Assembly (NCBI RefSeq): GCF_000241955.1
Contig: NC_016818.1
Coordinates: 2,170,001 to 2,234,000 of the forward strand
From: Rahnella aquatilis CIP 78.65 = ATCC 33071
GTDB taxonomy: Bacteria; Pseudomonadota; Gammaproteobacteria; Enterobacterales; Enterobacteriaceae
Direction: 5' to 3'
Length of the DNA stretch: 64,000 nucleotides
Both the position numbers and the translations under genes were made by a program. Shown here in pieces: positions 1-64,000 of this stretch. Position 1 is the first letter of the stretch; each line of letters opens with the position of its first letter. The notes beneath the pieces were generated by a model that ran no database searches, had not been told where the DNA came from, and was given only the letters and a program-made list of their open reading frames with translations.

Positions 1-357
1 GAAATGGCGTTTGGCGAGTGGGAAATGCGCCATCACAATGAACTCGAAGCCTCAGAAGCGGAAGGCTATCAGGCCTGGTGTCAGGACTGGCAAAAGGCCG
101 AGGTGCCGCAGGGCGAATCATTTACGGCATTCACCCAACGCATCCGTCAGGCGTTGCAGCAGTTGCATTTGCGTCCGCAGGAAAGCAGGCTGGCAATCGT
201 CGCACATCAGGGTTCGCTCAGTCTTTTGCTGGCAATGATGCTTAAACTGGCGCCTGCCGACATGTGGCGTTTCCCGTTTAAGCAGGGCTGCCTGTGTGAA
301 ATCGATCTGAGTCACGGCGCTTGTGTGATCCAGCGGTTTAACGACAGCGGTATTTAA
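1..357 (+). CDS. cobC: Alpha-ribazole phosphatase CobC, C-terminal part (cut by window edge)
   Basis: The reading frame is open from base 1, so the gene begins outside the window and about 118 C-terminal residues are seen. The segment EMAFGEWEMRHHNEL and the later AIVAHQGSLSLLL (second catalytic His of the histidine-phosphatase fold) match CobC. This enzyme removes the phosphate from alpha-ribazole-5'-phosphate in nucleotide-loop assembly of cobalamin. The first catalytic RHG motif lies upstream of the window. cobT follows 26 bases downstream on the same strand, which supports the call: CobT makes the substrate of CobC. A general phosphoglycerate-mutase-family protein is the only alternative, and the neighbour argues against it. 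Confidence 0.85.
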   Translation, partial: EMAFGEWEMRHHNELEASEAEGYQAWCQDWQKAEVPQGESFTAFTQRIRQALQQLHLRPQESRLAIVAHQGSLSLLLAMMLKLAPADMWRFPFKQGCLCEIDLSHGACVIQRFNDSGI

Positions 358-383
358 CTTTTTAAACAGGTAAGGACAACACG

Positions 384-1427
384 ATGGCTTCGCTGGCAAA
401 TATTCTCCGTCAGATTGCTGAACCCGATGCACAGGCCGCTCAGAGGGCGGCAGAACGGCTCGACAGTCTGGTAAAACCCTTAGGCAGCCTTGGCCGTCTG
501 GAACAACTGGCGATACAGCTGGCTTCAATTCGTGGCAATCAGCCTTTGCATTTTCCAAGTAAAGAAGTGCTGGTCATGGCGGCGGATCATGGCGTGTGGC
601 AGGAGGGTGTCACGCCCTCCCCGCAGGGAGTAACGGCGATTCAGGCGGTGAATATTGTGCAGGGGAAAGCCGGCGTTTCAGTGCTGGCACGGATGGCCGG
701 TGCGCAGGTTACATTGATTGACTGCGGGATCATTGGCCCGGAGATTCCCGGCACGCTGAATCATAAAGTTGCGCAGGGAACCGGCAACATTGCCACCGGC
801 CCGGCCATGACGCGCGAACAGGCGGAATCTTTACTGGTCTGGAGTGCGGAACGGGTGATCGCGAAAGCGGAAAGCGGTTTATCCCTGCTGGCAGTCGGTG
901 AGCTCGGGATGGCAAATACCACTCCGGCTGCGGCGATGGTGGCGGTATTGACCGGCGCTGCGCCTGCGCAAACTGTCGGGCTGGGGGCGAATCTTCCTCC
1001 GGACAGACTGGCGCATAAAATCCGCGTGGTGGAAAAAGCCATCGCGGTGAATCAGCCTGATCCGTCAGATGCCCTTGATGTGATGGCAAAAGTCGGCGGG
1101 TTCGAACTGGTCGCCATGGCGGGGGCGATGATTGGCGCGGCGGCGGCGGGTATTCCGCTGGTGCTGGATGGCTTCCTGTCTTACGCGTCGGCGCTGGCGG
1201 CATGTCAGATAGCGCCTGCGCTGAAACCCTATCTTATTCCTTCACATATTTCAGCAGAACAGGGCGCAACGCTGGCGCTGGAAGCACTGGGGCTGCAACC
1301 GTATTTCGATCTGAATTTACGACTGGGCGAGGGCAGCGGCGCAGCGCTTGCGTTACCGCTGATTGATGCCGCCTGCGCCGTCCATAATGAAATGGCGACA
1401 CTGGCGGAGTGTCAGATAGTGCTTTAA
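384..1427 (+). CDS. cobT: Nicotinate-nucleotide--dimethylbenzimidazole phosphoribosyltransferase
   Basis: 347 residues, close to the usual 350-360. CobT transfers phosphoribose from nicotinate mononucleotide to 5,6-dimethylbenzimidazole, giving alpha-ribazole-5'-phosphate for the lower ligand of cobalamin. The hallmark GEGSGA motif near residues 315-320 carries the catalytic glutamate, and an N-terminal [10 protein letters not shown] segment is typical of the family. The ATG follows an AGGTAAGGA ribosome site. It lies directly behind cobC and faces cobO/btuR, which ends 16 bases beyond it on the other strand. I see no cobalamin riboswitch within the window; it would be expected further upstream. 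Confidence 0.95.
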
Positions 1428-1443
1428 AAGAGAAAGCGGGGTG

Positions 1444-2034
1444 TTACCAGTCGATGCCCTGCTGCGCCATAATTCCGGCGTCAAACGCATGTTTCACCGG
1501 ACGAAGTTCGCTGACGGTATCGGCCATTTCCAGCAGATCACGATGGCAGCCACGCCCGGTGATAATCACCGTCTGATGCGCCGGACGGGCGTTAAGGGCG
1601 TCCACCACTTCCTGCAAATCCAGATAGCCGAAACTGACCATATACGTCAGTTCATCAAGCACCACGAGATCTAATGATGCATCGGACAGCATGCGTTTAC
1701 CGTGCTGCCAGACGGCCTGACAGGCTTCAGTATCCGTTTCTTTATTCTGCGTTTCCCAGGTAAAACCGGTGGCCATCACCTGAAATTCCACGCCGTGAGG
1801 CTCGAGCAGATTTTTCTCGCCGTTAGGCCATTCACCTTTAATGAACTGGATCACTGCCGCGCGCATACCATGCCCGACGGCGCGGGTTACCGTGCCAAAT
1901 GCCGCTGTAGTTTTGCCCTTGCCGTTACCGGTAAATACGATCAGTATTCCTCGTTGTTCTTTGGCGGCGTCGATGCGCGCATCAACCTGTTCTTTCAGCT
2001 TTTGCTGGCGTTGTTTATGGCGATCTTCGGTCAT
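1444..2034 (-). CDS. btuR: Cob(I)yrinic acid a,c-diamide adenosyltransferase (CobA/BtuR type)
   Basis: 196 residues, the normal length. It adenosylates cob(I)alamin and related corrinoids using ATP, so it serves both de novo synthesis and salvage. A P-loop of the unusual form GNGKGKTT sits at residues 36-43, and the C terminus MAQQGIDW is conserved in the family. It follows yciK by 14 bases on the same strand, the arrangement seen in E. coli, and is probably co-transcribed with it. Gene names differ between species (btuR, cobO, cobA) for the same enzyme. Confidence 0.95.
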   Translation of the reverse strand: MTEDRHKQRQQKLKEQVDARIDAAKEQRGILIVFTGNGKGKTTAAFGTVTRAVGHGMRAAVIQFIKGEWPNGEKNLLEPHGVEFQVMATGFTWETQNKETDTEACQAVWQHGKRMLSDASLDLVVLDELTYMVSFGYLDLQEVVDALNARPAHQTVIITGRGCHRDLLEMADTVSELRPVKHAFDAGIMAQQGIDW

Positions 2035-2048
2035 CAGAGGCTCCGTGA

Positions 2049-2810
2049 TTATTCTGCCGGACCGGCTTTGCGGCCCGGCTGGGCATCGAAACTGATCCCG
2101 GTTTTACGGCGGCTGTCGTCGCCCATCAGGTACAGATACAGCGGCATAATATCAGCCGGTGTTTTGAGTTTGTCTTTGTTTTCATCCGGGAAGGCCGATG
2201 CCCGCATGCCGGTTCGCGTACCGCCAGGATTGATGCAGTTTACGCGCAGGCCGGTATGTTTATGCTCTTCGGCAAGCACCTGCATCATACCTTCGGTGGC
2301 GAATTTGGACACGGCGTAGGCGCCCCAGCCACTGCGGCCTTCACGTCCGACGCTGGAGGTGGTGAACACCAGCGAGGAACTGGCAGATTTCAGCATCAGC
2401 GGCAGTAAGGACTGGGTCAGCATAAACGTGGCGTTCACATTCACCTGCATGACGTTCATCCAGTCCTGCAATTTAATCTCCGCCATTGGCGTGATCTCAG
2501 TCAGCAATCCGGCGTTGTGCAAAACGCCGTCGAGATGCGGTACCCATGCAGTGATTTGATCTGCGGCGCGCTGGCAATCCTGCTGACTGGCGGTCAGTAA
2601 ATCCAGGGCATAAATGAAAGCCGGGCGCAGATTACGGGCCGCAATTTCCTGCTGCACACTGGCCAGTTTACTCTCGGTACGGCCCAGCAAAATCACCTGC
2701 GCGCCGAAACGGGCATACGTCAGTGCAGCTTCGCGGCCGATACCGTCGCCAGCGCCGGTGACCAGAATGATACGGTTATTCAGCAAATCGGATTTAGGAT
2801 GATAATGCAC
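2049..2810 (-). CDS. yciK: Short-chain dehydrogenase/reductase YciK
   Basis: 253 residues. The N-terminal Rossmann motif TGAGDGIG (about residues 19-26) and the catalytic S...YAVSK pair (about residues 150-170) identify a classical SDR oxidoreductase. The sequence fits E. coli YciK, whose physiological substrate is not firmly known. The start is the first ATG after a weak purine stretch. It heads a two-gene unit with btuR and diverges from sohB across 361 bases. Confidence 0.92.
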   Translation of the reverse strand: MHYHPKSDLLNNRIILVTGAGDGIGREAALTYARFGAQVILLGRTESKLASVQQEIAARNLRPAFIYALDLLTASQQDCQRAADQITAWVPHLDGVLHNAGLLTEITPMAEIKLQDWMNVMQVNVNATFMLTQSLLPLMLKSASSSLVFTTSSVGREGRSGWGAYAVSKFATEGMMQVLAEEHKHTGLRVNCINPGGTRTGMRASAFPDENKDKLKTPADIMPLYLYLMGDDSRRKTGISFDAQPGRKAGPAE

Positions 2811-3171
2811 GGTCAGTCCTCTTAAGGGGGGCAGCGATGTGGCGGCAAATGGCCGTCTTCACATCAGGCGCTCTTAATATCAAAAATGGCGGAAACAGGA
2901 GATATTGCGCTCAACCAGAGTCCGGCATTTTGGCGAAAATTTTAGGCTTTTCGGGTGTGATCACCGCTTATATGCCTCAAATGGGCATGAGTTTCAACGA
3001 TTAACCGAAAAACGGGCAGCTCTTTTGTAACAAAATTGGAACACAGACGCACTCAGTTTTACGTCTGCGTGATGATGTCATCTTCGAACAAGACGTCAGT
3101 GCGGCGATTGTTTAGAATGTTTAACATCTTTCTTACCACGGTTTTATTACCACGTTGAAAAGGCGGTATGT
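2811..3171. other. Intergenic region between divergent yciK and sohB
   Basis: This 361-base region must hold the promoters of both genes. I see AT-rich stretches and a near-palindrome GATGATGTCATC at 3071-3082, but no -10/-35 pair that I would assign with confidence. No convincing small gene is visible; the frame open on the minus strand from 3355 into this region is a shadow of sohB. Confidence 0.4.
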
Positions 3172-4215
3172 GTGGATTTACTTTCTCTTTATGGATTGTT
3201 TTTGGCCAAAGTCGTGACCGTAGTGATCGCCATCGGGGCGCTGGTCGTGCTGTTTGTCGGCCTTCGTCAGCGTAAATCTCACGGCAAAGGTGAGTTACAG
3301 CTGGTCGATTTAGGTGAACAGTACCGCGAAATGCAGCGGGAAATGCGCAGTGCACGCATGAATCCTGCGGAACTTAAAATTCGCAGCAAGGAACTGAAGA
3401 AAAAGGATAAAGCCGAAGCAAAACAGAAAAAACTGCAAGCCAAAACCGGGGGTTCTAAAAGCAAGCCTTGCCTTTATGTCCTCGATTTTAAAGGCAGCAT
3501 GGACGCCCACGAAGTGACGTCGCTGCGGGAAGAAATCTCGGCAGTGCTGGCCGTCGCAACGCCGGAAGACGAAGTGTTGTTGCGCCTTGAAAGCCCGGGT
3601 GGGGTGGTGCACGGTTACGGTCTGGCAGCATCACAGCTGGTGCGCTTGCGTCAGAGCGGCATTCGCCTGACGGTCGCGGTAGATAAAGTCGCGGCCAGTG
3701 GCGGTTACATGATGGCCTGTGTGGCGGACAGGATTGTCGCCGCGCCGTTTGCCATCATCGGCTCGATCGGTGTGGTGGCCCAGATCCCTAACTTTAACCG
3801 TCTGCTGAAACGAAATGACATTGATATTGAATTGCACACTGCGGGCGAGTTTAAACGTACGCTGACGTTGCTGGGTGAAAATACGGAAGAAGGACGTGAA
3901 AAATTCCGTGAAGATCTGAATGAAACACACGTGCTGTTTAAAGAGTTTGTCCATCAGAACCGGCCGTCGCTGGACATTGATGCGGTCGCCACCGGTGAGC
4001 ACTGGTTCGGTACTCAGGCGCGTGAAAATGGCCTGATTGATGCTATTGGCACCAGTGATGATTTGCTGATTGCAGAAATGAAAAATCATGAAGTGATTGC
4101 GGTGCGTTACAGCCGTCGTAAACGCATGATGGATCGCTTCACCGGCAGCGCGGCCGAGAGTGCTGATCGCCTGTTCCTGCGCTGGTTACAACGCAGTCAG
4201 AAACCGCTGCTGTAA
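3172..4215 (+). CDS. sohB: Inner-membrane protease SohB (signal peptide peptidase family)
   Basis: 347 residues starting at a GTG, chosen because MDLLSLYGLFLAK matches the E. coli N terminus and AAAGGCGG stands just upstream. An N-terminal membrane segment (about residues 8-30) is followed by a lysine-rich linker and the S49 peptidase domain. The Ser-Lys pair is visible: Ser176 in KVAASGGYMM and Lys228 in GEFKRTLT. It is a membrane-anchored periplasmic peptidase homologous to SppA; the E. coli gene was found as a multicopy suppressor of htrA (degP). It ends at a bidirectional terminator shared with yciN. Confidence 0.95.
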   Translation: MDLLSLYGLFLAKVVTVVIAIGALVVLFVGLRQRKSHGKGELQLVDLGEQYREMQREMRSARMNPAELKIRSKELKKKDKAEAKQKKLQAKTGGSKSKPCLYVLDFKGSMDAHEVTSLREEISAVLAVATPEDEVLLRLESPGGVVHGYGLAASQLVRLRQSGIRLTVAVDKVAASGGYMMACVADRIVAAPFAIIGSIGVVAQIPNFNRLLKRNDIDIELHTAGEFKRTLTLLGENTEEGREKFREDLNETHVLFKEFVHQNRPSLDIDAVATGEHWFGTQARENGLIDAIGTSDDLLIAEMKNHEVIAVRYSRRKRMMDRFTGSAAESADRLFLRWLQRSQKPLL

Positions 4216-4241
4216 GCCATTTTTTTCGATAAACATAAAAG

Positions 4242-4265
4242 AAAAGGGACATTCGTCCCTTTTTT
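4242..4265. terminator. Bidirectional terminator between sohB and yciN
   Basis: A 9-bp stem AAAAGGGAC / GTCCCTTTT closes on the loop ATTC, with T runs in both orientations. It lies between convergent genes. Confidence 0.85.
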
Positions 4266-4329
4266 AATGCACCGGATTTAGTCTCGCGGTGAAGGGGTTA
4301 TGTACACCTTTATTAGCGATTCTTTTATC

Positions 4330-4581
4330 TCAATCTTCGAGATGGTATTTTTCTGAAAAAAGATGAGCCAGATGTTTAAACATATTAAATACCGCAGTGG
4401 TTTTTCTGGTCGGTAAACCGTCTTCATCCATGAAAAACTCCCCGCGGAAAACCAGTACATTGCCTTTCTGCTCAACCTCTGTCGCCAGCATTCCGTGTAT
4501 GTAATCTTCGTGCTCACGGATAACCTTATTTGCTTCGACCAGTAAAGCTTCGCGACTAATTGCCGATGTATTTTCGTGCAT
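4330..4581 (-). CDS. yciN: YciN family protein (DUF2498)
   Basis: 83 residues, exactly the E. coli YciN length, with the conserved blocks [16 protein letters not shown] and [25 protein letters not shown] sequence (here [23 protein letters not shown]). The function of this small soluble acidic protein is not known. Its place between sohB and topA is conserved in enterobacteria. The ATG is preceded by a GGGGAGTA ribosome site. Confidence 0.93.
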
Positions 4582-4932
4582 GATATTTACTCCCCACTAT
4601 AATTGCTGACGTTATTGTAATCCTGACGTTGATAAAACCGCAAATCTGCTGGGGGTAATCTGCTTAATCGGATTGGTTATAATTTGAGCTCTCATATAAA
4701 AGCTGGCGCGATTTGGCGAAAAGGGCCTTTCCGTGTTAATTAGTTTGCGTGACGATTTTTATCAGGTAGAGTGTGGGATTTTGTGGCTTCAGGTGGAATG
4801 TTTTGTTTACGCTTGGTTAATATTTGACTTAAAAACGGGCGCATTCCGCTGAGCCCTGTCTGGTTAATCCCTCGCAGAATCAGTGTTTTGAACCTCTGGA
4901 AGTCAGTTCGCTCCTTCTTTTAAAGAAATCAG

Positions 4933-4961
4933 TTGACGTTCTGACTCACTGCCGCAATATA
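4933..4961 (+). promoter_or_regulatory. Candidate sigma-70 promoter of topA
   Basis: TTGACG (4933-4938) and AATATA (4956-4961) are separated by 17 bases and lie about 80 bases before the topA start. In E. coli topA has several promoters that respond to supercoiling and heat, so others may lie in the rest of the 462-base yciN-topA gap, where I see no gene. Confidence 0.5.
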
Positions 4962-5043
4962 AAAAAAGACGTGAAATTGTGCCGCGGCATAACTAAGCAA
5001 AATCTTCTTCAGATGATGAAGAATCATTCAGGTAAAGGTAATT

Positions 5044-7641
5044 ATGGGCAAAGCTCTCGTAATAGTTGAGTCCCCGGCAAAAGCCAAAACGATTAATAAA
5101 TATTTAGGAAATGACTACGTGGTTAAGTCCAGCGTCGGTCATATCCGTGATTTACCGACCAGTGGATCCGCTGCTAAAAAGACCGCCGACTCAACCGAAG
5201 AAAAAACAAAGAAAAAAGTAAAAAAGGATGAGAAAACCGCGCTGGTTAATCGCATGGGCGTCGATCCGTATCACGGTTGGGCAGCACAATACGAAATACT
5301 TCCGGGTAAAGAAAAAGTTGTCGCCGAGTTAAAAGCGTTAGCGGAAAAAGCTGACCACATCTATCTCGCAACCGACCTTGACCGCGAAGGAGAGGCGATT
5401 GCCTGGCATTTGCGGGAAGTGATTGGCGGTGATGACAAACGTTTCAGCCGCGTTGTATTTAACGAAATTACCAAGAACGCGATTCAGAATGCCTTTAAAG
5501 AACCCGGCGAACTGAATATCGATCGTGTTAACGCTCAGCAGGCGCGTCGTTTCATGGACCGCGTGGTGGGGTATATGGTTTCTCCGCTGTTGTGGAAGAA
5601 GATTGCCCGCGGTTTATCCGCAGGTCGTGTTCAGTCCGTGGCGGTGCGTCTGGTGGTAGAGCGCGAGAAAGAAATCAAAGCGTTCGTGCCGGAAGAATAC
5701 TGGGAATTGCATGCGGATTTGCTGGCGAAGAAAGAAACCGCGCTGCAAATGGAAGTCACGCATCATCTCGAAAAACCGTTCAAACCGGTTAATAAAGAAC
5801 AAACTCACGCGGCCGTTTCACTGCTTGAGAAAGCGCGTTACACCGTGGTGGATCGTGAAGACAAACCGACCAGCAGCAAGCCAGGTGCGCCTTTCATTAC
5901 TTCCACGCTGCAACAGGCGGCCAGTACGCGTTTGAGCTTTGGCGTGAAGAAAACCATGATGATGGCCCAGCGTCTTTACGAAGCCGGTCACATTACCTAT
6001 ATGCGTACTGATTCCACTAACCTGAGTCAGGATGCCGTGGAAATGGTGCGGGGGTATATTGGCGAGAATTTCGGTGATAAATATCTGCCGAAAGCCCCGC
6101 TGCAATACAGCAACAAAGAGAACTCTCAGGAAGCGCACGAAGCGATTCGTCCTTCTGACGTGGCCGTGACTTCAGAACAACTGAAAGATATGGAAGCGGA
6201 TGCGCAGCGTCTGTACCAGTTGATCTGGCGTCAGTTCGTGGCCTGTCAGATGACACCGGCTCAGTACGATTCCACTACGCTGACAGTGAAAGCCGGCGAT
6301 TATTCTTTGCGCGCCAAAGGCCGTACGCTGCGTTTTGATGGCTGGACCAAAGTGATGCCGGCGTTGCGCAAAGGCGACGAAGACAGAACCTTGCCTGCCA
6401 TCGAAGTGGGAACCGATCTTGAACTGCAACAACTGTTGCCAACTCAGCATTTCACCAAGCCGCCTGCGCGTTTCAGCGAAGCGTCACTGGTGAAAGAACT
6501 GGAAAAACGTGGCATTGGCCGCCCGTCTACTTATGCGTCGATCATTTCGACCATTCAGGACAGGGGTTATGTCCATGTTGAGAACCGTCGCTTCTACGCG
6601 GAAAAAATGGGTGAAATTGTTACCGATCGTCTGGAAGATAATTTCCGCGAACTGATGAATTACGATTTCACCGCACGTATGGAAGACGGGCTGGATCAGG
6701 TCGCCAACAACAAGGCGGAATGGAAAGCTGTTCTGGACGAATTCTTCACTGAATTCAGCAAGCAACTGGAAACCGCTGAGAAAGACCCGGAAGAAGGCGG
6801 TATGCGCCCGAATCAGATGGTGTTGACCAGTATTGAATGCCCGACCTGTGGGCGTCCGATGGGGATCCGTACCGCCAGTACCGGCGTGTTCCTCGGGTGT
6901 TCCGGTTATGCCCTGCCGCCGAAAGAACGCTGCAAAACCACCATCAACCTGATTGCTGACGCCGAAGTGCTGAACATTCTGGAAGGTGATGAAGCCGAAA
7001 CCAATGCGCTGCGTGCGAAACGCCGTTGCGTCAAATGCGGCACAGCGATGGACAGCTATCTCATCGATAATCAGCGTAAATTGCATGTCTGCGGTAACAA
7101 CCCGGAATGTGATGGTTATGAAATCGAAGAAGGTGAGTTCCGTATCAAGGGGTACGACGGCCCGATCGTTGAGTGCGAGAAATGTGGTTCTGAAATGCAC
7201 CTGAAAATGGGGCGTTTCGGCAAATACATGGGCTGTACCAACGACGAGTGCAAAAATACCCGTAAGATTTTGCGAAACGGTGATGTGGCACCGCCGAAAG
7301 AAGATCCGGTTCCGCTGCCGGAATTGCCGTGTGAGAAATCAGACGCGTATTTCGTGTTGCGTGACGGTGCGGCAGGGGTATTCCTGGCTGCCAACACTTT
7401 CCCTAAATCGCGCGAAACCCGTGCGCCGCTGGTGGAAGAACTGAAGCGCTTCAAAGATCGTTTACCGGAAAAACTGAGTTATCTGGCCGATGCGCCGGTG
7501 GCGGATCCGGAAGGCAATAAATCGATGGTGCGTTTCAGCCGTAAAACCAAGCAGCAGTATGTGTCTTCAGAAAAAGACGGCAAAGCCACTGGCTGGACCG
7601 CCTTCTTTGTCGACGGTAAGTGGGTCGAAGGCAAAAAATAA
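5044..7641 (+). CDS. topA: DNA topoisomerase I
   Basis: 865 residues, the same length as in E. coli. This type IA topoisomerase relaxes negative supercoils. The Toprim domain is N-terminal ([14 protein letters not shown], with [13 protein letters not shown] holding the acidic triad). The active-site Tyr319 sits in [12 protein letters not shown]. Three C-terminal four-cysteine zinc ribbons begin at about residue 599 (CPTCGRPMG), followed by the zinc-less C-terminal domain. It ends at a strong intrinsic terminator and is flanked by yciN and cysB as in related genomes. Confidence 0.98.
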
Positions 7642-7679
7642 TTATCGCCGTCATACATTAAGCTGTTAAGCCGTTGTAA

Positions 7680-7708
7680 AAAACCAGTCCTCCGGGCTGG
7701 TTTTTTTA
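7680..7708 (+). terminator. Intrinsic terminator after topA
   Basis: The stem AACCAG(TCC) / (GGG)CTGGTT is followed by seven T residues, 40 bases after the topA stop. Confidence 0.85.
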
Positions 7709-8964
<1,256 letters not shown>

Positions 8965-8991
8965 GTTGTCACCTGATATATCCTCTCCCTG

Positions 8992-9030
8992 ATCCCGTTG
9001 CATCCTCACCCGATGCGGCGGGATTTTTTT
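8992..9030 (+). terminator. Intrinsic terminator after cysB
   Basis: The outer stem ATCCCG / CGGGAT and inner stem GCATC / GATGC are followed by eight T residues. Confidence 0.85.
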
Positions 9031-9152
9031 TGCCTGATGAACAGTTTGAGCTGTTATCAAAATGTTAATGATAATTTGTGTTATCTTTAATTATGCACTT
9101 ATAAGCCAGCGGGTTATTCCTCATAGCCACGCTGAGCGCTAAAGGAGAGGCT

Positions 9153-11825
9153 ATGTCGTCTATTCGCAAGAACAGTCTGGATAAGCTGGCAGTCCGGGAG
9201 AAAGAATTTTACTACTACAGCCTGCCACTTGCGGCCAAAACGCTGGGTGATCTTCAGCGTTTGCCAAAATCCCTCAAAGTTTTACTCGAAAATTTACTGC
9301 GCCACGTCGATGGTGACACTGTCACAGAAAGCGACTTGCGTGAACTGGTGGAATGGCAAAAAACCGGTCATGCTGAGCGCGAAATTGCTTATCGTCCGGC
9401 ACGGGTACTGATGCAGGATTTTACGGGGGTGCCCGCCATCGTAGATCTGGCCGCAATGCGTCAGGCGGTAAAACGCCTTGGCGGGAATGTTGAACAGGTG
9501 AACCCGCTGTCGCCTGTTGACCTGGTTATCGACCACTCGGTGACGGTCGATGAATTCGGTGATGATGAGGCATTCGGTGAAAACGTCCGTCTCGAAATGG
9601 AGCGCAATAACGAGCGCTACCAGTTTCTGCGCTGGGGGCAAAAAGCGTTCAACCGTTTCCGCGTGGTGCCACCGGGGACCGGGATTTGTCATCAGGTCAA
9701 TCTGGAATACCTCGGACAAACGGTCTGGTACGAAGAGCAGGAAGGGAAAACCGTGGCCTATCCTGACACGCTGGTCGGGACGGATTCCCATACCACAATG
9801 ATCAACGGTCTGGGGATCCTGGGCTGGGGCTGCGGCGGTATCGAAGCCGAAGCCGCAATGCTCGGGCAGCCGGTTTCCATGCTGATCCCGGACGTTGTGG
9901 GTTTCAAACTGACCGGTAAATTGCGCGAAGGTATTACCGCAACGGATCTGGTATTAACGGTCACCCAGATGCTGCGCAAACACGGCGTGGTGGGGAAATT
10001 TGTCGAGTTCTACGGCGATGGCCTGGCGGATTTACCCCTGGCTGATCGTGCGACCATTGCCAATATGTCACCGGAATTCGGCGCAACCTGCGGCTTCTTC
10101 CCGGTGGATGAGGTGACGCTGAGCTATCTGAAACTCAGTGGTCGCAGCGACGCACAGATCGAACTGGTAAAAGCTTATTCACAGGCTCAGGGCTTATGGC
10201 GTAATGCCGGTGACGAGCCTGTATTCACCAGTACGCTGGCGCTGGACATGGGCGAAGTAGAACCGAGCCTTGCAGGGCCGAAACGTCCTCAGGATCGCGT
10301 TGCGCTGCCCAATGTGCCAAAAGCGTTCCAGGCAGCGACGGAACTGGAGTTAGGTAACAGCACGCCGGGGCGCAGCGACAAAGAAAGTTTCACGCTCGAA
10401 GGCCAGCATTATGCGCTGACCACCGGCGCGGTAGTGATTGCGGCAATCACCTCGTGTACCAACACGTCAAACCCAAGCGTGCTGATGGCCGCCGGTTTGC
10501 TGGCGAAGAATGCTGTCGAAAAAGGCCTGACCAGTAAGCCGTGGGTGAAAACCTCTCTGGCACCGGGTTCCAAAGTGGTGACCGATTATCTTAATGCGGC
10601 TGGCCTGATGCCGCACCTTGAGAAGCTGGGCTTTAATCTGGTGGGCTATGGCTGTACGACCTGTATCGGTAACTCCGGTCCGTTGCCGGAACCGATTGAG
10701 TCAGCGATCAAAGCCGGTGATTTAACCGTCGGGGCGGTACTTTCCGGCAACCGTAACTTCGAAGGGCGTATTCACCCGCTGATCAAAACTAACTGGCTGG
10801 CCTCACCGCCACTGGTGGTGGCGTATGCGCTGGCCGGGAATATGAATGTTGATCTGACGACGGATCCGCTGGGTGAGGGGGCTGACGGCAAACCGGTTTA
10901 CCTGAAAGATATCTGGCCGTCGGCCAATGATATTGCCAATGCGGTCGCGCAGGTGACGACGGATATGTTCCATAAAGAGTACGCTGAGGTGTTTAACGGC
11001 GATGCGAGCTGGCAGGCTATCCAGGTTGAAGGTACACCGACCTACACCTGGCAGGAAGAATCGACCTATATCCGCCATCCGCCGTTCTTCAGTGATATGA
11101 AGGCGGAGCCTGATGCGCTGGAAGACATCAAAGATGCACGAATTCTGGCGATCCTGGCGGATTCAGTGACGACCGACCACATTTCACCTGCCGGGAATAT
11201 CAAGGCTGAAAGTCCGGCCGGTTTATACCTGACCCAGCACGGCGTTGAGCCGAAAGCATTCAACTCCTACGGCTCGCGGCGCGGTAACCACGAAGTGATG
11301 ATGCGCGGGACGTTCGCCAATATCCGTATCAAAAATGAAATGGTGCCGGGTGTGGAGGGCGGATATACACGTCATATTCCGTCGCAGGATCAACTGGCGA
11401 TTTACGATGCGGCGATGCGCTATCAGCATGAGTGTGTGCCGACAGCGGTGATTGCCGGTAAAGAATACGGTTCGGGTTCAAGCCGTGACTGGGCGGCGAA
11501 AGGGCCGCGTCTGCTTGGGGTACGTGTGGTTATCGCAGAATCATTCGAACGCATTCACCGCTCGAATCTGATCGGGATGGGGATTTTACCGCTCGAGTTC
11601 CCGCAGGGAGTGACGCGTAAAACGCTGAAACTCACCGGCGATGAACAGCTGAGCATCAGCGGGTTACAAACCCTGACGCCGGGGCAGGCTGTCGCGGTGC
11701 ATATCACGTTTGCCGACGGTCATACCGAAACGATCGATGCACGCTGTCGTATCGATACCGGCAACGAGCTGACGTACTTCCGCAACGGCGGCATTCTGCA
11801 TTATGTGATCCGTAAGATGCTGTAA
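9153..11825 (+). CDS. acnA: Aconitate hydratase A
   Basis: 890 residues, the usual AcnA length (891 in E. coli). It interconverts citrate and isocitrate in the TCA cycle; AcnA is the stress-stable isoform that serves under oxidative and iron stress. The [4Fe-4S] cysteines are in ITSCTNTSNP and in GCTTCIGNSGPL. The C-terminal swivel domain carries GSGSSRDWAAKGP. The ATG follows AAAGGAGAGGCT. An AT-rich stretch AATGATAATTTGTGTTATC about 70 bases upstream faintly resembles a Fur site. Confidence 0.98.
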   Translation: MSSIRKNSLDKLAVREKEFYYYSLPLAAKTLGDLQRLPKSLKVLLENLLRHVDGDTVTESDLRELVEWQKTGHAEREIAYRPARVLMQDFTGVPAIVDLAAMRQAVKRLGGNVEQVNPLSPVDLVIDHSVTVDEFGDDEAFGENVRLEMERNNERYQFLRWGQKAFNRFRVVPPGTGICHQVNLEYLGQTVWYEEQEGKTVAYPDTLVGTDSHTTMINGLGILGWGCGGIEAEAAMLGQPVSMLIPDVVGFKLTGKLREGITATDLVLTVTQMLRKHGVVGKFVEFYGDGLADLPLADRATIANMSPEFGATCGFFPVDEVTLSYLKLSGRSDAQIELVKAYSQAQGLWRNAGDEPVFTSTLALDMGEVEPSLAGPKRPQDRVALPNVPKAFQAATELELGNSTPGRSDKESFTLEGQHYALTTGAVVIAAITSCTNTSNPSVLMAAGLLAKNAVEKGLTSKPWVKTSLAPGSKVVTDYLNAAGLMPHLEKLGFNLVGYGCTTCIGNSGPLPEPIESAIKAGDLTVGAVLSGNRNFEGRIHPLIKTNWLASPPLVVAYALAGNMNVDLTTDPLGEGADGKPVYLKDIWPSANDIANAVAQVTTDMFHKEYAEVFNGDASWQAIQVEGTPTYTWQEESTYIRHPPFFSDMKAEPDALEDIKDARILAILADSVTTDHISPAGNIKAESPAGLYLTQHGVEPKAFNSYGSRRGNHEVMMRGTFANIRIKNEMVPGVEGGYTRHIPSQDQLAIYDAAMRYQHECVPTAVIAGKEYGSGSSRDWAAKGPRLLGVRVVIAESFERIHRSNLIGMGILPLEFPQGVTRKTLKLTGDEQLSISGLQTLTPGQAVAVHITFADGHTETIDARCRIDTGNELTYFRNGGILHYVIRKML

Positions 11826-11847
11826 ACCTGATCTTCTGCCACTAAAA

Positions 11848-11872
11848 AAGGGCACCTTCTTAAGGTGCCCTT
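11848..11872. terminator. Bidirectional terminator between acnA and ribA
   Basis: A perfect 11-bp stem AAGGGCACCTT / AAGGTGCCCTT with loop CTT is flanked by an A run on one side and a T-rich run on the other. It serves both convergent genes. Confidence 0.9.
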
Positions 11873-11897
11873 AATATTTTCATCAGACTATAAACCC

Positions 11898-12488
11898 TTA
11901 CTTGTCGAGCAGGTGGCCCATTTTGGCGGCTTTGGTCGACAGATAGCGTTCGTTTTCCGGATTACGGCCAACGATCAGCGGAACGCGTTCCGTAATGTTG
12001 ATACCGGCTTCAGTCAGAATTTCGACTTTCTTCGGATTGTTGGTCAGCAGGCGGACGGAATCGACGCCCAGCAATTTGAACATGTCGGCGCACAGCGTGA
12101 AGTCGCGTTCATCTGCGGCAAATCCGAGCTGATGGTTAGCTTCGACCGTGTCGTAACCTTTATCCTGTAAGGCGTAGGCGCGGATCTTATTCAGCAAACC
12201 AATGTTACGGCCTTCCTGACGGTGATACATCAGGATGCCGCGGCCTTCTTCGGCGATATGATTCAGTGCGGCTTCGAGCTGAAAACCGCAGTCACAGCGC
12301 AGGCTGAATAAAGCATCACCGGTCAGACATTCGGAGTGAACGCGCGCGAGAACCGGCGTTTCACCGGTGATGTCGCCAAAAACTAACGCCAGGTGGTCGT
12401 GCCCGGTGGCCAATTCTTCAAAACCCACCATCAGGAAATCGCCCCAAGGTGTTGGCAGATTGGCTTCTGCCACCCGTTTCAGCTGCAT
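11898..12488 (-). CDS. ribA: GTP cyclohydrolase II
   Basis: 196 residues from the ATG that gives [18 protein letters not shown], matching E. coli RibA. An upstream in-frame ATG adding seven residues is less likely because a GGAG site lies seven bases before 12488. RibA opens and deformylates GTP at the start of riboflavin synthesis. Zinc-ligand cysteines are visible in [19 protein letters not shown], and [11 protein letters not shown] is the nucleotide-binding segment. I looked for an FMN riboswitch upstream and saw none. Confidence 0.97.
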
Positions 12489-12778
12489 TTTACGCTCCAA
12501 AAAAACCACAAATAGTCTTTATTTACAGTAAGTATTGTACTTGTTGATGCGCATCCTACTTTCTGATGCGGCCTCTGGATAGGGAATCGGTGCCTTTCCA
12601 TTACGACAGGGCACCATTTTGCCACAGTTTGAGTCACATTTTAGCGGGAATATTTGAACGATTAGTTCATAACTTATGAATTATAACCGCTTCTTCAACA
12701 ACTCACGCTAAAGGAATGTTAAGCAATAACAACGTTGATACACTCCCACTCTTTTTACGCATGACTGAAAGGACGACT

Positions 12779-13534
12779 ATGTTTGATATCGCCAGACGCA
12801 CCGCTCTCGGGGCTGTTCTTTTACTACTGATGCCCGCAGCGGTGTGGGTAAGCGGCTGGATGTGGACGCCGGGCGGTAATCCCGCCGCGCTGCGTCTGCT
12901 TTATTGGATCACGGAAACGGTGAGTGAGCCATGGGGCATTTTGACGACTGTGATCCTTTGTGGCTGGTTTCTATGGTGCCTGCGATTTCGGCTGAAACCG
13001 GCCGCAGGCCTGGTGGTGATCATCGTCTTGTCCGTGCTGGCCGGTCAGTATGTTAAAGATTTTATCAAAGGCGAAGTCCGTGAACCTCGCCCCTATGTCG
13101 CATGGCTGGGGACAGATCATCAGATGAACATCGATGAATTTTACGCTCAAAAAAGTAAAGCGCGTGCCCGGCAGGTGAAAGAGGTGCTGGGCGACAACGT
13201 GCAGATCCCGCACTGGCTGAATAAAAGCTGGCAGAATGACACGGGATACGCATTTCCTTCGGGCCACACAATGTTTTCCGCTACCTGGGCTTTACTGGGT
13301 ATCGGGCTATTGTGGCAGCGTAAACACTATAAAACGGTCACCGTACTGATGGTGTGGGCGGTGGTAGTGATGGGCAGCAGGCTGATGCTCGGCATGCACT
13401 GGCCACGTGACCTGATGGCTTCTGTGGGCATCAGCTGGCTTCTGGTGACGCTGGCCTGCTGGCTGACGGAACGCTATATCGGACCGCTGGCACCACCACC
13501 GGCAGAAAAGCAGGAAATCAGCGAGCGCGAATAA
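12779..13534 (+). CDS. pgpB: Phosphatidylglycerophosphatase B / undecaprenyl-diphosphatase
   Basis: 251 residues from the ATG giving MFDIARRTALGAVLL, which matches the E. coli PgpB start and has GAAAGGA upstream. An in-frame start 21 codons earlier is possible but unsupported. It is an integral-membrane PAP2 phosphatase acting on phosphatidylglycerol phosphate, undecaprenyl diphosphate and related lipids on the periplasmic side. The three PAP2 motifs are present: KDFIKGEVREPRP, PSGHT and SRLMLGMHWPRD. Several membrane helices are visible. A hairpin follows before lapA. Confidence 0.95.
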   Translation: MFDIARRTALGAVLLLLMPAAVWVSGWMWTPGGNPAALRLLYWITETVSEPWGILTTVILCGWFLWCLRFRLKPAAGLVVIIVLSVLAGQYVKDFIKGEVREPRPYVAWLGTDHQMNIDEFYAQKSKARARQVKEVLGDNVQIPHWLNKSWQNDTGYAFPSGHTMFSATWALLGIGLLWQRKHYKTVTVLMVWAVVVMGSRLMLGMHWPRDLMASVGISWLLVTLACWLTERYIGPLAPPPAEKQEISERE

Positions 13535-13567
13535 TCCTGCTTTCTGATCCCTCAGAGGGCGGAAACC

Positions 13568-13594
13568 TAAAGGGGTTCCTGCTAAACCCCTTTA
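13568..13594 (+). terminator. Hairpin after pgpB
   Basis: A perfect 10-bp stem TAAAGGGGTT / AACCCCTTTA is followed only by a weak T tract, so it may be a terminator or an mRNA-stabilising hairpin. Confidence 0.55.
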
Positions 13595-13802
13595 ATTCAT
13601 GATTTTCATCCCCATATATTTCCCATAGCCCAAATTGCCGTGGTGTTCACGGCACCACCCAAAAGTCGAATGAAGTTTCTACAGACGGCACTTAAAACCT
13701 TCGCAATGTTTCCCTGCTTTGTGCGGAAATGCTAACTTATTAGGTCGGAACGAGAGTTTTTGGCATAATTCATCCGGTACATCCGGCATTACAGGAATGA
13801 AT

Positions 13803-14114
13803 GTGAAATATCTGCTGATTTTTTTATTTTTGCTGGTCATCGTTGTGATTTCTATCACCCTCGGTGCCCATAACGATCAGACTGTGACCTTCAATTATTT
13901 GCTGGCGCAGGGGGACTACCGTGTTTCCACATTGCTTGCCGTGCTGTTTGCGACCGGTTTTATTCTTGGCTGGATAATCTGTGGTTTGTTCTACCTGCGC
14001 GTACGCCTGTCACTGGGACGTGCTCAGCGTAAAATTAAACGCCTGGAACAACAAATCGAACCCGCGGCTGTCGTTACGCCGCCAGCAGCATCTTACGATG
14101 TCAGCAAGGAATAA
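13803..14114 (+). CDS. lapA: Lipopolysaccharide assembly protein LapA
   Basis: 103 residues starting at GTG. This start is preferred over the ATG two codons upstream because CAGGA ends right against that ATG but stands six bases before the GTG, and the resulting MKYLLIFLFLL equals the E. coli N terminus. Two membrane segments (about residues 2-22 and 40-62) precede a basic cytoplasmic coiled tail. LapA works with LapB in control of LpxC turnover and LPS assembly. lapB starts six bases downstream, so the two are surely co-transcribed. Confidence 0.93.
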   Translation: MKYLLIFLFLLVIVVISITLGAHNDQTVTFNYLLAQGDYRVSTLLAVLFATGFILGWIICGLFYLRVRLSLGRAQRKIKRLEQQIEPAAVVTPPAASYDVSKE

Positions 14115-14120
14115 CCCTCT

Positions 14121-15290
14121 ATGTTAGAACTGCTGTTTCTGTTGTTGCCCGTTGCGGCCGCCTATGGCTGGTACATGGGGCGCAGAAGTTCTCAGCAGGA
14201 CAAACAGGAAAATGCTAACCGCCTGTCACGTGAATACGTCGCGGGGGTTAACTTCCTGCTTTCCAATCAGCAGGATAAAGCGGTCGACCTGTTCCTCGAA
14301 ATGTTGAAAGAGGACAGCAGTACGGTCGAAGCGCACCTGACTCTGGGTAACCTGTTCCGCTCCCGTGGTGAAGTCGATCGTGCGATCCGTATCCATCAGT
14401 CGCTGATGGAAAGCGCTTCGCTGACTTTCGAACAGCGACTGCTTGCCGTGCAGCAACTGGGGCGGGATTACATGGCTGCCGGTTTCTATGACCGTGCGGA
14501 GGACATGTTCAACCAGCTGGTGAAAGAGCAGGATTTCCAGTTGTTTGCTCTGGAACAGTTGTTGATTATTCATCAGGCCACCAGCGACTGGCAGAACGCC
14601 ATTGATGTGGCGGAACGTCTGGTCAAGCTCGGCAAAGAAAACCGCCGTAAAGAAATTGCGCATTTCTGGTGTGAACTGGCATTGCAGGCAATGGTGTCTG
14701 AAGATTTCGATAAGGCGACCGGCTTGCTGAAAAAAGCCGCAGCAGCGGACAAACTCTGTGCCCGAGTCTCCATTATGCAGGGGCGGATTTTACTGGCGCA
14801 GGGCGAATACCGCAAAGCGACAGAGGCCTTGCAGCGGGTGCTGGAGCAGGATAAAGAGCTGGTCAGCGAAGCGTTACCGATGCTGCAGGAGTGTTACCAG
14901 AATCTTGATGATACGCTGGCATGGGCGGAGTTTCTCAAACGTTGCGTGGACGAAAATACCGGCGCTACGGCAGAACTGATGCTGGCTGAAATCATCCATG
15001 ACGAAGAAGGGCGTGAGACAGCGCAAAACTATATCAACCGTCAGTTGCAACGCCATCCGACCATGCGGGTGTTCCATCATCTGATGGATTACCACCTGGC
15101 CGATGCGGAAGAAGGGCGTGCAAAAGAGAGTCTGGTATTGTTGCGGGATATGGTGGGTGAACAGATCCGGACGAAGCCACGCTATCGTTGTCATAAATGC
15201 GGCTTTACCGCGCATTCACTCTACTGGCATTGCCCGTCGTGCCGTGGCTGGGCAACGATAAAACCGATCCGCGGATTAGATGGTCAGTAG
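14121..15290 (+). CDS. lapB: Lipopolysaccharide assembly protein LapB (YciM)
   Basis: 389 residues, the E. coli length. An N-terminal membrane anchor (residues 1-20) is followed by TPR repeats and a C-terminal rubredoxin-type metal site with Cys357, Cys360, Cys371 and Cys374 (RCHKCGF...HCPSC). LapB directs FtsH to degrade LpxC and so balances LPS against phospholipid synthesis; PbgA/YejM antagonises it. In this family it is essential or nearly so. It is coupled to lapA and followed by an inverted-repeat region. Confidence 0.97.
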   Translation: MLELLFLLLPVAAAYGWYMGRRSSQQDKQENANRLSREYVAGVNFLLSNQQDKAVDLFLEMLKEDSSTVEAHLTLGNLFRSRGEVDRAIRIHQSLMESASLTFEQRLLAVQQLGRDYMAAGFYDRAEDMFNQLVKEQDFQLFALEQLLIIHQATSDWQNAIDVAERLVKLGKENRRKEIAHFWCELALQAMVSEDFDKATGLLKKAAAADKLCARVSIMQGRILLAQGEYRKATEALQRVLEQDKELVSEALPMLQECYQNLDDTLAWAEFLKRCVDENTGATAELMLAEIIHDEEGRETAQNYINRQLQRHPTMRVFHHLMDYHLADAEEGRAKESLVLLRDMVGEQIRTKPRYRCHKCGFTAHSLYWHCPSCRGWATIKPIRGLDGQ

Positions 15291-15376
15291 TTTTCCCGTC
15301 CTGCTTCGCGTTGCAGATGCGTTTACCGCCTTTCTGCAACACGAATTATTTAGGGAAAACGGGAGATGTTTAAATC

Positions 15377-15664
15377 TTACTTTTTCTTGCTGCTCGTCTT
15401 ACGGGCACTTAGTAACGTACGTAATTTCTTGATTTCTTTGGTGGTCAGCGCCGGTTCAGTCTCTTCTGCAAGATGCTGATTATCAATTTCGTGTTCAGTG
15501 GCTTTTGCGGCTTTTTTGCCTTTGGGCGCAGCAGGGTTAAAACTCTCTTCCAGGCGTGCCGCGACTTCTGCACTTAATGAATGTTCCGCGTCTGCAGCGG
15601 CGTTTTTGATCAGTTCTTTTAATTCAACCGGGATCTTAACGGTCAGGGTTGTTATCTCACTCAT
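15377..15664 (-). CDS. Small ribbon-helix-helix (Arc-like) DNA-binding protein
   Basis: 95 residues. The N terminus MSEITTLTVKIPVELKELIKNAAADAEHSL-type pattern, with a beta strand then two helices ending in SAEVAARLEESF, is a ribbon-helix-helix fold. The lysine-rich tail ends KTSSKKK. The target is unknown. It sits between lapB and pyrF, where E. coli has no gene, and is transcribed against both. It could be a solitary regulator or an antitoxin without a partner; no toxin-like frame is adjacent. A ribosome site AAGGAAAGG precedes the ATG. Confidence 0.75.
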   Translation of the reverse strand: MSEITTLTVKIPVELKELIKNAAADAEHSLSAEVAARLEESFNPAAPKGKKAAKATEHEIDNQHLAEETEPALTTKEIKKLRTLLSARKTSSKKK

Positions 15665-15855
15665 TTTTCAGCCTTTCCTTAGAGTAAAAGTAACAAGCTA
15701 TGCCAGCCTTGTTGCATCGTCTAGTGCTTCACAAAAATTTAATAAAACTGTCACATTATGTGTAGCTGTGAATTCAGTGCCTTGCCATGTAAAATGCGGG
15801 CGGCAAAAATAATATTTTTCCTTCCTGATTTAAAAACTGACAAGAGGCTGACGAG

Positions 15856-16584
15856 ATGAAGTCCGAAAATAACACTAACAACAAAGACTTAAATACATCA
15901 CCGATTGTTGTCGCTCTCGATTATGCAGATAAAGCCTCGGCACTGGCGTTTGCCGACAAAATCGATCCGCGTGATTGCCGTCTTAAAATTGGCAAAGAGA
16001 TGTTCACCCATTTTGGTCCGCAGATGGTTAAAGATCTGCAAACCCGTGGTTTCGACGTTTTTCTGGATCTGAAATTCCATGACATTCCTAACACCACTGC
16101 GCGCGCGGTGGCGGCTGCGGCAGATCTGGGTGTCTGGATGGTGAATGTGCATGCCAGTGGCGGTGCACGCATGATGACGGCGGCCAGAGAAGCGCTGGCA
16201 CCTTTTGGGAAAAATGCGCCGTTACTGATTGCCGTCACCGTGCTGACCAGCATGGAAGACAGCGATCTGGCGGATTTAGGTATCGAACTTTCTCCGGCTG
16301 ATTATGCTGAACGTCTGGCGCGCCTGACACGTGACTGCGGCCTCGACGGCGTTGTGTGTTCCGCGCAGGAAGCGACCCGCTTTAAATCCGTTCTCGGGCA
16401 GGCCTTCAAACTGGTGACGCCGGGTATCCGCCCGGCTGGCAGCAAAACAGACGATCAGCGTCGTGTCATGACGCCGCAGGACGCGCTGGCGGCAGGCGTG
16501 GATTATATGGTGATTGGCCGGCCGATCACGCAATCTGCCGATCCGGCGCAGGCCTTGCGTGAAATTCTTGCCTCACTGCGCTAA
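15856..16584 (+). CDS. pyrF: Orotidine-5'-phosphate decarboxylase
   Basis: 242 residues. It makes UMP from OMP in pyrimidine synthesis. The catalytic D-K-x-x-D array is clear: Asp71, Lys73 and Asp76 in [12 protein letters not shown]. The phosphate-binding end TPGIRPAGS and [10 protein letters not shown] is intact. The first 14 residues are more polar than in E. coli. yciH starts 11 bases downstream, the conserved pyrF-yciH operon. Confidence 0.97.
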
Positions 16585-16595
16585 GAAGGAAAACC

Positions 16596-16925
16596 ATGAG
16601 CAATGACAGCAACAGCCGTTTAGTGTATTCGACAGACAGCGGCAGAATTGATGAACCCAAAGCCGTGGCAGAACGTCCGAAAGGCGACGGTATTGTGCGT
16701 ATTCAGCGCCAGACCAGCGGGCGCAAAGGAAAGGGCGTGTGCCTGATCACCGGTGTCAGTCTTGATAATATTGCCCTGGAAAAACTCGCGGCAGAACTGA
16801 AAAAGAAATGCGGTTGTGGCGGTGCAGTGAAAGAGGGCGTGATTGAGATCCAGGGTGATAAACGTGACCTGCTCAAACAACTGCTGGAAGCCAAAGGGAT
16901 GAAAGTGAAACTGGCGGGGGGTTGA
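16596..16925 (+). CDS. yciH: eIF1/SUI1-family protein YciH
   Basis: 109 residues. The SUI1 domain covers the C-terminal two thirds (GKGVCLITGV ... KKKCGCGGAVKEGVIEIQGD). YciH is the bacterial relative of translation initiation factor eIF1. In E. coli it has been connected with initiation fidelity and stress, but it is dispensable. It is translated with pyrF, and AAGGAAAACC precedes its ATG. Confidence 0.95.
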   Translation: MSNDSNSRLVYSTDSGRIDEPKAVAERPKGDGIVRIQRQTSGRKGKGVCLITGVSLDNIALEKLAAELKKKCGCGGAVKEGVIEIQGDKRDLLKQLLEAKGMKVKLAGG

Positions 16926-16957
16926 TCTGTCTGTAACGATCTCGGACCGTTAATAAT

Positions 16958-16989
16958 AAGATGCTGCATCCGCAAAGGAGCAGCATCTT
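16958..16989. terminator. Terminator between yciH and osmB
   Basis: A 10-bp stem AAGATGCTGC / GCAGCATCTT is followed by a T-rich run (TTGCTTT). It lies between convergent genes, and the stronger T run favours the yciH direction. Confidence 0.75.
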
Positions 16990-17154
16990 GCTTTAGCTTT
17001 TAGAGATATCACAACGCGAAAACACGTTGTTTGTCATCCATCTGATGACAATAAAGGTGACCTGAAAAACAATCCAATCCTATTTTTAGCTTTATTCGTT
17101 GCTTAACGCTTACGTTTTTGATGCCAGTTAAATAGAACTTATCTCCCGGTTGTT

Positions 17155-17373
17155 TTACTTGCTGACCTGGTGTCCGACGATACCGCCGACCGCCGCGCCA
17201 CCTAACGTCCCTAAGGTACTGCCATCGGTCAGAACTGCACCACCCAGCGCACCTGCACCCGCACCGATTGCGGTGTTACGATCACGCTTAGACCAGTTAC
17301 CACAAGCGCTGACAGACATCGCCAGAGTCAGAACCAGTGCAATACTGGCAACACGTTTATTTACGAGCATCAT
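17155..17373 (-). CDS. osmB: Osmotically inducible lipoprotein OsmB
   Basis: 72 residues, the E. coli length. A lipoprotein signal ends in the lipobox SVSAC with Cys24 as the lipidated residue. A glycine-rich Gly-zipper segment (AIGAGAGALGGAVL, TLGGAAVGGIVG) follows, as in OmpA/SlyB-like small lipoproteins. E. coli OsmB is induced by osmotic stress and in stationary phase. GGAGAAAAATT precedes the start. The place after yciH is conserved. Confidence 0.95.
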   Translation of the reverse strand: MMLVNKRVASIALVLTLAMSVSACGNWSKRDRNTAIGAGAGALGGAVLTDGSTLGTLGGAAVGGIVGHQVSK

Positions 17374-17645
17374 AATTTTTCTCCTATCCAGACGCAGTTG
17401 TGCATCCGTTAATTAAAAATAGTGAAATTGGTATACATTCACTAGGTGAATAATCTTAATTCACCAAGGATGCTCTTTCTCACCACACAAAAGACTAAAA
17501 AGCTGGACAAACATTCAACGGTTTGTAGAACAAACGGGCACTTTTACGTTTGCAGCAGATCTGTACGCACTCTTTAGCGATTTTCCCCATACCTGCATAC
17601 ACCCGCCACCCAGACAATAAAGCATCGCAATAAGAGGAAACCAAG

Positions 17646-18341
17646 ATGCTAAAGCAACTGAAAGAGCAGGTATTAGAGGCCAACCTGGCACTGCCTCGCC
17701 ATAATCTGGTGACCTTTACCTGGGGAAATGTCAGCGCCGTTGACCGCAAGCTTGGCCTGGTCGTGATTAAACCGTCGGGAGTGGAATACGACCACATGGG
17801 CGTGGACGACATGGTGGTAGTGGAACTGGAGACCGGCAAAATCGTCGAGGGCAGCAAAAAGCCCTCTTCCGATACCGATACCCACCGGGTACTGTACCTG
17901 AATTTCCCGGAAGCAGGGGGTATTGTTCATACGCATTCGCGCCACGCGACCATCTGGGCGCAGGCCGGTTTGGATATTCCCGCCTGGGGCACCACCCACG
18001 CGGATTATTTCTATGGCAACATTCCCTGCACGCGGCTGATGACCGAAGAGGAAATCGCCGGGCGTTATGAATGGGAAACCGGTGAAGTGATCGTCAAAAC
18101 CTTCGCAGAAAGACATCTGTCACCGGCAGACATCCCGGCTGTACTGGTACATTCGCACGGGCCGTTTGCCTGGGGGAAAGATGCCGATAATGCCGTGCAT
18201 AACGCAGTCGTGCTGGAAGAGATCGCCTACATGGGCATTTTCTCCCGCCAGTTAACGCCGCAGTTGCCGGATATGCAGCCGCAATTACTGGATAAGCATT
18301 ACCTGCGTAAACATGGTAAGAATGCCTACTACGGCCAATAA
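17646..18341 (+). CDS. araD: L-ribulose-5-phosphate 4-epimerase (AraD/SgbE family)
   Basis: 231 residues, class II aldolase/adducin fold. Zinc ligands are visible in [10 protein letters not shown] and HSHGPFAWG, and the family markers [17 protein letters not shown] and the C terminus [13 protein letters not shown] are present. It interconverts L-ribulose-5-phosphate and D-xylulose-5-phosphate. The sequence lies between AraD and SgbE/UlaF, so the name araD denotes the reaction, not a proven arabinose role. It has no araA or araB beside it. It sits between osmB and yciT, which are neighbours in E. coli, so it looks like an insertion there. Confidence 0.85.
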
Positions 18342-18372
18342 TCCCCTGCAACCCGAGACAGATAAGAATGGG

Positions 18373-19116
18373 TCAGCCCACCAGGCTGACCTTAATACCG
18401 GCGGCGGAAAGCTGCTGCTGATATTCAGGGGATAATTTGTCGTCGGTAATGACGTGGTTGAAGGCGCTGACCGGTCCCAGCGGGTTAAGGTTTATTTGGC
18501 CGAATTTCGATGAATCCGTCAGCACAATGTTTTCCGCGCCTTTAGCCACCACCGCATTTACTACATCAGCACGCAACATGTCACGGCCGGTAAAGCCGGT
18601 GGTATCGGTGAAGCCGTCGATCCCCATGAACGCTTTGCTGAAATTCATCTGTTGCAGACACAGTCTGGTCAGCGGGCCGACCACGGTCTGGCTGGTTTTC
18701 TGATACATTCCGCCAAGCAGAACCACGTCACAGGGCATACTTTTCAGTAAAGAGGCCACATAGCTGCTGACGGTAATCACCGTCAGGTTCTTCTTGTCGG
18801 TAAGATATTGCGACAGCAGGGCGATGCTGCTGCCACTTTCGAAAAATACCGTCTCACCATCGTGGATCAGTGAAGCCGCAAACTTCGCCAGTTTCTGCTT
18901 CTGGGCAAAATTCGACATCATGCGGGTATCCACATCATCGGTCTGGATCGCGACAGCGAAACCATGGGCGCGGCGCAGATAATGCCGCTGTTCCAGCAGC
19001 GTAAGATCGTGGCGGATCGTCACTTCTGACACCTGACAAATCTGTGACAACTCACTGACGCTGATGCGTTGCTTATCGTTTACCCATTGCAGAATAACTT
19101 GCTGTCTGTCGTTCAT
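18373..19116 (-). CDS. yciT: DeoR-family transcriptional regulator YciT
   Basis: 247 residues. The N-terminal DeoR helix-turn-helix (VSELSQICQVSEVTIRHDL, about residues 19-37) is followed by the sugar-phosphate-sensing domain. DDVDTRMMSNF, TGFTGRDM and VLTDSSKFG match E. coli YciT. The ligand is unknown. Here it stands 60 bases downstream of ybiW on the same strand, with a hairpin between, which suggests joint transcription with a sugar-phosphate pathway. Confidence 0.9.
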   Translation of the reverse strand: MNDRQQVILQWVNDKQRISVSELSQICQVSEVTIRHDLTLLEQRHYLRRAHGFAVAIQTDDVDTRMMSNFAQKQKLAKFAASLIHDGETVFFESGSSIALLSQYLTDKKNLTVITVSSYVASLLKSMPCDVVLLGGMYQKTSQTVVGPLTRLCLQQMNFSKAFMGIDGFTDTTGFTGRDMLRADVVNAVVAKGAENIVLTDSSKFGQINLNPLGPVSAFNHVITDDKLSPEYQQQLSAAGIKVSLVG

Positions 19117-19130
19117 AACCGCCCAAAATA

Positions 19131-19150
19131 CGGGCGGCCTGCGCCGCCCG
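19131..19150 (-). repeat. Hairpin between ybiW and yciT
   Basis: A GC-rich inverted repeat CGGGCGGC / GCCGCCCG with a 4-base loop lies in the 60-base gap. On the minus transcript it is followed by TATTTTGGGC, a poor T tract, so it may be a partial terminator that lowers yciT expression. Confidence 0.6.
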
Positions 19151-19176
19151 GAGAAAGTAAAATTCAGATGCGAACT

Positions 19177-21609
19177 TTAAAGTGAATGTTCAGTGCGGGC
19201 GATAATATCATCCTGAGCCTCCGGCGATAAGGCCGTAAAGAATGCGGAGTAACCGGCAACACGTACCACAAGGTCGCGATAGTTCTGCGGTTCCTCACGC
19301 GCTTTCAGCAAGGTCTCGCGGGAAACAATGTTGTACTGAACATGCCAGCCGCGATGTTCCTCAAAGAATGTCCGCAGCATGAGCATTAACGTCTCGCGAT
19401 CGCTTTCATTTTCCAGTGATGCCGGATTCAGTTTCTGATTAAGCAGTACGCCGCCGAGAATGGCTGCTGTCGGTAATTTGCCCAGTGAATTAAACACCGC
19501 CGTCGGCCCGAGATGATCGGTACCGGACGCCGGGCTGGCCCCTTCCGCCAGCGGCGTAAAGGCTTTACGTCCATCCGGCGTGGCGGTGGTTGCGGCACCA
19601 AACGGCACGTTGGCCGAAATAGATGATGTGCCCGCATAATACGTGCCCCCGACCGGGCCGCGTCCGAAGCGGGTGTTGTGATAATGCGACAGTTCATCGA
19701 TATAGCACTGATACGCACGCACCAGCAGATTATCGACCTCGTCATGATCGTTGCCATATTTCTCTGCGCCGTTAATCAGCCGCTGACGCAGTCTTTCGCC
19801 GTCCAGCCCCGCATAATCCGACGCCAGCGCGTCTGCCAGTTCCTGCTGGCCAATCAGGCCCTGATCGAATACCAGTTTTTTCACCGCCACCAGGCTGTTA
19901 CCCAGATTGGCGATCCCGACCTGCAAGCCTGAAACCCAGTCGTATTTCGCACCGCCTTGCTTGATGGTTTTCCCGCGTTCGATACAGTCATCGACCAGCG
20001 CCGAACACAGAATATCTTGGGCATTTTCTTCCAGAACCGTATCAACCACGCATTCGATTTCGATGGATTTACGGGTGTAATAACGGATTTGCTCATCCCA
20101 CTGCGCAAAAACCTGCTCGAAATTATCGAAATTCCCCTGCGACAAACCTCGTTCCTGCGGCAGGAAACGGGTATGGCTTTTCGCATCGTACCCCTGTTCC
20201 AGCGCGGCAAGCATGACGCGGGCAAAATTGATAAAACTCATGCCGGTACAGCGATAGCCCCACTTGCCACCGACCGCCGTTTCGATGCAACCGATGGCGG
20301 CATAATCATACGCATCCTGTTTTTCGATACCCAGTTTGATGAATTCTGGAATGACAATTTCATCATTATTGAAGGCGGGCATGCCGAAACCGCAGCGGAT
20401 TACCTGCACGCAGGCATCAAGGAAATCACTGCTCATGCCGGCGTGATAGCGCACGCTGAGATTTGGCTGAGTGGACCGCAATTGTCCGCAGGATTCCAGA
20501 ATGGCGTATGACAGCGGATTTACGGCATCGGATGCCACGCCGTGATGCAAATTCTGACCGCCGATGGTGACGTTCTGGTACAGCGGGCTGCCCGCCGACG
20601 CTTTGGAATGCGTACCGGAGCGGATCTTGTTCACTTCCAGCAATTTCAGCCAGCAGCTTTGCAGCAGTTCGATGGCCTGATCGCGCTCCAGCGTGTGTTC
20701 CAGCTCAACGTCACGGCGATAAAACGGATACAGATACTGATCCATCCGGCCAAACGACACAGAATGACCATTGGATTCGATTTGCAAAATAAGCTGAATG
20801 AAGTAACACAGTTGCAACGCCTGCCAGAAATTTTGTGGCGGCTGATGGGCAATCACCTCGCAGTTGGCGGCGATCATCAGCAATTCGTTGCAGCGCGACT
20901 CGCGGGTTTCTGTCGCGGCCATGTCCCGTGCCAGTCGTGCGTAACGCGCGATGTGGTCACTGACCGCGCCGAGCGTGATATCAATGGCTTTCAGCAGTTG
21001 CTCTTTATGCAGATCTTCCCAGTCAGTCAGCTGAATGCGGCTGCGGCGCTCATCCACCTTAGTGCGTAACCCGTCCAGCCCCAGTTCCAGCAGCAGCGGG
21101 AAATTCACGGCCAGATGGGCATCACCGGAAGTCATATTGCCTTCGGCTTTCACGATGCCGCTGTCGAGCAAGGCTTTTTGTTCATCGGTAAACATGCCGT
21201 AGCAGCGGTCCTGCACGGTCTGCCCGCGCCACCACGGGCAGATTTCATGCAGGATTTTCTTATTGGCTTCACTGACCGCAAAGCCTGCACCCGGCCGGTC
21301 AGCCAGAGCATCAATTTCACTTTCGATCCATCCGACGGTGTACTCCGGGAAAATCGGTGCGGCGCGTACTTCGCTGGCCTGATTACCGACGATCAGCTCG
21401 TCATGTTTGATCCAGATAGTGCGTTTGCTCAGATGTTCAGCCAGCGCCAGGGCACGACGCACCGCGAGCGGTTTGTCGGCATGTTGCTGATAAACCTGCG
21501 TGTAATGCTGTGCCCGCTCGGTACACACCGGCGGCTTCACGATGTGGATCAGGGATTCTTTATGAGAACGGATACGGGCGGAAAGGGTGTTCAGATTCAG
21601 TTGGGTCAT
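19177..21609 (-). CDS. ybiW: Glycyl radical enzyme YbiW (PflF)
   Basis: 810 residues from the ATG giving MTQLNLNTLS, the E. coli length; AGAGGATAAGAAA precedes it. The catalytic cysteine is in AIGCIETAVGG, and the glycyl-radical loop VRVAGYSAFF puts the radical at Gly786. The protein is oxygen-sensitive by nature of the family and is activated by the neighbouring YbiY. It was long annotated as a formate acetyltransferase homologue. Work that I recall but cannot cite here links YbiW and FSA to radical cleavage of 1,5-anhydroglucitol-6-phosphate. The gene order ybiY-ybiW with fsaA divergent is conserved with E. coli. Confidence 0.93.
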   Translation of the reverse strand: MTQLNLNTLSARIRSHKESLIHIVKPPVCTERAQHYTQVYQQHADKPLAVRRALALAEHLSKRTIWIKHDELIVGNQASEVRAAPIFPEYTVGWIESEIDALADRPGAGFAVSEANKKILHEICPWWRGQTVQDRCYGMFTDEQKALLDSGIVKAEGNMTSGDAHLAVNFPLLLELGLDGLRTKVDERRSRIQLTDWEDLHKEQLLKAIDITLGAVSDHIARYARLARDMAATETRESRCNELLMIAANCEVIAHQPPQNFWQALQLCYFIQLILQIESNGHSVSFGRMDQYLYPFYRRDVELEHTLERDQAIELLQSCWLKLLEVNKIRSGTHSKASAGSPLYQNVTIGGQNLHHGVASDAVNPLSYAILESCGQLRSTQPNLSVRYHAGMSSDFLDACVQVIRCGFGMPAFNNDEIVIPEFIKLGIEKQDAYDYAAIGCIETAVGGKWGYRCTGMSFINFARVMLAALEQGYDAKSHTRFLPQERGLSQGNFDNFEQVFAQWDEQIRYYTRKSIEIECVVDTVLEENAQDILCSALVDDCIERGKTIKQGGAKYDWVSGLQVGIANLGNSLVAVKKLVFDQGLIGQQELADALASDYAGLDGERLRQRLINGAEKYGNDHDEVDNLLVRAYQCYIDELSHYHNTRFGRGPVGGTYYAGTSSISANVPFGAATTATPDGRKAFTPLAEGASPASGTDHLGPTAVFNSLGKLPTAAILGGVLLNQKLNPASLENESDRETLMLMLRTFFEEHRGWHVQYNIVSRETLLKAREEPQNYRDLVVRVAGYSAFFTALSPEAQDDIIARTEHSL

Positions 21610-21614
21610 TTTTC

Positions 21615-22514
21615 TTATCCTCTTAACTGTGCACAAAGTCCTTTTTCTGCGGCGTATTGTTCAGCGAACGTCAGCAGGTCAGGGTCATTTAACGGCTGGC
21701 GTGGTGCCAGATAGGGTTGTCCCAGCAGGACATATTTATTGATGCCCAGCGTGTGGTACGGCAAAAAATGAATGGCTTCGCAGCCGGTTTCGTCCGCGGC
21801 AAAATCCACGATCTGGCGGATGGATGTCCGGTCGGCATTAAAATCAGGTATTAACGGCACACGGACGATGAGCTTTTGTCCGGCCGCTGCCAGGCGACGG
21901 AAATTATCCTTCACTCTTTTGACGGAACCGCCGGTCAGACGGCGGAAAGGTTCATCGGCCACATGCTTGAGATCCGCCAGCAATAAATCCAGCGCCCCCA
22001 GCGAAGGCTCAATGTATTTCCACGGCACATGCAGACAACTTTCCACGGCGGTGTGCAGCCCTTCATGATGGCAACGTTGAAGCAGTGTCAGCGCAGTTTG
22101 TGGCTGCATGAAAGGTTCGCCGCCGGAAAGCGTTACACCGCCGCCGGTGCGGGTATAAAAAGGTTTATCCCGCAGGATTTGCTGCATCAGGAGGTCAATA
22201 TCCGCGTCATCGCCGCAAACACTCAGTGCGCCGGAAGGACAAACCTGCCCGATCTGACAGAGATCTTCGGCCTGAAATTTTTCTCTGCGAACCGCAATAC
22301 TGCCGCTTTCCACGCTGACGGCATGGGGGAAAGTCTTCGCGCAGTGCTGACAACCCGCACTGCACAAACGTGAATCGAACAGCACGTCGGGTGTGGCGGA
22401 ACGGCTTTCCGGGTTCTGGCACCAGGTACAGCTCAGGGAACAGCCTTTCAGAAAAACCACCGTGCGGATCCCCGGCCCATCATGTGTGGAATAACGCTGC
22501 ACATTGAAAATCAT
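21615..22514 (-). CDS. ybiY: Glycyl-radical-enzyme activating enzyme YbiY (PflE)
   Basis: 299 residues. The radical SAM motif CSLSCTWC carries the cluster cysteines, and the GGEP segment (LSGGEPFMQ) follows. An extra cysteine-rich insert, CSAGCQHC plus CPSGALSVC, fits an additional ferredoxin-like cluster domain as in many GRE activases. It abstracts hydrogen from the glycine of YbiW. It ends five bases before ybiW and must be co-translated. A perfect FNR box lies 65 bases upstream of its start. Confidence 0.95.
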
Positions 22515-22578
22515 CTTGATGCTCCTCGGTGCTCAATATCTTCTTTCGTAATTTACTATCTTTCATTCGAAAGTGATG

Positions 22579-22592
22579 TTGATGATGATCAA
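22579..22592. promoter_or_regulatory. FNR binding site between ybiY and fsaA
   Basis: TTGATGATGATCAA is a perfect match to the FNR consensus TTGAT-N4-ATCAA. It lies 65 bases before ybiY and 71 bases before fsaA, so it could serve either or both. Anaerobic control is what an oxygen-sensitive glycyl-radical system would need. Confidence 0.8.
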
Positions 22593-22662
22593 CAAACCTT
22601 CTGCTTGCTGGCGTACACTCTCTGGACTTTGCATTCACTCACAAGTTTCAGGGGAAAAGGTC

Positions 22663-23328
22663 ATGGAGCTATATCTCGATACTGCCGATGTCATCGCGGT
22701 AAAACGTTTGTCGCGCATCCTGCCGTTGCAGGGCGTCACCACCAATCCGAGCATTGTGGCGAAAGAAGGTAAATCGTTATGGGAAGTGTTGCCTGCACTG
22801 CGTGATGCTCTGGGCGGTAACGGTAAATTGTTCGCACAGGTATTGGCTGCCGACGCCGAACAAATGGTTGCAGAAGCGTTGTTATTAACGCAAAGGGTGT
22901 CCGGTTTAGTGGTGAAAGTGCCTGTGACCTGTGAAGGTCTGGCAGCCATTAAAAAGCTCAAGGGCATGAATATTCCGACGCTGGGCACGGCGGTATATGG
23001 CGCAGGTCAGGGGTTACTCTCGGCGCTCGCCGGGGCGGAATATGTTGCGCCTTACGTGAACCGTCTGGACGCGCAGGGCGGTGACGGCATCGCAATGGTG
23101 AAAGATTTGCAGGGCTTGCTCAGTCTGCACGCGCCGCAATCGAAGGTGCTGGCCGCCAGTTTCAGAACGCCGCGGCAGGCGATAGATTGTCTGCTGGCAG
23201 GCTGTCAGTCCATCACGTTGCCGGTTGATGTCGCTGAACAGTTGCTTAATACCCCTGCGGTCAACGCGGCGATTGAAAAGTTTGATACTGACTGGCGTCA
23301 GGCGTTCGGCACTTCCTCGCTGAGCTGA
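22663..23328 (+). CDS. fsaA: Fructose-6-phosphate aldolase
   Basis: 221 residues from the ATG behind AGGGGAAAAGG; FsaA is 220. It has the transaldolase-type barrel with the Schiff-base Lys85 in LVVKVPVT and the N-terminal [10 protein letters not shown] of the family. FSA cleaves or forms C-C bonds with dihydroxyacetone or hydroxyacetone as donor and glyceraldehyde-3-phosphate as acceptor. It is divergent from ybiYW as in E. coli, across a region with an FNR box. A terminator follows. Confidence 0.95.
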
Positions 23329-23346
23329 TATTTTGCGTGACACCCG

Positions 23347-23379
23347 GCCCGCACAGGCAACTGCTGCGGGCTTTTCTGT
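23347..23379 (+). terminator. Intrinsic terminator after fsaA
   Basis: The stem GCCCGCA / TGCGGGC is followed by TTTTCTGTTTTT. Confidence 0.8.
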
Positions 23380-23483
23380 TTTTGTGCGTTAAGAATTTTC
23401 GTACAAATAATTCGGAAATGTGATTTCCCTCCGCAATCAAATATTGACGAATTAAATTTATAAAACTAGCGATCTAAAAAATA

Positions 23484-23496
23484 GAAACATCGTTTC
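23484..23496 (+). promoter_or_regulatory. KdgR-type operator upstream of kdgT
   Basis: GAAACATCGTTTC differs by one base from the core GAAACATTGTTTC of the enterobacterial KdgR operator, and A/T-rich flanks follow the consensus. It lies about 90 bases before the kdgT start, the usual position for repression by KdgR. Confidence 0.7.
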
Positions 23497-23587
23497 AATT
23501 TATGAAGTGAATCACTTTTATCACTCTGAGAAATGGATAACGTAGCGGCATTCGGTAGTCCGTTACTTTTAAATCAGGTGAAAAAAT

Positions 23588-24586
23588 ATGCACATTAAAC
23601 GAGCGATAGAAAAAATCCCTGGCGGGATGATGTTGGTGCCTCTCTTCATTGGTGCGCTGTGTCATACCTTCGCGCCTGATTCCGGTAAATATTTTGGTTC
23701 CTTCACCAACGGACTGATGACCGGTACCGTACCGATTCTGGCGGTGTGGTTCTTCTGCATGGGGGCCTCCATCAAACTCAGCGCAACTGGCACGGTCTTG
23801 CGCAAATCCGGCACCCTGGTGGTCACCAAAATCGCGGTTGCCTGGGTTGTGGCGGCAATAGCATCACGGTTTATGCCGGAAAATGGCGTGGAATTCGGTT
23901 TCTTCGCCGGGCTTTCCGTGCTGGCGCTGGTGGCAGCGATGGACATGACCAACGGCGGTCTGTACGCCTCAGTAATGCAGCAATACGGCACAAAAGAAGA
24001 GGCGGGCGCATTTGTGCTGATGTCTCTGGAATCCGGCCCGCTGATGACCATGGTGATCCTCGGCACAGCAGGCATCGCCTCTTTTGAACCGCACGTCTTC
24101 GTCGGCGCCGTGTTGCCGTTCCTGGTCGGTTTCGGCTTAGGCAATCTCGACCCTGAACTGCGTGAATTCTTCAGCAAAGCGGTACAAACGCTGATCCCGT
24201 TCTTCGCCTTCGCACTCGGTAACACCATCAACCTGACCGTCATCGCACAAACCGGCCTGTTAGGCATATTACTGGGTGTGTCGGTTATCGTTATCACCGG
24301 TATCCCGCTGATCCTCGCCGACAAATTCATCGGAGGCGGTGACGGTACCGCCGGTCTCGCCGCCTCCAGTTCTGCCGGTGCCGCTGTGGCAACGCCGGTC
24401 CTGATTGCCGAAATGGTGCCGCAGTTCAAACCCATTGCCCCGGCTGCAACAGCGCTGGTCGCCACCTCGGTTATCGTCACCTCAATTCTGGTACCGATTC
24501 TGACCGCGATGTGGTCAAGAAGAGTGAAGAGTAAAGCGGTGAAAGGCAAAGTGGCGATGGATCCGCCGATGGCGAGTGTCAAATAG
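23588..24586 (+). CDS. kdgT: 2-keto-3-deoxygluconate permease
   Basis: 332 residues with about ten membrane helices. The N terminus [15 protein letters not shown] and motifs such as [12 protein letters not shown] and [11 protein letters not shown] identify the KdgT family of proton symporters for KDG released from pectin or hexuronates. No other pectin genes stand beside it. A KdgR-like operator lies upstream. The C-terminal tail is charged and variable. Confidence 0.93.
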
Positions 24587-24718
24587 GGTAGAGCGGTTGG
24601 GGGGCGTTCAATCCCCCCGGTTCAGGATTGTGATAGTTTCGGTTTTGAACTGAAGCCGTAAACGTGGACACCAGTTTGGTGCAGGGGGAGGAGCAAAGCA
24701 AAACCCTCATTTTCAACG

Positions 24719-26149
24719 TTATTGCGCTTTAATCGCCATGGCATCCCGCATGGTAAAGAACAAATCCGTCTGGTCGGTCAGACCGACAACATTCGCTGCA
24801 TGCGGGCCAAACGCCGCAATACGCAGTTGCGTGCCGGTATGTCCCTGCGAATCATCTTCTGAGTTGCCGTAACTGATGGTCATCGGCGCACCGTCTTTGG
24901 TGGTCAGCGTCTGCGTCAGGCCGGGAGCCTGTGCATCGGTTTCGATAATCTGACTGGAATGGGCGTGGTCGGCGGTGACGATAACCAGCGTATTGCCGTC
25001 CTGACGGGCGAACTCCAGCGCTTTTTGCACGGCTTCATCCAGATCCACCGTTTCACCGAACTGTCCGCACGGATTAGCGGCGTGATCCTGTTTGTCAATT
25101 GATGCCCCTTCAACCTGCAGGAAGAACCCGTTCTGATTGGCTTTCAGCAAATCGATGGCTTTTTCCGTCATGGCGGCAAGTGTCGGGATGTCGGCGGTGC
25201 GCTGCGGATTGGCTTCGCAGGTGACGGCGGGCTTATCAATGTTGCCGTGATAAGTGGCTTTCGGACCCTGCCAGCGCACCGGCATGTTGCCTTCAGAGAA
25301 CAGGCCAAGAACCGGTTTCTTCTGGTCTGCCAGCGTGACCGCGTTGAGCTGTTCTGCGTTTTCCACCCACACATAACCCTGAGCCAGCGCTTGTTCTTTC
25401 AGGGACTTACCCTGGAACTCACCCGCTTTCGCCAGTTGGCTGAAAGATTTTCTGCCGCCGCCCAGCGTGACGTCTGCGCGGGCTTGCAATAACTGTTCAG
25501 TGATCGAACCGCGTCCGCCGTTTTCCAGTGCGTTGCTGGCGCATTTCTCTGCTGTTTCTTGCGGGCCGTAGCATTTGCGTGAGGTCACATGGGCGATTTG
25601 CGCAGCAGGGGTTGCGTCCTGTAATTCAGCAGTGGAGACGTTGCCGGTGGCTTTACCCGCAGCTTTGGCGATCTCAAGAATGGTCTGGTGATCTTTGCCG
25701 TTTACATCCACACCAATCGCGCCGTTATAGCTTTTAACGCCGGTTGCCCAGGCGGTGGCTGATGCTGCGGAATCAGTCACATAACTCGGTTTCTGCGTTT
25801 TCTTATCGAGAGAATAGTGTGTGTACTGGCCGGTCAGCGGCAGGGCGTCGATGCCTTTGAAATAGCCGCCTGCGCCTTCTGCATAGTTACGCGCAGATGT
25901 AATTTCAGAATCACCCATGCCGTCGCCAATCAGCAAAATCACGTTTTTCACTGTCTTGTCTGAGAGTGAAGCCTTCAGCGCGGCGGTCTGATCACCGCTC
26001 AGACGGCGGGCACCGCCCGGTTCCGTCAGCACACCTTTTGCCGCACGATCGGTCAGCGTGTCAGTTTCAGCGGCCAGGGTGGTGGCAGAAGCGGAGAGCA
26101 GCAGGGCGGCAGTGATTGCGCGGGCGACCAGAGATACGGATTGTTGCAT
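24719..26149 (-). CDS. phoA: Periplasmic alkaline phosphatase
   Basis: 476 residues with a Sec signal peptide (cleavage near ASATTLAA, residues 20-27). The nucleophile Ser127 sits in [14 protein letters not shown], and metal ligands are in IGDGMGD and [10 protein letters not shown]. It hydrolyses phosphomonoesters in the periplasm under phosphate starvation. A Pho box stands 83 bases upstream of the start. It is convergent with kdgT. Confidence 0.97.
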
Positions 26150-26232
26150 TGTTAAAACTCCTTTTTATAAACCGTCGGAAATAGAAATACACATATAGAT
26201 ATTTTTTGTTACCGGTAGGTTAAGTCAGAGTT

Positions 26233-26250
26233 GTGACGTTTTAATGACAA
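26233..26250 (-). promoter_or_regulatory. Pho box of phoA
   Basis: On the minus strand the sequence TTGTCATTAAAACGTCAC matches CTGTCATAAAACTGTCAC in 14 of 18 positions, with the two TGTCA-type repeats spaced as PhoB requires. The rest of the 428-base gap between phoA and the SfsB-like gene shows no gene. Confidence 0.75.
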
Positions 26251-26540
26251 TGAAAAGAGCCCTTAAGTCCGACTCTGGCTTTCCCACTTTTTCGAAATAT
26301 TTATCTCTTTTCTCATTTGTCAGTAAAAGATATATGCCCGCAAAAATCAGGTCTAAGGCAGGGCAGGTGTTGCTCTATGAATGATAAAAACCCTCTGATG
26401 GTCTTGCCTCTTTTACCGCAATTCTTTTGTGATTTTCGCAGGTTCTAACCAGGAAAAGACACTTCAATGCGTTCATAAACAGAGGTAAATGATGGTTGCG
26501 ATGTGCAGAATTCAGGGCATTAAAAATAAGGGAGAGGAAC

Positions 26541-26565
26541 AAAAAGGGCGTCTTTACAACGCCCT
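26541..26565 (-). terminator. Terminator after the SfsB-like gene
   Basis: On the minus strand the stem AGGGCGT / ACGCCCT is followed by five T residues, 13 bases past the stop codon. Confidence 0.85.
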
Positions 26566-26577
26566 GAGATGATGAGG

Positions 26578-26925
26578 TTATTCGTCTGACGGGGGTTTCT
26601 TACCCGGCGTGCGCAACGGACGTTCAACAAATTGCATGGTGCGCTTATCGAAATACCGGCTTGGCCAGATAATCGAAGGCGGCACGCCGATAGCCTGGCT
26701 TATCAGCAATTCTCCTTTTGGCCACGGGCGGGTAAGCGCATTGGCTAAGGTGGTTGAACATAAACCCGCTGCGCGTGAAACCGCAGACAAGGTGGTGCCT
26801 TTTTTACGCAGTGCGGCAATGATGTCGGCGGGATGCCAGTCCTGATTAATCAGGGTTTCCCCCTCATGCTGCTGAATATACGAGGTAGGAAACGGCAGAA
26901 AAGTCGGACTATGGGGCAGTTTCAT
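26578..26925 (-). CDS. SfsB/Ner-like (Nlp family) DNA-binding protein
   Basis: 115 residues. The stretch DWHPADIIAALRKKGTTLSAVSRAAGLCSTTLANAL-type core (about residues 29-65) and WPSRYFDKRTMQF match the Nlp/SfsB family, related to the Ner repressor of phage Mu. E. coli SfsB affects maltose genes. Here a 25-residue N-terminal extension (MKLPHSPTFLPFPTSYIQQH) precedes the domain. The start is supported by GGAG seven bases before the ATG. Its leader is unusual: the ribosome site can be masked by a complementary upstream segment, and a degenerate copy of the leader lies about 200 bases further up. Confidence 0.85.
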   Translation of the reverse strand: MKLPHSPTFLPFPTSYIQQHEGETLINQDWHPADIIAALRKKGTTLSAVSRAAGLCSTTLANALTRPWPKGELLISQAIGVPPSIIWPSRYFDKRTMQFVERPLRTPGKKPPSDE

Positions 26926-26930
26926 ATGTA

Positions 26931-27060
26931 TTCTCCGATGTGATAGTTAACCACCACTGGAGCTGCGAAACTCTTAGGGTGGTGGCTCAGACAAGGTTCG
27001 CAGTACCGGTCACATCGGAAGCCGGCCAGCCCGGAGGCTGCCTTGCCAGAGTCACCATAG
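26931..27060 (-). ncRNA. Structured leader with a ribosome-site-complementary segment
   Basis: Read on the minus strand, a GC-rich hairpin CAGCC-TCCG-GGCTG (27040-27027) is followed by TTCCGATGTG (27020-27011). CTGCGAA and TTCGCAG can pair, as can CCACCA and TGGTGG. Just before the SfsB-like start comes CACATCGGAGAATACATATG. The segment TTCCGATGTG pairs with CACATCGGA over nine contiguous bases, covering part of the GGAG ribosome site. The layout recalls C4-type antisense RNAs of phages, but I did not identify a known family. Confidence 0.45.
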
Positions 27061-27121
27061 AATGTACAAATTACAAGCATCTGTAACTGACAGGTGTACG
27101 GAGGCTAATACATAATTATTA

Positions 27122-27160
27122 CATATGTATTTCCGATGTGGTATTCAGGCTGCGAAACCT
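27122..27160 (-). repeat. Second, degenerate copy of the leader's start-site region
   Basis: On the minus strand GTTTCGCAGC, a short spacer, then CACATCGGAAATACATATG repeats the sequence in front of the SfsB-like gene. In this copy the ATG is followed directly by TAA. A strong hairpin (CCTCGCTGCG / CGCGGCGAGG, 27157-27184) stands immediately before it. The remaining bases to 27384 hold nothing I recognise. Confidence 0.6.
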
Positions 27161-27384
27161 CGCCGCGTTTTTTCACGCAGCGAGGCGAATATAACGTAAG
27201 GAAGGGTTATAAACCAACTGGATAACGACAGAGATGGGATATGCTTTCCAGAGAAACAGGTCTGTTGAAGAGAATGACAGCAGGCTTTTTTGTCCGTGAG
27301 GACGAGGATAATAAAAGGGCAGGCGCATTGCCGGAAAACCAGTAATACACCTGCTTAAAAACGTTCAATTAGTGAGTCGGATAA

Positions 27385-28110
27385 TCAGCGTGTCGGATGA
27401 TTCACTTCCACCGGACGCAAATCAAACAGCAAGACTTCTGCCTGGTCGCCATCCGTGAAGGTGAGTTTATCTTCCTGACGGATACGTGCACCATCACCGG
27501 TTCTGAATTCAATGCCGTTCACTTTGATGCTGCCGCGAGCCACGTGAACATAGGCATAACGGTCAGGGTCGAGGTCGAAGGTAGCCTGTTCCGCACCGTC
27601 GAAGAAACCCGCGTAAATTTTCATGTCCTGACGCACGGTCAGTGAGCCATTGTCACCTGCTGGCGAGATAATCAGGCGGAACTGGCCGCGTTTTTCCGCT
27701 TCAGGAACAGACACCTGCTGGTAACCCGGTTGGGTGCCATTTTCAGACGGTACAATCCAGATTTGCAGGAAATGCACGTTTTCCTCACCGGAGTGGTTGA
27801 ACTCACTGTGTGTCACACCGGAACCGGCGCTCATCAGTTGCACGTCGCCGGGGACAATCACAGAACCGGTGCCCATTGAATCTTTATGCTCCAGTGCGCC
27901 TTCCAGCACATAAGAGATAATTTCCATGTTGCTGTGCGGATGCGCGCCAAAGCCGCGGCCCGGTGCAACCTGATCATCGTTGATGACCAGCAGGTCTGAG
28001 AAGCCAACCTGTTTTGGATCCCAGTAACTGGCGAAGGAGAAGGTGTGACGTGAATGCAACCAGCCGTGGTCACCCAATCCGCGTTGTTCAGAGAGACGTT
28101 GTTCAATCAT
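27385..28110 (-). CDS. Pirin-family bicupin (YhhW-like quercetin 2,3-dioxygenase)
   Basis: 241 residues. The N-terminal cupin has the metal ligands His57 and His59 (HPHSNMEII) and His101 and Glu103 (THSEFNH), the set of YhhW and human pirin. YhhW shows quercetinase activity in vitro, but the natural substrate is unknown. It is divergent from a LysR regulator across 155 bases, the usual pairing, so that regulator probably controls it. Confidence 0.9.
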   Translation of the reverse strand: MIEQRLSEQRGLGDHGWLHSRHTFSFASYWDPKQVGFSDLLVINDDQVAPGRGFGAHPHSNMEIISYVLEGALEHKDSMGTGSVIVPGDVQLMSAGSGVTHSEFNHSGEENVHFLQIWIVPSENGTQPGYQQVSVPEAEKRGQFRLIISPAGDNGSLTVRQDMKIYAGFFDGAEQATFDLDPDRYAYVHVARGSIKVNGIEFRTGDGARIRQEDKLTFTDGDQAEVLLFDLRPVEVNHPTR

Positions 28111-28265
28111 GATGTACTCCTCAGTTTGTCAGGGGGGAAGCGCGTTTGCCCTTCCGATGAACAGAGAATACACGTAAACTAATTTGCTCAACAATGCGAT
28201 GGTTTGACTATCACTGTCACGTTTGAGTTGACAATAAGTGACGTGATAATAAAAGGGCAGACAAG

Positions 28266-29162
28266 ATGCAGATAGAAGATCTTCGTATTTTTATTGCCGT
28301 GGTGAAAGCGGGGAATTTTACCGCTGCGGCTGAACAACTGATGCTTTCAAAGCAATATGTCAGTCGCCGCATGGCAACGCTGGAGGCTGGTTTAAATGCG
28401 CGGCTGCTCAACCGTAACACCCGCAAACTGTCGGTGACTGAATCCGGCCAGTTGTTCGCGCAACATGCGCAGCGGATCCTCGACGATATCGAAGAGGCCG
28501 AACGGGCGGTGTCGCCCAAACGGCAGGCGCTTCAGGGGTCGTACCGCATCAGCATTCCGATGTCGTTCGGTATCAGCCATCTTTCGCCGCTGATTGCCGA
28601 ATTTTTAGGCCAGCATCCGGCGATTCAGTTTCAGGTAGAACTGGTTGACCGCTATGTTGATCTGGTCGGTGAAGGTTTCGATATCGCGCTGCGCATTGGT
28701 AATCTGGCGGACTCCTCGCTGGTGGCGCGGCGGCTTGGCGAGCTGAAGCGGGCTATCTGTTGCAGCCCGGAATATCTTCAGCGCAAGGGGATGCCGGAAA
28801 CACCGGAGGATTTGCTCAATCATGATTGTCTGCGTTACGGGCGCGAAGGGCAGACCGGCTGGGAGCTGGAACTGCACGGCAAACGCCGTCTGTTCGAGGT
28901 GCGCGGGCCGATTGTCAGCAATAACGGCGAAGTGCTGCGCGATGCGGCCGTCGCCGGACTCGGGCTGGTATTACTGCCGGAATTTATCGTCGGCCCGGCG
29001 CTGCAATATGGCGCACTGGTTCGGGTACTGGATGCATTTCATCCCGGCTCGCTCAGCCTGCACGCCATTTATCCGCAGCATCGCCAGCGCAGCGAAGTCA
29101 CCCGCGTATTTCTCGATTTTTTACAGCAAAGGCTAAAGGCACAACTGCTGGTGTCGGCCTGA
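28266..29162 (+). CDS. LysR-family regulator divergent from the pirin gene
   Basis: 298 residues. The N-terminal winged helix (MQIEDLRIFIAVVKAGNFTAAAEQL) and the effector domain are complete. The pattern ending VARRLGELKRAICCSPEYL belongs to the large AaeR/DhcR-like group often paired with pirins or oxidoreductases. The effector is unknown. The spacer between it and the pirin gene probably carries the shared operator; I could not fix a T-N11-A site with confidence. Confidence 0.85.
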   Translation: MQIEDLRIFIAVVKAGNFTAAAEQLMLSKQYVSRRMATLEAGLNARLLNRNTRKLSVTESGQLFAQHAQRILDDIEEAERAVSPKRQALQGSYRISIPMSFGISHLSPLIAEFLGQHPAIQFQVELVDRYVDLVGEGFDIALRIGNLADSSLVARRLGELKRAICCSPEYLQRKGMPETPEDLLNHDCLRYGREGQTGWELELHGKRRLFEVRGPIVSNNGEVLRDAAVAGLGLVLLPEFIVGPALQYGALVRVLDAFHPGSLSLHAIYPQHRQRSEVTRVFLDFLQQRLKAQLLVSA

Positions 29163-29309
29163 GATACGCGCCGCAGATGTTAGCTGACCCGCGTCACATT
29201 TTTTTAGCGATCACACATAAATCCAGTGTTTTGTAGGATTTGCATCGTTTTTTCCTATAAAAACTGCCGTACTTTGATGTTACGAGAACGTTAACTGAAG
29301 GGGCGGAAA

Positions 29310-30077
29310 ATGAATCATTCATCTGAACAATATCTTGCTGCGCTGGGCGCAACACAACCGTTAACGCCAGCGCAGGCTGACGAGCTGGAGACGCGCGGAT
29401 ACCTTGTTATTCACGATGTTATCGACCAGGACTGGCTGGAAGATATGCGCGCCACCTTTGACGCGCTGGTGGAAAAGGAGGGCGATAATCTCGCCGTTGA
29501 ACACCATCAGGAAGCCACCGCAACCCGTATCGCCAATATGATCAACAAAGGTACCGTGTGGGAAAAAGTGTGGTCGCATCCGCTGATCCTGTCCGTCTGC
29601 CACCATATCTTCGGCGGTGCGTTTAAGGTTTCGAGCCTCAATGGGCGCGAAGCACTGCACCGGGGCGGCCATCAGCCGCTGCACGCCGACTGGAAAAAGC
29701 CGCGTCCGGATTTCCCGAAAGTGCATCTGGTCAATGCCATCGTGGCGATTGACGATTTGAGCGCCGCCAACGGCGCACCACGCATTATTCCCGGCACCCA
29801 TCACCGCCCGGAACTGCCGGAGGATGTGCTGGCGGATGTTGAATTATCGCATCCTGATGAAGTGGTGTTTGAGGCACCGGCGGGCAGTGTGATGATCTAT
29901 AACGCTCACGCGTGGCACGGCGGCACCAATAACCGCGCCGGCACCCGTCGCCGCGTGCTGCACAGTTTGTATATCGACCGCGCCGATGCCCAGCAGCAGG
30001 ACCAGCGTAAATGGCTGAAGCCGGAAACGGCAAGCCGCCTGACTCCTGCACAGAAATGGCTGCTCGACGTGCTGTGA
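29310..30077 (+). CDS. Phytanoyl-CoA dioxygenase (PhyH) family protein
   Basis: 255 residues. The Fe(II)/2-oxoglutarate facial triad is present: His125 and Asp127 in LHADW and a distal His in AHAWHGGTNN (His203), with Arg212-214 downstream to bind 2-oxoglutarate. The family includes ectoine hydroxylase and many small-molecule hydroxylases, so the substrate cannot be read from sequence. GAAGGGGCGGAAA precedes the ATG. A terminator follows, so it is a single-gene unit next to an AraC regulator. Confidence 0.85.
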   Translation: MNHSSEQYLAALGATQPLTPAQADELETRGYLVIHDVIDQDWLEDMRATFDALVEKEGDNLAVEHHQEATATRIANMINKGTVWEKVWSHPLILSVCHHIFGGAFKVSSLNGREALHRGGHQPLHADWKKPRPDFPKVHLVNAIVAIDDLSAANGAPRIIPGTHHRPELPEDVLADVELSHPDEVVFEAPAGSVMIYNAHAWHGGTNNRAGTRRRVLHSLYIDRADAQQQDQRKWLKPETASRLTPAQKWLLDVL

Positions 30078-30095
30078 ATTGCTGTTTATTTCCTG

Positions 30096-30123
30096 AAGCC
30101 TGGCCTGCCGGTCAGGCTTTTTT
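30096..30123 (+). terminator. Intrinsic terminator after the PhyH gene
   Basis: The stem AAGCCTG / CAGGCTT is followed by a run of T residues. Confidence 0.85.
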
Positions 30124-30242
30124 ATTGTCTTTTACCGGGCTTTTTGCCGGACATCAGAGGGCGGTCACAGTGCGGCAGGCTGCATCACCGCGTATTTGTT
30201 ACGTGTATGTTATGATGAAAAGAAATCCTCTGAGAGACTGCC

Positions 30243-31091
30243 ATGCTGCAAGACGTGATAGAAACACTGTTCCGGTCGCTGTCCGGCAGTGAGGCGTTTG
30301 CTGTCAGGTTTCCTGATAATTCCCAGCCGCCACCTGATCTGGCCTCGGTGGTCAGTTTTCCCCGTATTGAATTTGTGATTGAAGGTGAAGTCCGCGATCG
30401 CAGCATTGCCGCAGGTAAAGGGCTGCTCAGGCAGGGCGATGCGCTGTACATTCCGGGTGGAAAGTGGAATCTGACGGTGTGGGACAAACCCGCGACAGTT
30501 TTGAGTATTCTGTTCAGCAAAGAAAAACTGGGTTTCAGTTTGCAGTTCTGGGATGGCGTGACATTTACCAGCACGGATAAACAAAGTGTTTCGCGCCTTG
30601 GCCCGCGCGTGGGCTCGTTTTTGTTGCAGGCGATGAATGAAATTGTCTCCACGCCTGACGACCAGCAAACCGCGCGCTGCGTGGTGGCGGGGCTGTTAAG
30701 CCATTGCCAGGAACAACTCGCCAACAGGGCGCAGATCCTCACCCGCAGCGGGGCGCTTTTTGAGGTAATCAAAAAGTATATTGAAGAGAATGCCTCCCTG
30801 CCGCTGACGCGTGAAAATGTGGCAAAGCGTTTCCATATCACGCCGAATTACCTGTCTCATTTATTTCGCAAATCCGGTGATATTGGCTTCAGCGAGTACC
30901 TCAATCACGTCCGGCTGGAAAAGGCAAAACTGTTGCTTAAAGGCTATGAACTGAAGATTAAAGAAGTGGCGACCAGCAGCGGCTTCGTTGACAGCAACTA
31001 TTTCTGCCGTGTTTTTCGCAAAAGCACCGCCCGTTCGCCTTCTGAATATCGCAGCCAGTGGCTGAGTCAGTTGTCGGAGCGAAAGTCGTAA
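30243..31091 (+). CDS. AraC-family transcriptional regulator
   Basis: 282 residues with an N-terminal cupin-like sensor and two C-terminal helix-turn-helix motifs: LTRENVAKRFHITPNYLSHLF (about residues 195-215) and IKEVATSSGFVDSNYFCRVFRK (about 242-263). Its target may be the PhyH gene upstream or the operon beginning 260 bases downstream. The effector is unknown. Confidence 0.85.
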   Translation: MLQDVIETLFRSLSGSEAFAVRFPDNSQPPPDLASVVSFPRIEFVIEGEVRDRSIAAGKGLLRQGDALYIPGGKWNLTVWDKPATVLSILFSKEKLGFSLQFWDGVTFTSTDKQSVSRLGPRVGSFLLQAMNEIVSTPDDQQTARCVVAGLLSHCQEQLANRAQILTRSGALFEVIKKYIEENASLPLTRENVAKRFHITPNYLSHLFRKSGDIGFSEYLNHVRLEKAKLLLKGYELKIKEVATSSGFVDSNYFCRVFRKSTARSPSEYRSQWLSQLSERKS

Positions 31092-31118
31092 CCCGCCTGT
31101 AGCCAGAACGTAAAATAT

Positions 31119-31139
31119 TTCGCACCGCAATGGGGCGAA
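31119..31139 (+). promoter_or_regulatory. NtrC-like palindrome upstream of the betaine operon
   Basis: The 21-base imperfect palindrome begins TTCGCACC and ends GGGGCGAA with five bases between. GCACC-N5-GGGGC is one base from the NtrC core GCACC-N5-GGTGC. It lies about 105 bases upstream of the sigma-54 -24 element, and a further half site TGGTGCA stands at 31151-31157. Enhancer position and form fit; the match is not exact. Confidence 0.45.
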
Positions 31140-31242
31140 CAGTGTGTTTCTGGTGCAAAAAAACGTCATTCCCCGTTCACTTTTTTGCCTCACTGCCCGC
31201 CATATCCGCCGAAATCCGCCACTGTCCCTGCGTTTTGCGAAG

Positions 31243-31260
31243 TTGGCACTGTGCTTGCTA
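31243..31260 (+). promoter_or_regulatory. Sigma-54 promoter of the betaine operon
   Basis: TTGGCACTGTGCTTGCTA holds the invariant GG and GC with exactly ten bases between and agrees with TTGGCAC-N5-TTGCW throughout. It lies about 95 bases before the first gene. A sigma-70 reading (TTGGCA, 17 bases, TACATA) overlaps it and cannot be excluded. Confidence 0.7.
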
Positions 31261-31261
31261 G

Positions 31262-31275
31262 GTTGTACATACAAG
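31262..31275 (+). promoter_or_regulatory. HutC-type operator over the expected transcription start
   Basis: GTTGTACATACAAG differs in one base from the inverted repeat CTTGTATGTACAAG bound by HutC in pseudomonads and keeps TGTA-N2-TACA. It overlaps the start expected from the sigma-54 promoter, a position suited to repression. The GntR/UTRA gene at the operon's end is the natural candidate repressor. Confidence 0.6.
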
Positions 31276-31353
31276 TTAGTACATGTCAGGTCTGCAAAAT
31301 AATAACCAGCAGGCGCCCTGTGAAAAACACTCCGTAATGTGGCTGGAAACCTA

Positions 31354-32448
31354 ATGATTTCATTTGAGAACATAAGCAAATTTTACGCAGATGGTACGGT
31401 GGCGGTAGACAGGCTGTCGTTCAGCGCGCCGACGGGAAAAATTACCATGCTGGTCGGACCGTCGGGCTGCGGCAAAACCACTTCATTGCGCATGATCAAC
31501 CGGCTAACGGAACCCTCTTCAGGCAACATTTTGCTGAACGGACAGCCTGCTGCTGACATGGATCTGGTCAAACTGCGCCGCAAAATGGGGTATGTGATCC
31601 AGAATGCCGGCTTGTTTCCGCATAAAACCGTGCAGGACAACATTGCGGTCACGGCGCTGCTCAACGGGGCGACACGCACGGCAGCCCGTAAAAAAGCCCT
31701 CGGATTACTTGAACTGGTCGGGCTTTCCCTGACGATGGCGGAGCGCTATCCGTGGCAGTTGTCCGGCGGTCAGCAGCAAAGGGTTGGCGTGGCGCGTGCG
31801 CTGGCGTCGGACCCGGAATTCATGCTGATGGACGAACCTTTCAGCGCCGTCGATCCGGTGGTGCGCGAACAGTTACAGGATGAGTTTTTAAGATTACAAG
31901 GTGAAATCGGCAAGACCATTATTATGGTCACTCACGATATTGATGAGGCGATGAAATTAGGCGATCAGGTCGCCGTTTTCCGCCCCGGTGGTCGTCTGGC
32001 GCAAATCGCCTCGCCGGTTAAGTTGCTCAATGAACCGCAGGATGCGTTTGTTGCTGATTTTATTGGCCGTGACCGCGGATACCGTAAACTTTCCTTTGAT
32101 AGGATCCCGGAGAATATCAGCCTGACGAAAGAACCGGTGATCGCGCCGGGTATTTCCGTCAGCGAAGCCAGAGCCCTTGCCGGAGATAATGCCTGGTTGC
32201 TGGTGGTTGAAAATGAGTGTCCGCTCGGCTGGTATGATGTGACCCAAAATAAAATCACCGTAGACCCTGAAGATATTAATCTCGGCAGCACTTTTGCGCC
32301 GAAAAATGGCACCCTGCGTCAGCTCATGGATTCGGTATTAAGTTCCCCCTGTCAGCGCGGTATCGTGGTTGATGAACATCAGCGCTTTATCGGCACGGCA
32401 AATATCGAACAGGTATTTTCACTTTCTCATTCCCGCGCTGTGAGGTAA
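31354..32448 (+). CDS. ABC importer ATPase, quaternary-amine (OpuCA/OsmV) type
   Basis: 364 residues from the ATG giving MISFENISKFY. A GTG five codons earlier is possible. Walker A GPSGCGKTT, signature LSGGQQQRVGVARAL, Walker B MLMDEPFSAVD and the H-loop VTHDIDEAM are intact. A C-terminal CBS-like regulatory region (about residues 250-360) is typical of betaine/choline importers, where it senses ionic strength. It is the first of nine closely spaced genes; the permease follows four bases later. Confidence 0.9.
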   Translation: MISFENISKFYADGTVAVDRLSFSAPTGKITMLVGPSGCGKTTSLRMINRLTEPSSGNILLNGQPAADMDLVKLRRKMGYVIQNAGLFPHKTVQDNIAVTALLNGATRTAARKKALGLLELVGLSLTMAERYPWQLSGGQQQRVGVARALASDPEFMLMDEPFSAVDPVVREQLQDEFLRLQGEIGKTIIMVTHDIDEAMKLGDQVAVFRPGGRLAQIASPVKLLNEPQDAFVADFIGRDRGYRKLSFDRIPENISLTKEPVIAPGISVSEARALAGDNAWLLVVENECPLGWYDVTQNKITVDPEDINLGSTFAPKNGTLRQLMDSVLSSPCQRGIVVDEHQRFIGTANIEQVFSLSHSRAVR

Positions 32449-32452
32449 TGCC

Positions 32453-33103
32453 ATGCGTTTTGACTGGTTATTTCAGCAGCGGGAAAATATAGCCACGCTG
32501 CTCGGCTGGCATATTTACCTGTCGGTTATTCCGGTATTAATCGGGCTGGCACTGGCTATTCCGGTAGGCGGTATTTTGCACCGCTGCGGGAAATTTAAAG
32601 ACGGTATTCTTAATGTATTAGGTTTGCTTTATACCATTCCTTCTCTGGCGTTATTTGTTTTATTACCCGGCCTGCTGGGGACAAAAATTCTGGACACGGT
32701 GAATGTCGTGGTGGCCCTGACGCTTTATGCGTTTGCGCTGCTGATCCGCACCGTGTGCGACGGGCTGGATTCTGTTCCCCATGAAACCCGTCAGGCCGCC
32801 GTCGCCATGGGCTACCGGCCATTGCAGCGTTTTCTGAGCGTGGAATTGCCGCTGGCCGTGCCGGTTATTGCCGCCGGTATGCGGGTGGTGGTGGTATCGA
32901 ACGTCAGCATTGTGTCCATTTCAGCACTGGTCGGCATGCCGCAACTGGGGGCGTTATTCACCCAGGGTTTCCAGTTACATTTCCTGACGCCGATTATTGC
33001 CGGTATTTTCCTGTGTATTGTGCTGGCGCTGTTGCTGGATAATCTGGTGCTGCGTACCGGCAATAAAATGACCACCTGGCAACCGAAAAGGAACGCTAAA
33101 TGA
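32453..33103 (+). CDS. ABC importer permease 1, quaternary-amine type
   Basis: 216 residues with about five membrane helices and the cytoplasmic coupling motif region ETRQAAVAMGYRPLQRFLSVELPLAVPVIAAGMR. This belongs to the BPD transporter inner-membrane family of OpuCB/OsmW/OsmY type. Its stop overlaps the start of the second permease (ATGA), so translation is coupled. Confidence 0.9.
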   Translation: MRFDWLFQQRENIATLLGWHIYLSVIPVLIGLALAIPVGGILHRCGKFKDGILNVLGLLYTIPSLALFVLLPGLLGTKILDTVNVVVALTLYAFALLIRTVCDGLDSVPHETRQAAVAMGYRPLQRFLSVELPLAVPVIAAGMRVVVVSNVSIVSISALVGMPQLGALFTQGFQLHFLTPIIAGIFLCIVLALLLDNLVLRTGNKMTTWQPKRNAK

Positions 33104-33807
33104 TTAACTGGTTGCTGGACTCCGGTCACTGGCTCAACGATGACGGCCTGCTGGTGCTGATATTTCAGCATCTGATTTACAGCATTGAAGCCTTGTTTAT
33201 TGCGGTCATCATCGCTTTTCCGATCGGGTGTTATGTCGGTCATACCGGCAAAGGTGCGACGTTATTGATCGGCAGCGCCAATGCCATGCGTGCGTTGCCC
33301 TCATTCGGATTGATCATCTTACTGGTGATTATATTCGGGCCGGTGTTTGAATCGGATCTGGCCTTTATTGTGCCTTGTCTGATTGTGCTGATTATTCTGG
33401 CGTTGCCGCCCATCATGATGGGGGTCTATTCCGGTATCCGGGCGATCAATCCGGCGGTTATTGACGCCGCAACCGGCATGGGATATTCACCGCTGAAATT
33501 ACTGCTGACGGTGGAAATACCCTGCGCGATGGCGTTGATATTATCCGGCATCCGCAGTGCTGCGCTGCAAATTGTGTCTACGGCCACGATTGCTGCCTAT
33601 GTTTCCCTGGGCGGTTTGGGGCGGCTGATTATTGATGGCCGTGCGCAGAATGATTATCCGCAAATGGTTGCGGGTGCTTTTATGGTGGGAATATTAGCGT
33701 TACTGGTTGATGTATTTTTCTCTTTTTTAATTCGTTTCATTGTTTCACCAGGATTACGGCAACGTGAGCGTCGCCGTAAAAAAACAATTCCTTTATCAAA
33801 TAACTGA
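33100..33807 (+). CDS. ABC importer permease 2, quaternary-amine type
   Basis: 235 residues. A second permease of the same family, with the coupling motif VIDAATGMGYSPLKLLLTVEIPCAMALILSGIR and several membrane helices. Two different permeases per importer is the rule for OpuC/Osm-type systems. The tail RERRRKKTIPLSNN is basic and cytoplasmic. Confidence 0.9.
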   Translation: MINWLLDSGHWLNDDGLLVLIFQHLIYSIEALFIAVIIAFPIGCYVGHTGKGATLLIGSANAMRALPSFGLIILLVIIFGPVFESDLAFIVPCLIVLIILALPPIMMGVYSGIRAINPAVIDAATGMGYSPLKLLLTVEIPCAMALILSGIRSAALQIVSTATIAAYVSLGGLGRLIIDGRAQNDYPQMVAGAFMVGILALLVDVFFSFLIRFIVSPGLRQRERRRKKTIPLSNN

Positions 33808-33841
33808 ATTATCTACTCACTCATTCCGGAGCCTGACAAAA

Positions 33842-34726
33842 ATGAAATTGAAAAATCTGCTCGCCGTTGCCCTGTTTTCTGCTGCTGTCGTACACGTCCC
33901 TGTCGCTTTTTCCGCTGACACGGCGGGCACCATTATCATCGGTTCGGCGGATTTCCCGGAAAGCCAGCTGATTGCCACGATTTATCAGCAGGCGCTGGCG
34001 GCGAAAAACGTCAAGGTGGAAACCAAACTTAATATCGGCAGCCGTGAGGTATATATGCCTGCGCTGCTCGACGGCTCAATCAACCTGATCCCGGAATACA
34101 GCGGTGCCACGCTGAGTTATCTCGACGAAAAAACCCAGGCGCATTCTTCAGAAGATGTGGCGGCGGCGCTGGCCAAAGCACTGCCTGAGAAAATCAAAAT
34201 GCTGGATATTTCTGCTGCGCAGGACAGCGATGTACTGGCGGTCACTGAGAAAACCGCCAAAAAACACAATCTGAAAGACATCAGTGACCTGGCACCGGTG
34301 GCAAAAACGCTGGTACTGGGCGGCCCGGCAGAATGGAAAACCCGTCGTGAAGGGGTGAAGGGGCTGAGTGAAGTGTACGGACTGACCTTTAAGAATTTCA
34401 AAGTGCTCGATGTTGCCGGTCCGCTGACGCTGTCTGCACTGACCAACAATCAGATTCAGGTGGCGGACATGACTTCAACCGATCCGGCGATGAAAACCAA
34501 AAATCTGGTGGCGCTGGAAGATTCAAAACACTTATTCCCGGCGCAAAACATTGTGCCGCTGATTGCTAAAGACAAAGCCAGCGAAGTGGTGGAAACCACG
34601 CTGAACAATGTGTCCAGGCAACTGACCACCGGCGATTTGATCGTGATGAACGGCAAACTGGCGAACTTCGAAAGTGTGGATGCCGTGGCAAAAGAGTGGC
34701 TGACCGGGCACGGGCTGAATAAATGA
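33842..34726 (+). CDS. Periplasmic substrate-binding protein, OsmF/OpuCC type
   Basis: 294 residues from the ATG behind CCGGAG; an upstream in-frame start would overlap the permease and lacks a signal peptide. Residues 1-23 (ending VAFSAD) form a Sec signal; a lipobox is absent, so it is a soluble periplasmic protein. IGSADFPESQLIA, LNIGSREVYMPALLDGSINLIPEYSGATLSYL and LKDISDLAP are typical of the glycine-betaine/choline binding family (QAT). Aromatic residues of the ligand box cannot be fixed without a structure. The last bases overlap the lyase start (ATGA). Confidence 0.9.
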   Translation: MKLKNLLAVALFSAAVVHVPVAFSADTAGTIIIGSADFPESQLIATIYQQALAAKNVKVETKLNIGSREVYMPALLDGSINLIPEYSGATLSYLDEKTQAHSSEDVAAALAKALPEKIKMLDISAAQDSDVLAVTEKTAKKHNLKDISDLAPVAKTLVLGGPAEWKTRREGVKGLSEVYGLTFKNFKVLDVAGPLTLSALTNNQIQVADMTSTDPAMKTKNLVALEDSKHLFPAQNIVPLIAKDKASEVVETTLNNVSRQLTTGDLIVMNGKLANFESVDAVAKEWLTGHGLNK

Positions 34727-36267
34727 TGACGCGTACTGTCATTTTAGGCACGGCGGAAACCACCGTCCGTGACATCACGGATATCGCTTACGGGGCGCCG
34801 GTGCTGCCGGACCCGTCAGCGTCAGAGGCCATGCTGATCGTGCACGAGAAAATCAGGCAGGCGATTGCTGACAATAAAGTGATTTATGGCCTGACCACCG
34901 GCGTGGGCGACCTGGTCACTCAGCGCCTGTCGCCGGAGCAAATCTCCGACGTGCAGATCAATATGCTGAAAAGCCATGCCTGCGGTACGGGGCCGGTTCT
35001 GGCGCAGCATGAAGTGCGGGCGATGATGGCGGTGATGATGAAATCCCTGCTACAGGGATTCAGCGGCGTCAGTCCGGCGCTGGTGCAGACGATGGCCGGG
35101 ATGCTTAACAAGGGGGTGACGCCGTGGTCACCCGCCAAAGGGTCAGTCGGTTATCTGATTGCCACCGCGCATATCGGGCTGTCGGTGTTCGGCTACGGAA
35201 AATCGTTCTATCAGGGCGAACTGTTACCGGCACGGGAAGCGCTGGAACGGGCGGGGATTGCCGTGCGTATTCCCGGCCCGCGCGAGGGGCATGCGCTGGT
35301 CAGCGGCACGTATGAAATCACTGCGCTGGGGTGTCTGGCGGCAGACACCTTCCGCGAATTGCTGCCGGTGGCGGATGCCGCAGGGGGCATGAGCCTGGAA
35401 GTGCTGAAGGGGAATATCCGCGGATATGACGCCCGTCTTCACGCGCTGCGCCCGCACGATGGCCAGCAGGAAACTGCGCGGATTTTGCGCTGTCTCCTGC
35501 GAGACAGTGAGATCCTCGATAAATACCGTGATTTTCGCGTTCAGGACGCGCTGAGCCTGCGCTGCATTCCGCAAATGCACGGCGCGGTGCGGGACGTGTT
35601 GCGTTATTGCCTGAAAACGCTGACCACGGAAATCAATTCTGTCACAGATAATCCGGTGTTTATGGTGGAAGACGGCGAGCTGAACGTACTGCCGGGCGGC
35701 AACGGGCACGGTGCGCCGGTGGCGCTGTGTCTGGATGCGCTGGCGATTGCCATTGCACAACTCAGCACCGGTTCGCAGGCCCGTTCTGACCGCCTGACGA
35801 ACAGCCATCTCAGCGGATTACCGGCTTTTCTGGTGGCGGGTGGCGGGGCACATTCAGGGATGATGATCCCGCCGTACGCTGCCGCCGCGCTGGCAGGGGA
35901 AAACCGTGCGCTGGCGGCACCGGCCAGCGTGCATACCGTTTCCACCTGTGCCGGACAGGAAGACCATATTTCCATGGGCGTGACAGCGGCGCGCAATGCC
36001 CTTGATGCGGTTGAAAATGCCATTGATATCGTGGCGATAGAAATCCTGTGTGCCACGCAGGCGGTGGAATTCCACCGGCCACTGCGCGCGTCGGCGGGCA
36101 CGGAAACCGTGCTGTCTCTGGTGCGTGAGCAGGTGGCCTTCCGGCAAAGTGACGAGGAAATGTACCCGGATATGCTGGCCATCCGCCAGCTCATCAAACA
36201 GGGCGATATCTTCCGCGCGCTGACCCCTCTGATTTTCGCAGACATGGCTGACGGAGAAACCGCATGA
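34723..36267 (+). CDS. HAL/PAL-family lyase lacking the MIO-forming Ala-Ser-Gly
   Basis: 514 residues, the length of histidine ammonia-lyase, and colinear with it: YGLTTGVGDLVT with Tyr55, SHACGTG, VQDALSLRCIPQMHGA, TDNPVF, GGNGHGAPVA, and AGQEDHISMG. The one break is at residues 140-150. Where the family reads GSVGASGDLAPLAH, this protein reads GSVGYLIATAH, so the three residues that cyclise to the MIO electrophile are gone while the frame and flanks stay intact. It therefore cannot work as an ordinary ammonia-lyase. Ergothionase, which expels trimethylamine instead of ammonia, is the known relative that does without MIO (from memory). Position behind a quaternary-amine importer supports a trimethylammonium lyase. 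Confidence 0.85.
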   Translation: MMTRTVILGTAETTVRDITDIAYGAPVLPDPSASEAMLIVHEKIRQAIADNKVIYGLTTGVGDLVTQRLSPEQISDVQINMLKSHACGTGPVLAQHEVRAMMAVMMKSLLQGFSGVSPALVQTMAGMLNKGVTPWSPAKGSVGYLIATAHIGLSVFGYGKSFYQGELLPAREALERAGIAVRIPGPREGHALVSGTYEITALGCLAADTFRELLPVADAAGGMSLEVLKGNIRGYDARLHALRPHDGQQETARILRCLLRDSEILDKYRDFRVQDALSLRCIPQMHGAVRDVLRYCLKTLTTEINSVTDNPVFMVEDGELNVLPGGNGHGAPVALCLDALAIAIAQLSTGSQARSDRLTNSHLSGLPAFLVAGGGAHSGMMIPPYAAAALAGENRALAAPASVHTVSTCAGQEDHISMGVTAARNALDAVENAIDIVAIEILCATQAVEFHRPLRASAGTETVLSLVREQVAFRQSDEEMYPDMLAIRQLIKQGDIFRALTPLIFADMADGETA

Positions 36268-37466
36268 GTGCATCAGCAACATCCCGGCCGCTGGAAGGGA
36301 TCAAAGTGCTCGACCTTTCCCGCGTGCTGGCCGGACCTTACTGCGCTTCGCTGCTCAATGATTTGGGTGCGGAAGTGATCAAAATTGAAATGCCGGGGAA
36401 AGGCGACGATTCCCGCGATTTCACCCCGCATGTTAAGGGTGAAAGCACCTATTTCATGCTGCTCAATCATGGCAAAAAGAGCCTGACGCTGAACCTGAAA
36501 TCTCCGCAAGGGCGGGCAATGCTGGAGCAACTGATTGAAGGCGCGGATGTGCTGGTGGAGAATTTCCGGCCCGGTGTGACCACCCGTCTGGGCATTGATT
36601 ATGACGCCGTGAAGAAGATCAATCCGAAGCTGGTGTATGCGAGTATTTCCGGTTTTGGTCAGCACGGGGCGCTGGCGCATAAAGCGGCTTATGATCATGT
36701 GATCCAGGCGATGGGTGGCATCATGCAGGTCACCGGCTGGGCGAACGGCGAACCGACGCGGGTAGGGGATGCGATTGGTGATGTGGTGTCGGGGCTGTAC
36801 TGTTCGTGGGGCATTCTGGCGGCATTGCTGCAACGAGGCATTACCGGCCTCGGGCAACATGTGGATGTCGCGATGCTCGATGCGATGGTATCGATGCAAA
36901 TGGTCTCGCTGACACAACTGCTGGGCGGCATGCCGCTGGCCGGACGGCTGGGTAATGCACACCCTATCAGCGCCCCCATGGACAGCTACCGTGCGGCCGA
37001 CGGTTATCTGGTGATTGCCGTCGCCAATGACAGCCTGTTCCGCCGTCTGGCACAGGCCATTGGCAAACCGGAAGTGGTACAGGATGCGCGCTTTGCCACG
37101 GATCCGCAGCGCCTGAAACATCAGTACGAATTACGGGTGCTGATTGAAGAATGGCTGCACGACAAAACCGTGGACGGGGCGCTCGCCCTGCTTGATGCAG
37201 ACGGCATTCCTGCCGCCCCGGTCTGGGGGCTGGATCAACTGTTGCAAAGCCCGCATGCCGCCGAACGCGGATTACTGCATCAGGTGATGCATCCGGTCGC
37301 CGGTGAAATCAGTATCTTACCGCAGCCGGTGAAGCTGAGCGGCATGAAACAGATACCCGATTTAATGCCGCCACAACTTGGCGAACACACCCGTGCCATT
37401 CTCAGTGCGCAACTGGGTCTGTCTTCGCAGGAGATGGACACACTCACGCAACAGGGCGTTATTTAA
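36264..37466 (+). CDS. Class III CoA-transferase (CaiB/BaiF family)
   Basis: 400 residues. The start overlaps the lyase stop (ATGA). Family markers are VLDLSRVLAGPYCASLLNDLGAEVIKIE, FRPG, and GDVVSGLYCSWGILAAL with the probable catalytic Asp at 173. These enzymes move CoA between organic acids; CaiB acts on carnitine and crotonobetaine, Frc on oxalate. Here it would charge the unsaturated acid left by the lyase. The donor is unknown; the next steps in the operon need a CoA ester. Confidence 0.9.
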   Translation: MSASATSRPLEGIKVLDLSRVLAGPYCASLLNDLGAEVIKIEMPGKGDDSRDFTPHVKGESTYFMLLNHGKKSLTLNLKSPQGRAMLEQLIEGADVLVENFRPGVTTRLGIDYDAVKKINPKLVYASISGFGQHGALAHKAAYDHVIQAMGGIMQVTGWANGEPTRVGDAIGDVVSGLYCSWGILAALLQRGITGLGQHVDVAMLDAMVSMQMVSLTQLLGGMPLAGRLGNAHPISAPMDSYRAADGYLVIAVANDSLFRRLAQAIGKPEVVQDARFATDPQRLKHQYELRVLIEEWLHDKTVDGALALLDADGIPAAPVWGLDQLLQSPHAAERGLLHQVMHPVAGEISILPQPVKLSGMKQIPDLMPPQLGEHTRAILSAQLGLSSQEMDTLTQQGVI

Positions 37467-37481
37467 CCGGAGGCAGACAAG

Positions 37482-38375
37482 ATGGGATCCACACAAGTTG
37501 CGGTGATTGGCGCGGGCACCATGGGCGCGCGCATCGCGGCGGTATTTGCTGCCAGCGGTTTTAAGGTGGCGCTTTATTCGCGCACTGAAAACTCGCTGCA
37601 CAAGGCTGCAACAGTGATCGACAGCATCGCCGCCGGGCTGGCGTCGTCGGTCACCTTCACCACGTCACTGGCGGAATGTCTGAAAGGCGCACAGATTGTT
37701 TCAGAGAATATCGCTGAGGTGCTGGCACTCAAGCAGCAGATTTTTCAGGAGATCGAAAAACAGGTTAGCGACGACTGCCTGCTGACCACTAACACCTCCA
37801 GCGTTCCGGTCGGGCAGATTGCCAGCGTGCTGGCGGTGCCGTCGCGCTTTATCGGCCTGCACTGGTTTAATCCGGCGGAGGTGATGCCGATGGTGGAAAT
37901 TGTCTGCGGGCCGCAAACGCATGAGAAAACGCGTCAGCAGGCCGCCGCGCTTTGTCAGCAACTGGGCAAACAGACGGTGACCATTCATAAAGAAGCGCCG
38001 GGTTTTATCGTCAACCGGCTGCAATACGCCATGCTGCGCGAGGCGTTGCATCTGGTCACGGCCGGAATTGCCAGCATTGAAGACGTGGATTTTGCCGTAC
38101 AAAGTACGCTTGCACCGCGCTGGTCGGCGATGGGACCGCTGAAGCTGATGGATTTTGCCGGACTGGACACGGTGAAAAATGTCGCCGCGATATTACTGCC
38201 AGCCTTATCCTGCGACGACGAGCTGCCGCCGTGGTTGCTGGCGCACATTGAGCAGGGCAATCTGGGCACCAAAACCGGCGCCGGGTTTTATCCGTGGACG
38301 GCGCAGGCTATTGAAGAAGGTCTCGCGCACCGTAACGCCACAATCCTTGCCATCAGCGGGATGCAAAAACCATGA
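37482..38375 (+). CDS. 3-hydroxyacyl-CoA dehydrogenase family protein
   Basis: 297 residues. The N-terminal NAD site GAGTMG lies at residues 10-15. The catalytic His127 and Glu139 are in GLHWFNPAEVMPMVEI, and the C-terminal helical dimer domain is complete. It would oxidise a 3-hydroxyacyl-CoA to the 3-oxo ester. CCGGAGG precedes the ATG. The gene overlaps the hydratase start by four bases. Confidence 0.9.
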   Translation: MGSTQVAVIGAGTMGARIAAVFAASGFKVALYSRTENSLHKAATVIDSIAAGLASSVTFTTSLAECLKGAQIVSENIAEVLALKQQIFQEIEKQVSDDCLLTTNTSSVPVGQIASVLAVPSRFIGLHWFNPAEVMPMVEIVCGPQTHEKTRQQAAALCQQLGKQTVTIHKEAPGFIVNRLQYAMLREALHLVTAGIASIEDVDFAVQSTLAPRWSAMGPLKLMDFAGLDTVKNVAAILLPALSCDDELPPWLLAHIEQGNLGTKTGAGFYPWTAQAIEEGLAHRNATILAISGMQKP

Positions 38376-39142
38376 GCGCACTTATCCGCTGTGAACGTCA
38401 TCAGGGCGTGGCGCATATCATTCTTAACCGGCCGGAAAAACTTAATGCCCTGAGTGCAGAAATGCTGACGCAGTTGCTGGAAAAAATGCGTGAACTGGAC
38501 GGTGATAAACAGATCCGCGCGATAGTGATTTCCGGTTCGGCGCGCGCGTTTGCTGCCGGTGCCGATACCGGCACGCTGGCCACTGCCTCAGCGATAGCCC
38601 TTTACACCAGCGGTTTCAGTGAGAAATGGGATCAGATTGCCGCCATTGAAACGCCGGTTGTCGCGGCATTATCCGGTTATGCGCTGGGTGGCGGGCTGGA
38701 ACTGGCGTTGCTGTGCGATATCGTGATTGCCGATGACACAGCCATTATCGGGCTGCCGGAAACGCACATCGGCATTATCCCCGGCGCGGGAGGCACCCAG
38801 CGGCTGGTCAAATCGGTAGGGAAATCACTGGCGATGGAAATCATCCTCGCCGGGCGGAAAATCACTGCCGCACAAGCGCTGGCCGCCGGACTGATCAGCC
38901 GTATCACCACGCCGGAAACGTTAACGGAACAGGCGTTAAAGATTGCGCAGAATATTTCCCGTGCTGCACCGCTTGCCATTAAGATGGCCAAAAAAGCCGT
39001 GCTGGCGAGTTTTGATATGGGCTTAACGGCGGGCGTCAGTTATGAACGTTCGTTGTCGGCCCTGATTGCGGCCAGCGAAGACCGCAACGAAGGCATGCGT
39101 GCACTGGCGGCGAAAGAACAGGCGGCGTTTACCGGCAAATAA
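38372..39142 (+). CDS. Enoyl-CoA hydratase/isomerase family protein
   Basis: 256 residues, crotonase fold. Both glutamates of the hydratase active site are present: Glu110 in GGGLELAL and Glu130 in LPETHIGIIPGAGGTQRL, and the oxyanion-hole loop AAGADTGTL is intact. It would hydrate an aryl-acrylyl-CoA to the 3-hydroxy ester for the dehydrogenase upstream. No thiolase gene follows, so thiolysis would rely on an enzyme elsewhere or a retro-Claisen step. Confidence 0.9.
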   Translation: MSALIRCERHQGVAHIILNRPEKLNALSAEMLTQLLEKMRELDGDKQIRAIVISGSARAFAAGADTGTLATASAIALYTSGFSEKWDQIAAIETPVVAALSGYALGGGLELALLCDIVIADDTAIIGLPETHIGIIPGAGGTQRLVKSVGKSLAMEIILAGRKITAAQALAAGLISRITTPETLTEQALKIAQNISRAAPLAIKMAKKAVLASFDMGLTAGVSYERSLSALIAASEDRNEGMRALAAKEQAAFTGK

Positions 39143-39207
39143 CGTCCGGCGAATAACGTCCGGAAAATTCGTCCGCCGCCGTGTTCCGTGCGACATACAA
39201 GGCAGGA

Positions 39208-39960
39208 ATGATGTCATCAAACAGAACGCTATCAGAAGTCATTGCGGATGCCGGAGACGAGCCTTCTCCGCTGTATAAGCAGGTGAAACAGGGGATCATT
39301 AATCAGATCCTGCACGGACACTGGCAGCCGCATCAGCGTGTGCCTTCAGAAAGTGAACTGGTCGCCGAGCTGGGGTTCAGCCGGATGACCATCAACCGGG
39401 CATTGCGCGAGTTAACCACCGAGGGCTATCTGCTGCGTTTGCAGGGCGTCGGCACCTTTGTGAATGAAATGAAAGCCTTCACGCCGATGCTGGAAGTGAA
39501 TAACATTTCTGACGAGATCAAAAGTCGCGGGCATTTTCATACCTCCCGCGTATTGCACCTGGGGGAGCAAATTGCCAGTGACAGCGTGGCGATGAAATTT
39601 ATGTTGCCGCCCGGCGTGATGTTGTTTCATTCGGTGATTGTGCATTACGAAAATGACATTCCGGTGCAGCTTGAGGACCGGCTGGTGAATCCGGACATTG
39701 CGCCGTTGTATTTACAGCAGGACTTCACTCAAACAACCCCTTTTGCCTATCTGACCCAACGGGCACCGCTGACGGCGGGCGAGCATACTATTGAAGCGGT
39801 GATGGCCGGTAACGACGAGCAGCGCCTGCTGAATATTGAGCAGACCGAACCGTGCCTGCAAACCCTGCGCCGCACCTGGCATCATGAAAAAGTGGTGACC
39901 TGCGCCCGGCTGTTATATCCGGGCGGACGCTACAAAATGTTCGGCAGCTTTAAGAAATAA
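39208..39960 (+). CDS. GntR-family regulator with UTRA domain (HutC-like)
   Basis: 250 residues from the first of two adjacent ATGs behind AAGGCAGGA; the second (39211) is equally plausible. The N-terminal winged helix (PLYKQVKQGI ... PSESELVAELGFSRMTINRALRELTTEGYLLRLQGVGTFV pattern) is followed by a UTRA ligand-binding domain resembling HutC, whose ligand is urocanate. A urocanate-like unsaturated acid is just what the lyase upstream should yield, so product-sensing autoregulation is plausible. It closes the operon. Confidence 0.88.
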   Translation: MMSSNRTLSEVIADAGDEPSPLYKQVKQGIINQILHGHWQPHQRVPSESELVAELGFSRMTINRALRELTTEGYLLRLQGVGTFVNEMKAFTPMLEVNNISDEIKSRGHFHTSRVLHLGEQIASDSVAMKFMLPPGVMLFHSVIVHYENDIPVQLEDRLVNPDIAPLYLQQDFTQTTPFAYLTQRAPLTAGEHTIEAVMAGNDEQRLLNIEQTEPCLQTLRRTWHHEKVVTCARLLYPGGRYKMFGSFKK

Positions 39961-40059
39961 ACTGAACAGGATCAGGCAAGGATTCAGGAGAACTGTGGCT
40001 TGTGACTTCGGCGGTAAATTCTATAGTGAATGCGTCATTAACGACTCAGGAGTTGACTG

Positions 40060-41118
40060 ATGAAAACTGTTGGATTTGCTGCTTACGATCCGAAAAAACC
40101 GCTGGCGCCGTATACGTTTGAACGCCGCGGCCTGCGTGATAACGATGTCGCGATGGAAATTCTGTATTGCGGCGTTTGCCATTCCGATTTACATACCGCA
40201 AGAAATGACTGGGGCTGGAGTTATTATCCGATTGTTCCCGGTCATGAAATCGTCGGGCGTGTCACCAGTATTGGTAAAGGCGTCACCCGCTACAAATTGG
40301 GTGATCATGTCGCCGTGGGGTGCATGGTGGACAGTTGTCAGGAATGCGATCAGTGCAAAAAAGGTGAAGAGCAGTTGTGCCGCGAAGGTAACACCGGCAC
40401 GTACGCCGGTTATGACCGTTTCACCAAAGAGCCGACGCAGGGCGGATACTCCAAGCATTTAGTGGTGCGCGAGGAATTTTGTCTGCGTATGCCGGAAGGG
40501 TTAGATCTCGCCAAAGCCGCGCCGCTGTTGTGCGCCGGTATTACCACCTGGTCACCATTGAAAACCTGGAACGTCAAACCGGGCAGCCGTGTTGGCGTGA
40601 TTGGTCTGGGCGGTCTGGGGCATATGGCAGTGAAACTGGCGGTCGGTCTGGGTGCAGATGTGACGGTGGTGAGCCGTTCAAATGCCAAAGAAGCCGATGC
40701 GCTGGAATTAGGCGCAGGCCGTCTGCTGGTCAGCGCGGACAGTGACGCGATGGCGCAGGCACACGATCATTTCGATCTGATCATCGATACCGTGCCGGTC
40801 AGACACGACATCACGCCGTATCTGCCATTGCTGGATGTGGACGGTACGCTGGTGCTGGTCGGGCAGGTCGGGCCGATGGAAGAATTTAACACTGTCCCGC
40901 TGCTGTTAGGCCGTCGTCGCGTGGCCGGTTCGCCAATCGGCGGGATCCGCGAAACGCAGGAAATGCTCGATTTCTGTGCGGAGAAAAACATTCTGCCGGA
41001 TTGCGAAATGATCCGCATGGATGAAATTAACGAAGCGTTTGAGCGTATGGAAAAAGCCGATGTGCGCTATCGTTTTGTGATTGATATGGCTTCGCTGGCC
41101 GCGCCTGCCACGGTCTGA
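40060..41118 (+). CDS. Zinc-dependent NAD(P) alcohol dehydrogenase (YahK-like)
   Basis: 352 residues, cinnamyl-alcohol-dehydrogenase group of the MDR family. The catalytic zinc ligands are in CGVCHSDLH and GHEIVGRV, and the structural zinc site is CQECDQCKKGEEQLC. The NADP-binding motif is GLGGLGHMAVK. It is close to E. coli YahK, a broad aldehyde reductase. Its own AGGAG site and a 99-base gap separate it from the operon upstream. It ends at a bidirectional terminator. Confidence 0.88.
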   Translation: MKTVGFAAYDPKKPLAPYTFERRGLRDNDVAMEILYCGVCHSDLHTARNDWGWSYYPIVPGHEIVGRVTSIGKGVTRYKLGDHVAVGCMVDSCQECDQCKKGEEQLCREGNTGTYAGYDRFTKEPTQGGYSKHLVVREEFCLRMPEGLDLAKAAPLLCAGITTWSPLKTWNVKPGSRVGVIGLGGLGHMAVKLAVGLGADVTVVSRSNAKEADALELGAGRLLVSADSDAMAQAHDHFDLIIDTVPVRHDITPYLPLLDVDGTLVLVGQVGPMEEFNTVPLLLGRRRVAGSPIGGIRETQEMLDFCAEKNILPDCEMIRMDEINEAFERMEKADVRYRFVIDMASLAAPATV

Positions 41119-41143
41119 ACTGTCGCAGCAAATTAAGACAACC

Positions 41144-41168
41144 ATGGCTCCTGCGGGAGCCATTTTTT
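41144..41168. terminator. Terminator between alcohol dehydrogenase and EamA genes
   Basis: The 8-bp stem ATGGCTCC / GGAGCCAT with loop TGCG is followed by six T residues. Confidence 0.85.
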
Positions 41169-42094
41169 CAGGCAGAAACCGGTAATGCGGCGCGTCTTTT
41201 CAGCGGCACGGTGATAAAAATCAGGCACGCGACCACCAGCCCGATGCCTGTCCAGCCCACCGGTGACAGCCGTTCGCCGACAATCACCGCCGCCAGTACT
41301 GCGGCGACCGCCGGTTCCAGCAGCGTCAGGGTGGTTGCCATGCTGGCCGGAATGCGGGCCAGGGCATAACCGAAACAGACATAACCGACAAACATCGGGA
41401 TCAGCGCCATGTAGGCGCCGACCAGGGCGTTATTCCATGACGCCAGCAGGGGCGCACCGGTCACTAACAGCACCGGCATCAGCAGCACACCGCCGAGCCC
41501 GAACGTGGCACCCATTGCCGCGCGGGAAGGGACGCCGCGCTGCATTAAATGACGCGCGGCCCACGAGTAGAGTGCGTAAGTCAGTCCGGCAATCAGGCCG
41601 AGCGCCACACCGGCAATCGCGTAGTCGCCCTGACCGGCGGCGGCATGGCCTGTGCTTTTCCCGATGCACAGTAACGCCATACCCGCCACACCCATGGCCG
41701 CGCCGGTCATCCAGCGGCGGCTGAGGCGTTGTCCGTCGAGATAATATTCAATCAGCGCGGATAACAGCGGGGCGGAACCGAGGGAAATCACCGTGCCGAC
41801 CGTAACGCCCGCCAGGTGCATCGATGCGTAAAACGCCAGCGGATAAACCGCGACTGCCAGCGCGCCGGTGAGTAACATGCGCCAGTTTTTCAGCAGTGTT
41901 GCCCGGCTGGCGACCATCCCGCTGGCGGAAATCAGCGCCTGCAATAATCCGCCCAGCCCCATCGCCACCGCACCAATCGCCAGCGGGCTGACCTCGGGCG
42001 CAAATGTCGCGGCCGTACCGGTTGTCCCCCAGAGAAAGGAAGCAAATACCACCGCGAGTACGCCTGTCATACGCTCACGAGGCGTTATCATCAT
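41168..42094 (-). CDS. EamA/DMT-family exporter
   Basis: 308 residues from the ATG giving MMITPRERMTGV, which overlaps the TetR stop as ATGA. Ten membrane helices in two EamA repeats are visible; the second repeat begins near IAGVALGLIAGLTYALYSW and ends with LLEPAVAAVLAAVIVGERLS. Such proteins export amino acids or small metabolites. The TetR gene in the same unit is its likely regulator. Confidence 0.88.
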   Translation of the reverse strand: MMITPRERMTGVLAVVFASFLWGTTGTAATFAPEVSPLAIGAVAMGLGGLLQALISASGMVASRATLLKNWRMLLTGALAVAVYPLAFYASMHLAGVTVGTVISLGSAPLLSALIEYYLDGQRLSRRWMTGAAMGVAGMALLCIGKSTGHAAAGQGDYAIAGVALGLIAGLTYALYSWAARHLMQRGVPSRAAMGATFGLGGVLLMPVLLVTGAPLLASWNNALVGAYMALIPMFVGYVCFGYALARIPASMATTLTLLEPAVAAVLAAVIVGERLSPVGWTGIGLVVACLIFITVPLKRRAALPVSA

Positions 42095-42678
42095 GGTGCC
42101 TCCATCATTGAGGCCGCCATCGCCATCGCCTGACGGACGCATTGACCGTTGCCTTCCAGGCCCGCACGTGAAATCGCGCCTTCCAGTAAAAATGAAAAAT
42201 GTCGTGCCATCAGCCGGGCTTTGGCCTCGTCATCCGGGAACAGTTCGAGAAGATGCGTGGTCACGATGGCTTCAACATGTTCTTTATGCCCGCGCACGGC
42301 CTGCCTGCCGGGCGCTCCGGCGGGCAGTTCGGCGGCGGCATTCAGCAACCCGCAGCCACGAAAGCCATGTTCATAGGCAAATTCAGCGTGATCGTCATAG
42401 GCCTGAAATACGGCGAGCACTTTTTCCTGCGGCGTTTTGGCTTTTTTAACACGTCGGGCGTACAGCCCCAGCCATTCGTCATGACGGATTTCAATGTACG
42501 TCGCGACCAGTTCGGCCTTGGATTCGAAATTGTTATAGAGGCTTTTTTTGGCGACACCGGCACGTTTGACGATGGCATCAATCCCGGTCGCGGCAATGCC
42601 GTCGTTATAAAACAAAACGCGGGCGGCACCGAGCAGCCGGTCGCGTGCGCTTTCAGGAGCGGATTCAGTCAGGGGCAT
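42091..42678 (-). CDS. TetR/AcrR-family regulator
   Basis: 195 residues. The N-terminal helix-turn-helix is ARDRLLGAARVLFYNDGIAATGIDAIVKRAGVAKKSLYNNF in outline (residues 11-51), and the C-terminal domain resembles the group with a FRGCGLLNAAAELP motif. It is the first gene of a two-gene unit with the EamA exporter. GATAGGTAGGTATACCAGTC just upstream of the start holds a partly repeated TAGGTA motif that may be the operator. Confidence 0.88.
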   Translation of the reverse strand: MPLTESAPESARDRLLGAARVLFYNDGIAATGIDAIVKRAGVAKKSLYNNFESKAELVATYIEIRHDEWLGLYARRVKKAKTPQEKVLAVFQAYDDHAEFAYEHGFRGCGLLNAAAELPAGAPGRQAVRGHKEHVEAIVTTHLLELFPDDEAKARLMARHFSFLLEGAISRAGLEGNGQCVRQAMAMAASMMEAP

Positions 42679-42694
42679 TTATTTATCTCGCGCT

Positions 42695-42729
42695 GTTCAG
42701 ATGATAGGTAGGTATACCAGTCTACCTAC
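42695..42729. promoter_or_regulatory. Probable TetR operator region
   Basis: The stretch contains AGGTAGGTATACCAGTCTACCTACT; AGTAGGTAGACTGG read on the other strand makes it an imperfect palindrome with arms AGGTAGG / CTACCT around a TATAC centre. It lies directly upstream of the TetR gene. Confidence 0.55.
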
Positions 42730-42884
42730 TTCTTGTAAACACCGGCTGAGAATAAGAAAAAGTGACGACTTAACCGTGCCTTTAGTAAGGGAAAGAGACA
42801 TAATCCGCTAAAAGCCGTGGAGAGACAGCAGGTTGAGGTCATCCGCCGCAGGCAGAATTATTGTTAACTTCCGGAGGGATAAAA

Positions 42885-43316
42885 ATGCTTCATGAATGGC
42901 TCAATGCCTTGCACGTGATTGCGGGCGTATTGTGGATTGGCGGCATGCTGGTCATGGCGCTGGTGTCGATGGCCTGTTCGCAGACATCCGGTGCAGCGGA
43001 AAGCGCAGGGCAGAGGTTGTTGCTCGTGACGGTACGCAAATGGACGCGCAGTGTCACCAGCCCGGCGATGATCCTGCTTTGGGTGGCCGGGATTGTGATG
43101 ATCGTCAGTTATGGCAAATTTCCGCACGCCTGGCTGCTGATAAAAATGGTGATAGTGCTGGTTCTCTCCGCGCTGCACGGCCTGCTTTCAGGCGATTTAC
43201 GCCGCCGCGCCACCGGTCAGCCGGTCAAAGATTTTGCGCTGGTGCGCAATGCCGGTGCGGTGATTATTGTCGGCGTGATCCTCATCGGCATTCTGGCGAT
43301 CATCAGGCCTTTTTAA
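42885..43316 (+). CDS. CopD-family four-helix membrane protein
   Basis: 143 residues from the ATG behind GGAGGGATAAAA. Four membrane helices are visible. The N-terminal LHEWLNALHVIAGVLWIGGML, with a His in helix 1, and KMVIVLVLSALHGLLSG, with a His in helix 3, are typical of the CopD/HemJ-like group. Function (copper handling or haem-related) is not clear. It stands alone before a strong terminator. Confidence 0.75.
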   Translation: MLHEWLNALHVIAGVLWIGGMLVMALVSMACSQTSGAAESAGQRLLLVTVRKWTRSVTSPAMILLWVAGIVMIVSYGKFPHAWLLIKMVIVLVLSALHGLLSGDLRRRATGQPVKDFALVRNAGAVIIVGVILIGILAIIRPF

Positions 43317-43328
43317 AGGTGCCACCAA

Positions 43329-43369
43329 AAGCCCGCAAATTTGGACTGCACCCCCAAATTTGCGGGCTT
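43329..43369 (+). terminator. Long-stem terminator after the CopD-like gene
   Basis: A perfect 16-bp stem AAGCCCGCAAATTTGG / CCAAATTTGCGGGCTT is followed by CTTTTTAT. Confidence 0.9.
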
Positions 43370-43556
43370 CTTTTTATGGCGTATTAAATTAAGTACAGGG
43401 CAAAAATCACGCCACTGTCAGTTTTTCGTGCATGTTATCCCTCTGTTAATCCCTGCCCGGGATATGTTTCACCGCTAATCATTAACTTCGATGCCGATCA
43501 CATTAATGATTTTCCCCGGTCCGGGCGGATTGTCACAGATACCAATCCCTCTGATA

Positions 43557-43586
43557 ATGTTACCGATAACATGTTACCGGTAACGT
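43557..43586 (+). promoter_or_regulatory. Two overlapping GntR (gluconate) operators upstream of edd
   Basis: ATGTTACCGATAACAT (43557-43572) and ATGTTACCGGTAACGT (43571-43586) each match the GntR operator ATGTTACC-GGTAACAT with one or two differences. They share two bases, so their centres lie 14 bases apart. They stand about 83 bases before the edd start. I see no other element in the 43370-43556 stretch. Confidence 0.8.
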
Positions 43587-43668
43587 CGAGGAAGAAACAT
43601 CAATAGCGTTCCGGAAGATACCGGTGTCGGCCGGATGGCTTTTACGATGTTTTAGAAGGGGGAATACT

Positions 43669-45486
43669 ATGATTAATAAAGCGTTAGTCCGCGTGACGCA
43701 GCGCATTACCGCACGTTCTGCGAAAACCCGTGAAGCCTATCTGGCCCGTATGGACGCTGCCCGTTCGCAAACCGTTCACCGCGCCCGGCTTGCGTGCGGC
43801 AATCTGGCGCATGGCTTTGCCGCCTGCCAGCCGGATGAAAAGAATTCCCTGAAAAATTGGGTACGCAGCGATATCGCCATTATTACCGCCTACAACGACA
43901 TGCTGTCGGCGCATCAGCCTTACGGCCTTTATCCGCAACGTCTGAAAGACGCCCTGAAATCGGTGGGTGCGGTCGGGCAGGTGGCGGGCGGTGTCCCGGC
44001 AATGTGTGACGGTGTCACGCAGGGGCAGGACGGCATGGAGTTGTCATTGATGAGCCGCGATGTGATTGCGATGTCGGCGGCCATCGGCCTTTCACACAAC
44101 ATGTTCGACGGTGCGTTGTATCTGGGCATATGCGATAAAATCGTGCCGGGCTTAGTGATGGCGGCGCTGTCATTCGGCCATCTGCCTGCGGTGTTTGTGC
44201 CCGCCGGGCCGATGAGCACCGGTTTGCCAAATAAAGAGAAAGTGCGCGTACGTCAGCTTTATACCGAAGGCAAAGTGGACCGTCAGGCATTGCTGGAAGC
44301 GGAAGCCGCGTCGTATCACGACATCGGCACCTGTACATTTTATGGCACCGCCAACACCAATCAGATGATGATGGAAGTGATGGGGCTGCATTTACCGGGT
44401 GCATCGTTTGTGCCGCCAGATTGCGCACTGCGCGATGCGCTGACCGGCGCGGCAGCGCGGCAGGTCACCCGTCTCACCGAAACCTGCGGTAACTATCAGC
44501 CGCTCGGCCAGATGGTAGACGAAAAAACCGTGGTGAACGGCATTGTTGCGCTGCTGGCGACCGGCGGTTCCACCAATCTGACCCTGCACATGGTCGCCAT
44601 GGCACGGGCGGCAGGCATTATCATCAACTGGGATGATTTCTCTGAATTGTCTGATGCCGTGCCGTTGTTATGCCGCATTTACCCGAACGGCCCGGCGGAC
44701 ATCAACCAGTTCCAGGCCGCAGGCGGCGTACAACAGGTGGTGCGCGAGTTGCTGAAAAATGGCCTGTTGCATCACGATGTTAATACTGTGGCCGGTTTCG
44801 GGTTAGCGCGTTATACGCAGGAACCCTGGCTGGAAAACGGCGTGCTGGCGTGGCGCGGAGCAGCGGAGCATTCGCCCGACACAAACGTCATCGCCAGCGT
44901 GCAACAGCCGTTTGAGCATCATGGCGGCACCAAAGTGTTGTCGGGCAATCTGGGGCGTGCGGTGATGAAAACCTCGGCGGTGCCCGCGGATAATCAGATT
45001 ATCGAAGCGCCTGCTGTGGTGTTCGAAAGCCAGCATGACATCGTGCCCGCATTCGAGGCCGGTATGCTGAACCGCGATTGTGTGGTGGTGGTACGTTTTC
45101 AGGGGCCGCAGGCCAATGGCATGCCTGAGCTGCATAAACTGATGCCACCGCTGGGGGTATTAATGGATCGCGGATTCCGTGTCGCGCTGGTCACCGACGG
45201 CCGCTTGTCCGGCGCTTCCGGCAAAGTGCCTTCCGCCATCCACGTGACACCGGAGGCTTTCTGCGGCGGCATGTTAGCAAAAGTGCGAGACGGTGACATT
45301 ATCTGCGTCAACGGGCGAACCGGCGAACTCGAATTGCGGGTTGACGCTGGCGAACTGGCTGAACGAAAAGCCTGTCAGCCTGATCTGAGCGCAGAGCATA
45401 TCGGTTGCGGGCGTGAGCTGTTCAGCGCCTTGCGCAGTCAGCTTTCCGGCGCGGAACAGGGCGCCTGCTGCATTACTTTTAACTGA
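43669..45486 (+). CDS. edd: Phosphogluconate dehydratase
   Basis: 605 residues from the ATG behind AGAAGGGGG. This is the first Entner-Doudoroff enzyme, converting 6-phosphogluconate to KDPG. The iron-sulfur ligands are in [27 protein letters not shown] and [24 protein letters not shown] and [18 protein letters not shown] are family motifs. In E. coli eda follows edd directly; here it does not, and a glycosyltransferase cassette follows instead. Two GntR operators lie upstream, as in the E. coli gene. Confidence 0.96.
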
Positions 45487-45616
45487 ACGTGACGGAGAAT
45501 ATCTCTCCGCGATGCCCCTTTAAGAATTCCTTAACGTAACGTCTGTAGGATGAGCGTTCTGACTGCCAGAAGTCTGGAATTCTCACCGCAGATATTTTCA
45601 ATAAAGGGGCATCGTC

Positions 45617-46777
45617 ATGGTATTAAACACCGCAGTGACCGCCACGATTGGCAGCATATTGATCACCCTTCAGTTTTCCTCTCTCATCATCGCCTGGTGG
45701 CGGATGCGCAGCGGCGTTCCGCGCGATGAAGCGCATGAAACCTCGGAATTTATCGTGCTGGTGCGGCCGTTGTGCGGGCATAACGCCTTCGAAGAGGAGA
45801 CCATGCGCTCCAGTTTTTATCAGGATTATCCCGCTTACGAAATTGTGTTCTGTGTGGCGTCACGGTTTGATCCGGTGATCCCGCTGGTGGAGAAACTGAT
45901 GGCGGAATTCCCCGATAAGCCTGCACGCCTGCTGATTGGCGATGACAGGATATCCGCCAATCCGAAAGTGAATAATCTTAATAAGGCCTGGAACAATACC
46001 ACCGCAGGCGTGGTGGCGATGGCAGACAGCAACCTGCTGTTACCGCCGGATTATCTGCGTTCACTGGCGAATACCTTTGACAGTCAGACCGGGCTGGTGA
46101 GTTCTCCGGCAGTCGGAATGATCCCGGAGAATTTATGGGGTGCCGTAGAAGCTGCGATGCTGAATACACATCAGGCGCGCTGGCAGTATCTGTCGGATTT
46201 TCTCGGTAACGGTTTTGCGCAGGGGAAAACGCTGTGCTGGCGGCGCGAGGTGCTTGATAATGGCGGCGGAATGGCCGCGCTGGGCAGTGAGCTGGCGGAA
46301 GATGTCGCCTCAACCAAACTGGTACGCCGTGCGGGGCTGAAAGTCCGTCTGCCCGCGCAACCTTTTGCGCAGCCCATCGGGCATCGCAGCCTGGAAGCGG
46401 TCTGGAGCAGACAACTGCGCTGGGCGCGCATCCGGCGTGCCGGTTTTTTCTGGCTGTTTGTGCCGGAAATTATTATGGGTTTCCTGCCTGCGCTGGCGGC
46501 AGTGGTCTGGCTGACCCTCCGCGGTGATTTACCCCTGTTTGCACCGCCCGCGCTTTTTGTGTTGTGGTATGGCGGCGAATGGGCGCTGGCCAAAGCGCTC
46601 GGCTGGCCGCATCAGCCAAGAGATATTCTGGCGATGTGCATCCGCGATATTCTGCTGCCTGCCTTGTGGTTATGGTGCTGGACCGGACGCGGCTTTACGT
46701 GGCGCGGCACGATGTTGGGGGAAAGGCACTTAGCTAAAAAACAACCGGTGTCTGCCAGTCAGCACTCAGGGAAATAA
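45617..46777 (+). CDS. Membrane glycosyltransferase, ceramide-glucosyltransferase/HpnI-like (GT21)
   Basis: 386 residues with one N-terminal helix (about residues 8-28) and two or three C-terminal helices. The GT-A motifs of ceramide glucosyltransferases are visible: VRPLCG near the N terminus, ADSNLLLPPDYL, SELAEDVAS and QLRWARIRR, which is the (Q/R)XXRW motif. Bacterial relatives include HpnI, which acts in hopanoid assembly; no other hopanoid gene is present. It starts a three-gene unit with a DedA protein and a GT2. Confidence 0.8.
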   Translation: MVLNTAVTATIGSILITLQFSSLIIAWWRMRSGVPRDEAHETSEFIVLVRPLCGHNAFEEETMRSSFYQDYPAYEIVFCVASRFDPVIPLVEKLMAEFPDKPARLLIGDDRISANPKVNNLNKAWNNTTAGVVAMADSNLLLPPDYLRSLANTFDSQTGLVSSPAVGMIPENLWGAVEAAMLNTHQARWQYLSDFLGNGFAQGKTLCWRREVLDNGGGMAALGSELAEDVASTKLVRRAGLKVRLPAQPFAQPIGHRSLEAVWSRQLRWARIRRAGFFWLFVPEIIMGFLPALAAVVWLTLRGDLPLFAPPALFVLWYGGEWALAKALGWPHQPRDILAMCIRDILLPALWLWCWTGRGFTWRGTMLGERHLAKKQPVSASQHSGK

Positions 46778-46784
46778 GGACAGT

Positions 46785-47354
46785 ATGTTTTCTCTTGAAA
46801 CACTCGAAACGCTTATCAGAACGCACGGCCTGTTGATCATGACGCCGCTGGCCATCCTTGAAGGGCCGGTAGTGACGGTGATTGCGGGCTATTTCGCACG
46901 TCTCGGCTATTTCAGCGTGTCCGCCATGTTTACCGTGGTGATGGTGGGAGAAGTGCTGGGGGATATCATTTTTTACTCGCTCGGGCGCTGGGTGATCAAA
47001 GCTGACGGACAACCGCCCGGCTGGCTGGCCCGTCTCGGGCTGACACAACCACGGCTGGAAAAAATGGTGAAAAGTTTTGATCGCAAAGGCGGGCGGTTGC
47101 TGGTGATCGCCAAGCTGACCCATTCCGCTGGCGCACTGGTGCTGACCGGCGCGGGAATGGCGCGGATGCCGCTGGTGCCTTTTCTGTTCTATAACATCGT
47201 CGCAGCCATTCCCAAAAGCCTGTTTCTTCTGGGCATCGGCTGGGTGTCCGGCGATATCATCGCAGAGGTGAACAACTGGATAGCCTGGGTATCCCTTGGC
47301 CTGTTCATCCTGCTGGCCGTGACGGGTGTGCTCTGGGTAAGGTCTAAACAATGA
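46785..47354 (+). CDS. DedA-family membrane protein
   Basis: 189 residues. The SNARE-associated (VTT) domain is recognised by ILEGPVVTVIAGYFARLGYFSV, GEVLGDIIFYSLGRW and RKGGRLLVIAKLTHSAGALVLTGAGMARM, with five membrane helices. Members act as lipid flippases (undecaprenyl phosphate, phospholipids). Position between two glycosyltransferases suggests handling of a lipid carrier. Its stop overlaps the next start (ATGA). Confidence 0.88.
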   Translation: MFSLETLETLIRTHGLLIMTPLAILEGPVVTVIAGYFARLGYFSVSAMFTVVMVGEVLGDIIFYSLGRWVIKADGQPPGWLARLGLTQPRLEKMVKSFDRKGGRLLVIAKLTHSAGALVLTGAGMARMPLVPFLFYNIVAAIPKSLFLLGIGWVSGDIIAEVNNWIAWVSLGLFILLAVTGVLWVRSKQ

Positions 47355-48028
47355 TCACGGTGAGTTGCATTATTCCGGCACACAATGAGGCCGGTCGTAT
47401 CGGCAGGGTGCTGGATGTGGTGCAGAACCATCCTTTGCTGCTGGAGATTATCGTGGTGGATGACGGTTCCACCGATAACACCGCGCAAATCGCGCAGGGC
47501 AGGAACGTCAGGGTGATCAGCCTGCCTGAAAATCGCGGTAAAAGTTTTGCCGTGGCCGAAGGCATTGCTGCGGCAACGGGCAGCCATCTGCTGATGCTGG
47601 ATGCGGATCTTGTCGGGCTGAGTGATGACGATATTACCGCGCTCATCCGGCCGGTGATGCAACATCAGGCGGATGTCACGATAAGCCTGAGGCGTAACAG
47701 CCCGTGGGTCTGGCGGTTTATCGGACTGGATTATATTTCCGGTGAGCGGGTGTTTGCGCGCGGGTTAGTGGCAAAGCATCTCGGGGAGATCCGCCGGTTG
47801 CCGCATTTCGGGCTGGAAGTCTGGATCAATCAGCGCTGGATTGCCGCCGGATTTCGCCTGCAGGTCGTCAGATGGCCGGACGTTATCAGCCCGTATAAAG
47901 CCGCAAAAATCGGCTGGTTGCGCGGATTACAGGCTGATGTGTCGATGATGCGCGATATATTCCGTACCATCAGTTTGCGCGAAGCCGTGCGGCAAATTAT
48001 CTGCCTTAAGCGCAAAGCCGGCGCCTGA
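47351..48028 (+). CDS. Family 2 glycosyltransferase
   Basis: 225 residues. The GT-A fold is clear: ITVSCIIPAHNEAGRIGRVLDV, VVDDGSTDNTAQIA and MLDADLVGLSDDDI with the DxD motif. No C-terminal membrane domain is present, so it is soluble or peripheral. It closes the unit with the HpnI-like transferase and DedA. The acceptor is unknown. Confidence 0.88.
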   Translation: MITVSCIIPAHNEAGRIGRVLDVVQNHPLLLEIIVVDDGSTDNTAQIAQGRNVRVISLPENRGKSFAVAEGIAAATGSHLLMLDADLVGLSDDDITALIRPVMQHQADVTISLRRNSPWVWRFIGLDYISGERVFARGLVAKHLGEIRRLPHFGLEVWINQRWIAAGFRLQVVRWPDVISPYKAAKIGWLRGLQADVSMMRDIFRTISLREAVRQIICLKRKAGA

Positions 48029-48181
48029 ATGTGCGTGCCTTTTTGTCCCGCTGCTGTCTGCATCGCGGCATTAATCTCCCATAAAGTCTCCGGTACGCCG
48101 CTGACCGGCACCCACAAGTTTGATACCCCGAACTTTAAGAAATGACCAGTCCTGATATAGGTTGATACTTTTCAACTCAAA

Positions 48182-48210
48182 AAAAAGCCCCGACAGTCGC
48201 GGGGCTTTTT
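48182..48210. terminator. Bidirectional terminator between GT2 and ldtB
   Basis: The stem AAAAAGCCCCG / CGGGGCTTTTT with a 7-base loop serves both convergent genes. Confidence 0.88.
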
Positions 48211-48232
48211 CACTAAAACGTCGGGGACGCAA

Positions 48233-49153
48233 TTAGTTGATCTGAACTGGCATACCGGAACGCATCTCGATAGCGCGCTGAACCACCGTCTGATTGACCG
48301 CAGGATCCATCGATACACTGCTTGCGCTGCCGGTCAGCGTGATTGGCAGTGGTTGCTGAGAATCAAACTCTTCCTGGTTAGAGGACAGCGGGTTGTGGAT
48401 CTCAACATAACGTTTGCCGTCTGGCTCAACGGTGGCTTTCACCGGCTCGTTGATGAACTGAACGCGGGTACCTTGCGGGACGTTGTCAAATAACCATTTG
48501 ATGTCGGCATCACGCAGACGCACACAACCGTGGCTCACGCGCAGACCGATACCGAAGTTGGCGTTGGTGCCGTGAACCGCATACAGGCGGCCAACGTACA
48601 ATGCGTACAGACCCATCGGATTGTCCGGGCCGGCAGGGAAGACGGCTGGCAGGAATTCACCACGGGCAGCATATTCTTCATGCATTTTCGCCGTCGGGGT
48701 CCAGGTCGGACCGGCTTTTTTACGCTGAACGGTAGTGACCCAGTTCATCGGGGTGTCTTTACCCAGTTCACCGATACCGATTGGCAGCACGACCACAGTA
48801 TTGGTGCCTTTCGGGTAATAATACAGACGCATTTCAGCACTGTTGATTACGATGCCTTCATGCGGAGTTTCCGGCAGGATCAGTTGCTGAGGAATGGTCA
48901 GCACGGTGCCCGGGGTTGGCAGGTACGGGTCAACGCCAGGGTTAGCTTCGAGCATGTTGCTCAAACCCATCTGGTATTGCGCTGCAAAATGTTCCAGCGG
49001 CAGGCTGCTGCCCTGCGGAACAGTAACTGTGATGTTTTCACCGACCAGACGACCATTATTGGCCGGAAGAGGGTAGACCACAGCAAAAGACGCCTGGCTA
49101 TATGCAGCAACTGCCAAAACCAGGGTAAGGATTGCGCGAATGCTCATTTTCAT
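48233..49153 (-). CDS. ldtB: L,D-transpeptidase LdtB (YbiS)
   Basis: 306 residues from the ATG giving [12 protein letters not shown]; a start two codons later is possible. A Sec signal ends near ASFA. A LysM-like segment ([35 protein letters not shown] in outline) precedes the YkuD domain, whose catalytic motif is [12 protein letters not shown]. It joins Braun lipoprotein to meso-DAP of peptidoglycan. The sequence follows E. coli YbiS closely, more so than ErfK or YcfS. Confidence 0.93.
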
Positions 49154-49414
49154 ATTTTCGTTGGTCGTTAATGCCACACTGGCAGTTGTCAGGATGTTAA
49201 TTCCCCCCGATCCGATCGAAACCGGCCGGAGGAATAGTGTACTTGCACATAGCACTTGAAAGGGATCCGGTATGTGTAACGAATCGCATTTCAGGGCCGC
49301 TAATTATAAGGATTTATTTCAAACAGGCCAAAGCTTTCTCACCTTGTTCGAAAAGTTCCCTGCCACAACCGCATTTTTTGCGGCAGCCTGCACATTTCCT
49401 TCACATTCCTGCGC

Positions 49415-50968
49415 TTATTTACGGCAAAACGGCACCATGACCAGCGCGGCAATAAACATCCAGGCCATGACCTGAAAGATGTCATTGAACGCCAGCGTCA
49501 GAGATTGCGCCGCCACTTCCGTGCCAAACACGCCTTTCGCCATCAGCAATGCCTGCGCTGTGTCAGGCGTCAGGTGGCCGATTTTTTGCGCCAGCGATCC
49601 TATTACTTCCTGCGCATGATCCCCGTATTGCCCCAGTGATTCACCGAAACGTGCCGCATGTACCCGGGTCCAGTCCTGCAACCAGGTATTCACCGTGGCA
49701 ATACCCACCGCGCCGCCGAGATTACGCATCAGATTAAACAGCCCGGAGGCGTAGCGCAGTTCAGGCCCCTGAAACGCAGTCAGCGCCATGTTCACACTCG
49801 GCACGATGCACAACATAATGAACAGGCCGCGCACCACCTGCGGCCAGAAAAACTGTTCTGCTCCCCAGTAAGGGGTCACGGCGGTCGTCAGCCATAAACT
49901 CAGGGCAAAACCGGATAAACCCACGCTGATCAGTATCCGCCGGTCAACGCGGTTGATTAATCTGGCGGCAATAATCGTGCTGAAGAATTGCCCGACGCCG
50001 ACCACAAACACCGTTGTGCCGATTTCCAGACTGTTGAAATCGCGGATGCGGCCAAGGAAAACCGGCGTCAGGTACGTTGAGGCATAAAGACCAAAACCGA
50101 CCACCAGATTGAACAGACAGGCGAAGGTGAATGTCGGGTCACGGAAGGGCGTCAGGCGAACGATCGGGTTTTTGGAATAAAAGGATCGTTCGAGAAACAA
50201 GACAAAGGCCACCAGCGAGAACCACGCCGAAATCTGGATGTGCGGATCGCTGAACCAGTTCTTGCGCGGGCCTTCTTCCAGCACATATTCCAGACAACCG
50301 AGCGCTGTCGCCATCGACAATAAATGTATCCAGTCGATGCGTTTAAGCATCGGGAAATCGGCTTTATCCACATGAATAAACAGTACGGCACCGGTGGCGA
50401 CCAGAGCGCCGGGCAGGATGTTAATGAAGAAAATCCAGCGCCAGTCAAGTAATTGTGTCACCACGCCGCCGACTGTCGGCCCCAGTGTGGGAGCCAGTAC
50501 GCTGACCATGCCAAGGATCGCCGGGATCAGCGCCTGTTGCTTGCCCTTAAACATGGCAAAGCCGGTCGCGAAGACTGTCGGCACCATCGCCCCGCCGGTA
50601 AACCCCTGCAACGCGCGAAAGAAGATCATCGACTCGATATTCCACGACAATCCGCAACCGATGCTGCTGAGGGTGAACAGCGCTGCCGATGCGCTGAACA
50701 GCCAGCGGGTGGAAAGTGCCTGTGTCAGAAACGCGGAGAAGGGGATCATCACCAGTTCGGCGATCAGATACGAGGTTTGTACCCAACTGATTTCATCCGG
50801 TCCGGCGGAAAGCCCGGCCTGCACATCGTTTAACGAGGCGGCAACAATCTGAATGTCGATCAGCGCCAGAAACATACCGAACGCCATGATACTGAAAATC
50901 AGAAACTTACGTGATGTCGGGTAATCCGCAGGCGAAAGCGTCGCGGATGGCGTCAGGGTAGCAGACAT
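49415..50968 (-). CDS. DHA2-family drug efflux transporter (EmrB-like)
   Basis: 517 residues and about 14 membrane helices, MFS DHA2 family. Motif DIQIVAASLNDVQ in helix 1 and FFRALQGFTGGAMVPTVFATGF are characteristic. With the divergent membrane-fusion gene it would form an EmrAB-type pump through a TolC-like channel. Its start is 81 bases from that of the HlyD-like gene, and two operator-like palindromes fill the space. Confidence 0.88.
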   Translation of the reverse strand: MSATLTPSATLSPADYPTSRKFLIFSIMAFGMFLALIDIQIVAASLNDVQAGLSAGPDEISWVQTSYLIAELVMIPFSAFLTQALSTRWLFSASAALFTLSSIGCGLSWNIESMIFFRALQGFTGGAMVPTVFATGFAMFKGKQQALIPAILGMVSVLAPTLGPTVGGVVTQLLDWRWIFFINILPGALVATGAVLFIHVDKADFPMLKRIDWIHLLSMATALGCLEYVLEEGPRKNWFSDPHIQISAWFSLVAFVLFLERSFYSKNPIVRLTPFRDPTFTFACLFNLVVGFGLYASTYLTPVFLGRIRDFNSLEIGTTVFVVGVGQFFSTIIAARLINRVDRRILISVGLSGFALSLWLTTAVTPYWGAEQFFWPQVVRGLFIMLCIVPSVNMALTAFQGPELRYASGLFNLMRNLGGAVGIATVNTWLQDWTRVHAARFGESLGQYGDHAQEVIGSLAQKIGHLTPDTAQALLMAKGVFGTEVAAQSLTLAFNDIFQVMAWMFIAALVMVPFCRK

Positions 50969-50994
50969 TTTTGTGAGATCCCGGGGACTTGTTT

Positions 50995-51012
50995 ATATGA
51001 TGATCATCATAT
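50995..51012. promoter_or_regulatory. Perfect 18-bp palindrome between the efflux genes
   Basis: ATATGATGATCATCATAT reads the same on both strands. It lies between the divergent emrB-like and emrA-like genes and is probably the operator of the TetR protein encoded at 52212. Confidence 0.75.
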
Positions 51013-51016
51013 TAAT

Positions 51017-51030
51017 ATGATGGCAATCAT
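51017..51030. promoter_or_regulatory. Second, imperfect operator-like palindrome
   Basis: ATGATGGCAATCAT pairs in 12 of 14 positions. Its centre lies exactly 20 bases from that of the perfect palindrome, two helical turns, so two dimers could bind on the same face. Confidence 0.6.
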
Positions 51031-51049
51031 GCAATGAGTGGAAGTAAAA

Positions 51050-52174
51050 ATGAGCGAAGCAATAACAGGTGAAGAGAACCCGGCCCCGGCATTAAAAGCC
51101 CATAAACGATCAAAGCGCATTTTTGTGGTCAGCGGTATTGCGCTGGTGGTCGCCCTGGGCGGTACGGCATGGCTACTGGCGGCGCCCGCGTCGGAATCCA
51201 CGGATGATGCGTACCTGACGGCGGACGCCACCACCGTTGCGCCAAAAGTAAAAGGTTTTGTGTCGAAGGTGCTGGTGCGTCATAACCAGCGGGTACACGC
51301 CGGAGATAAACTGGTGCTGATCGACAGCGAAGAGTTTACGGCGCGTCTGGCCTCTGCGCAGGGAGAACTTGACGATGCCCGCGCACAGGTGGCGCAACAG
51401 GAAGCGGCGTTGCTGAGCCAGCAGGCACAGGAAAATCTGGCGCTCACCCAAATCAATGCTGCGCGTACAGCGATCCGTTCCTCGCGTGCGGAACAGCAAC
51501 ATGCTGAAGCTGAACAGCAGCGTTATCAGTCGCTGGCGGTCAGCGGTGCCACATCGCGTAATGATGCCGACCGGTACAAAACGGTGGCGGTGACGGCAGA
51601 ACAAACCTCGGCGCACGCTGCGGCCATGCTGGATGTCGCCCAAAATCAGGCGGCGGTGACACACGCCCAGCGGGCAGAAATTCTGGCGGCGCTGGCCCTG
51701 GCGAAGGCCGCAGTGGTGAAAGCGCAGGCGGCACAAGCGCTGGCGCAGCAGGATCTCAGCCACACCACTATTGTTGCTGCCGTTGATGGTGTAGCGGGAA
51801 ACCGGCAGGTGCAGGTTGGCGATTACGTCACACCCGGTCAGCGGCTGATGACGCTGGTACCGGAGCAGGGCATTTATGTAACGGCCAACTTCAAAGAAAC
51901 GCAGACTGGCAGAATGCAGCCGGGACAGCGCGCGGACGTGCATGTGGATGCGCTGCCGGGCGTGACATTTCGCGGTGAAGTCGACAGCCTCGCGCCGGGT
52001 TCCGGTTCAACGTTCGCATTGCTGCCCTTTGAGCCGGGCACCGGTAACTTTACCAAGATTGTTCAGCGGGTGCCGGTGCGGATCCGTCTTGACGCCGGTC
52101 AGCCAGATTTAGCGGCGCTGCGCCCCGGATTATCCGTGGATGCGCGCGTTTCGTTAACCGATCCTGTCAGGTAA
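51050..52174 (+). CDS. HlyD-family membrane fusion protein (EmrA-like)
   Basis: 374 residues from the ATG behind GTGGAAGTAAAA; a GTG four codons earlier is less likely. A single membrane helix (about residues 23-45) precedes the lipoyl half-motif SKVLVRHNQRVHAGDKLVLID, a coiled coil rich in Ala and Gln (about residues 105-225) and the second half QDLSHTTIVAAVDGVAGNRQVQVGDYVTPGQRL in outline. It would bridge the EmrB-like pump to an outer-membrane channel. It is divergent from the pump rather than in one operon with it, which is unusual for emrAB. Confidence 0.88.
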   Translation: MSEAITGEENPAPALKAHKRSKRIFVVSGIALVVALGGTAWLLAAPASESTDDAYLTADATTVAPKVKGFVSKVLVRHNQRVHAGDKLVLIDSEEFTARLASAQGELDDARAQVAQQEAALLSQQAQENLALTQINAARTAIRSSRAEQQHAEAEQQRYQSLAVSGATSRNDADRYKTVAVTAEQTSAHAAAMLDVAQNQAAVTHAQRAEILAALALAKAAVVKAQAAQALAQQDLSHTTIVAAVDGVAGNRQVQVGDYVTPGQRLMTLVPEQGIYVTANFKETQTGRMQPGQRADVHVDALPGVTFRGEVDSLAPGSGSTFALLPFEPGTGNFTKIVQRVPVRIRLDAGQPDLAALRPGLSVDARVSLTDPVR

Positions 52175-52211
52175 ACTATGACAGCAATTTTCTGATTATC
52201 AGGGTGTTACT

Positions 52212-52802
52212 ATGCGCTACGAAAGTGAACATAAACCTAAAATCCGCGAGCGGATCGTGAAGGAAGCGGCGAAAGCCATCCGCGCCAAAGGGCCGTTGCA
52301 GGTCAGCGTGGCGGGCGTGATGAGCAAAGCCGGTCTGACGCACGGTGGGTTTTATGCGCACTTTGCCTCGAAAGATGCCCTGATCGAAGCGGCCATCGGA
52401 CAGATGTTTAATCAGGTCATGGCCCGCTGGGATAAAGATAATCAGGGTCTGACGGCGCAGCAGCAACTGGCGGGCTATATCGATTTTTACCTGTCGCCAT
52501 GGCACCGTGATAATCGTGCACAGGGCTGTCCGGTGTCGGCGCTGGCCTCAGAAACACCACGCATGCCTGCGCCTTGTCAGGCTGAGTTCGCGCGCGGCAT
52601 CGAACGTATCCGTGGGATGATTATCCGTCAGCTGACTGAAATGGGCGTGAACGAGCCGCAAACGCAGGCGATATCGGTGAGTGCGGAACTGATGGGCAGT
52701 TTGTCACTGGCGCGCTGCGAGCCGGACAGGCAGGTATCCGATGCCCTGCTGGAAAGGGCGAAGACGTCGCTGAAAGCGCGGTTAAATTTGCAGGAAGAAT
52801 AA
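52212..52802 (+). CDS. TetR-family regulator of the efflux genes
   Basis: 196 residues. The helix-turn-helix region is RIVKEAAKAIRAKGPLQVSVAGVMSKAGLTHGGFYAHFASKD in outline (residues 14-55); THGGFYAHFASKDAL is typical of the NemR/AcrR-like group. GCPVSALASETPRM in the core is shared with regulators that respond to electrophiles or drugs. It follows the HlyD-like gene by 37 bases and probably controls both divergent genes. Confidence 0.88.
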   Translation: MRYESEHKPKIRERIVKEAAKAIRAKGPLQVSVAGVMSKAGLTHGGFYAHFASKDALIEAAIGQMFNQVMARWDKDNQGLTAQQQLAGYIDFYLSPWHRDNRAQGCPVSALASETPRMPAPCQAEFARGIERIRGMIIRQLTEMGVNEPQTQAISVSAELMGSLSLARCEPDRQVSDALLERAKTSLKARLNLQEE

Positions 52803-52815
52803 ACTCTCAGAATTG

Positions 52816-52944
52816 CTCCCTCCCCAGCGAAGGGGAGGGTTGGGGTGGGGTATTAAGTAATAAATCAAAAAGTTAAGGTTTTCTTAAACAAGGTGTTAGC
52901 CCTTAAAACCCCCTCCCAGCCTCCCCCTTCGCAGGGGGAGGAGC
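52816..52944. repeat. Long imperfect inverted repeat of C/G-rich arms
   Basis: Two arms of about 37 bases (52816-52852 and 52909-52945) are inverted copies, each itself a hairpin around CAGCGAAGG or CTTCGCAGG. They flank 56 AT-rich bases. Such elements are common between genes in enterobacteria and pseudomonads, as non-autonomous or REP-like repeats. It lies between convergent TetR and foxA genes and could end both transcripts. Confidence 0.75.
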
Positions 52945-52955
52945 TGAAAAATCTA

Positions 52956-55079
52956 TCAGAAGTCATAACCTACAGTGGCCACCACAGTACGTTCCTGACC
53001 CCAGTAGCAGTAGCTGGTGCCGTAACAGGCTGCGACATATTTTTTGTCCAGCAGGTTGTTGGCATTCAGTTGCACATACGCGCCTTTCAGCTGCGGGCTA
53101 AACTGCACCAGATTCATACGCAGTGACGCATCGACCAGCGTGGCAGAAGGCATGTGACGGGTGTTTTCGTTATCCGCCCATTGGGTGCCGATGTAACGGA
53201 CACCTGCCCCCATATCCACCCCAATCGGCGTGTTGTACTGACCCCAGATGGACGCCATTTGTTTTGGCGTCACATACGGCGTGTTGCCGTTGTTCTCAGC
53301 CGCATCACGGATACGCACTTTGTTATAGGTATAACCGGCCATCACGTTGAAGCGTTCGGTAACCTGTTTCTTGGCTTCCAGCTCCAGACCTTGTGAACGG
53401 ATTTTACCTGCCGGTTCGTAGTAGCTGCCGACCACCACGCGGTTACCCACGTCTTTTTGCGTCAGATCATACAGCGCTGCGGTGTACATATCGGAAGTGC
53501 CGACCGGCTGGTATTTGATCCCGGCTTCGTATTGCTCGCTCTGCATCGGTTTTAGCAGCGTGCCGTCAGCGCCCGGCAGGGCAGACGGTGTCATCGCCTG
53601 GCTGTAGCTGACGTACGGAGAAATGCCGCTGTCAAAGGCGTACAACAGGGAAGCGCGGCTGTTGAAATGACTGTCTTTACGTTCGCTGTTGCTGGTGGTG
53701 CCGTAGATGCTTTCTTCGCTGCGGCTGGAGGTTTTCAGCGTGTCGTAACGGCCTGACAGAGTCAGATACCATTTGTTCCAGTTCATCTCATCTTGCAGAT
53801 AGGTGCCCATCTGCTCATAACGGTTTTTACCGCGCTTAAGGCTGTAATAATCCAGAACATCACCGCCCACACCAGTATACGGGTTGAGGTTTTCTGCGTA
53901 GGCAGCGTCAGATTTCACGTCATTGATAAAGTGGGAGTAATCAAAGCCCAGCACCACTTTATGCGCCAGTTCGCCGGTGGCGAAATCGGCTTCCAGCTGG
54001 TTATCAATCGCGAAGGTGTCCAGAGACGATTTTTCACCGGAATAATAACGGCTCATCTCGGTACGATCTGCATTCCAGCCTGCCTGATACACCTGATCCA
54101 GTTCGGTATTGGAATGGGTGTAGTTGGCGTTCTGGCGGAACGACCAGACGTCGTTAAACGCGTGCTGGAATTCATAGCTGTAGATTTGCTCCCAGCGTTT
54201 GAACTGGTTGCGCGTGCTTTCACCATCGAAGAATCCACGGCTCAGTTTCTGACCGTAGAGGCTACCGTCAGCCGGAACCGCAGCGTGATAGCCACCGGAC
54301 GGATCTTTTTGCAGATACGCGCGCAGTAAAAGCGAGGTATTTTCATCCGGTGTCCACAGCAACTGTGGCGAAATCGCGTAACGCTCTTCACGCTGGTGAT
54401 CGTACTGGGTATCGCTGCTGCGGGTCATACCGGTCAGACGGAATGCCAGCTGATCGTTGATGGCGTTGGTATAATCGAACGCGCCGCCTTTGGTGTTTTG
54501 CGTGCCGCCGGAAAGCTGGAAATGGCCTTCTTCTGCAAACTGCGGCCGCTTGGTGGATTCCACCACGACACCGCCGGGAATGCTCTGGCCGTAAAGGGCA
54601 GAAGACGGGCCCTTCACCACATCAATACGCTCAAGGAACCATGGATCAACCTGAATGGAGTTGTAGGTCGCGCCGTCGCTCAGGATACGCAGGCCATCGA
54701 GGAAGGTGTTGTTGACATCACCGCCGTGGAAACCGCGCAGGGAAATCGTGTCATAACGCGTTGCGCCACCGGCAAAGTTGGTGAATACGCCCGGCGTATA
54801 GTTCAGTGCAGCGTTAACAGTCGTCGCGTTCTGATCCGTCATTTGCTGACGCGTCACCACTGAAACTGCCTGACCGGTGGTGATCAGCGGCTGATCGGTT
54901 TTGGTGGCGCTTTTACTGGTTTTCGCGCTGTAACCCTGCGTCGCAGCATCGGCGGTATCCGCTGGTGCGGCTTTGACAACGACGGTGTCTTCAGCAGCCA
55001 TTGAGGCAGCCGGCACAGCCAGTGCCAGGGCGCACAGGAGCACTGAGCGTTTGAGGGGGAAAGCCAACAACATATTCAT
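52956..55079 (-). CDS. foxA: TonB-dependent ferrioxamine/hydroxamate siderophore receptor
   Basis: 707 residues from the ATG behind AGGGATT; longer in-frame starts lack a signal peptide at the N terminus. A Sec signal ends near ASMAA. The plug domain has TDQPLITTGQAVSVVTRQQM, GVVVESTKRPQF and LRGFHGGDVNNTF-type segments; a 22-strand barrel ends in YVAACYGTSYCYWGQ and the terminal aromatic F (VGYDF). The paired cysteines and sequence fit FoxA of Yersinia better than FhuA. A Fur box lies about 140 bases upstream. Confidence 0.9.
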   Translation of the reverse strand: MNMLLAFPLKRSVLLCALALAVPAASMAAEDTVVVKAAPADTADAATQGYSAKTSKSATKTDQPLITTGQAVSVVTRQQMTDQNATTVNAALNYTPGVFTNFAGGATRYDTISLRGFHGGDVNNTFLDGLRILSDGATYNSIQVDPWFLERIDVVKGPSSALYGQSIPGGVVVESTKRPQFAEEGHFQLSGGTQNTKGGAFDYTNAINDQLAFRLTGMTRSSDTQYDHQREERYAISPQLLWTPDENTSLLLRAYLQKDPSGGYHAAVPADGSLYGQKLSRGFFDGESTRNQFKRWEQIYSYEFQHAFNDVWSFRQNANYTHSNTELDQVYQAGWNADRTEMSRYYSGEKSSLDTFAIDNQLEADFATGELAHKVVLGFDYSHFINDVKSDAAYAENLNPYTGVGGDVLDYYSLKRGKNRYEQMGTYLQDEMNWNKWYLTLSGRYDTLKTSSRSEESIYGTTSNSERKDSHFNSRASLLYAFDSGISPYVSYSQAMTPSALPGADGTLLKPMQSEQYEAGIKYQPVGTSDMYTAALYDLTQKDVGNRVVVGSYYEPAGKIRSQGLELEAKKQVTERFNVMAGYTYNKVRIRDAAENNGNTPYVTPKQMASIWGQYNTPIGVDMGAGVRYIGTQWADNENTRHMPSATLVDASLRMNLVQFSPQLKGAYVQLNANNLLDKKYVAACYGTSYCYWGQERTVVATVGYDF

Positions 55080-55218
55080 AATCCCTATAAATAACTCAAT
55101 AATGATCGAGTGATTAATTGATGCGTGTGTAATGAAACCAAAAGCCAACATGTGTTCCGCACAAAAGCCGTTACGCGCTAAGGGCGGTAACTTAACCGAA
55201 ACGTGACGGATGTTAAAC

Positions 55219-55243
55219 TTAATGATAATTGTTATCATTATTA
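55219..55243. promoter_or_regulatory. Fur box upstream of foxA
   Basis: AATGATAATTGTTATCATT is close to the GATAATGATAATCATTATC consensus, with overlapping NATAAT units on both strands. It lies about 140 bases before the foxA start. The rest of the foxA/methyltransferase spacer is AT-rich and holds no gene. Confidence 0.8.
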
Positions 55244-55427
55244 TTTTATAAATTCAAGGGAACTTTACGCTAAAAGTGTGAAGTGGTGCATTTTTAACCT
55301 GATGAAAATGAGGGTTTTTTGCGTGAAGCAATAAAAAATCTGAGCAAAATGGCCGGAAGTGATTAGGGTTAATAGTGAGATTTTTAAACAGGTTCTTTAC
55401 GTAAAAATTCATGGCCGGGAGGCGAAA

Positions 55428-56111
55428 ATGAGTCAGGGGAGTCAGGAGGAGTACAACGGGAAATGGGCAGCGGTCGATAACTATCTGGTGAGTCATTTAG
55501 TGGAAAGCGATCCGGTTCTGGAACAGGTACTGAAAAATAATCATCTGGCCGGTTTACCCGCGCATGATGTGGCCCCCAATCAGGGGAAATTACTGGCGCT
55601 GCTGGCACAAATCACCGGTGCGCAAAAAGTTCTGGAAATCGGCACGCTCGGCGCGTACAGCACTCTCTGGCTGGCGCGGGCGTTACCGGTGCTCGGAAAA
55701 GTCGTGACGCTGGAAGCCGATCCGCACCATGCGCGTGTCGCACAAATCAATATTGATCTGGCCGGTTTACAGGACAAAATTACCTTACATACCGGTCCTG
55801 CGTCCGAAACGCTGCCAACGCTTCAGGCAGAAGCCCCCTTTGATCTGATTTTCATTGATGCAGATAAACCGAACAATCCGCTTTATCTCGAGTGGGCGCT
55901 GAAACTGTCAAAACCAGGCACATTGATTATCGGCGATAACGTGGTGCGGGAGGGTGCGGTGGCCGATGCTCACAGCAACGACGCCCGGGTGCAGGGCGTG
56001 CGTCGTTTCATTGAAATGATTGAACAGGAACCGCGTTTATCGGCGACCGCGCTGCAAACCGTCGGCAGCAAAGGCTGGGACGGTTTTGTGATAGCACGGG
56101 TCACCGGTTAA
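55428..56111 (+). CDS. Class I SAM-dependent O-methyltransferase
   Basis: 227 residues from the ATG behind GGGAGGCGAAA. Motif I is VLEIGTLGAYSTLWLARAL (about residues 66-84), and DLIFIDADKPNNPLYLEWAL holds the metal-binding Asp residues. It belongs to the caffeoyl-CoA/catechol O-methyltransferase group (pfam Methyltransf_3), which methylates small phenolic hydroxyls in a divalent-metal-dependent way. The substrate is unknown. It is divergent from foxA and convergent with the GH3 gene six bases on. Confidence 0.88.
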   Translation: MSQGSQEEYNGKWAAVDNYLVSHLVESDPVLEQVLKNNHLAGLPAHDVAPNQGKLLALLAQITGAQKVLEIGTLGAYSTLWLARALPVLGKVVTLEADPHHARVAQINIDLAGLQDKITLHTGPASETLPTLQAEAPFDLIFIDADKPNNPLYLEWALKLSKPGTLIIGDNVVREGAVADAHSNDARVQGVRRFIEMIEQEPRLSATALQTVGSKGWDGFVIARVTG

Positions 56112-56117
56112 CAACGT

Positions 56118-58082
56118 TTAACGCGCCAGACCAAAGCCAATGGGAAACAGCGGACTTTCGCTGTCATGGGGCATATCGGACTGTTGTTTAAGCACCGCCT
56201 CTTCAGAGGATGGCAGTTCAAACGGCAGCTTGCCGGTATAAGCTTCGTCGCGGGTCAGTCGGGTAAACAGCACGGTATCGCTGACACCGAAATTGCCAAT
56301 AATCACTTTCGCTTTGTCCTTCACGTTGGTCAGGATCGCCGGACGGTCGAGATAAACGGTGACGATGGTCGGCACTGCTTTGCTGGCTTTCACGATCGCC
56401 TGATAATCTGCGTTGTCACCGGTAAAGGCCAGCGAGCCTTCGTGATGGCGCTTGCCAAAGAACCAGGCTTTATGCGGTTGTTCGTACGGGGCATGGGCGC
56501 GGATCAGCGCAATATCGGCTTTCTCCGGCGCATCCACCACGGTAAAACCGGCCGCTGTCGCGGCCTGCGGTTCGATGCCATACAGCCAGATCTTTTTGCC
56601 TTTTTTCAGCGGTAACACATCATCGGTGTTTTGCAGCAATACCAGCGCATGTCCCTGCGCCGCATTGGCTTCTTTTTGCCAGTCAGCGCGCCCGACGGTT
56701 TGGGTGGCTTTCTGCACATCGACATACGGATTTTCAAACAGTCCGGTCTGGAATTTTTGTTCAAGAATACGCACAACAGATTCATCAAGGCGTTGTCCGG
56801 TCAGTTGCCTTTCATTCACCGCGCTGACCAGCAACTGCGAGTTGGTCACACCGCCAAACTGATCGACACCCGCCAGCACGGCTTTCACAAAACGCTGTTG
56901 CGGCGTCAGGTTTTCGACACCCCATGGCATGCCACCGGGCACCGGTTCTTTGCCTTCCGGCGAACCGTTCAGGCATTCGCCTTCGCAATTGCTGGTGATC
57001 AGCCAGTCGCTGAGAATGACGCCTTTGAAGCCGTATTGCCCGCGCAGAATGTCGGTCAGCAACTGATGACTGAATCCGGCACCGACCTGTTCGAGCGGTT
57101 TGCCGTCCACGGAAACATTTTTCAGGATGGAATATGTTGGCATGACGCTGGCGACGTTGGCTTCAAACGCGCCGGTAAACGGATAGATGTGTTCTTTGAG
57201 ATTATTGCCGGGGAAGACGGCGTTTTTGCCGTAGACGTTGTGGCTGTCAAAACCGTTCTCAGCCGCGCCATAGCCGACCCAGTGTTTGACCACGGAAATC
57301 ACGCTGCCCTGATTTAACCCGTCAGGACCGTTTTGCATCCCTTCGATATACCCGCGCACCATGTTATGCACCCGTGTCGGATCTTCGCCGAAGGTGCCGC
57401 TGATACGTGCCCAGCGCGGCTCTGTGGCCAGATCGGCCTGCGGTGAAAGTGCCTCACGAATACCGACGGCCAGATATTCCTGACGGACGATATCGGCGTA
57501 ACGGCGGGTGAGTTTCTCATTGCCAATCGCCGCCAGTCCTAAGGTTTCCGGCCATCGGGTGAATTTACCGGAAGAGGTACTCGCACCGACCAGATACTCG
57601 AATGCGTTACGCGGGTCACTGCTGATGGTGACCGGAATACCCAGTCGCGTCTTTTCGGCAATCTGCTGCAGTTTATTGTTTTCCTCCGCCATCATGGCCG
57701 GATCGTCCGCAGAAAGCCGGGTGATCAGACTGTTGACCTTCGCACCGGCAATCATCTTTTCCGCCGCTGCCATGTCATAATGCGTTCCGGCACCCACCGG
57801 GCTGCTGGCCGTCGGGGCCGAGCCGTGCATCATCACCCCTGCTTTTTCCTCCAGCGTCATGCGTTTCACCAGATCCGCTGCGCGTTCTTCCGGCGTCAGT
57901 CGCCAGTCTTCATAAGGTTCCAGTTTCCCGGAATGATCGAGATCTTTGAACTGTAAACCGTCGACAGTCAGCAGCGTTACGTCGCGCTGGCTAAGTTCCG
58001 GTTGGTTATCGGCGGCAAAAACAGAAGGTGAGCAAAGCAGCAGGGCAGCGACAGCAAGGCTCAGAGGTTTGATTTTCATCAT
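56118..58082 (-). CDS. Periplasmic glycoside hydrolase family 3 enzyme (beta-glucosidase-like)
   Basis: 654 residues with a Sec signal ending SVFAA (residues 1-24). The GH3 N-domain carries the nucleophile Asp359 in GVILSDWL and the KHW segment VVKHWVGYG. The C-terminal GH3 domain is present but short, so there is no fibronectin-III module as in BglX. EF-hand-like DLDHSGKLEPYEDW near residue 48-60 could bind calcium. The substrate is probably a beta-glucoside; exact specificity is not readable. It is transcribed alone. Confidence 0.85.
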   Translation of the reverse strand: MMKIKPLSLAVAALLLCSPSVFAADNQPELSQRDVTLLTVDGLQFKDLDHSGKLEPYEDWRLTPEERAADLVKRMTLEEKAGVMMHGSAPTASSPVGAGTHYDMAAAEKMIAGAKVNSLITRLSADDPAMMAEENNKLQQIAEKTRLGIPVTISSDPRNAFEYLVGASTSSGKFTRWPETLGLAAIGNEKLTRRYADIVRQEYLAVGIREALSPQADLATEPRWARISGTFGEDPTRVHNMVRGYIEGMQNGPDGLNQGSVISVVKHWVGYGAAENGFDSHNVYGKNAVFPGNNLKEHIYPFTGAFEANVASVMPTYSILKNVSVDGKPLEQVGAGFSHQLLTDILRGQYGFKGVILSDWLITSNCEGECLNGSPEGKEPVPGGMPWGVENLTPQQRFVKAVLAGVDQFGGVTNSQLLVSAVNERQLTGQRLDESVVRILEQKFQTGLFENPYVDVQKATQTVGRADWQKEANAAQGHALVLLQNTDDVLPLKKGKKIWLYGIEPQAATAAGFTVVDAPEKADIALIRAHAPYEQPHKAWFFGKRHHEGSLAFTGDNADYQAIVKASKAVPTIVTVYLDRPAILTNVKDKAKVIIGNFGVSDTVLFTRLTRDEAYTGKLPFELPSSEEAVLKQQSDMPHDSESPLFPIGFGLAR

Positions 58083-58173
58083 CGTCCTTAATGGTTGATA
58101 ACTATAGAAGAACTCAATTCCCCATCAATAACCTATTTGCCTGCTGAATGTTGCGATCTGCTTCGCAATGATG

Positions 58174-58692
58174 TCAGCCGAATGCCAGTCCGAGCACCGC
58201 ACCAACGGTCAGTACCCATAACGGGTGGATACGCTTACTGAGCGCCAGCAGGGTACACAAGACGATCACCCCCGCAAGCGTCAGCGTGGTGGCAGAGGCT
58301 TTGGCGATCAGTAAGCCGCTTGACACCACCAGCCCGACGGTCACCGGCACCAGCCCGCGCTGCACGATTTGCCGCCACGGACGGTCTTTATATCGTTTCC
58401 AGCCGCCCATCACGATAAGCGTAATAACCGACGACGGACCGAATTTCGCCAGTGAAGACACCAGCAAACCTGACCATCCGGCAACCTGCCAGCCAATCAG
58501 CGGTACGATCATCATATTCGGACCGGGGGCGGCCTGCGCCAGGGCAAACAGGGCACTGAATTCCTGCGCGCTCATCCAGTGATGCACCTCCACTACCGCG
58601 CGTTGCATCTCGGGGAGAATGGTATTTCCGCCGCCAAATGCCATCACGGAAAGTTCGGTAAATAACAGGGCAAGAGAAAGTAAAACCGGCAT
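58174..58692 (-). CDS. Chromate-transporter family protein, C-terminal half partner
   Basis: 172 residues with five or six membrane helices. It is a single CHR domain with the family motif FTELSVMAFGGGNTILPEMQRAVVEVHHW and APGPN. Its start overlaps the stop of the companion gene (TGATG). Short CHR proteins act as pairs of oppositely inserted halves. Chromate export is the named function, but many members transport other anions or are uncharacterised. Confidence 0.85.
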   Translation of the reverse strand: MPVLLSLALLFTELSVMAFGGGNTILPEMQRAVVEVHHWMSAQEFSALFALAQAAPGPNMMIVPLIGWQVAGWSGLLVSSLAKFGPSSVITLIVMGGWKRYKDRPWRQIVQRGLVPVTVGLVVSSGLLIAKASATTLTLAGVIVLCTLLALSKRIHPLWVLTVGAVLGLAFG

Positions 58693-59279
58693 CAGAATTT
58701 ACTCCTCGCGCAGATGAAAATACTGACCGGCGCCAGCACCAGCATGACCGGCAGCATCGGGAAACGGAATGCGGCAATTGCCATCACACCGACAGCGACC
58801 AGCGCCAGTTGCAGCCATTTACCCCGCAGCGGGGCGAGCATTTTGATGCCGGTCGAGAGCAGTAAACCGGCCGCCGCCGCCGCCGCCATCCCGGCGAACA
58901 GATGTTCCACCAGCGGTTCATTCTGATAGCGTGCATACACCAGACCGAGCAGTACCACGCAAATCGTCGGCGCGAGGATCAGCCCGAGCAGCGCCGATAA
59001 TGCGCCGCGCAACCCGCGAAACTCCATCCCCAGCGCCACCGAAAGATTAATGATGTTGCCACCCGGTAAAAACTGACACAGCCCGAGCAGTTCGGTGAAC
59101 TGAGCGGCGGTCAGCCAGCGGCGTTTATCGACCAGCATGTGTCGCGCCATCGGCAGCACGCCACCGAAACCGGTCAGACCAAGGACGAAAAAGCCCATAA
59201 ACAGTTGCCTGCAATCGGGTTGCGCTGCGGTATTGTCCTCTGTCTCAGGCATTAATTTTTCCTGCGTTTGCGCTGACAT
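58692..59279 (-). CDS. Chromate-transporter family protein, N-terminal half partner
   Basis: 195 residues from the ATG behind GAGTAGGAAA, giving MSAQTQEKLMPE; longer in-frame starts add a region without family similarity. One CHR domain: FMGFFVLGLTGFGGVLPMARHMLV and QFLPGGNIINLSVALG. Together with the overlapping partner it makes a two-gene CHR transporter. A LysR gene diverges upstream and is its likely regulator. Confidence 0.85.
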   Translation of the reverse strand: MSAQTQEKLMPETEDNTAAQPDCRQLFMGFFVLGLTGFGGVLPMARHMLVDKRRWLTAAQFTELLGLCQFLPGGNIINLSVALGMEFRGLRGALSALLGLILAPTICVVLLGLVYARYQNEPLVEHLFAGMAAAAAAGLLLSTGIKMLAPLRGKWLQLALVAVGVMAIAAFRFPMLPVMLVLAPVSIFICARSKF

Positions 59280-59408
59280 TTTCCTACTCTCCCTCAACGT
59301 TAATTCAAAGCCGCCAGAGGCGTAAATTCTGTTAAGGATCATGCGCGTGGATGTGCCATGATGTCTAATGCATTTATTAATGGATAAAGATACCCTCAAG
59401 GTATGGTT

Positions 59409-60320
59409 ATGATTGAACTGAAACGTCTGAATGCGTTTGTCACCGTGGTGGAAGCGGGCAGCATTACCCGTGCCGCAGAACTGCTGTTTATCCAGCAGCC
59501 GCCGCTGACGCGCCTGTTACAGGGGCTGGAGCAGGAATTTGGCATCCCTTTATTACAACGCCTGCCGCGTGGGGTGATCCCGACCGAAGCGGGCGAAGTG
59601 TTATTGCAGGAAGCCCGTGCCGTGCTGGCGCGCGCCGCTCAGCTCAATGCCGCCATGCACCGCGCCGCGCAGGGCGAACAGGGACGGATCCGCATCGGTT
59701 TCACCAGTTCCGCCGCGCTGCATACTTTTGTGCCCGCACTGCTGCGGCGCTATCGGGAAATTTATCCGGCAGTCAGTACTCAGCTTGAGGAAAGTGGCAG
59801 CGGCGAATTGCTGGCCGCCGTGGTGGCGGGCGAGCTGGATGTCGCCTTTGTGCGCATGCGGGTCAAAGATATGCCGGAATTAGAGATGGAAAAGGTGCTG
59901 GAGGAACCGATGTGGGTGGCAGTGCCGGCCGGACACAAACTGGCGTCGCCACCAGCCAGTCAGCCACTCAGACTCGAAGATCTGAGTAACGAGCCTTTTG
60001 TATTATACCGTCGTCGCGCCGGTCAGGGATTGTACGATGCCATACTGGGGGCGTATGTCCGCGCCGGTTTCAGTCCGCACATTGTGCAGGAAGCGCCGCG
60101 TTTAACCTCGTGCCTGAGCCTGGTTGGTGCAGGACTGGGGATTTCTATTGTGCCGGAATCCATGACCCGGCTGGGCGGAGACGGCGTGGTATTTTTGCCG
60201 CTGGACGCCACCACACAACTCAGCGCACCGTTGTATCTTGCGCGGCGGGAAGACAGCCATTCATCGGCTATAATCAATACGTTTTGCGATCTCGTAAAAT
60301 CGCAACTGACTGTTCGTTAA
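59409..60320 (+). CDS. LysR-family regulator divergent from the CHR transporter pair
   Basis: 303 residues. The start at 59409 is preferred over 59403 because AAGG stands seven bases before it. The N-terminal domain MIELKRLNAFVTVVEAGSITRAAELLFIQQPPLTRLLQ-type pattern resembles the BenM/CatR-like group, with QQPPLTRLLQGLE in the recognition helix. The effector is unknown. Its last bases overlap the convergent ArsR gene. Confidence 0.87.
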   Translation: MIELKRLNAFVTVVEAGSITRAAELLFIQQPPLTRLLQGLEQEFGIPLLQRLPRGVIPTEAGEVLLQEARAVLARAAQLNAAMHRAAQGEQGRIRIGFTSSAALHTFVPALLRRYREIYPAVSTQLEESGSGELLAAVVAGELDVAFVRMRVKDMPELEMEKVLEEPMWVAVPAGHKLASPPASQPLRLEDLSNEPFVLYRRRAGQGLYDAILGAYVRAGFSPHIVQEAPRLTSCLSLVGAGLGISIVPESMTRLGGDGVVFLPLDATTQLSAPLYLARREDSHSSAIINTFCDLVKSQLTVR

Positions 60321-60670
60321 AGATGTTGTTCGGAAATGTGTTTCTGTGTGGATTCCAGCGTAATGTCGTCGGATTCGATGGCGCTGAGCAGAGAATCAAG
60401 CAGGCCGGGGAAGCGGGCGTCCAGATCTTCGCGGCGCAGGGAAAGCAAATTGGCGCGGCCGTCCGGACGCTGCCAGATGACACCGCTGTCACGTAATACG
60501 CGCCAGTGATGGGTCAGCGTCGATTTCGACAGTCCCTGCAATAATGTCCCGCAAGGATGCTCGCCACCTTTTGCCAGTGTGCGTACCACGGCCAGACGTA
60601 ACGGATTTCCCAGCGCAGTCAGAACATTTTCGAGGCGGATCTGCTCGCGCTCCGGGTGATTGGCTATCAT
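60317..60670 (-). CDS. ArsR-family regulator
   Basis: 117 residues, winged helix with LENVLTALGNPLRLAVVRTLAKGG and LSKSTLTHHWRVLRDSGVIWQRPDGR. Only one cysteine (in EHPCGTLLQG) is present and the CxC metal site of ArsR/SmtB is absent, so classical metal sensing is unlikely. It is divergent from a second elongation factor G gene; a perfect inverted repeat between them is a fitting operator. Confidence 0.85.
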   Translation of the reverse strand: MIANHPEREQIRLENVLTALGNPLRLAVVRTLAKGGEHPCGTLLQGLSKSTLTHHWRVLRDSGVIWQRPDGRANLLSLRREDLDARFPGLLDSLLSAIESDDITLESTQKHISEQHL

Positions 60671-60780
60671 ATTCTTCCTTTACGTTAATGACGCTCATTG
60701 GCGGCCGCGCAATATAGCCTATCCCTCTGCCGCTGTACAACGCGACGGCCTCTGCCCAATTTCATCAATAGAATAAAATT

Positions 60781-60804
60781 ATTGTACGACTATACACGTA
60801 CAAT
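60781..60804. promoter_or_regulatory. Inverted repeat between arsR-like gene and the EF-G paralogue
   Basis: ATTGTACG and CGTACAAT form a perfect 8-bp inverted repeat around eight bases. A TATACT -10-like box (60810-60815) for the EF-G gene stands just beyond. Size and spacing fit an ArsR dimer operator. Confidence 0.65.
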
Positions 60805-60907
60805 TGTAGTATACTCTCCGCATTAAGAATTTTAGTACTCATTACTTTGTGACGGGACGTGAAAACCACTCCCCGCCAACTTAGCCATCAACCAGTAAGG
60901 ACGTTAT

Positions 60908-63013
60908 ATGGCTCGCAAAACGCCAATCGAGCGCTACCGCAATATCGGTATCTCAGCACACATCGACGCAGGTAAAACCACCACCACCGAGCGTATTCTT
61001 TTCTATACCGGCATGAATCATAAGCTGGGAGAAGTGCATGACGGCGGTGCGACCACAGACTGGATGGCTCAGGAGCAGGAACGCGGCATAACCATTACCT
61101 CTGCCGCCGTGACCTGTTTCTGGCGCGGGATGGATCACTCCTTCGATGAGCACCGCATTAATATTATCGACACCCCGGGGCACGTGGATTTCACTATCGA
61201 GGTGGAACGTTCCATGCGTGTACTCGACGGTGCGGTGATGGTGTACGACGCCGTGGGCGGTGTGCAGCCACAGTCTGAAACCGTCTGGCGTCAGGCCAAT
61301 AAATACAAAGTGCCGCGTCTGGCCTTCGTGAACAAAATGGACCGCCAGGGCGCAGATTTCTTTCGTGTCCGTCAGATGATGGTGGATCGCCTGAAAGCCA
61401 ATCCGGTGCCGGTTGTGATCCCGATCGGTAAAGAAGAGCATTTCACCGGCGTGGTGGATTTGCGCAAAATGCGCGCCATTTTATGGGACGACGCGACACA
61501 AGGCATGACCTTTACCTATGAAGCGATCCCGGCAGAATTGCAGGCGCTGGCGGAAGAGTGGCGCGAGAAAATGGTCTCGGCAGCCGCCGAAGCCAATGAC
61601 ACGCTGATGGATAAATATCTCGAAGAAGGCACGCTGACTGAGGATGAAATTACCGAAGGGCTGCGTCTGCGCACCATCGCTGGTGAAATCCAGCCGATGC
61701 TGTGCGGCAGTGCGTTCAAGAATAAAGGCGTGCAGCGCATGCTTGATGCCGTCATCGAACTGATGCCGTCTCCGCTGGATATTCCCCCGGTTGCCGGCAC
61801 CGACGAAGACGGTAACGAAGCATTCCGTCATTCCGATGACGACGAGAAATTCTCGGCGCTGGCGTTCAAGCTGATGACTGACCCGTATGTCGGCCAGCTG
61901 ACGTTTGTGCGCGTGTATTCCGGCGTGCTGAAAAAAGGCGACAGTGTGTATAACCCGGTGCGTGGTAAGAAGGAGCGTATTGGCCGTATCGTGCAGATGC
62001 ATGCCAATGACCGTATCGAGATTGACGAAATCCGTGCCGGTGATATTGCGGCCTGCGTCGGGCTGAAAGATGTGACGACCGGCGAAACCCTGTGCGACCC
62101 GTCGGACATTATTACGCTGGTGCGCATGGAGTTCCCGGACCCGGTGATCTCGCAGGCCATCGAGCCGAAGACTAAAGCCGATCAGGAGAAAATGGGGATC
62201 GCACTGTCACGGCTGGCGTCGGAAGACCCGTCGTTCCGCATCCGCACTGATGAGGAATCCGGCCAGACGATCATTTCCGGCATGGGTGAACTGCATCTGG
62301 AAATCATCGTTGACCGCATGAAACGTGAGTTCGGCGTGGAAGCCAACATCGGTAAACCGCAGGTGACGTACCGTGAAACGGTGCGCAAAACGGTGACGGA
62401 TGTTGAAGGGAAATTTGTGCGTCAGTCCGGCGGTAAAGGCCAGTACGGCCACGTGGTCTTCACGCTCGAACCGCTGCCTGCGGGCACGGGTTTTGAGTTT
62501 GTCGATGCGACAAAAGGTGGCGTGGTGCCACGCGACTATATCCCTGCGGTTGAAAAAGGGGTCACGGAAGCGCTGAACAACGGCATTCTGGCCGGTTATC
62601 CGGTAGTCGATGTGAAAGTCACGCTGACCTTCGGTTCATACCATGAGGTCGATTCCTCGGAAATGGCGTTCAAAATGGCGGCGATCTTTGGTTTCAAAGA
62701 AGCAGCGAAACGTGCCGATCCGGTGATTCTGGAACCGATGATGAAAGTGGAAGTGGAAACACCGGAAGAGTATGCCGGTGGCGTGATGGGGGATTTATCG
62801 TCGCGTCGCGGTACGGTGCAGGGCATGGAAGAGATCGCGGGCGGTGGCGGTAAAATTATCAAAGCCGAAGTGCCGCTGTCTGAAATGTTCGGCTACTCCA
62901 CCGTTTTGCGGTCGATGTCGCAAGGCCGTGCAACCTACAGCATGGAGTTCAACCACTATGCCGAGGCACCGCGCAATGTGGCGGAAAACATCATCGCATC
63001 GCGTGGAAAATAA
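60908..63013 (+). CDS. Elongation factor G, second copy outside the str operon
   Basis: 701 residues, full length. G1 [15 protein letters not shown]2/switch [17 protein letters not shown]3 DTPGHVDF, G4 NKMD and domains II-V are complete; [22 protein letters not shown] in domain V is intact. Neighbours are not rpsL, rpsG or tufA, so this is a paralogue of the housekeeping fusA. It could be a stress or drug-tolerant EF-G, or serve only recycling or elongation. An ArsR gene and operator-like repeat stand upstream, which hints at induced expression. A terminator follows. Confidence 0.93.
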
Positions 63014-63042
63014 GCATAACAGGCGTACTCTCCGCCAGAGAC

Positions 63043-63068
63043 AAAACGGTCCGCAAGGGCCGTTTTTT
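63043..63068 (+). terminator. Intrinsic terminator after the EF-G paralogue
   Basis: The stem AAAACGGTCC / GGGCCGTTTT (one G-T pair) is followed by a T run. Confidence 0.85.
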
Positions 63069-63152
63069 TGGTTTTTGAAAAGGATGCGATAGATTATGGC
63101 TTCATTGTGTGACACTCTTATGCGCATGTCATGTGTGTATAAAGAGGGTGTT

Positions 63153-63389
63153 ATGTTATCCATAGCAGGAAATAAAAAGCGAACCAATGTCACCTTGAGT
63201 GCCGATCTGCTTGAACAGGCCAAAGCATTCGGCATTAACCTGTCAGCCACGTTTGATAAAGCATTAGGAGAAGCGGTGAAAGAGAAACAAAGGACACTGT
63301 TTTTAGAAGAAAATCAGCAAGCAATGGATTCATGCAATGCCTTTACTGAAAAGGCAGGACTCTTCTCTCAGGGACGCGGAGTATTGTAA
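63153..63389 (+). CDS. ccdA: CcdA-type antitoxin
   Basis: 78 residues from the ATG behind AGAGGGTGTT. The N-terminal ribbon-helix-helix (KRTNVTLSADLLEQAKAFGINLSATFDKAL in outline) and the toxin-binding tail rich in charged residues are typical of CcdA. It neutralises CcdB and represses the operon. Its stop overlaps the toxin start (TAATG). Confidence 0.9.
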   Translation: MLSIAGNKKRTNVTLSADLLEQAKAFGINLSATFDKALGEAVKEKQRTLFLEENQQAMDSCNAFTEKAGLFSQGRGVL

Positions 63390-63700
63390 TGGCGCAATTT
63401 GATGTGTATGAAAACCGGGGGGATGGCAAAAACCTTTATCCCTATTTTATGGATATCCAGAATCCATTATTTGAAAGGCTGAACGAACGGGTAGTGATCC
63501 CGCTGACTTCACTCAGTAATCTGAGACCCGTCAGGCATCTTCACCCTCTGGTGCGTATACACAATCAACAATATGTGCTGATGACAAATCTGCTCACCAG
63601 CATCAGTACAACGCAGTTGCGACATGAGCCCGAGTTTAATGCTGATATTCATCGTGCGGATGTCGTGGCTGCTCTGGATTTACTGGTGACAGGAATTTAA
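63389..63700 (+). CDS. ccdB: CcdB-type gyrase toxin
   Basis: 103 residues. QFDVYENRGDGKNLYPYFMDIQNPL, VVIPLTSLSNL and LHPLVRI follow CcdB throughout. CcdB poisons DNA gyrase. The C terminus is LLVTGI, so the Trp of the F-plasmid FWGI end is replaced by Thr, while Gly and Ile remain; chromosomal CcdB proteins of the O157 type also lack that Trp. Gyrase poisoning is therefore possible but not assured. Confidence 0.9.
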   Translation: MAQFDVYENRGDGKNLYPYFMDIQNPLFERLNERVVIPLTSLSNLRPVRHLHPLVRIHNQQYVLMTNLLTSISTTQLRHEPEFNADIHRADVVAALDLLVTGI

Positions 63701-63720
63701 GGCGCAGATATCTGCGCCTT
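63699..63720. terminator. Bidirectional terminator between ccdB and wrbA
   Basis: A 22-base palindrome with arms AAGGCGCAGA and TCTGCGCCTT follows ccdB at its stop codon and precedes ATTTAT. It serves both convergent genes. Confidence 0.75.
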
Positions 63721-63736
63721 ATTTATACACGCTGAA

Positions 63737-64000
63737 TTAGCTGACCAGTTTACTGACGATGGTTGCCACGTGTTTGCCCTGATGTACGGCAATACGCAGT
63801 TCTTCTGCGCTCGGCTGTCGTGAACCATCGCCACCGGCAAGCGTGGTTGCACCGTAAGGGGTGCCGCCGCGAACCTGTGAAATATCAAACAGTTCAGGCG
63901 TAGTGTAACCGATCGGGACGATAATCATGCCGTGATGGGCGAGGGTGGTCCAGGTGGATGTAATCGTCATTTCCTGACCGCCACCGGTACCGGTTGAGCT
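63737..64000 (-). CDS. wrbA: NAD(P)H:quinone oxidoreductase WrbA, C-terminal part (cut by window edge)
   Basis: The frame is open to the window edge, so the gene begins outside. The visible segment, including [29 protein letters not shown] and [20 protein letters not shown], matches the FMN-binding C-terminal half of WrbA. This tetrameric flavoprotein reduces quinones with two electrons. The stop lies 17 bases from the ccdB terminator. Confidence 0.95.

Follow-up and report, generated by a model that had tools for sequence, protein, structure and literature searches.

A probably HutC-controlled operon with a MIO-less lyase and a candidate role in the use of an N-alpha-modified histidine

A nine-gene operon of Rahnella aquatilis CIP 78.65, lying in a 64,000-nucleotide stretch of its genome (the window), brings together a betaine-family ABC importer, a lyase of the histidine ammonia-lyase fold family that has lost the MIO triad, three CoA-dependent enzymes and a HutC-type repressor (Table 1). 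On balance, and with little to spare, we take it to be under HutC control and to let the cell use a histidine modified at its alpha-nitrogen, with hercynine (histidine betaine) as the likeliest candidate. Hercynine, or another histidine of this kind, would enter through the ABC system, and the lyase, by recognising the imidazole ring, would be helped to remove the amine (trimethylamine if the substrate is hercynine) by direct elimination, yielding urocanate. Urocanate would then lift HutC repression and be degraded by hut enzymes, whose genes form a separate operon in this genome and in many relatives belong to the lyase cassette itself. An unsaturated acid released by this lyase, perhaps an analogue of urocanate on which urocanase cannot act, may be activated, hydrated and oxidised by the CoA-transferase, hydratase and dehydrogenase (the CoA trio), with a housekeeping thiolase finishing the branch. 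We infer this substrate, these products and this role of the trio from the hut cassettes, genuine HutU proteins, HutC operators, kept H83 and E414 positions, changes at N195, Y280 and F329, the separate hut operon, a Pantoea Ert cluster and the CoA trio data; counted against the reading are the loss of a binding cage, the retention of E375, the 8 of 30 loci that have no operator, and the presence of the trio beside a full hut route.

Table 1. Features of the operon (positions are those of the window)
Feature	Position	Strand	Remarks
HutC operator-like palindrome TTGTACATACAA	31263..31274	.	31264-31273 is the core, TGTA-N2-TACA; lies some 90 bases ahead of the ATPase gene
ABC transporter ATPase, ProV-like	31354..32448	+	ABC_tran; alternative GTG start 31339
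ABC permease 1	32453..33103	+	BPD_transp_1
ABC permease 2	33100..33807	+	BPD_transp_1
Substrate-binding protein (SBP), OpuAC family, EgtU-like cage residues lost	33842..34726	+	Pfam OpuAC; model mean pLDDT 90.2
MIO-less lyase, histidine ammonia-lyase fold family, motif GSVGYLIATAH	34723..36267	+	Lyase_aromatic, 518 bits
CoA-transferase family III	36264..37466	+	CoA_transf_3, 422 bits
3-Hydroxyacyl-CoA dehydrogenase (HADH)	37482..38375	+	3HCDH_N plus 3HCDH
Enoyl-CoA hydratase (ECH), both presumed catalytic glutamates kept	38372..39142	+	ECH_1
HutC-type GntR/UTRA repressor	39211..39960	+	GntR plus UTRA; alternative GTG start 39181

An earlier note on this DNA had described nine genes in this order, and all nine open reading frames are indeed found on one strand with matching Pfam domains; the ATGA overlaps that it reported occur at four of the eight junctions (permease 1/2, SBP/lyase, lyase/CoA-transferase and HADH/ECH), and some 4 to 70 bases separate the genes at the other four. 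Orthologues were surveyed by searching 29 genome_contigs loci (L037-L065), and 26 intact orthologous loci were counted; the operon's gene order is kept in distant genomes, more than would be expected by chance. The flanking genes, namely an alcohol dehydrogenase downstream (40060-41118) and, upstream, LysR, phytanoyl-CoA-dioxygenase-family and AraC genes, were rejected as parts of the operon: of the 29 loci, that of Rahnella perminowiae (L037) alone matches them at 95-98% identity, the others giving just weak LysR or dehydrogenase family matches. The host is probably a plant-associated bacterium.

The lyase reads GSVG-YLIATAH where MIO enzymes read GSVG-ASGDLAPLAH, and the Ala-Ser-Gly triad is absent. 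The same motif, with A or S before the final H, is found in the window protein and in all 26 intact genome_contigs orthologues, as expected of the MIO-less lyase first proposed. Both NCBI histidine ammonia-lyase models leave the protein under their cut-offs (487 against 539 for TIGR01225, 504.6 against 524 for NF006871). In an alignment, its H85 and E413 correspond to H83 and E414 of histidine ammonia-lyase, which we take to be imidazole-binding positions, and both are kept; the N195, Y280 and F329 positions are changed, and the residues around the amine are smaller. Ergothionase of Treponema denticola (ergothioneine trimethylamine-lyase, PDB 6s7j) belongs to the same fold family, likewise lacks the MIO triad and also has residues equivalent to H83 and E414. 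However, its triad is replaced by EGD rather than by YLIATAH, and a quick tree of 63 rows, which carried long-branch warnings, places the window lyase clade apart from ergothionase and nearer to true histidine ammonia-lyases. Together with the low score between the two proteins (only 168.7 bits), this tree led us to reject membership of the ergothionase clade. Unlike T. denticola ergothionase, lyases of the window clade neighbour hut or CoA genes.

A full hut cassette (hutU, I, G, D, C and F) surrounds the lyase gene in 14 of the 26 loci, and in 13 of these the MIO-less lyase is the sole lyase within 10 kb. Compared with the Hut pathway from histidine to glutamate (HutH, HutU, HutI, HutF and HutG, under HutC control), these cassettes share the downstream enzymes but have the MIO-less lyase and a betaine-family ABC importer in place of HutH, with the CoA trio added in some; the repressor family and the operator are common to the Hut pathway and the window operon. 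Klebsiella plasmid cassettes are annotated as hutG-hutI-permease-hutU, ABC-lyase and HutD-hutC-deiminase, and no hutH was found in the stretch read. Two cassette HutU proteins score 1013 and 1016 bits on the urocanate hydratase model (cut-off 375), as against 692 and 691 bits on that for thiourocanate hydratase (cut-off 930), and are by these scores genuine urocanases; the cassettes tested also encode a genuine formimidoylglutamate deiminase. The operon regulator, called HutC-like from the outset, passes the NCBI HutC equivalog model (288.7 bits, cut-off 220). With a consensus taken from PMC12977541, HutC operators were located ahead of the transporter genes in 22 of 30 loci, the window included, where 0.14 would be expected from mononucleotide shuffles; eight loci have none. 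HutC need not mean urocanate alone, because HutC of Pseudomonas aeruginosa is reported in PMC12772324 to take PCA as a signal. Elsewhere in the window genome there is a separate complete hut operon.

Because hut cassettes, genuine urocanases and HutC operators surround a lyase that also keeps the presumed imidazole-binding positions H83 and E414, its substrate would be an imidazole compound and its product is probably urocanate. The best candidate substrate is most likely hercynine (N-trimethylhistidine). Thus, of the catabolic scheme suggested in the earlier note, the import of an N-modified aromatic amino acid and its cofactor-free elimination are supported, whereas tyrosine or tryptophan betaine was set low as the main substrate, since the partners of the lyase are hut genes and HutC operators.

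The binding protein fits this picture less comfortably. It had been described as of quaternary-amine type, and it does belong to the OpuAC family, as does the ergothioneine importer EgtU, in which binding protein and permease are not the separate genes seen here; but the EgtU cage residues for trimethylammonium are not kept, Y341, Y419 and Y443 aligning with D, T and Q, and F293 with Y. The residues that replace the cage are acidic or polar (D, T or L, Q). EgtU K242, T296 and G244 are also lost, G244 being replaced by F, whereas E375 and the carboxylate arginine R379 are retained. According to PMC9732360, E375 helps EgtU to tell ergothioneine from hercynine, favouring ergothioneine. Loss of the cage and retention of E375 both count against hercynine. 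The lyase may instead form urocanate from an N-substituted, non-trimethylated histidine, such as an opine-like or another N-alkyl histidine; this would suit both the acidic or polar residues in place of the cage and the lyase's smaller residues near the amine. In a sister MIO-less clade with the motif YLTHMAH, moreover, the one binding protein tested (L027) has its highest scores against octopine- and nopaline-binding proteins (213 and 202 bits, the next 120). Nevertheless, Pantoea binding proteins lack the cage too, though the pathway genes beside them are of the trimethylated ergothioneine type, and we know of no N-substituted, non-trimethylated histidine that is a common nutrient; we consider this substrate quite unlikely.

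The Pantoea loci bear also on ergothioneine itself. There, lyase orthologues 59-60% identical to the window protein sit in a cluster of the type assigned to Ert ergothioneine catabolism (NCBIfam ErtD, ErtE and thiourocanate hydratase), with ErtD and ErtE above cut-off beside the lyase gene in one cluster (L058), and so the clade may be able to serve thio-histidine betaines. A fragment of the Pantoea urocanase-like protein scores 573 on the plain urocanate hydratase model as well, where the cut-off is 375, which counts against the preferred reading. It is conceivable, if unlikely, that the lyase takes ergothioneine or a derivative, with or instead of hercynine, and that the CoA trio disposes of a thiourocanate-type acid that urocanase cannot hydrate, replacing the thiourocanate hydratase route. 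Neither of the Pantoea Ert clusters contains the trio, and it occurs in loci that have no Ert genes, a pattern that such a replacement would produce, albeit in a small number of cases, and E375 and R379 are shared with the ergothioneine-binding EgtU (PMC9732360). Set against this are the genuine urocanase and formimidoylglutamate deiminase of the cassettes tested, the distance of the lyase clade from T. denticola ergothionase, and the F at a position, G244, that the same paper gives as invariant in EgtU. Among the window operon genes and the scanned neighbours, no thiourocanate hydratase, ErtD or ErtE was found.

The CoA trio is complete in 11 of the 26 loci, so that the gene set first described recurs in other genomes but is far from constant: 12 loci are without a usable homologous trio or mixed set (11 have none, one is broken), one contig is too short to tell, and Kosakonia retains remnants of a deletion of the trio. 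A link between the lyase and CoA genes, whose absence from other genomes would have spoken against the earlier note, is nonetheless present, pairwise identities of the CoA genes tracking those of the lyase with r of 0.97-0.98 over 15 loci. The residues that we take to be catalytic, an Asp in the transferase, a Glu pair in the hydratase and His/Glu in the dehydrogenase, are kept in 15 of 15 loci. The trio accordingly appears, from its distribution, to be accessory and dispensable yet co-inherited with the lyase. Six loci have it beside a complete hut route, and five have it with no hut genes within 10 kb. Because it is dispensable and stands beside a complete hut route in those six, it reads as a side branch, not the main route once envisaged; because unrelated CoA gene sets adjoin related MIO-less lyases in other bacteria, such a branch is plausible. 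A thiolase was said to be missing, and none is present among the operon genes; two strong Thiolase_N matches lie elsewhere in the genome. The trio has no role in a plain breakdown of hercynine to glutamate, yet adjoins the full hut route in six loci, which counts against the hercynine reading.

Two further explanations start from the trio. The co-inheritance of lyase, transferase, hydratase and dehydrogenase, the comparable CoA sets beside other MIO-less lyases and the five loci that have the trio and no nearby hut genes would all be expected if the main route began with uptake of tyrosine betaine, tryptophan betaine or a similar aryl betaine, whose elimination would give an aryl-acrylate that is then shortened as CoA esters. 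Such a scheme is very improbable, given the hut genes and HutC sites that accompany the lyase, its retained E414 and H83 positions and the trio missing or broken in 12 loci. Alternatively, the trio might handle carnitine, crotonobetaine or another imported betaine, unrelated to the lyase: a family III CoA-transferase plus a hydratase is the CaiB/CaiD combination of carnitine and crotonobetaine metabolism, and the transporter is of a betaine family. We find this scarcely credible, since the trio tracks the lyase in an operon with a HutC site and other CoA genes adjoin related lyases; a carnitine or crotonobetaine system was rejected, carnitine-specific models being far from their cut-offs (145 bits against 413 for carnitine CoA-transferase, 126.8 against 592 for carnitine 3-dehydrogenase).

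Fungi and some bacteria make hercynine, from which ergothioneine is derived. If the preferred reading is right, the operon would tie the conversion of histidine betaine into urocanate and trimethylamine to specific genes, and would suggest a loss of MIO in the histidine-lyase lineage apart from that in ergothionase. A fuller proposal, that this clade of cofactor-free lyases, closer to histidine ammonia-lyase than to ergothionase, starts a HutC-controlled pathway for hercynine or another N-modified histidine whose imidazole-acrylate product (as urocanyl-CoA or a 2-substituted analogue) is shortened by the co-inherited CoA enzymes, is tentative, and we doubt it more than we believe it. As a metabolic step, the CoA branch would be new: the parts of the open-licence literature consulted yielded no earlier description of a CoA-dependent fate for a histidine-type acid and no hercynine-lyase or urocanyl-CoA pathway, nor, in PMC, a gene set for hercynine breakdown. 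The hercynine reading would also account for a gene carried on plasmids, mostly of Klebsiella. The lyase gene is present over at least 80% of its length on 163 of 72,556 catalogued plasmid records, and Klebsiella contributes 191 of the 203 plasmid records that match it. Annotations of the plasmid-borne gene call it an aromatic amino acid or histidine ammonia-lyase.

The best reading of the operon is that it serves the use of a histidine betaine, most likely hercynine (N-trimethylhistidine), that HutC links it to the hut regulon and that it carries a CoA side branch; we found no description of a hercynine-lyase or urocanyl-CoA pathway in the open-licence literature, an absence that is not proof. 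ORF and Pfam reading placed all nine genes on a single strand and in the order that the earlier note had claimed, and the NCBI equivalog model confirmed its HutC-like regulator as HutC; the ATGA overlaps it described occur at four of the eight junctions and not at the other four. Among the named genomes scanned, the nearest orthologous operon is that of Rahnella perminowiae, with a lyase 95% identical, which points to a Rahnella as the probable host, and the 5.45 Mb source genome also holds a separate, complete hut operon with an ordinary MIO-type HutH. Upstream lie genes for a LysR regulator, a phytanoyl-CoA-dioxygenase-family protein and an AraC regulator, found together elsewhere in the loci searched only in R. 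perminowiae.

Coordinates of the operon and of features compared with it
Feature	Source	Position	Strand
Nine-gene operon	window	31354-39960	
Three genes upstream of the operon	window	28266-31091	
Canonical hut locus, same genome (L108)	G000:C1	2402001-2422000	
Cytosine-permease-family gene, Klebsiella plasmid	L109	3011-4405	
Pantoea cluster	L058	2-11506	
Pantoea cluster	L062	2-11515	
Ergothionase-like lyase locus, Rhizobium plasmid	L113	4018-14699	
Substrate-binding protein, YLTHMAH cluster	L027	13595-14446	minus

The lyase, whose sole Pfam match is Lyase_aromatic, indeed lacks the Ala-Ser-Gly triad from which MIO forms, with GSVG-YLIATAH in place of the GSVG-ASGDLAPLAH of histidine ammonia-lyases. 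Aligned to Pseudomonas putida HutH, with the numbering and roles that we assume for its active-site positions, it retains Y53, H83, Q277, R283, M382 and E414 and carries S for N195, L for Y280 and G for F329. Because H83 and E414, which we take to be the imidazole contacts of histidine ammonia-lyase, are kept and the positions presumed to surround the amine and MIO group are changed, the residues would fit a histidine-like ring, an altered amine and release without MIO as in ergothionase. Cofactor-free elimination requires a good leaving group. Ergothionase releases trimethylamine without MIO (PMC13405746).

A low score and a separate tree placement argue against the lyase being the described ergothionase. 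The T. denticola ergothionase (6s7j) ranks 17th among the 39 solved relatives of the window lyase (168.7 bits), the best being a probable histidine ammonia-lyase (321 bits); one Sinorhizobium and one Rhizobium plasmid lyase match 6s7j best, at 297 and 265 bits. Sixty-three rows (20 window-clade, 11 YLTHMAH-clade, 23 of the 45 MIO-type, eight chosen others and 6s7j) went into a quick maximum-likelihood tree, which recovers the window clade as a single group (support 100) and places it with the MIO-type lyases and the YLTHMAH clade on one side (support 98), 6s7j and its kin standing apart; given the program's long-branch warning, this deep placement is a lead. The YLTHMAH clade (L027-L036 and L080; motif GSVGYLTHMAH) is a second MIO-less group, near hut genes. 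Its L027 member, though MIO-less, exceeds the NCBI histidine ammonia-lyase subfamily cut-off (542.5 versus 524), and in that cluster, the one tested, the binding protein suggests an N-substituted histidine: its best matches, at 213 and 202 bits, are octopine- and nopaline-binding proteins, and the next reaches 120.

Scanning genome_contigs once yielded 41 loci, of which 26 have an intact window-clade lyase, one a broken one and 14 a more distant one. The ATPase, two permeases and binding protein lie upstream of 25 of the 26, the exception (L060) being a 6.7 kb contig without them, and complete hutU, hutI, hutG, hutD, hutC and hutF surround 14 (L042-L053, L055 and L061). Thirteen of these 14 have no other lyase within 10 kb; Kosakonia quasisacchari has a MIO-type one. 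In Enterobacter sp. EA-1 (L063/L026) an entire hut-type cassette with a window-clade lyase is broken into fragments. Two Klebsiella plasmids (L109, L111) are annotated with hutG, imidazolonepropionase, cytosine permease, hutU, ABC genes, lyase, HutD (hypothetical in one), hutC and formimidoylglutamate deiminase, and hutH was not found in the stretches read. With the urocanate hydratase model (cut-off 375), the two urocanases tested from such cassettes reach 1013 and 1016 bits, but with the thiourocanate hydratase model (cut-off 930) only 692 and 691; the deiminase, of which one was tested, reaches 678 (cut-off 413). An enzyme that takes the position of HutH and supplies urocanase would be expected to yield urocanate or a near relative. 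The cytosine-permease-family gene of the cassette may code for a urocanate transporter of the HutT type; chromosomal hutT is reported to be matched by a published CRISPR spacer of K. pneumoniae (PMC12188710). The K. variicola MIO-less lyase gene matches 203 of 72,556 plasmid records (at least 80% of the gene in 163), 191 of the 203 being Klebsiella, and the gene is plasmid-borne in two of 5,426 E. coli genomes.

Of 30 loci, 22 have the canonical HutC site (TGTA-N2-TACA in PMC12977541) at most 200 bases upstream of the ATPase gene, the window and other clusters that lack hut genes among them. Mononucleotide shuffling of these stretches gives an expectation of 0.14, though near-copies among the loci mean that the counts are not fully independent. 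In P. putida, urocanate reportedly releases HutC (PMC12772324). At the canonical hut locus of the same genome the sites, four with one mismatch, have another form, TGTATAGACA or its reverse complement, so that each of the two HutC proteins may use its own operator.

The choice of hercynine draws on two orthologous Pantoea clusters, with lyases 59-60% identical to the window's and, before the ABC genes, a urocanase-like protein, a BisC-family reductase-like gene, an amidohydrolase and a carbamoylase-like gene. For L058, the cluster tested, the best model for the urocanase fragment is S-methyl-thiourocanate hydratase (786, cut-off 880), ahead of thiourocanate hydratase (587) and urocanate hydratase (573); ErtD (700, cut-off 600) and ErtE (527, cut-off 520) both pass. 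Both Pantoea lyases have S instead of M at position M382. These clusters would belong to ergothioneine-type betaine pathways, so the window clade could serve histidine betaines; with plain hut genes downstream, hercynine would be the natural substrate. The doubt comes from the binding protein: relative to EgtU, the ergothioneine importer with an aromatic cage for trimethylammonium, Y341, Y419 and Y443 are D, T and Q, T296 is A and G244 is F, the cage thus being lost while E375 and R379 are retained. On this account an N-substituted, not trimethylated, histidine is kept as a rival and the doubt stands, although the Pantoea binding proteins carry V, F and Q at cage positions, so that the cage seems dispensable in this subfamily. 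A subclade with hut genes and no CoA trio (L051, L053, L055, L061, L109 and L111) has L at the binding protein's Y419 position and G at the lyase's N195; this joint change, which counts as one event in a single clade, is a hint that the preferred substrate changes along with the module.

The full homologous CoA trio (family III CoA-transferase, 3-hydroxyacyl-CoA dehydrogenase, enoyl-CoA hydratase) is present at 11 of the 26 intact loci: Rahnella, Serratia inhibens, Rouxiella silvae, five Cedecea/Enterobacter/Enterobacteriaceae records, Kosakonia sacchari, a record named Martelella alba, and Rhizobium tropici. Mixed sets occur at two loci, Burkholderia sp. S171 (orthologous dehydrogenase, 45% transferase, 35% hydratase) and Pseudomonas gingeri (43% transferase, 37% hydratase, 3-hydroxyisobutyrate-dehydrogenase-like gene); Acerihabitans has a broken CoA-transferase, 11 have no trio, and L060 is too short to judge. 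Across 15 loci, some near-copies (the window, 11 genome_contigs loci, Sodalis and Rhizobium beringeri plasmids, one further genome), pairwise identities track those of the lyase for transferase (r 0.981), dehydrogenase (0.969), hydratase (0.974), ATPase (0.978) and binding protein (0.965), values attained in none of 2000 label shuffles; these genes have thus travelled together. The catalytic residues, at positions we presume, are present in all 15. Remnants in two Kosakonia loci (transferase start and hydratase end in L048, 15 hydratase residues in L050) indicate that the trio was deleted there, and no trio match above 55 bits occurs in 11 comparison loci (ten YLTHMAH-clade and the own hut locus). 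Trio and hut set coincide at six loci, and at another five no hut gene accompanies the trio within 10 kb; because those six already possess urocanase, a first guess at the trio's acid is thiourocanate or another 2-substituted urocanate.

A second CoA set adjoins a very different lyase (best match 6s7j, motif AADLAPLAH, R at the H83 position) on a Rhizobium johnstonii plasmid, with a family I CoA-transferase, SDR, MaoC dehydratase, hutC and a betaine-binding protein in which three of the four aromatic positions have cage residues. Because the same three functions come here from non-homologous families, lyase and CoA activation have probably been combined more than once. This recurrence supports the chemical idea of the earlier note, elimination to an aryl-acrylate and shortening through CoA esters, but not its choice of substrate. 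The note's observation stands, and part of its interpretation does too. In Rhizobium plasmid loci L113 and L112 the ergothionase-like lyase that accompanies this second CoA set has A at position M382 and R at H83, and its substrate is perhaps a bulkier aromatic betaine.
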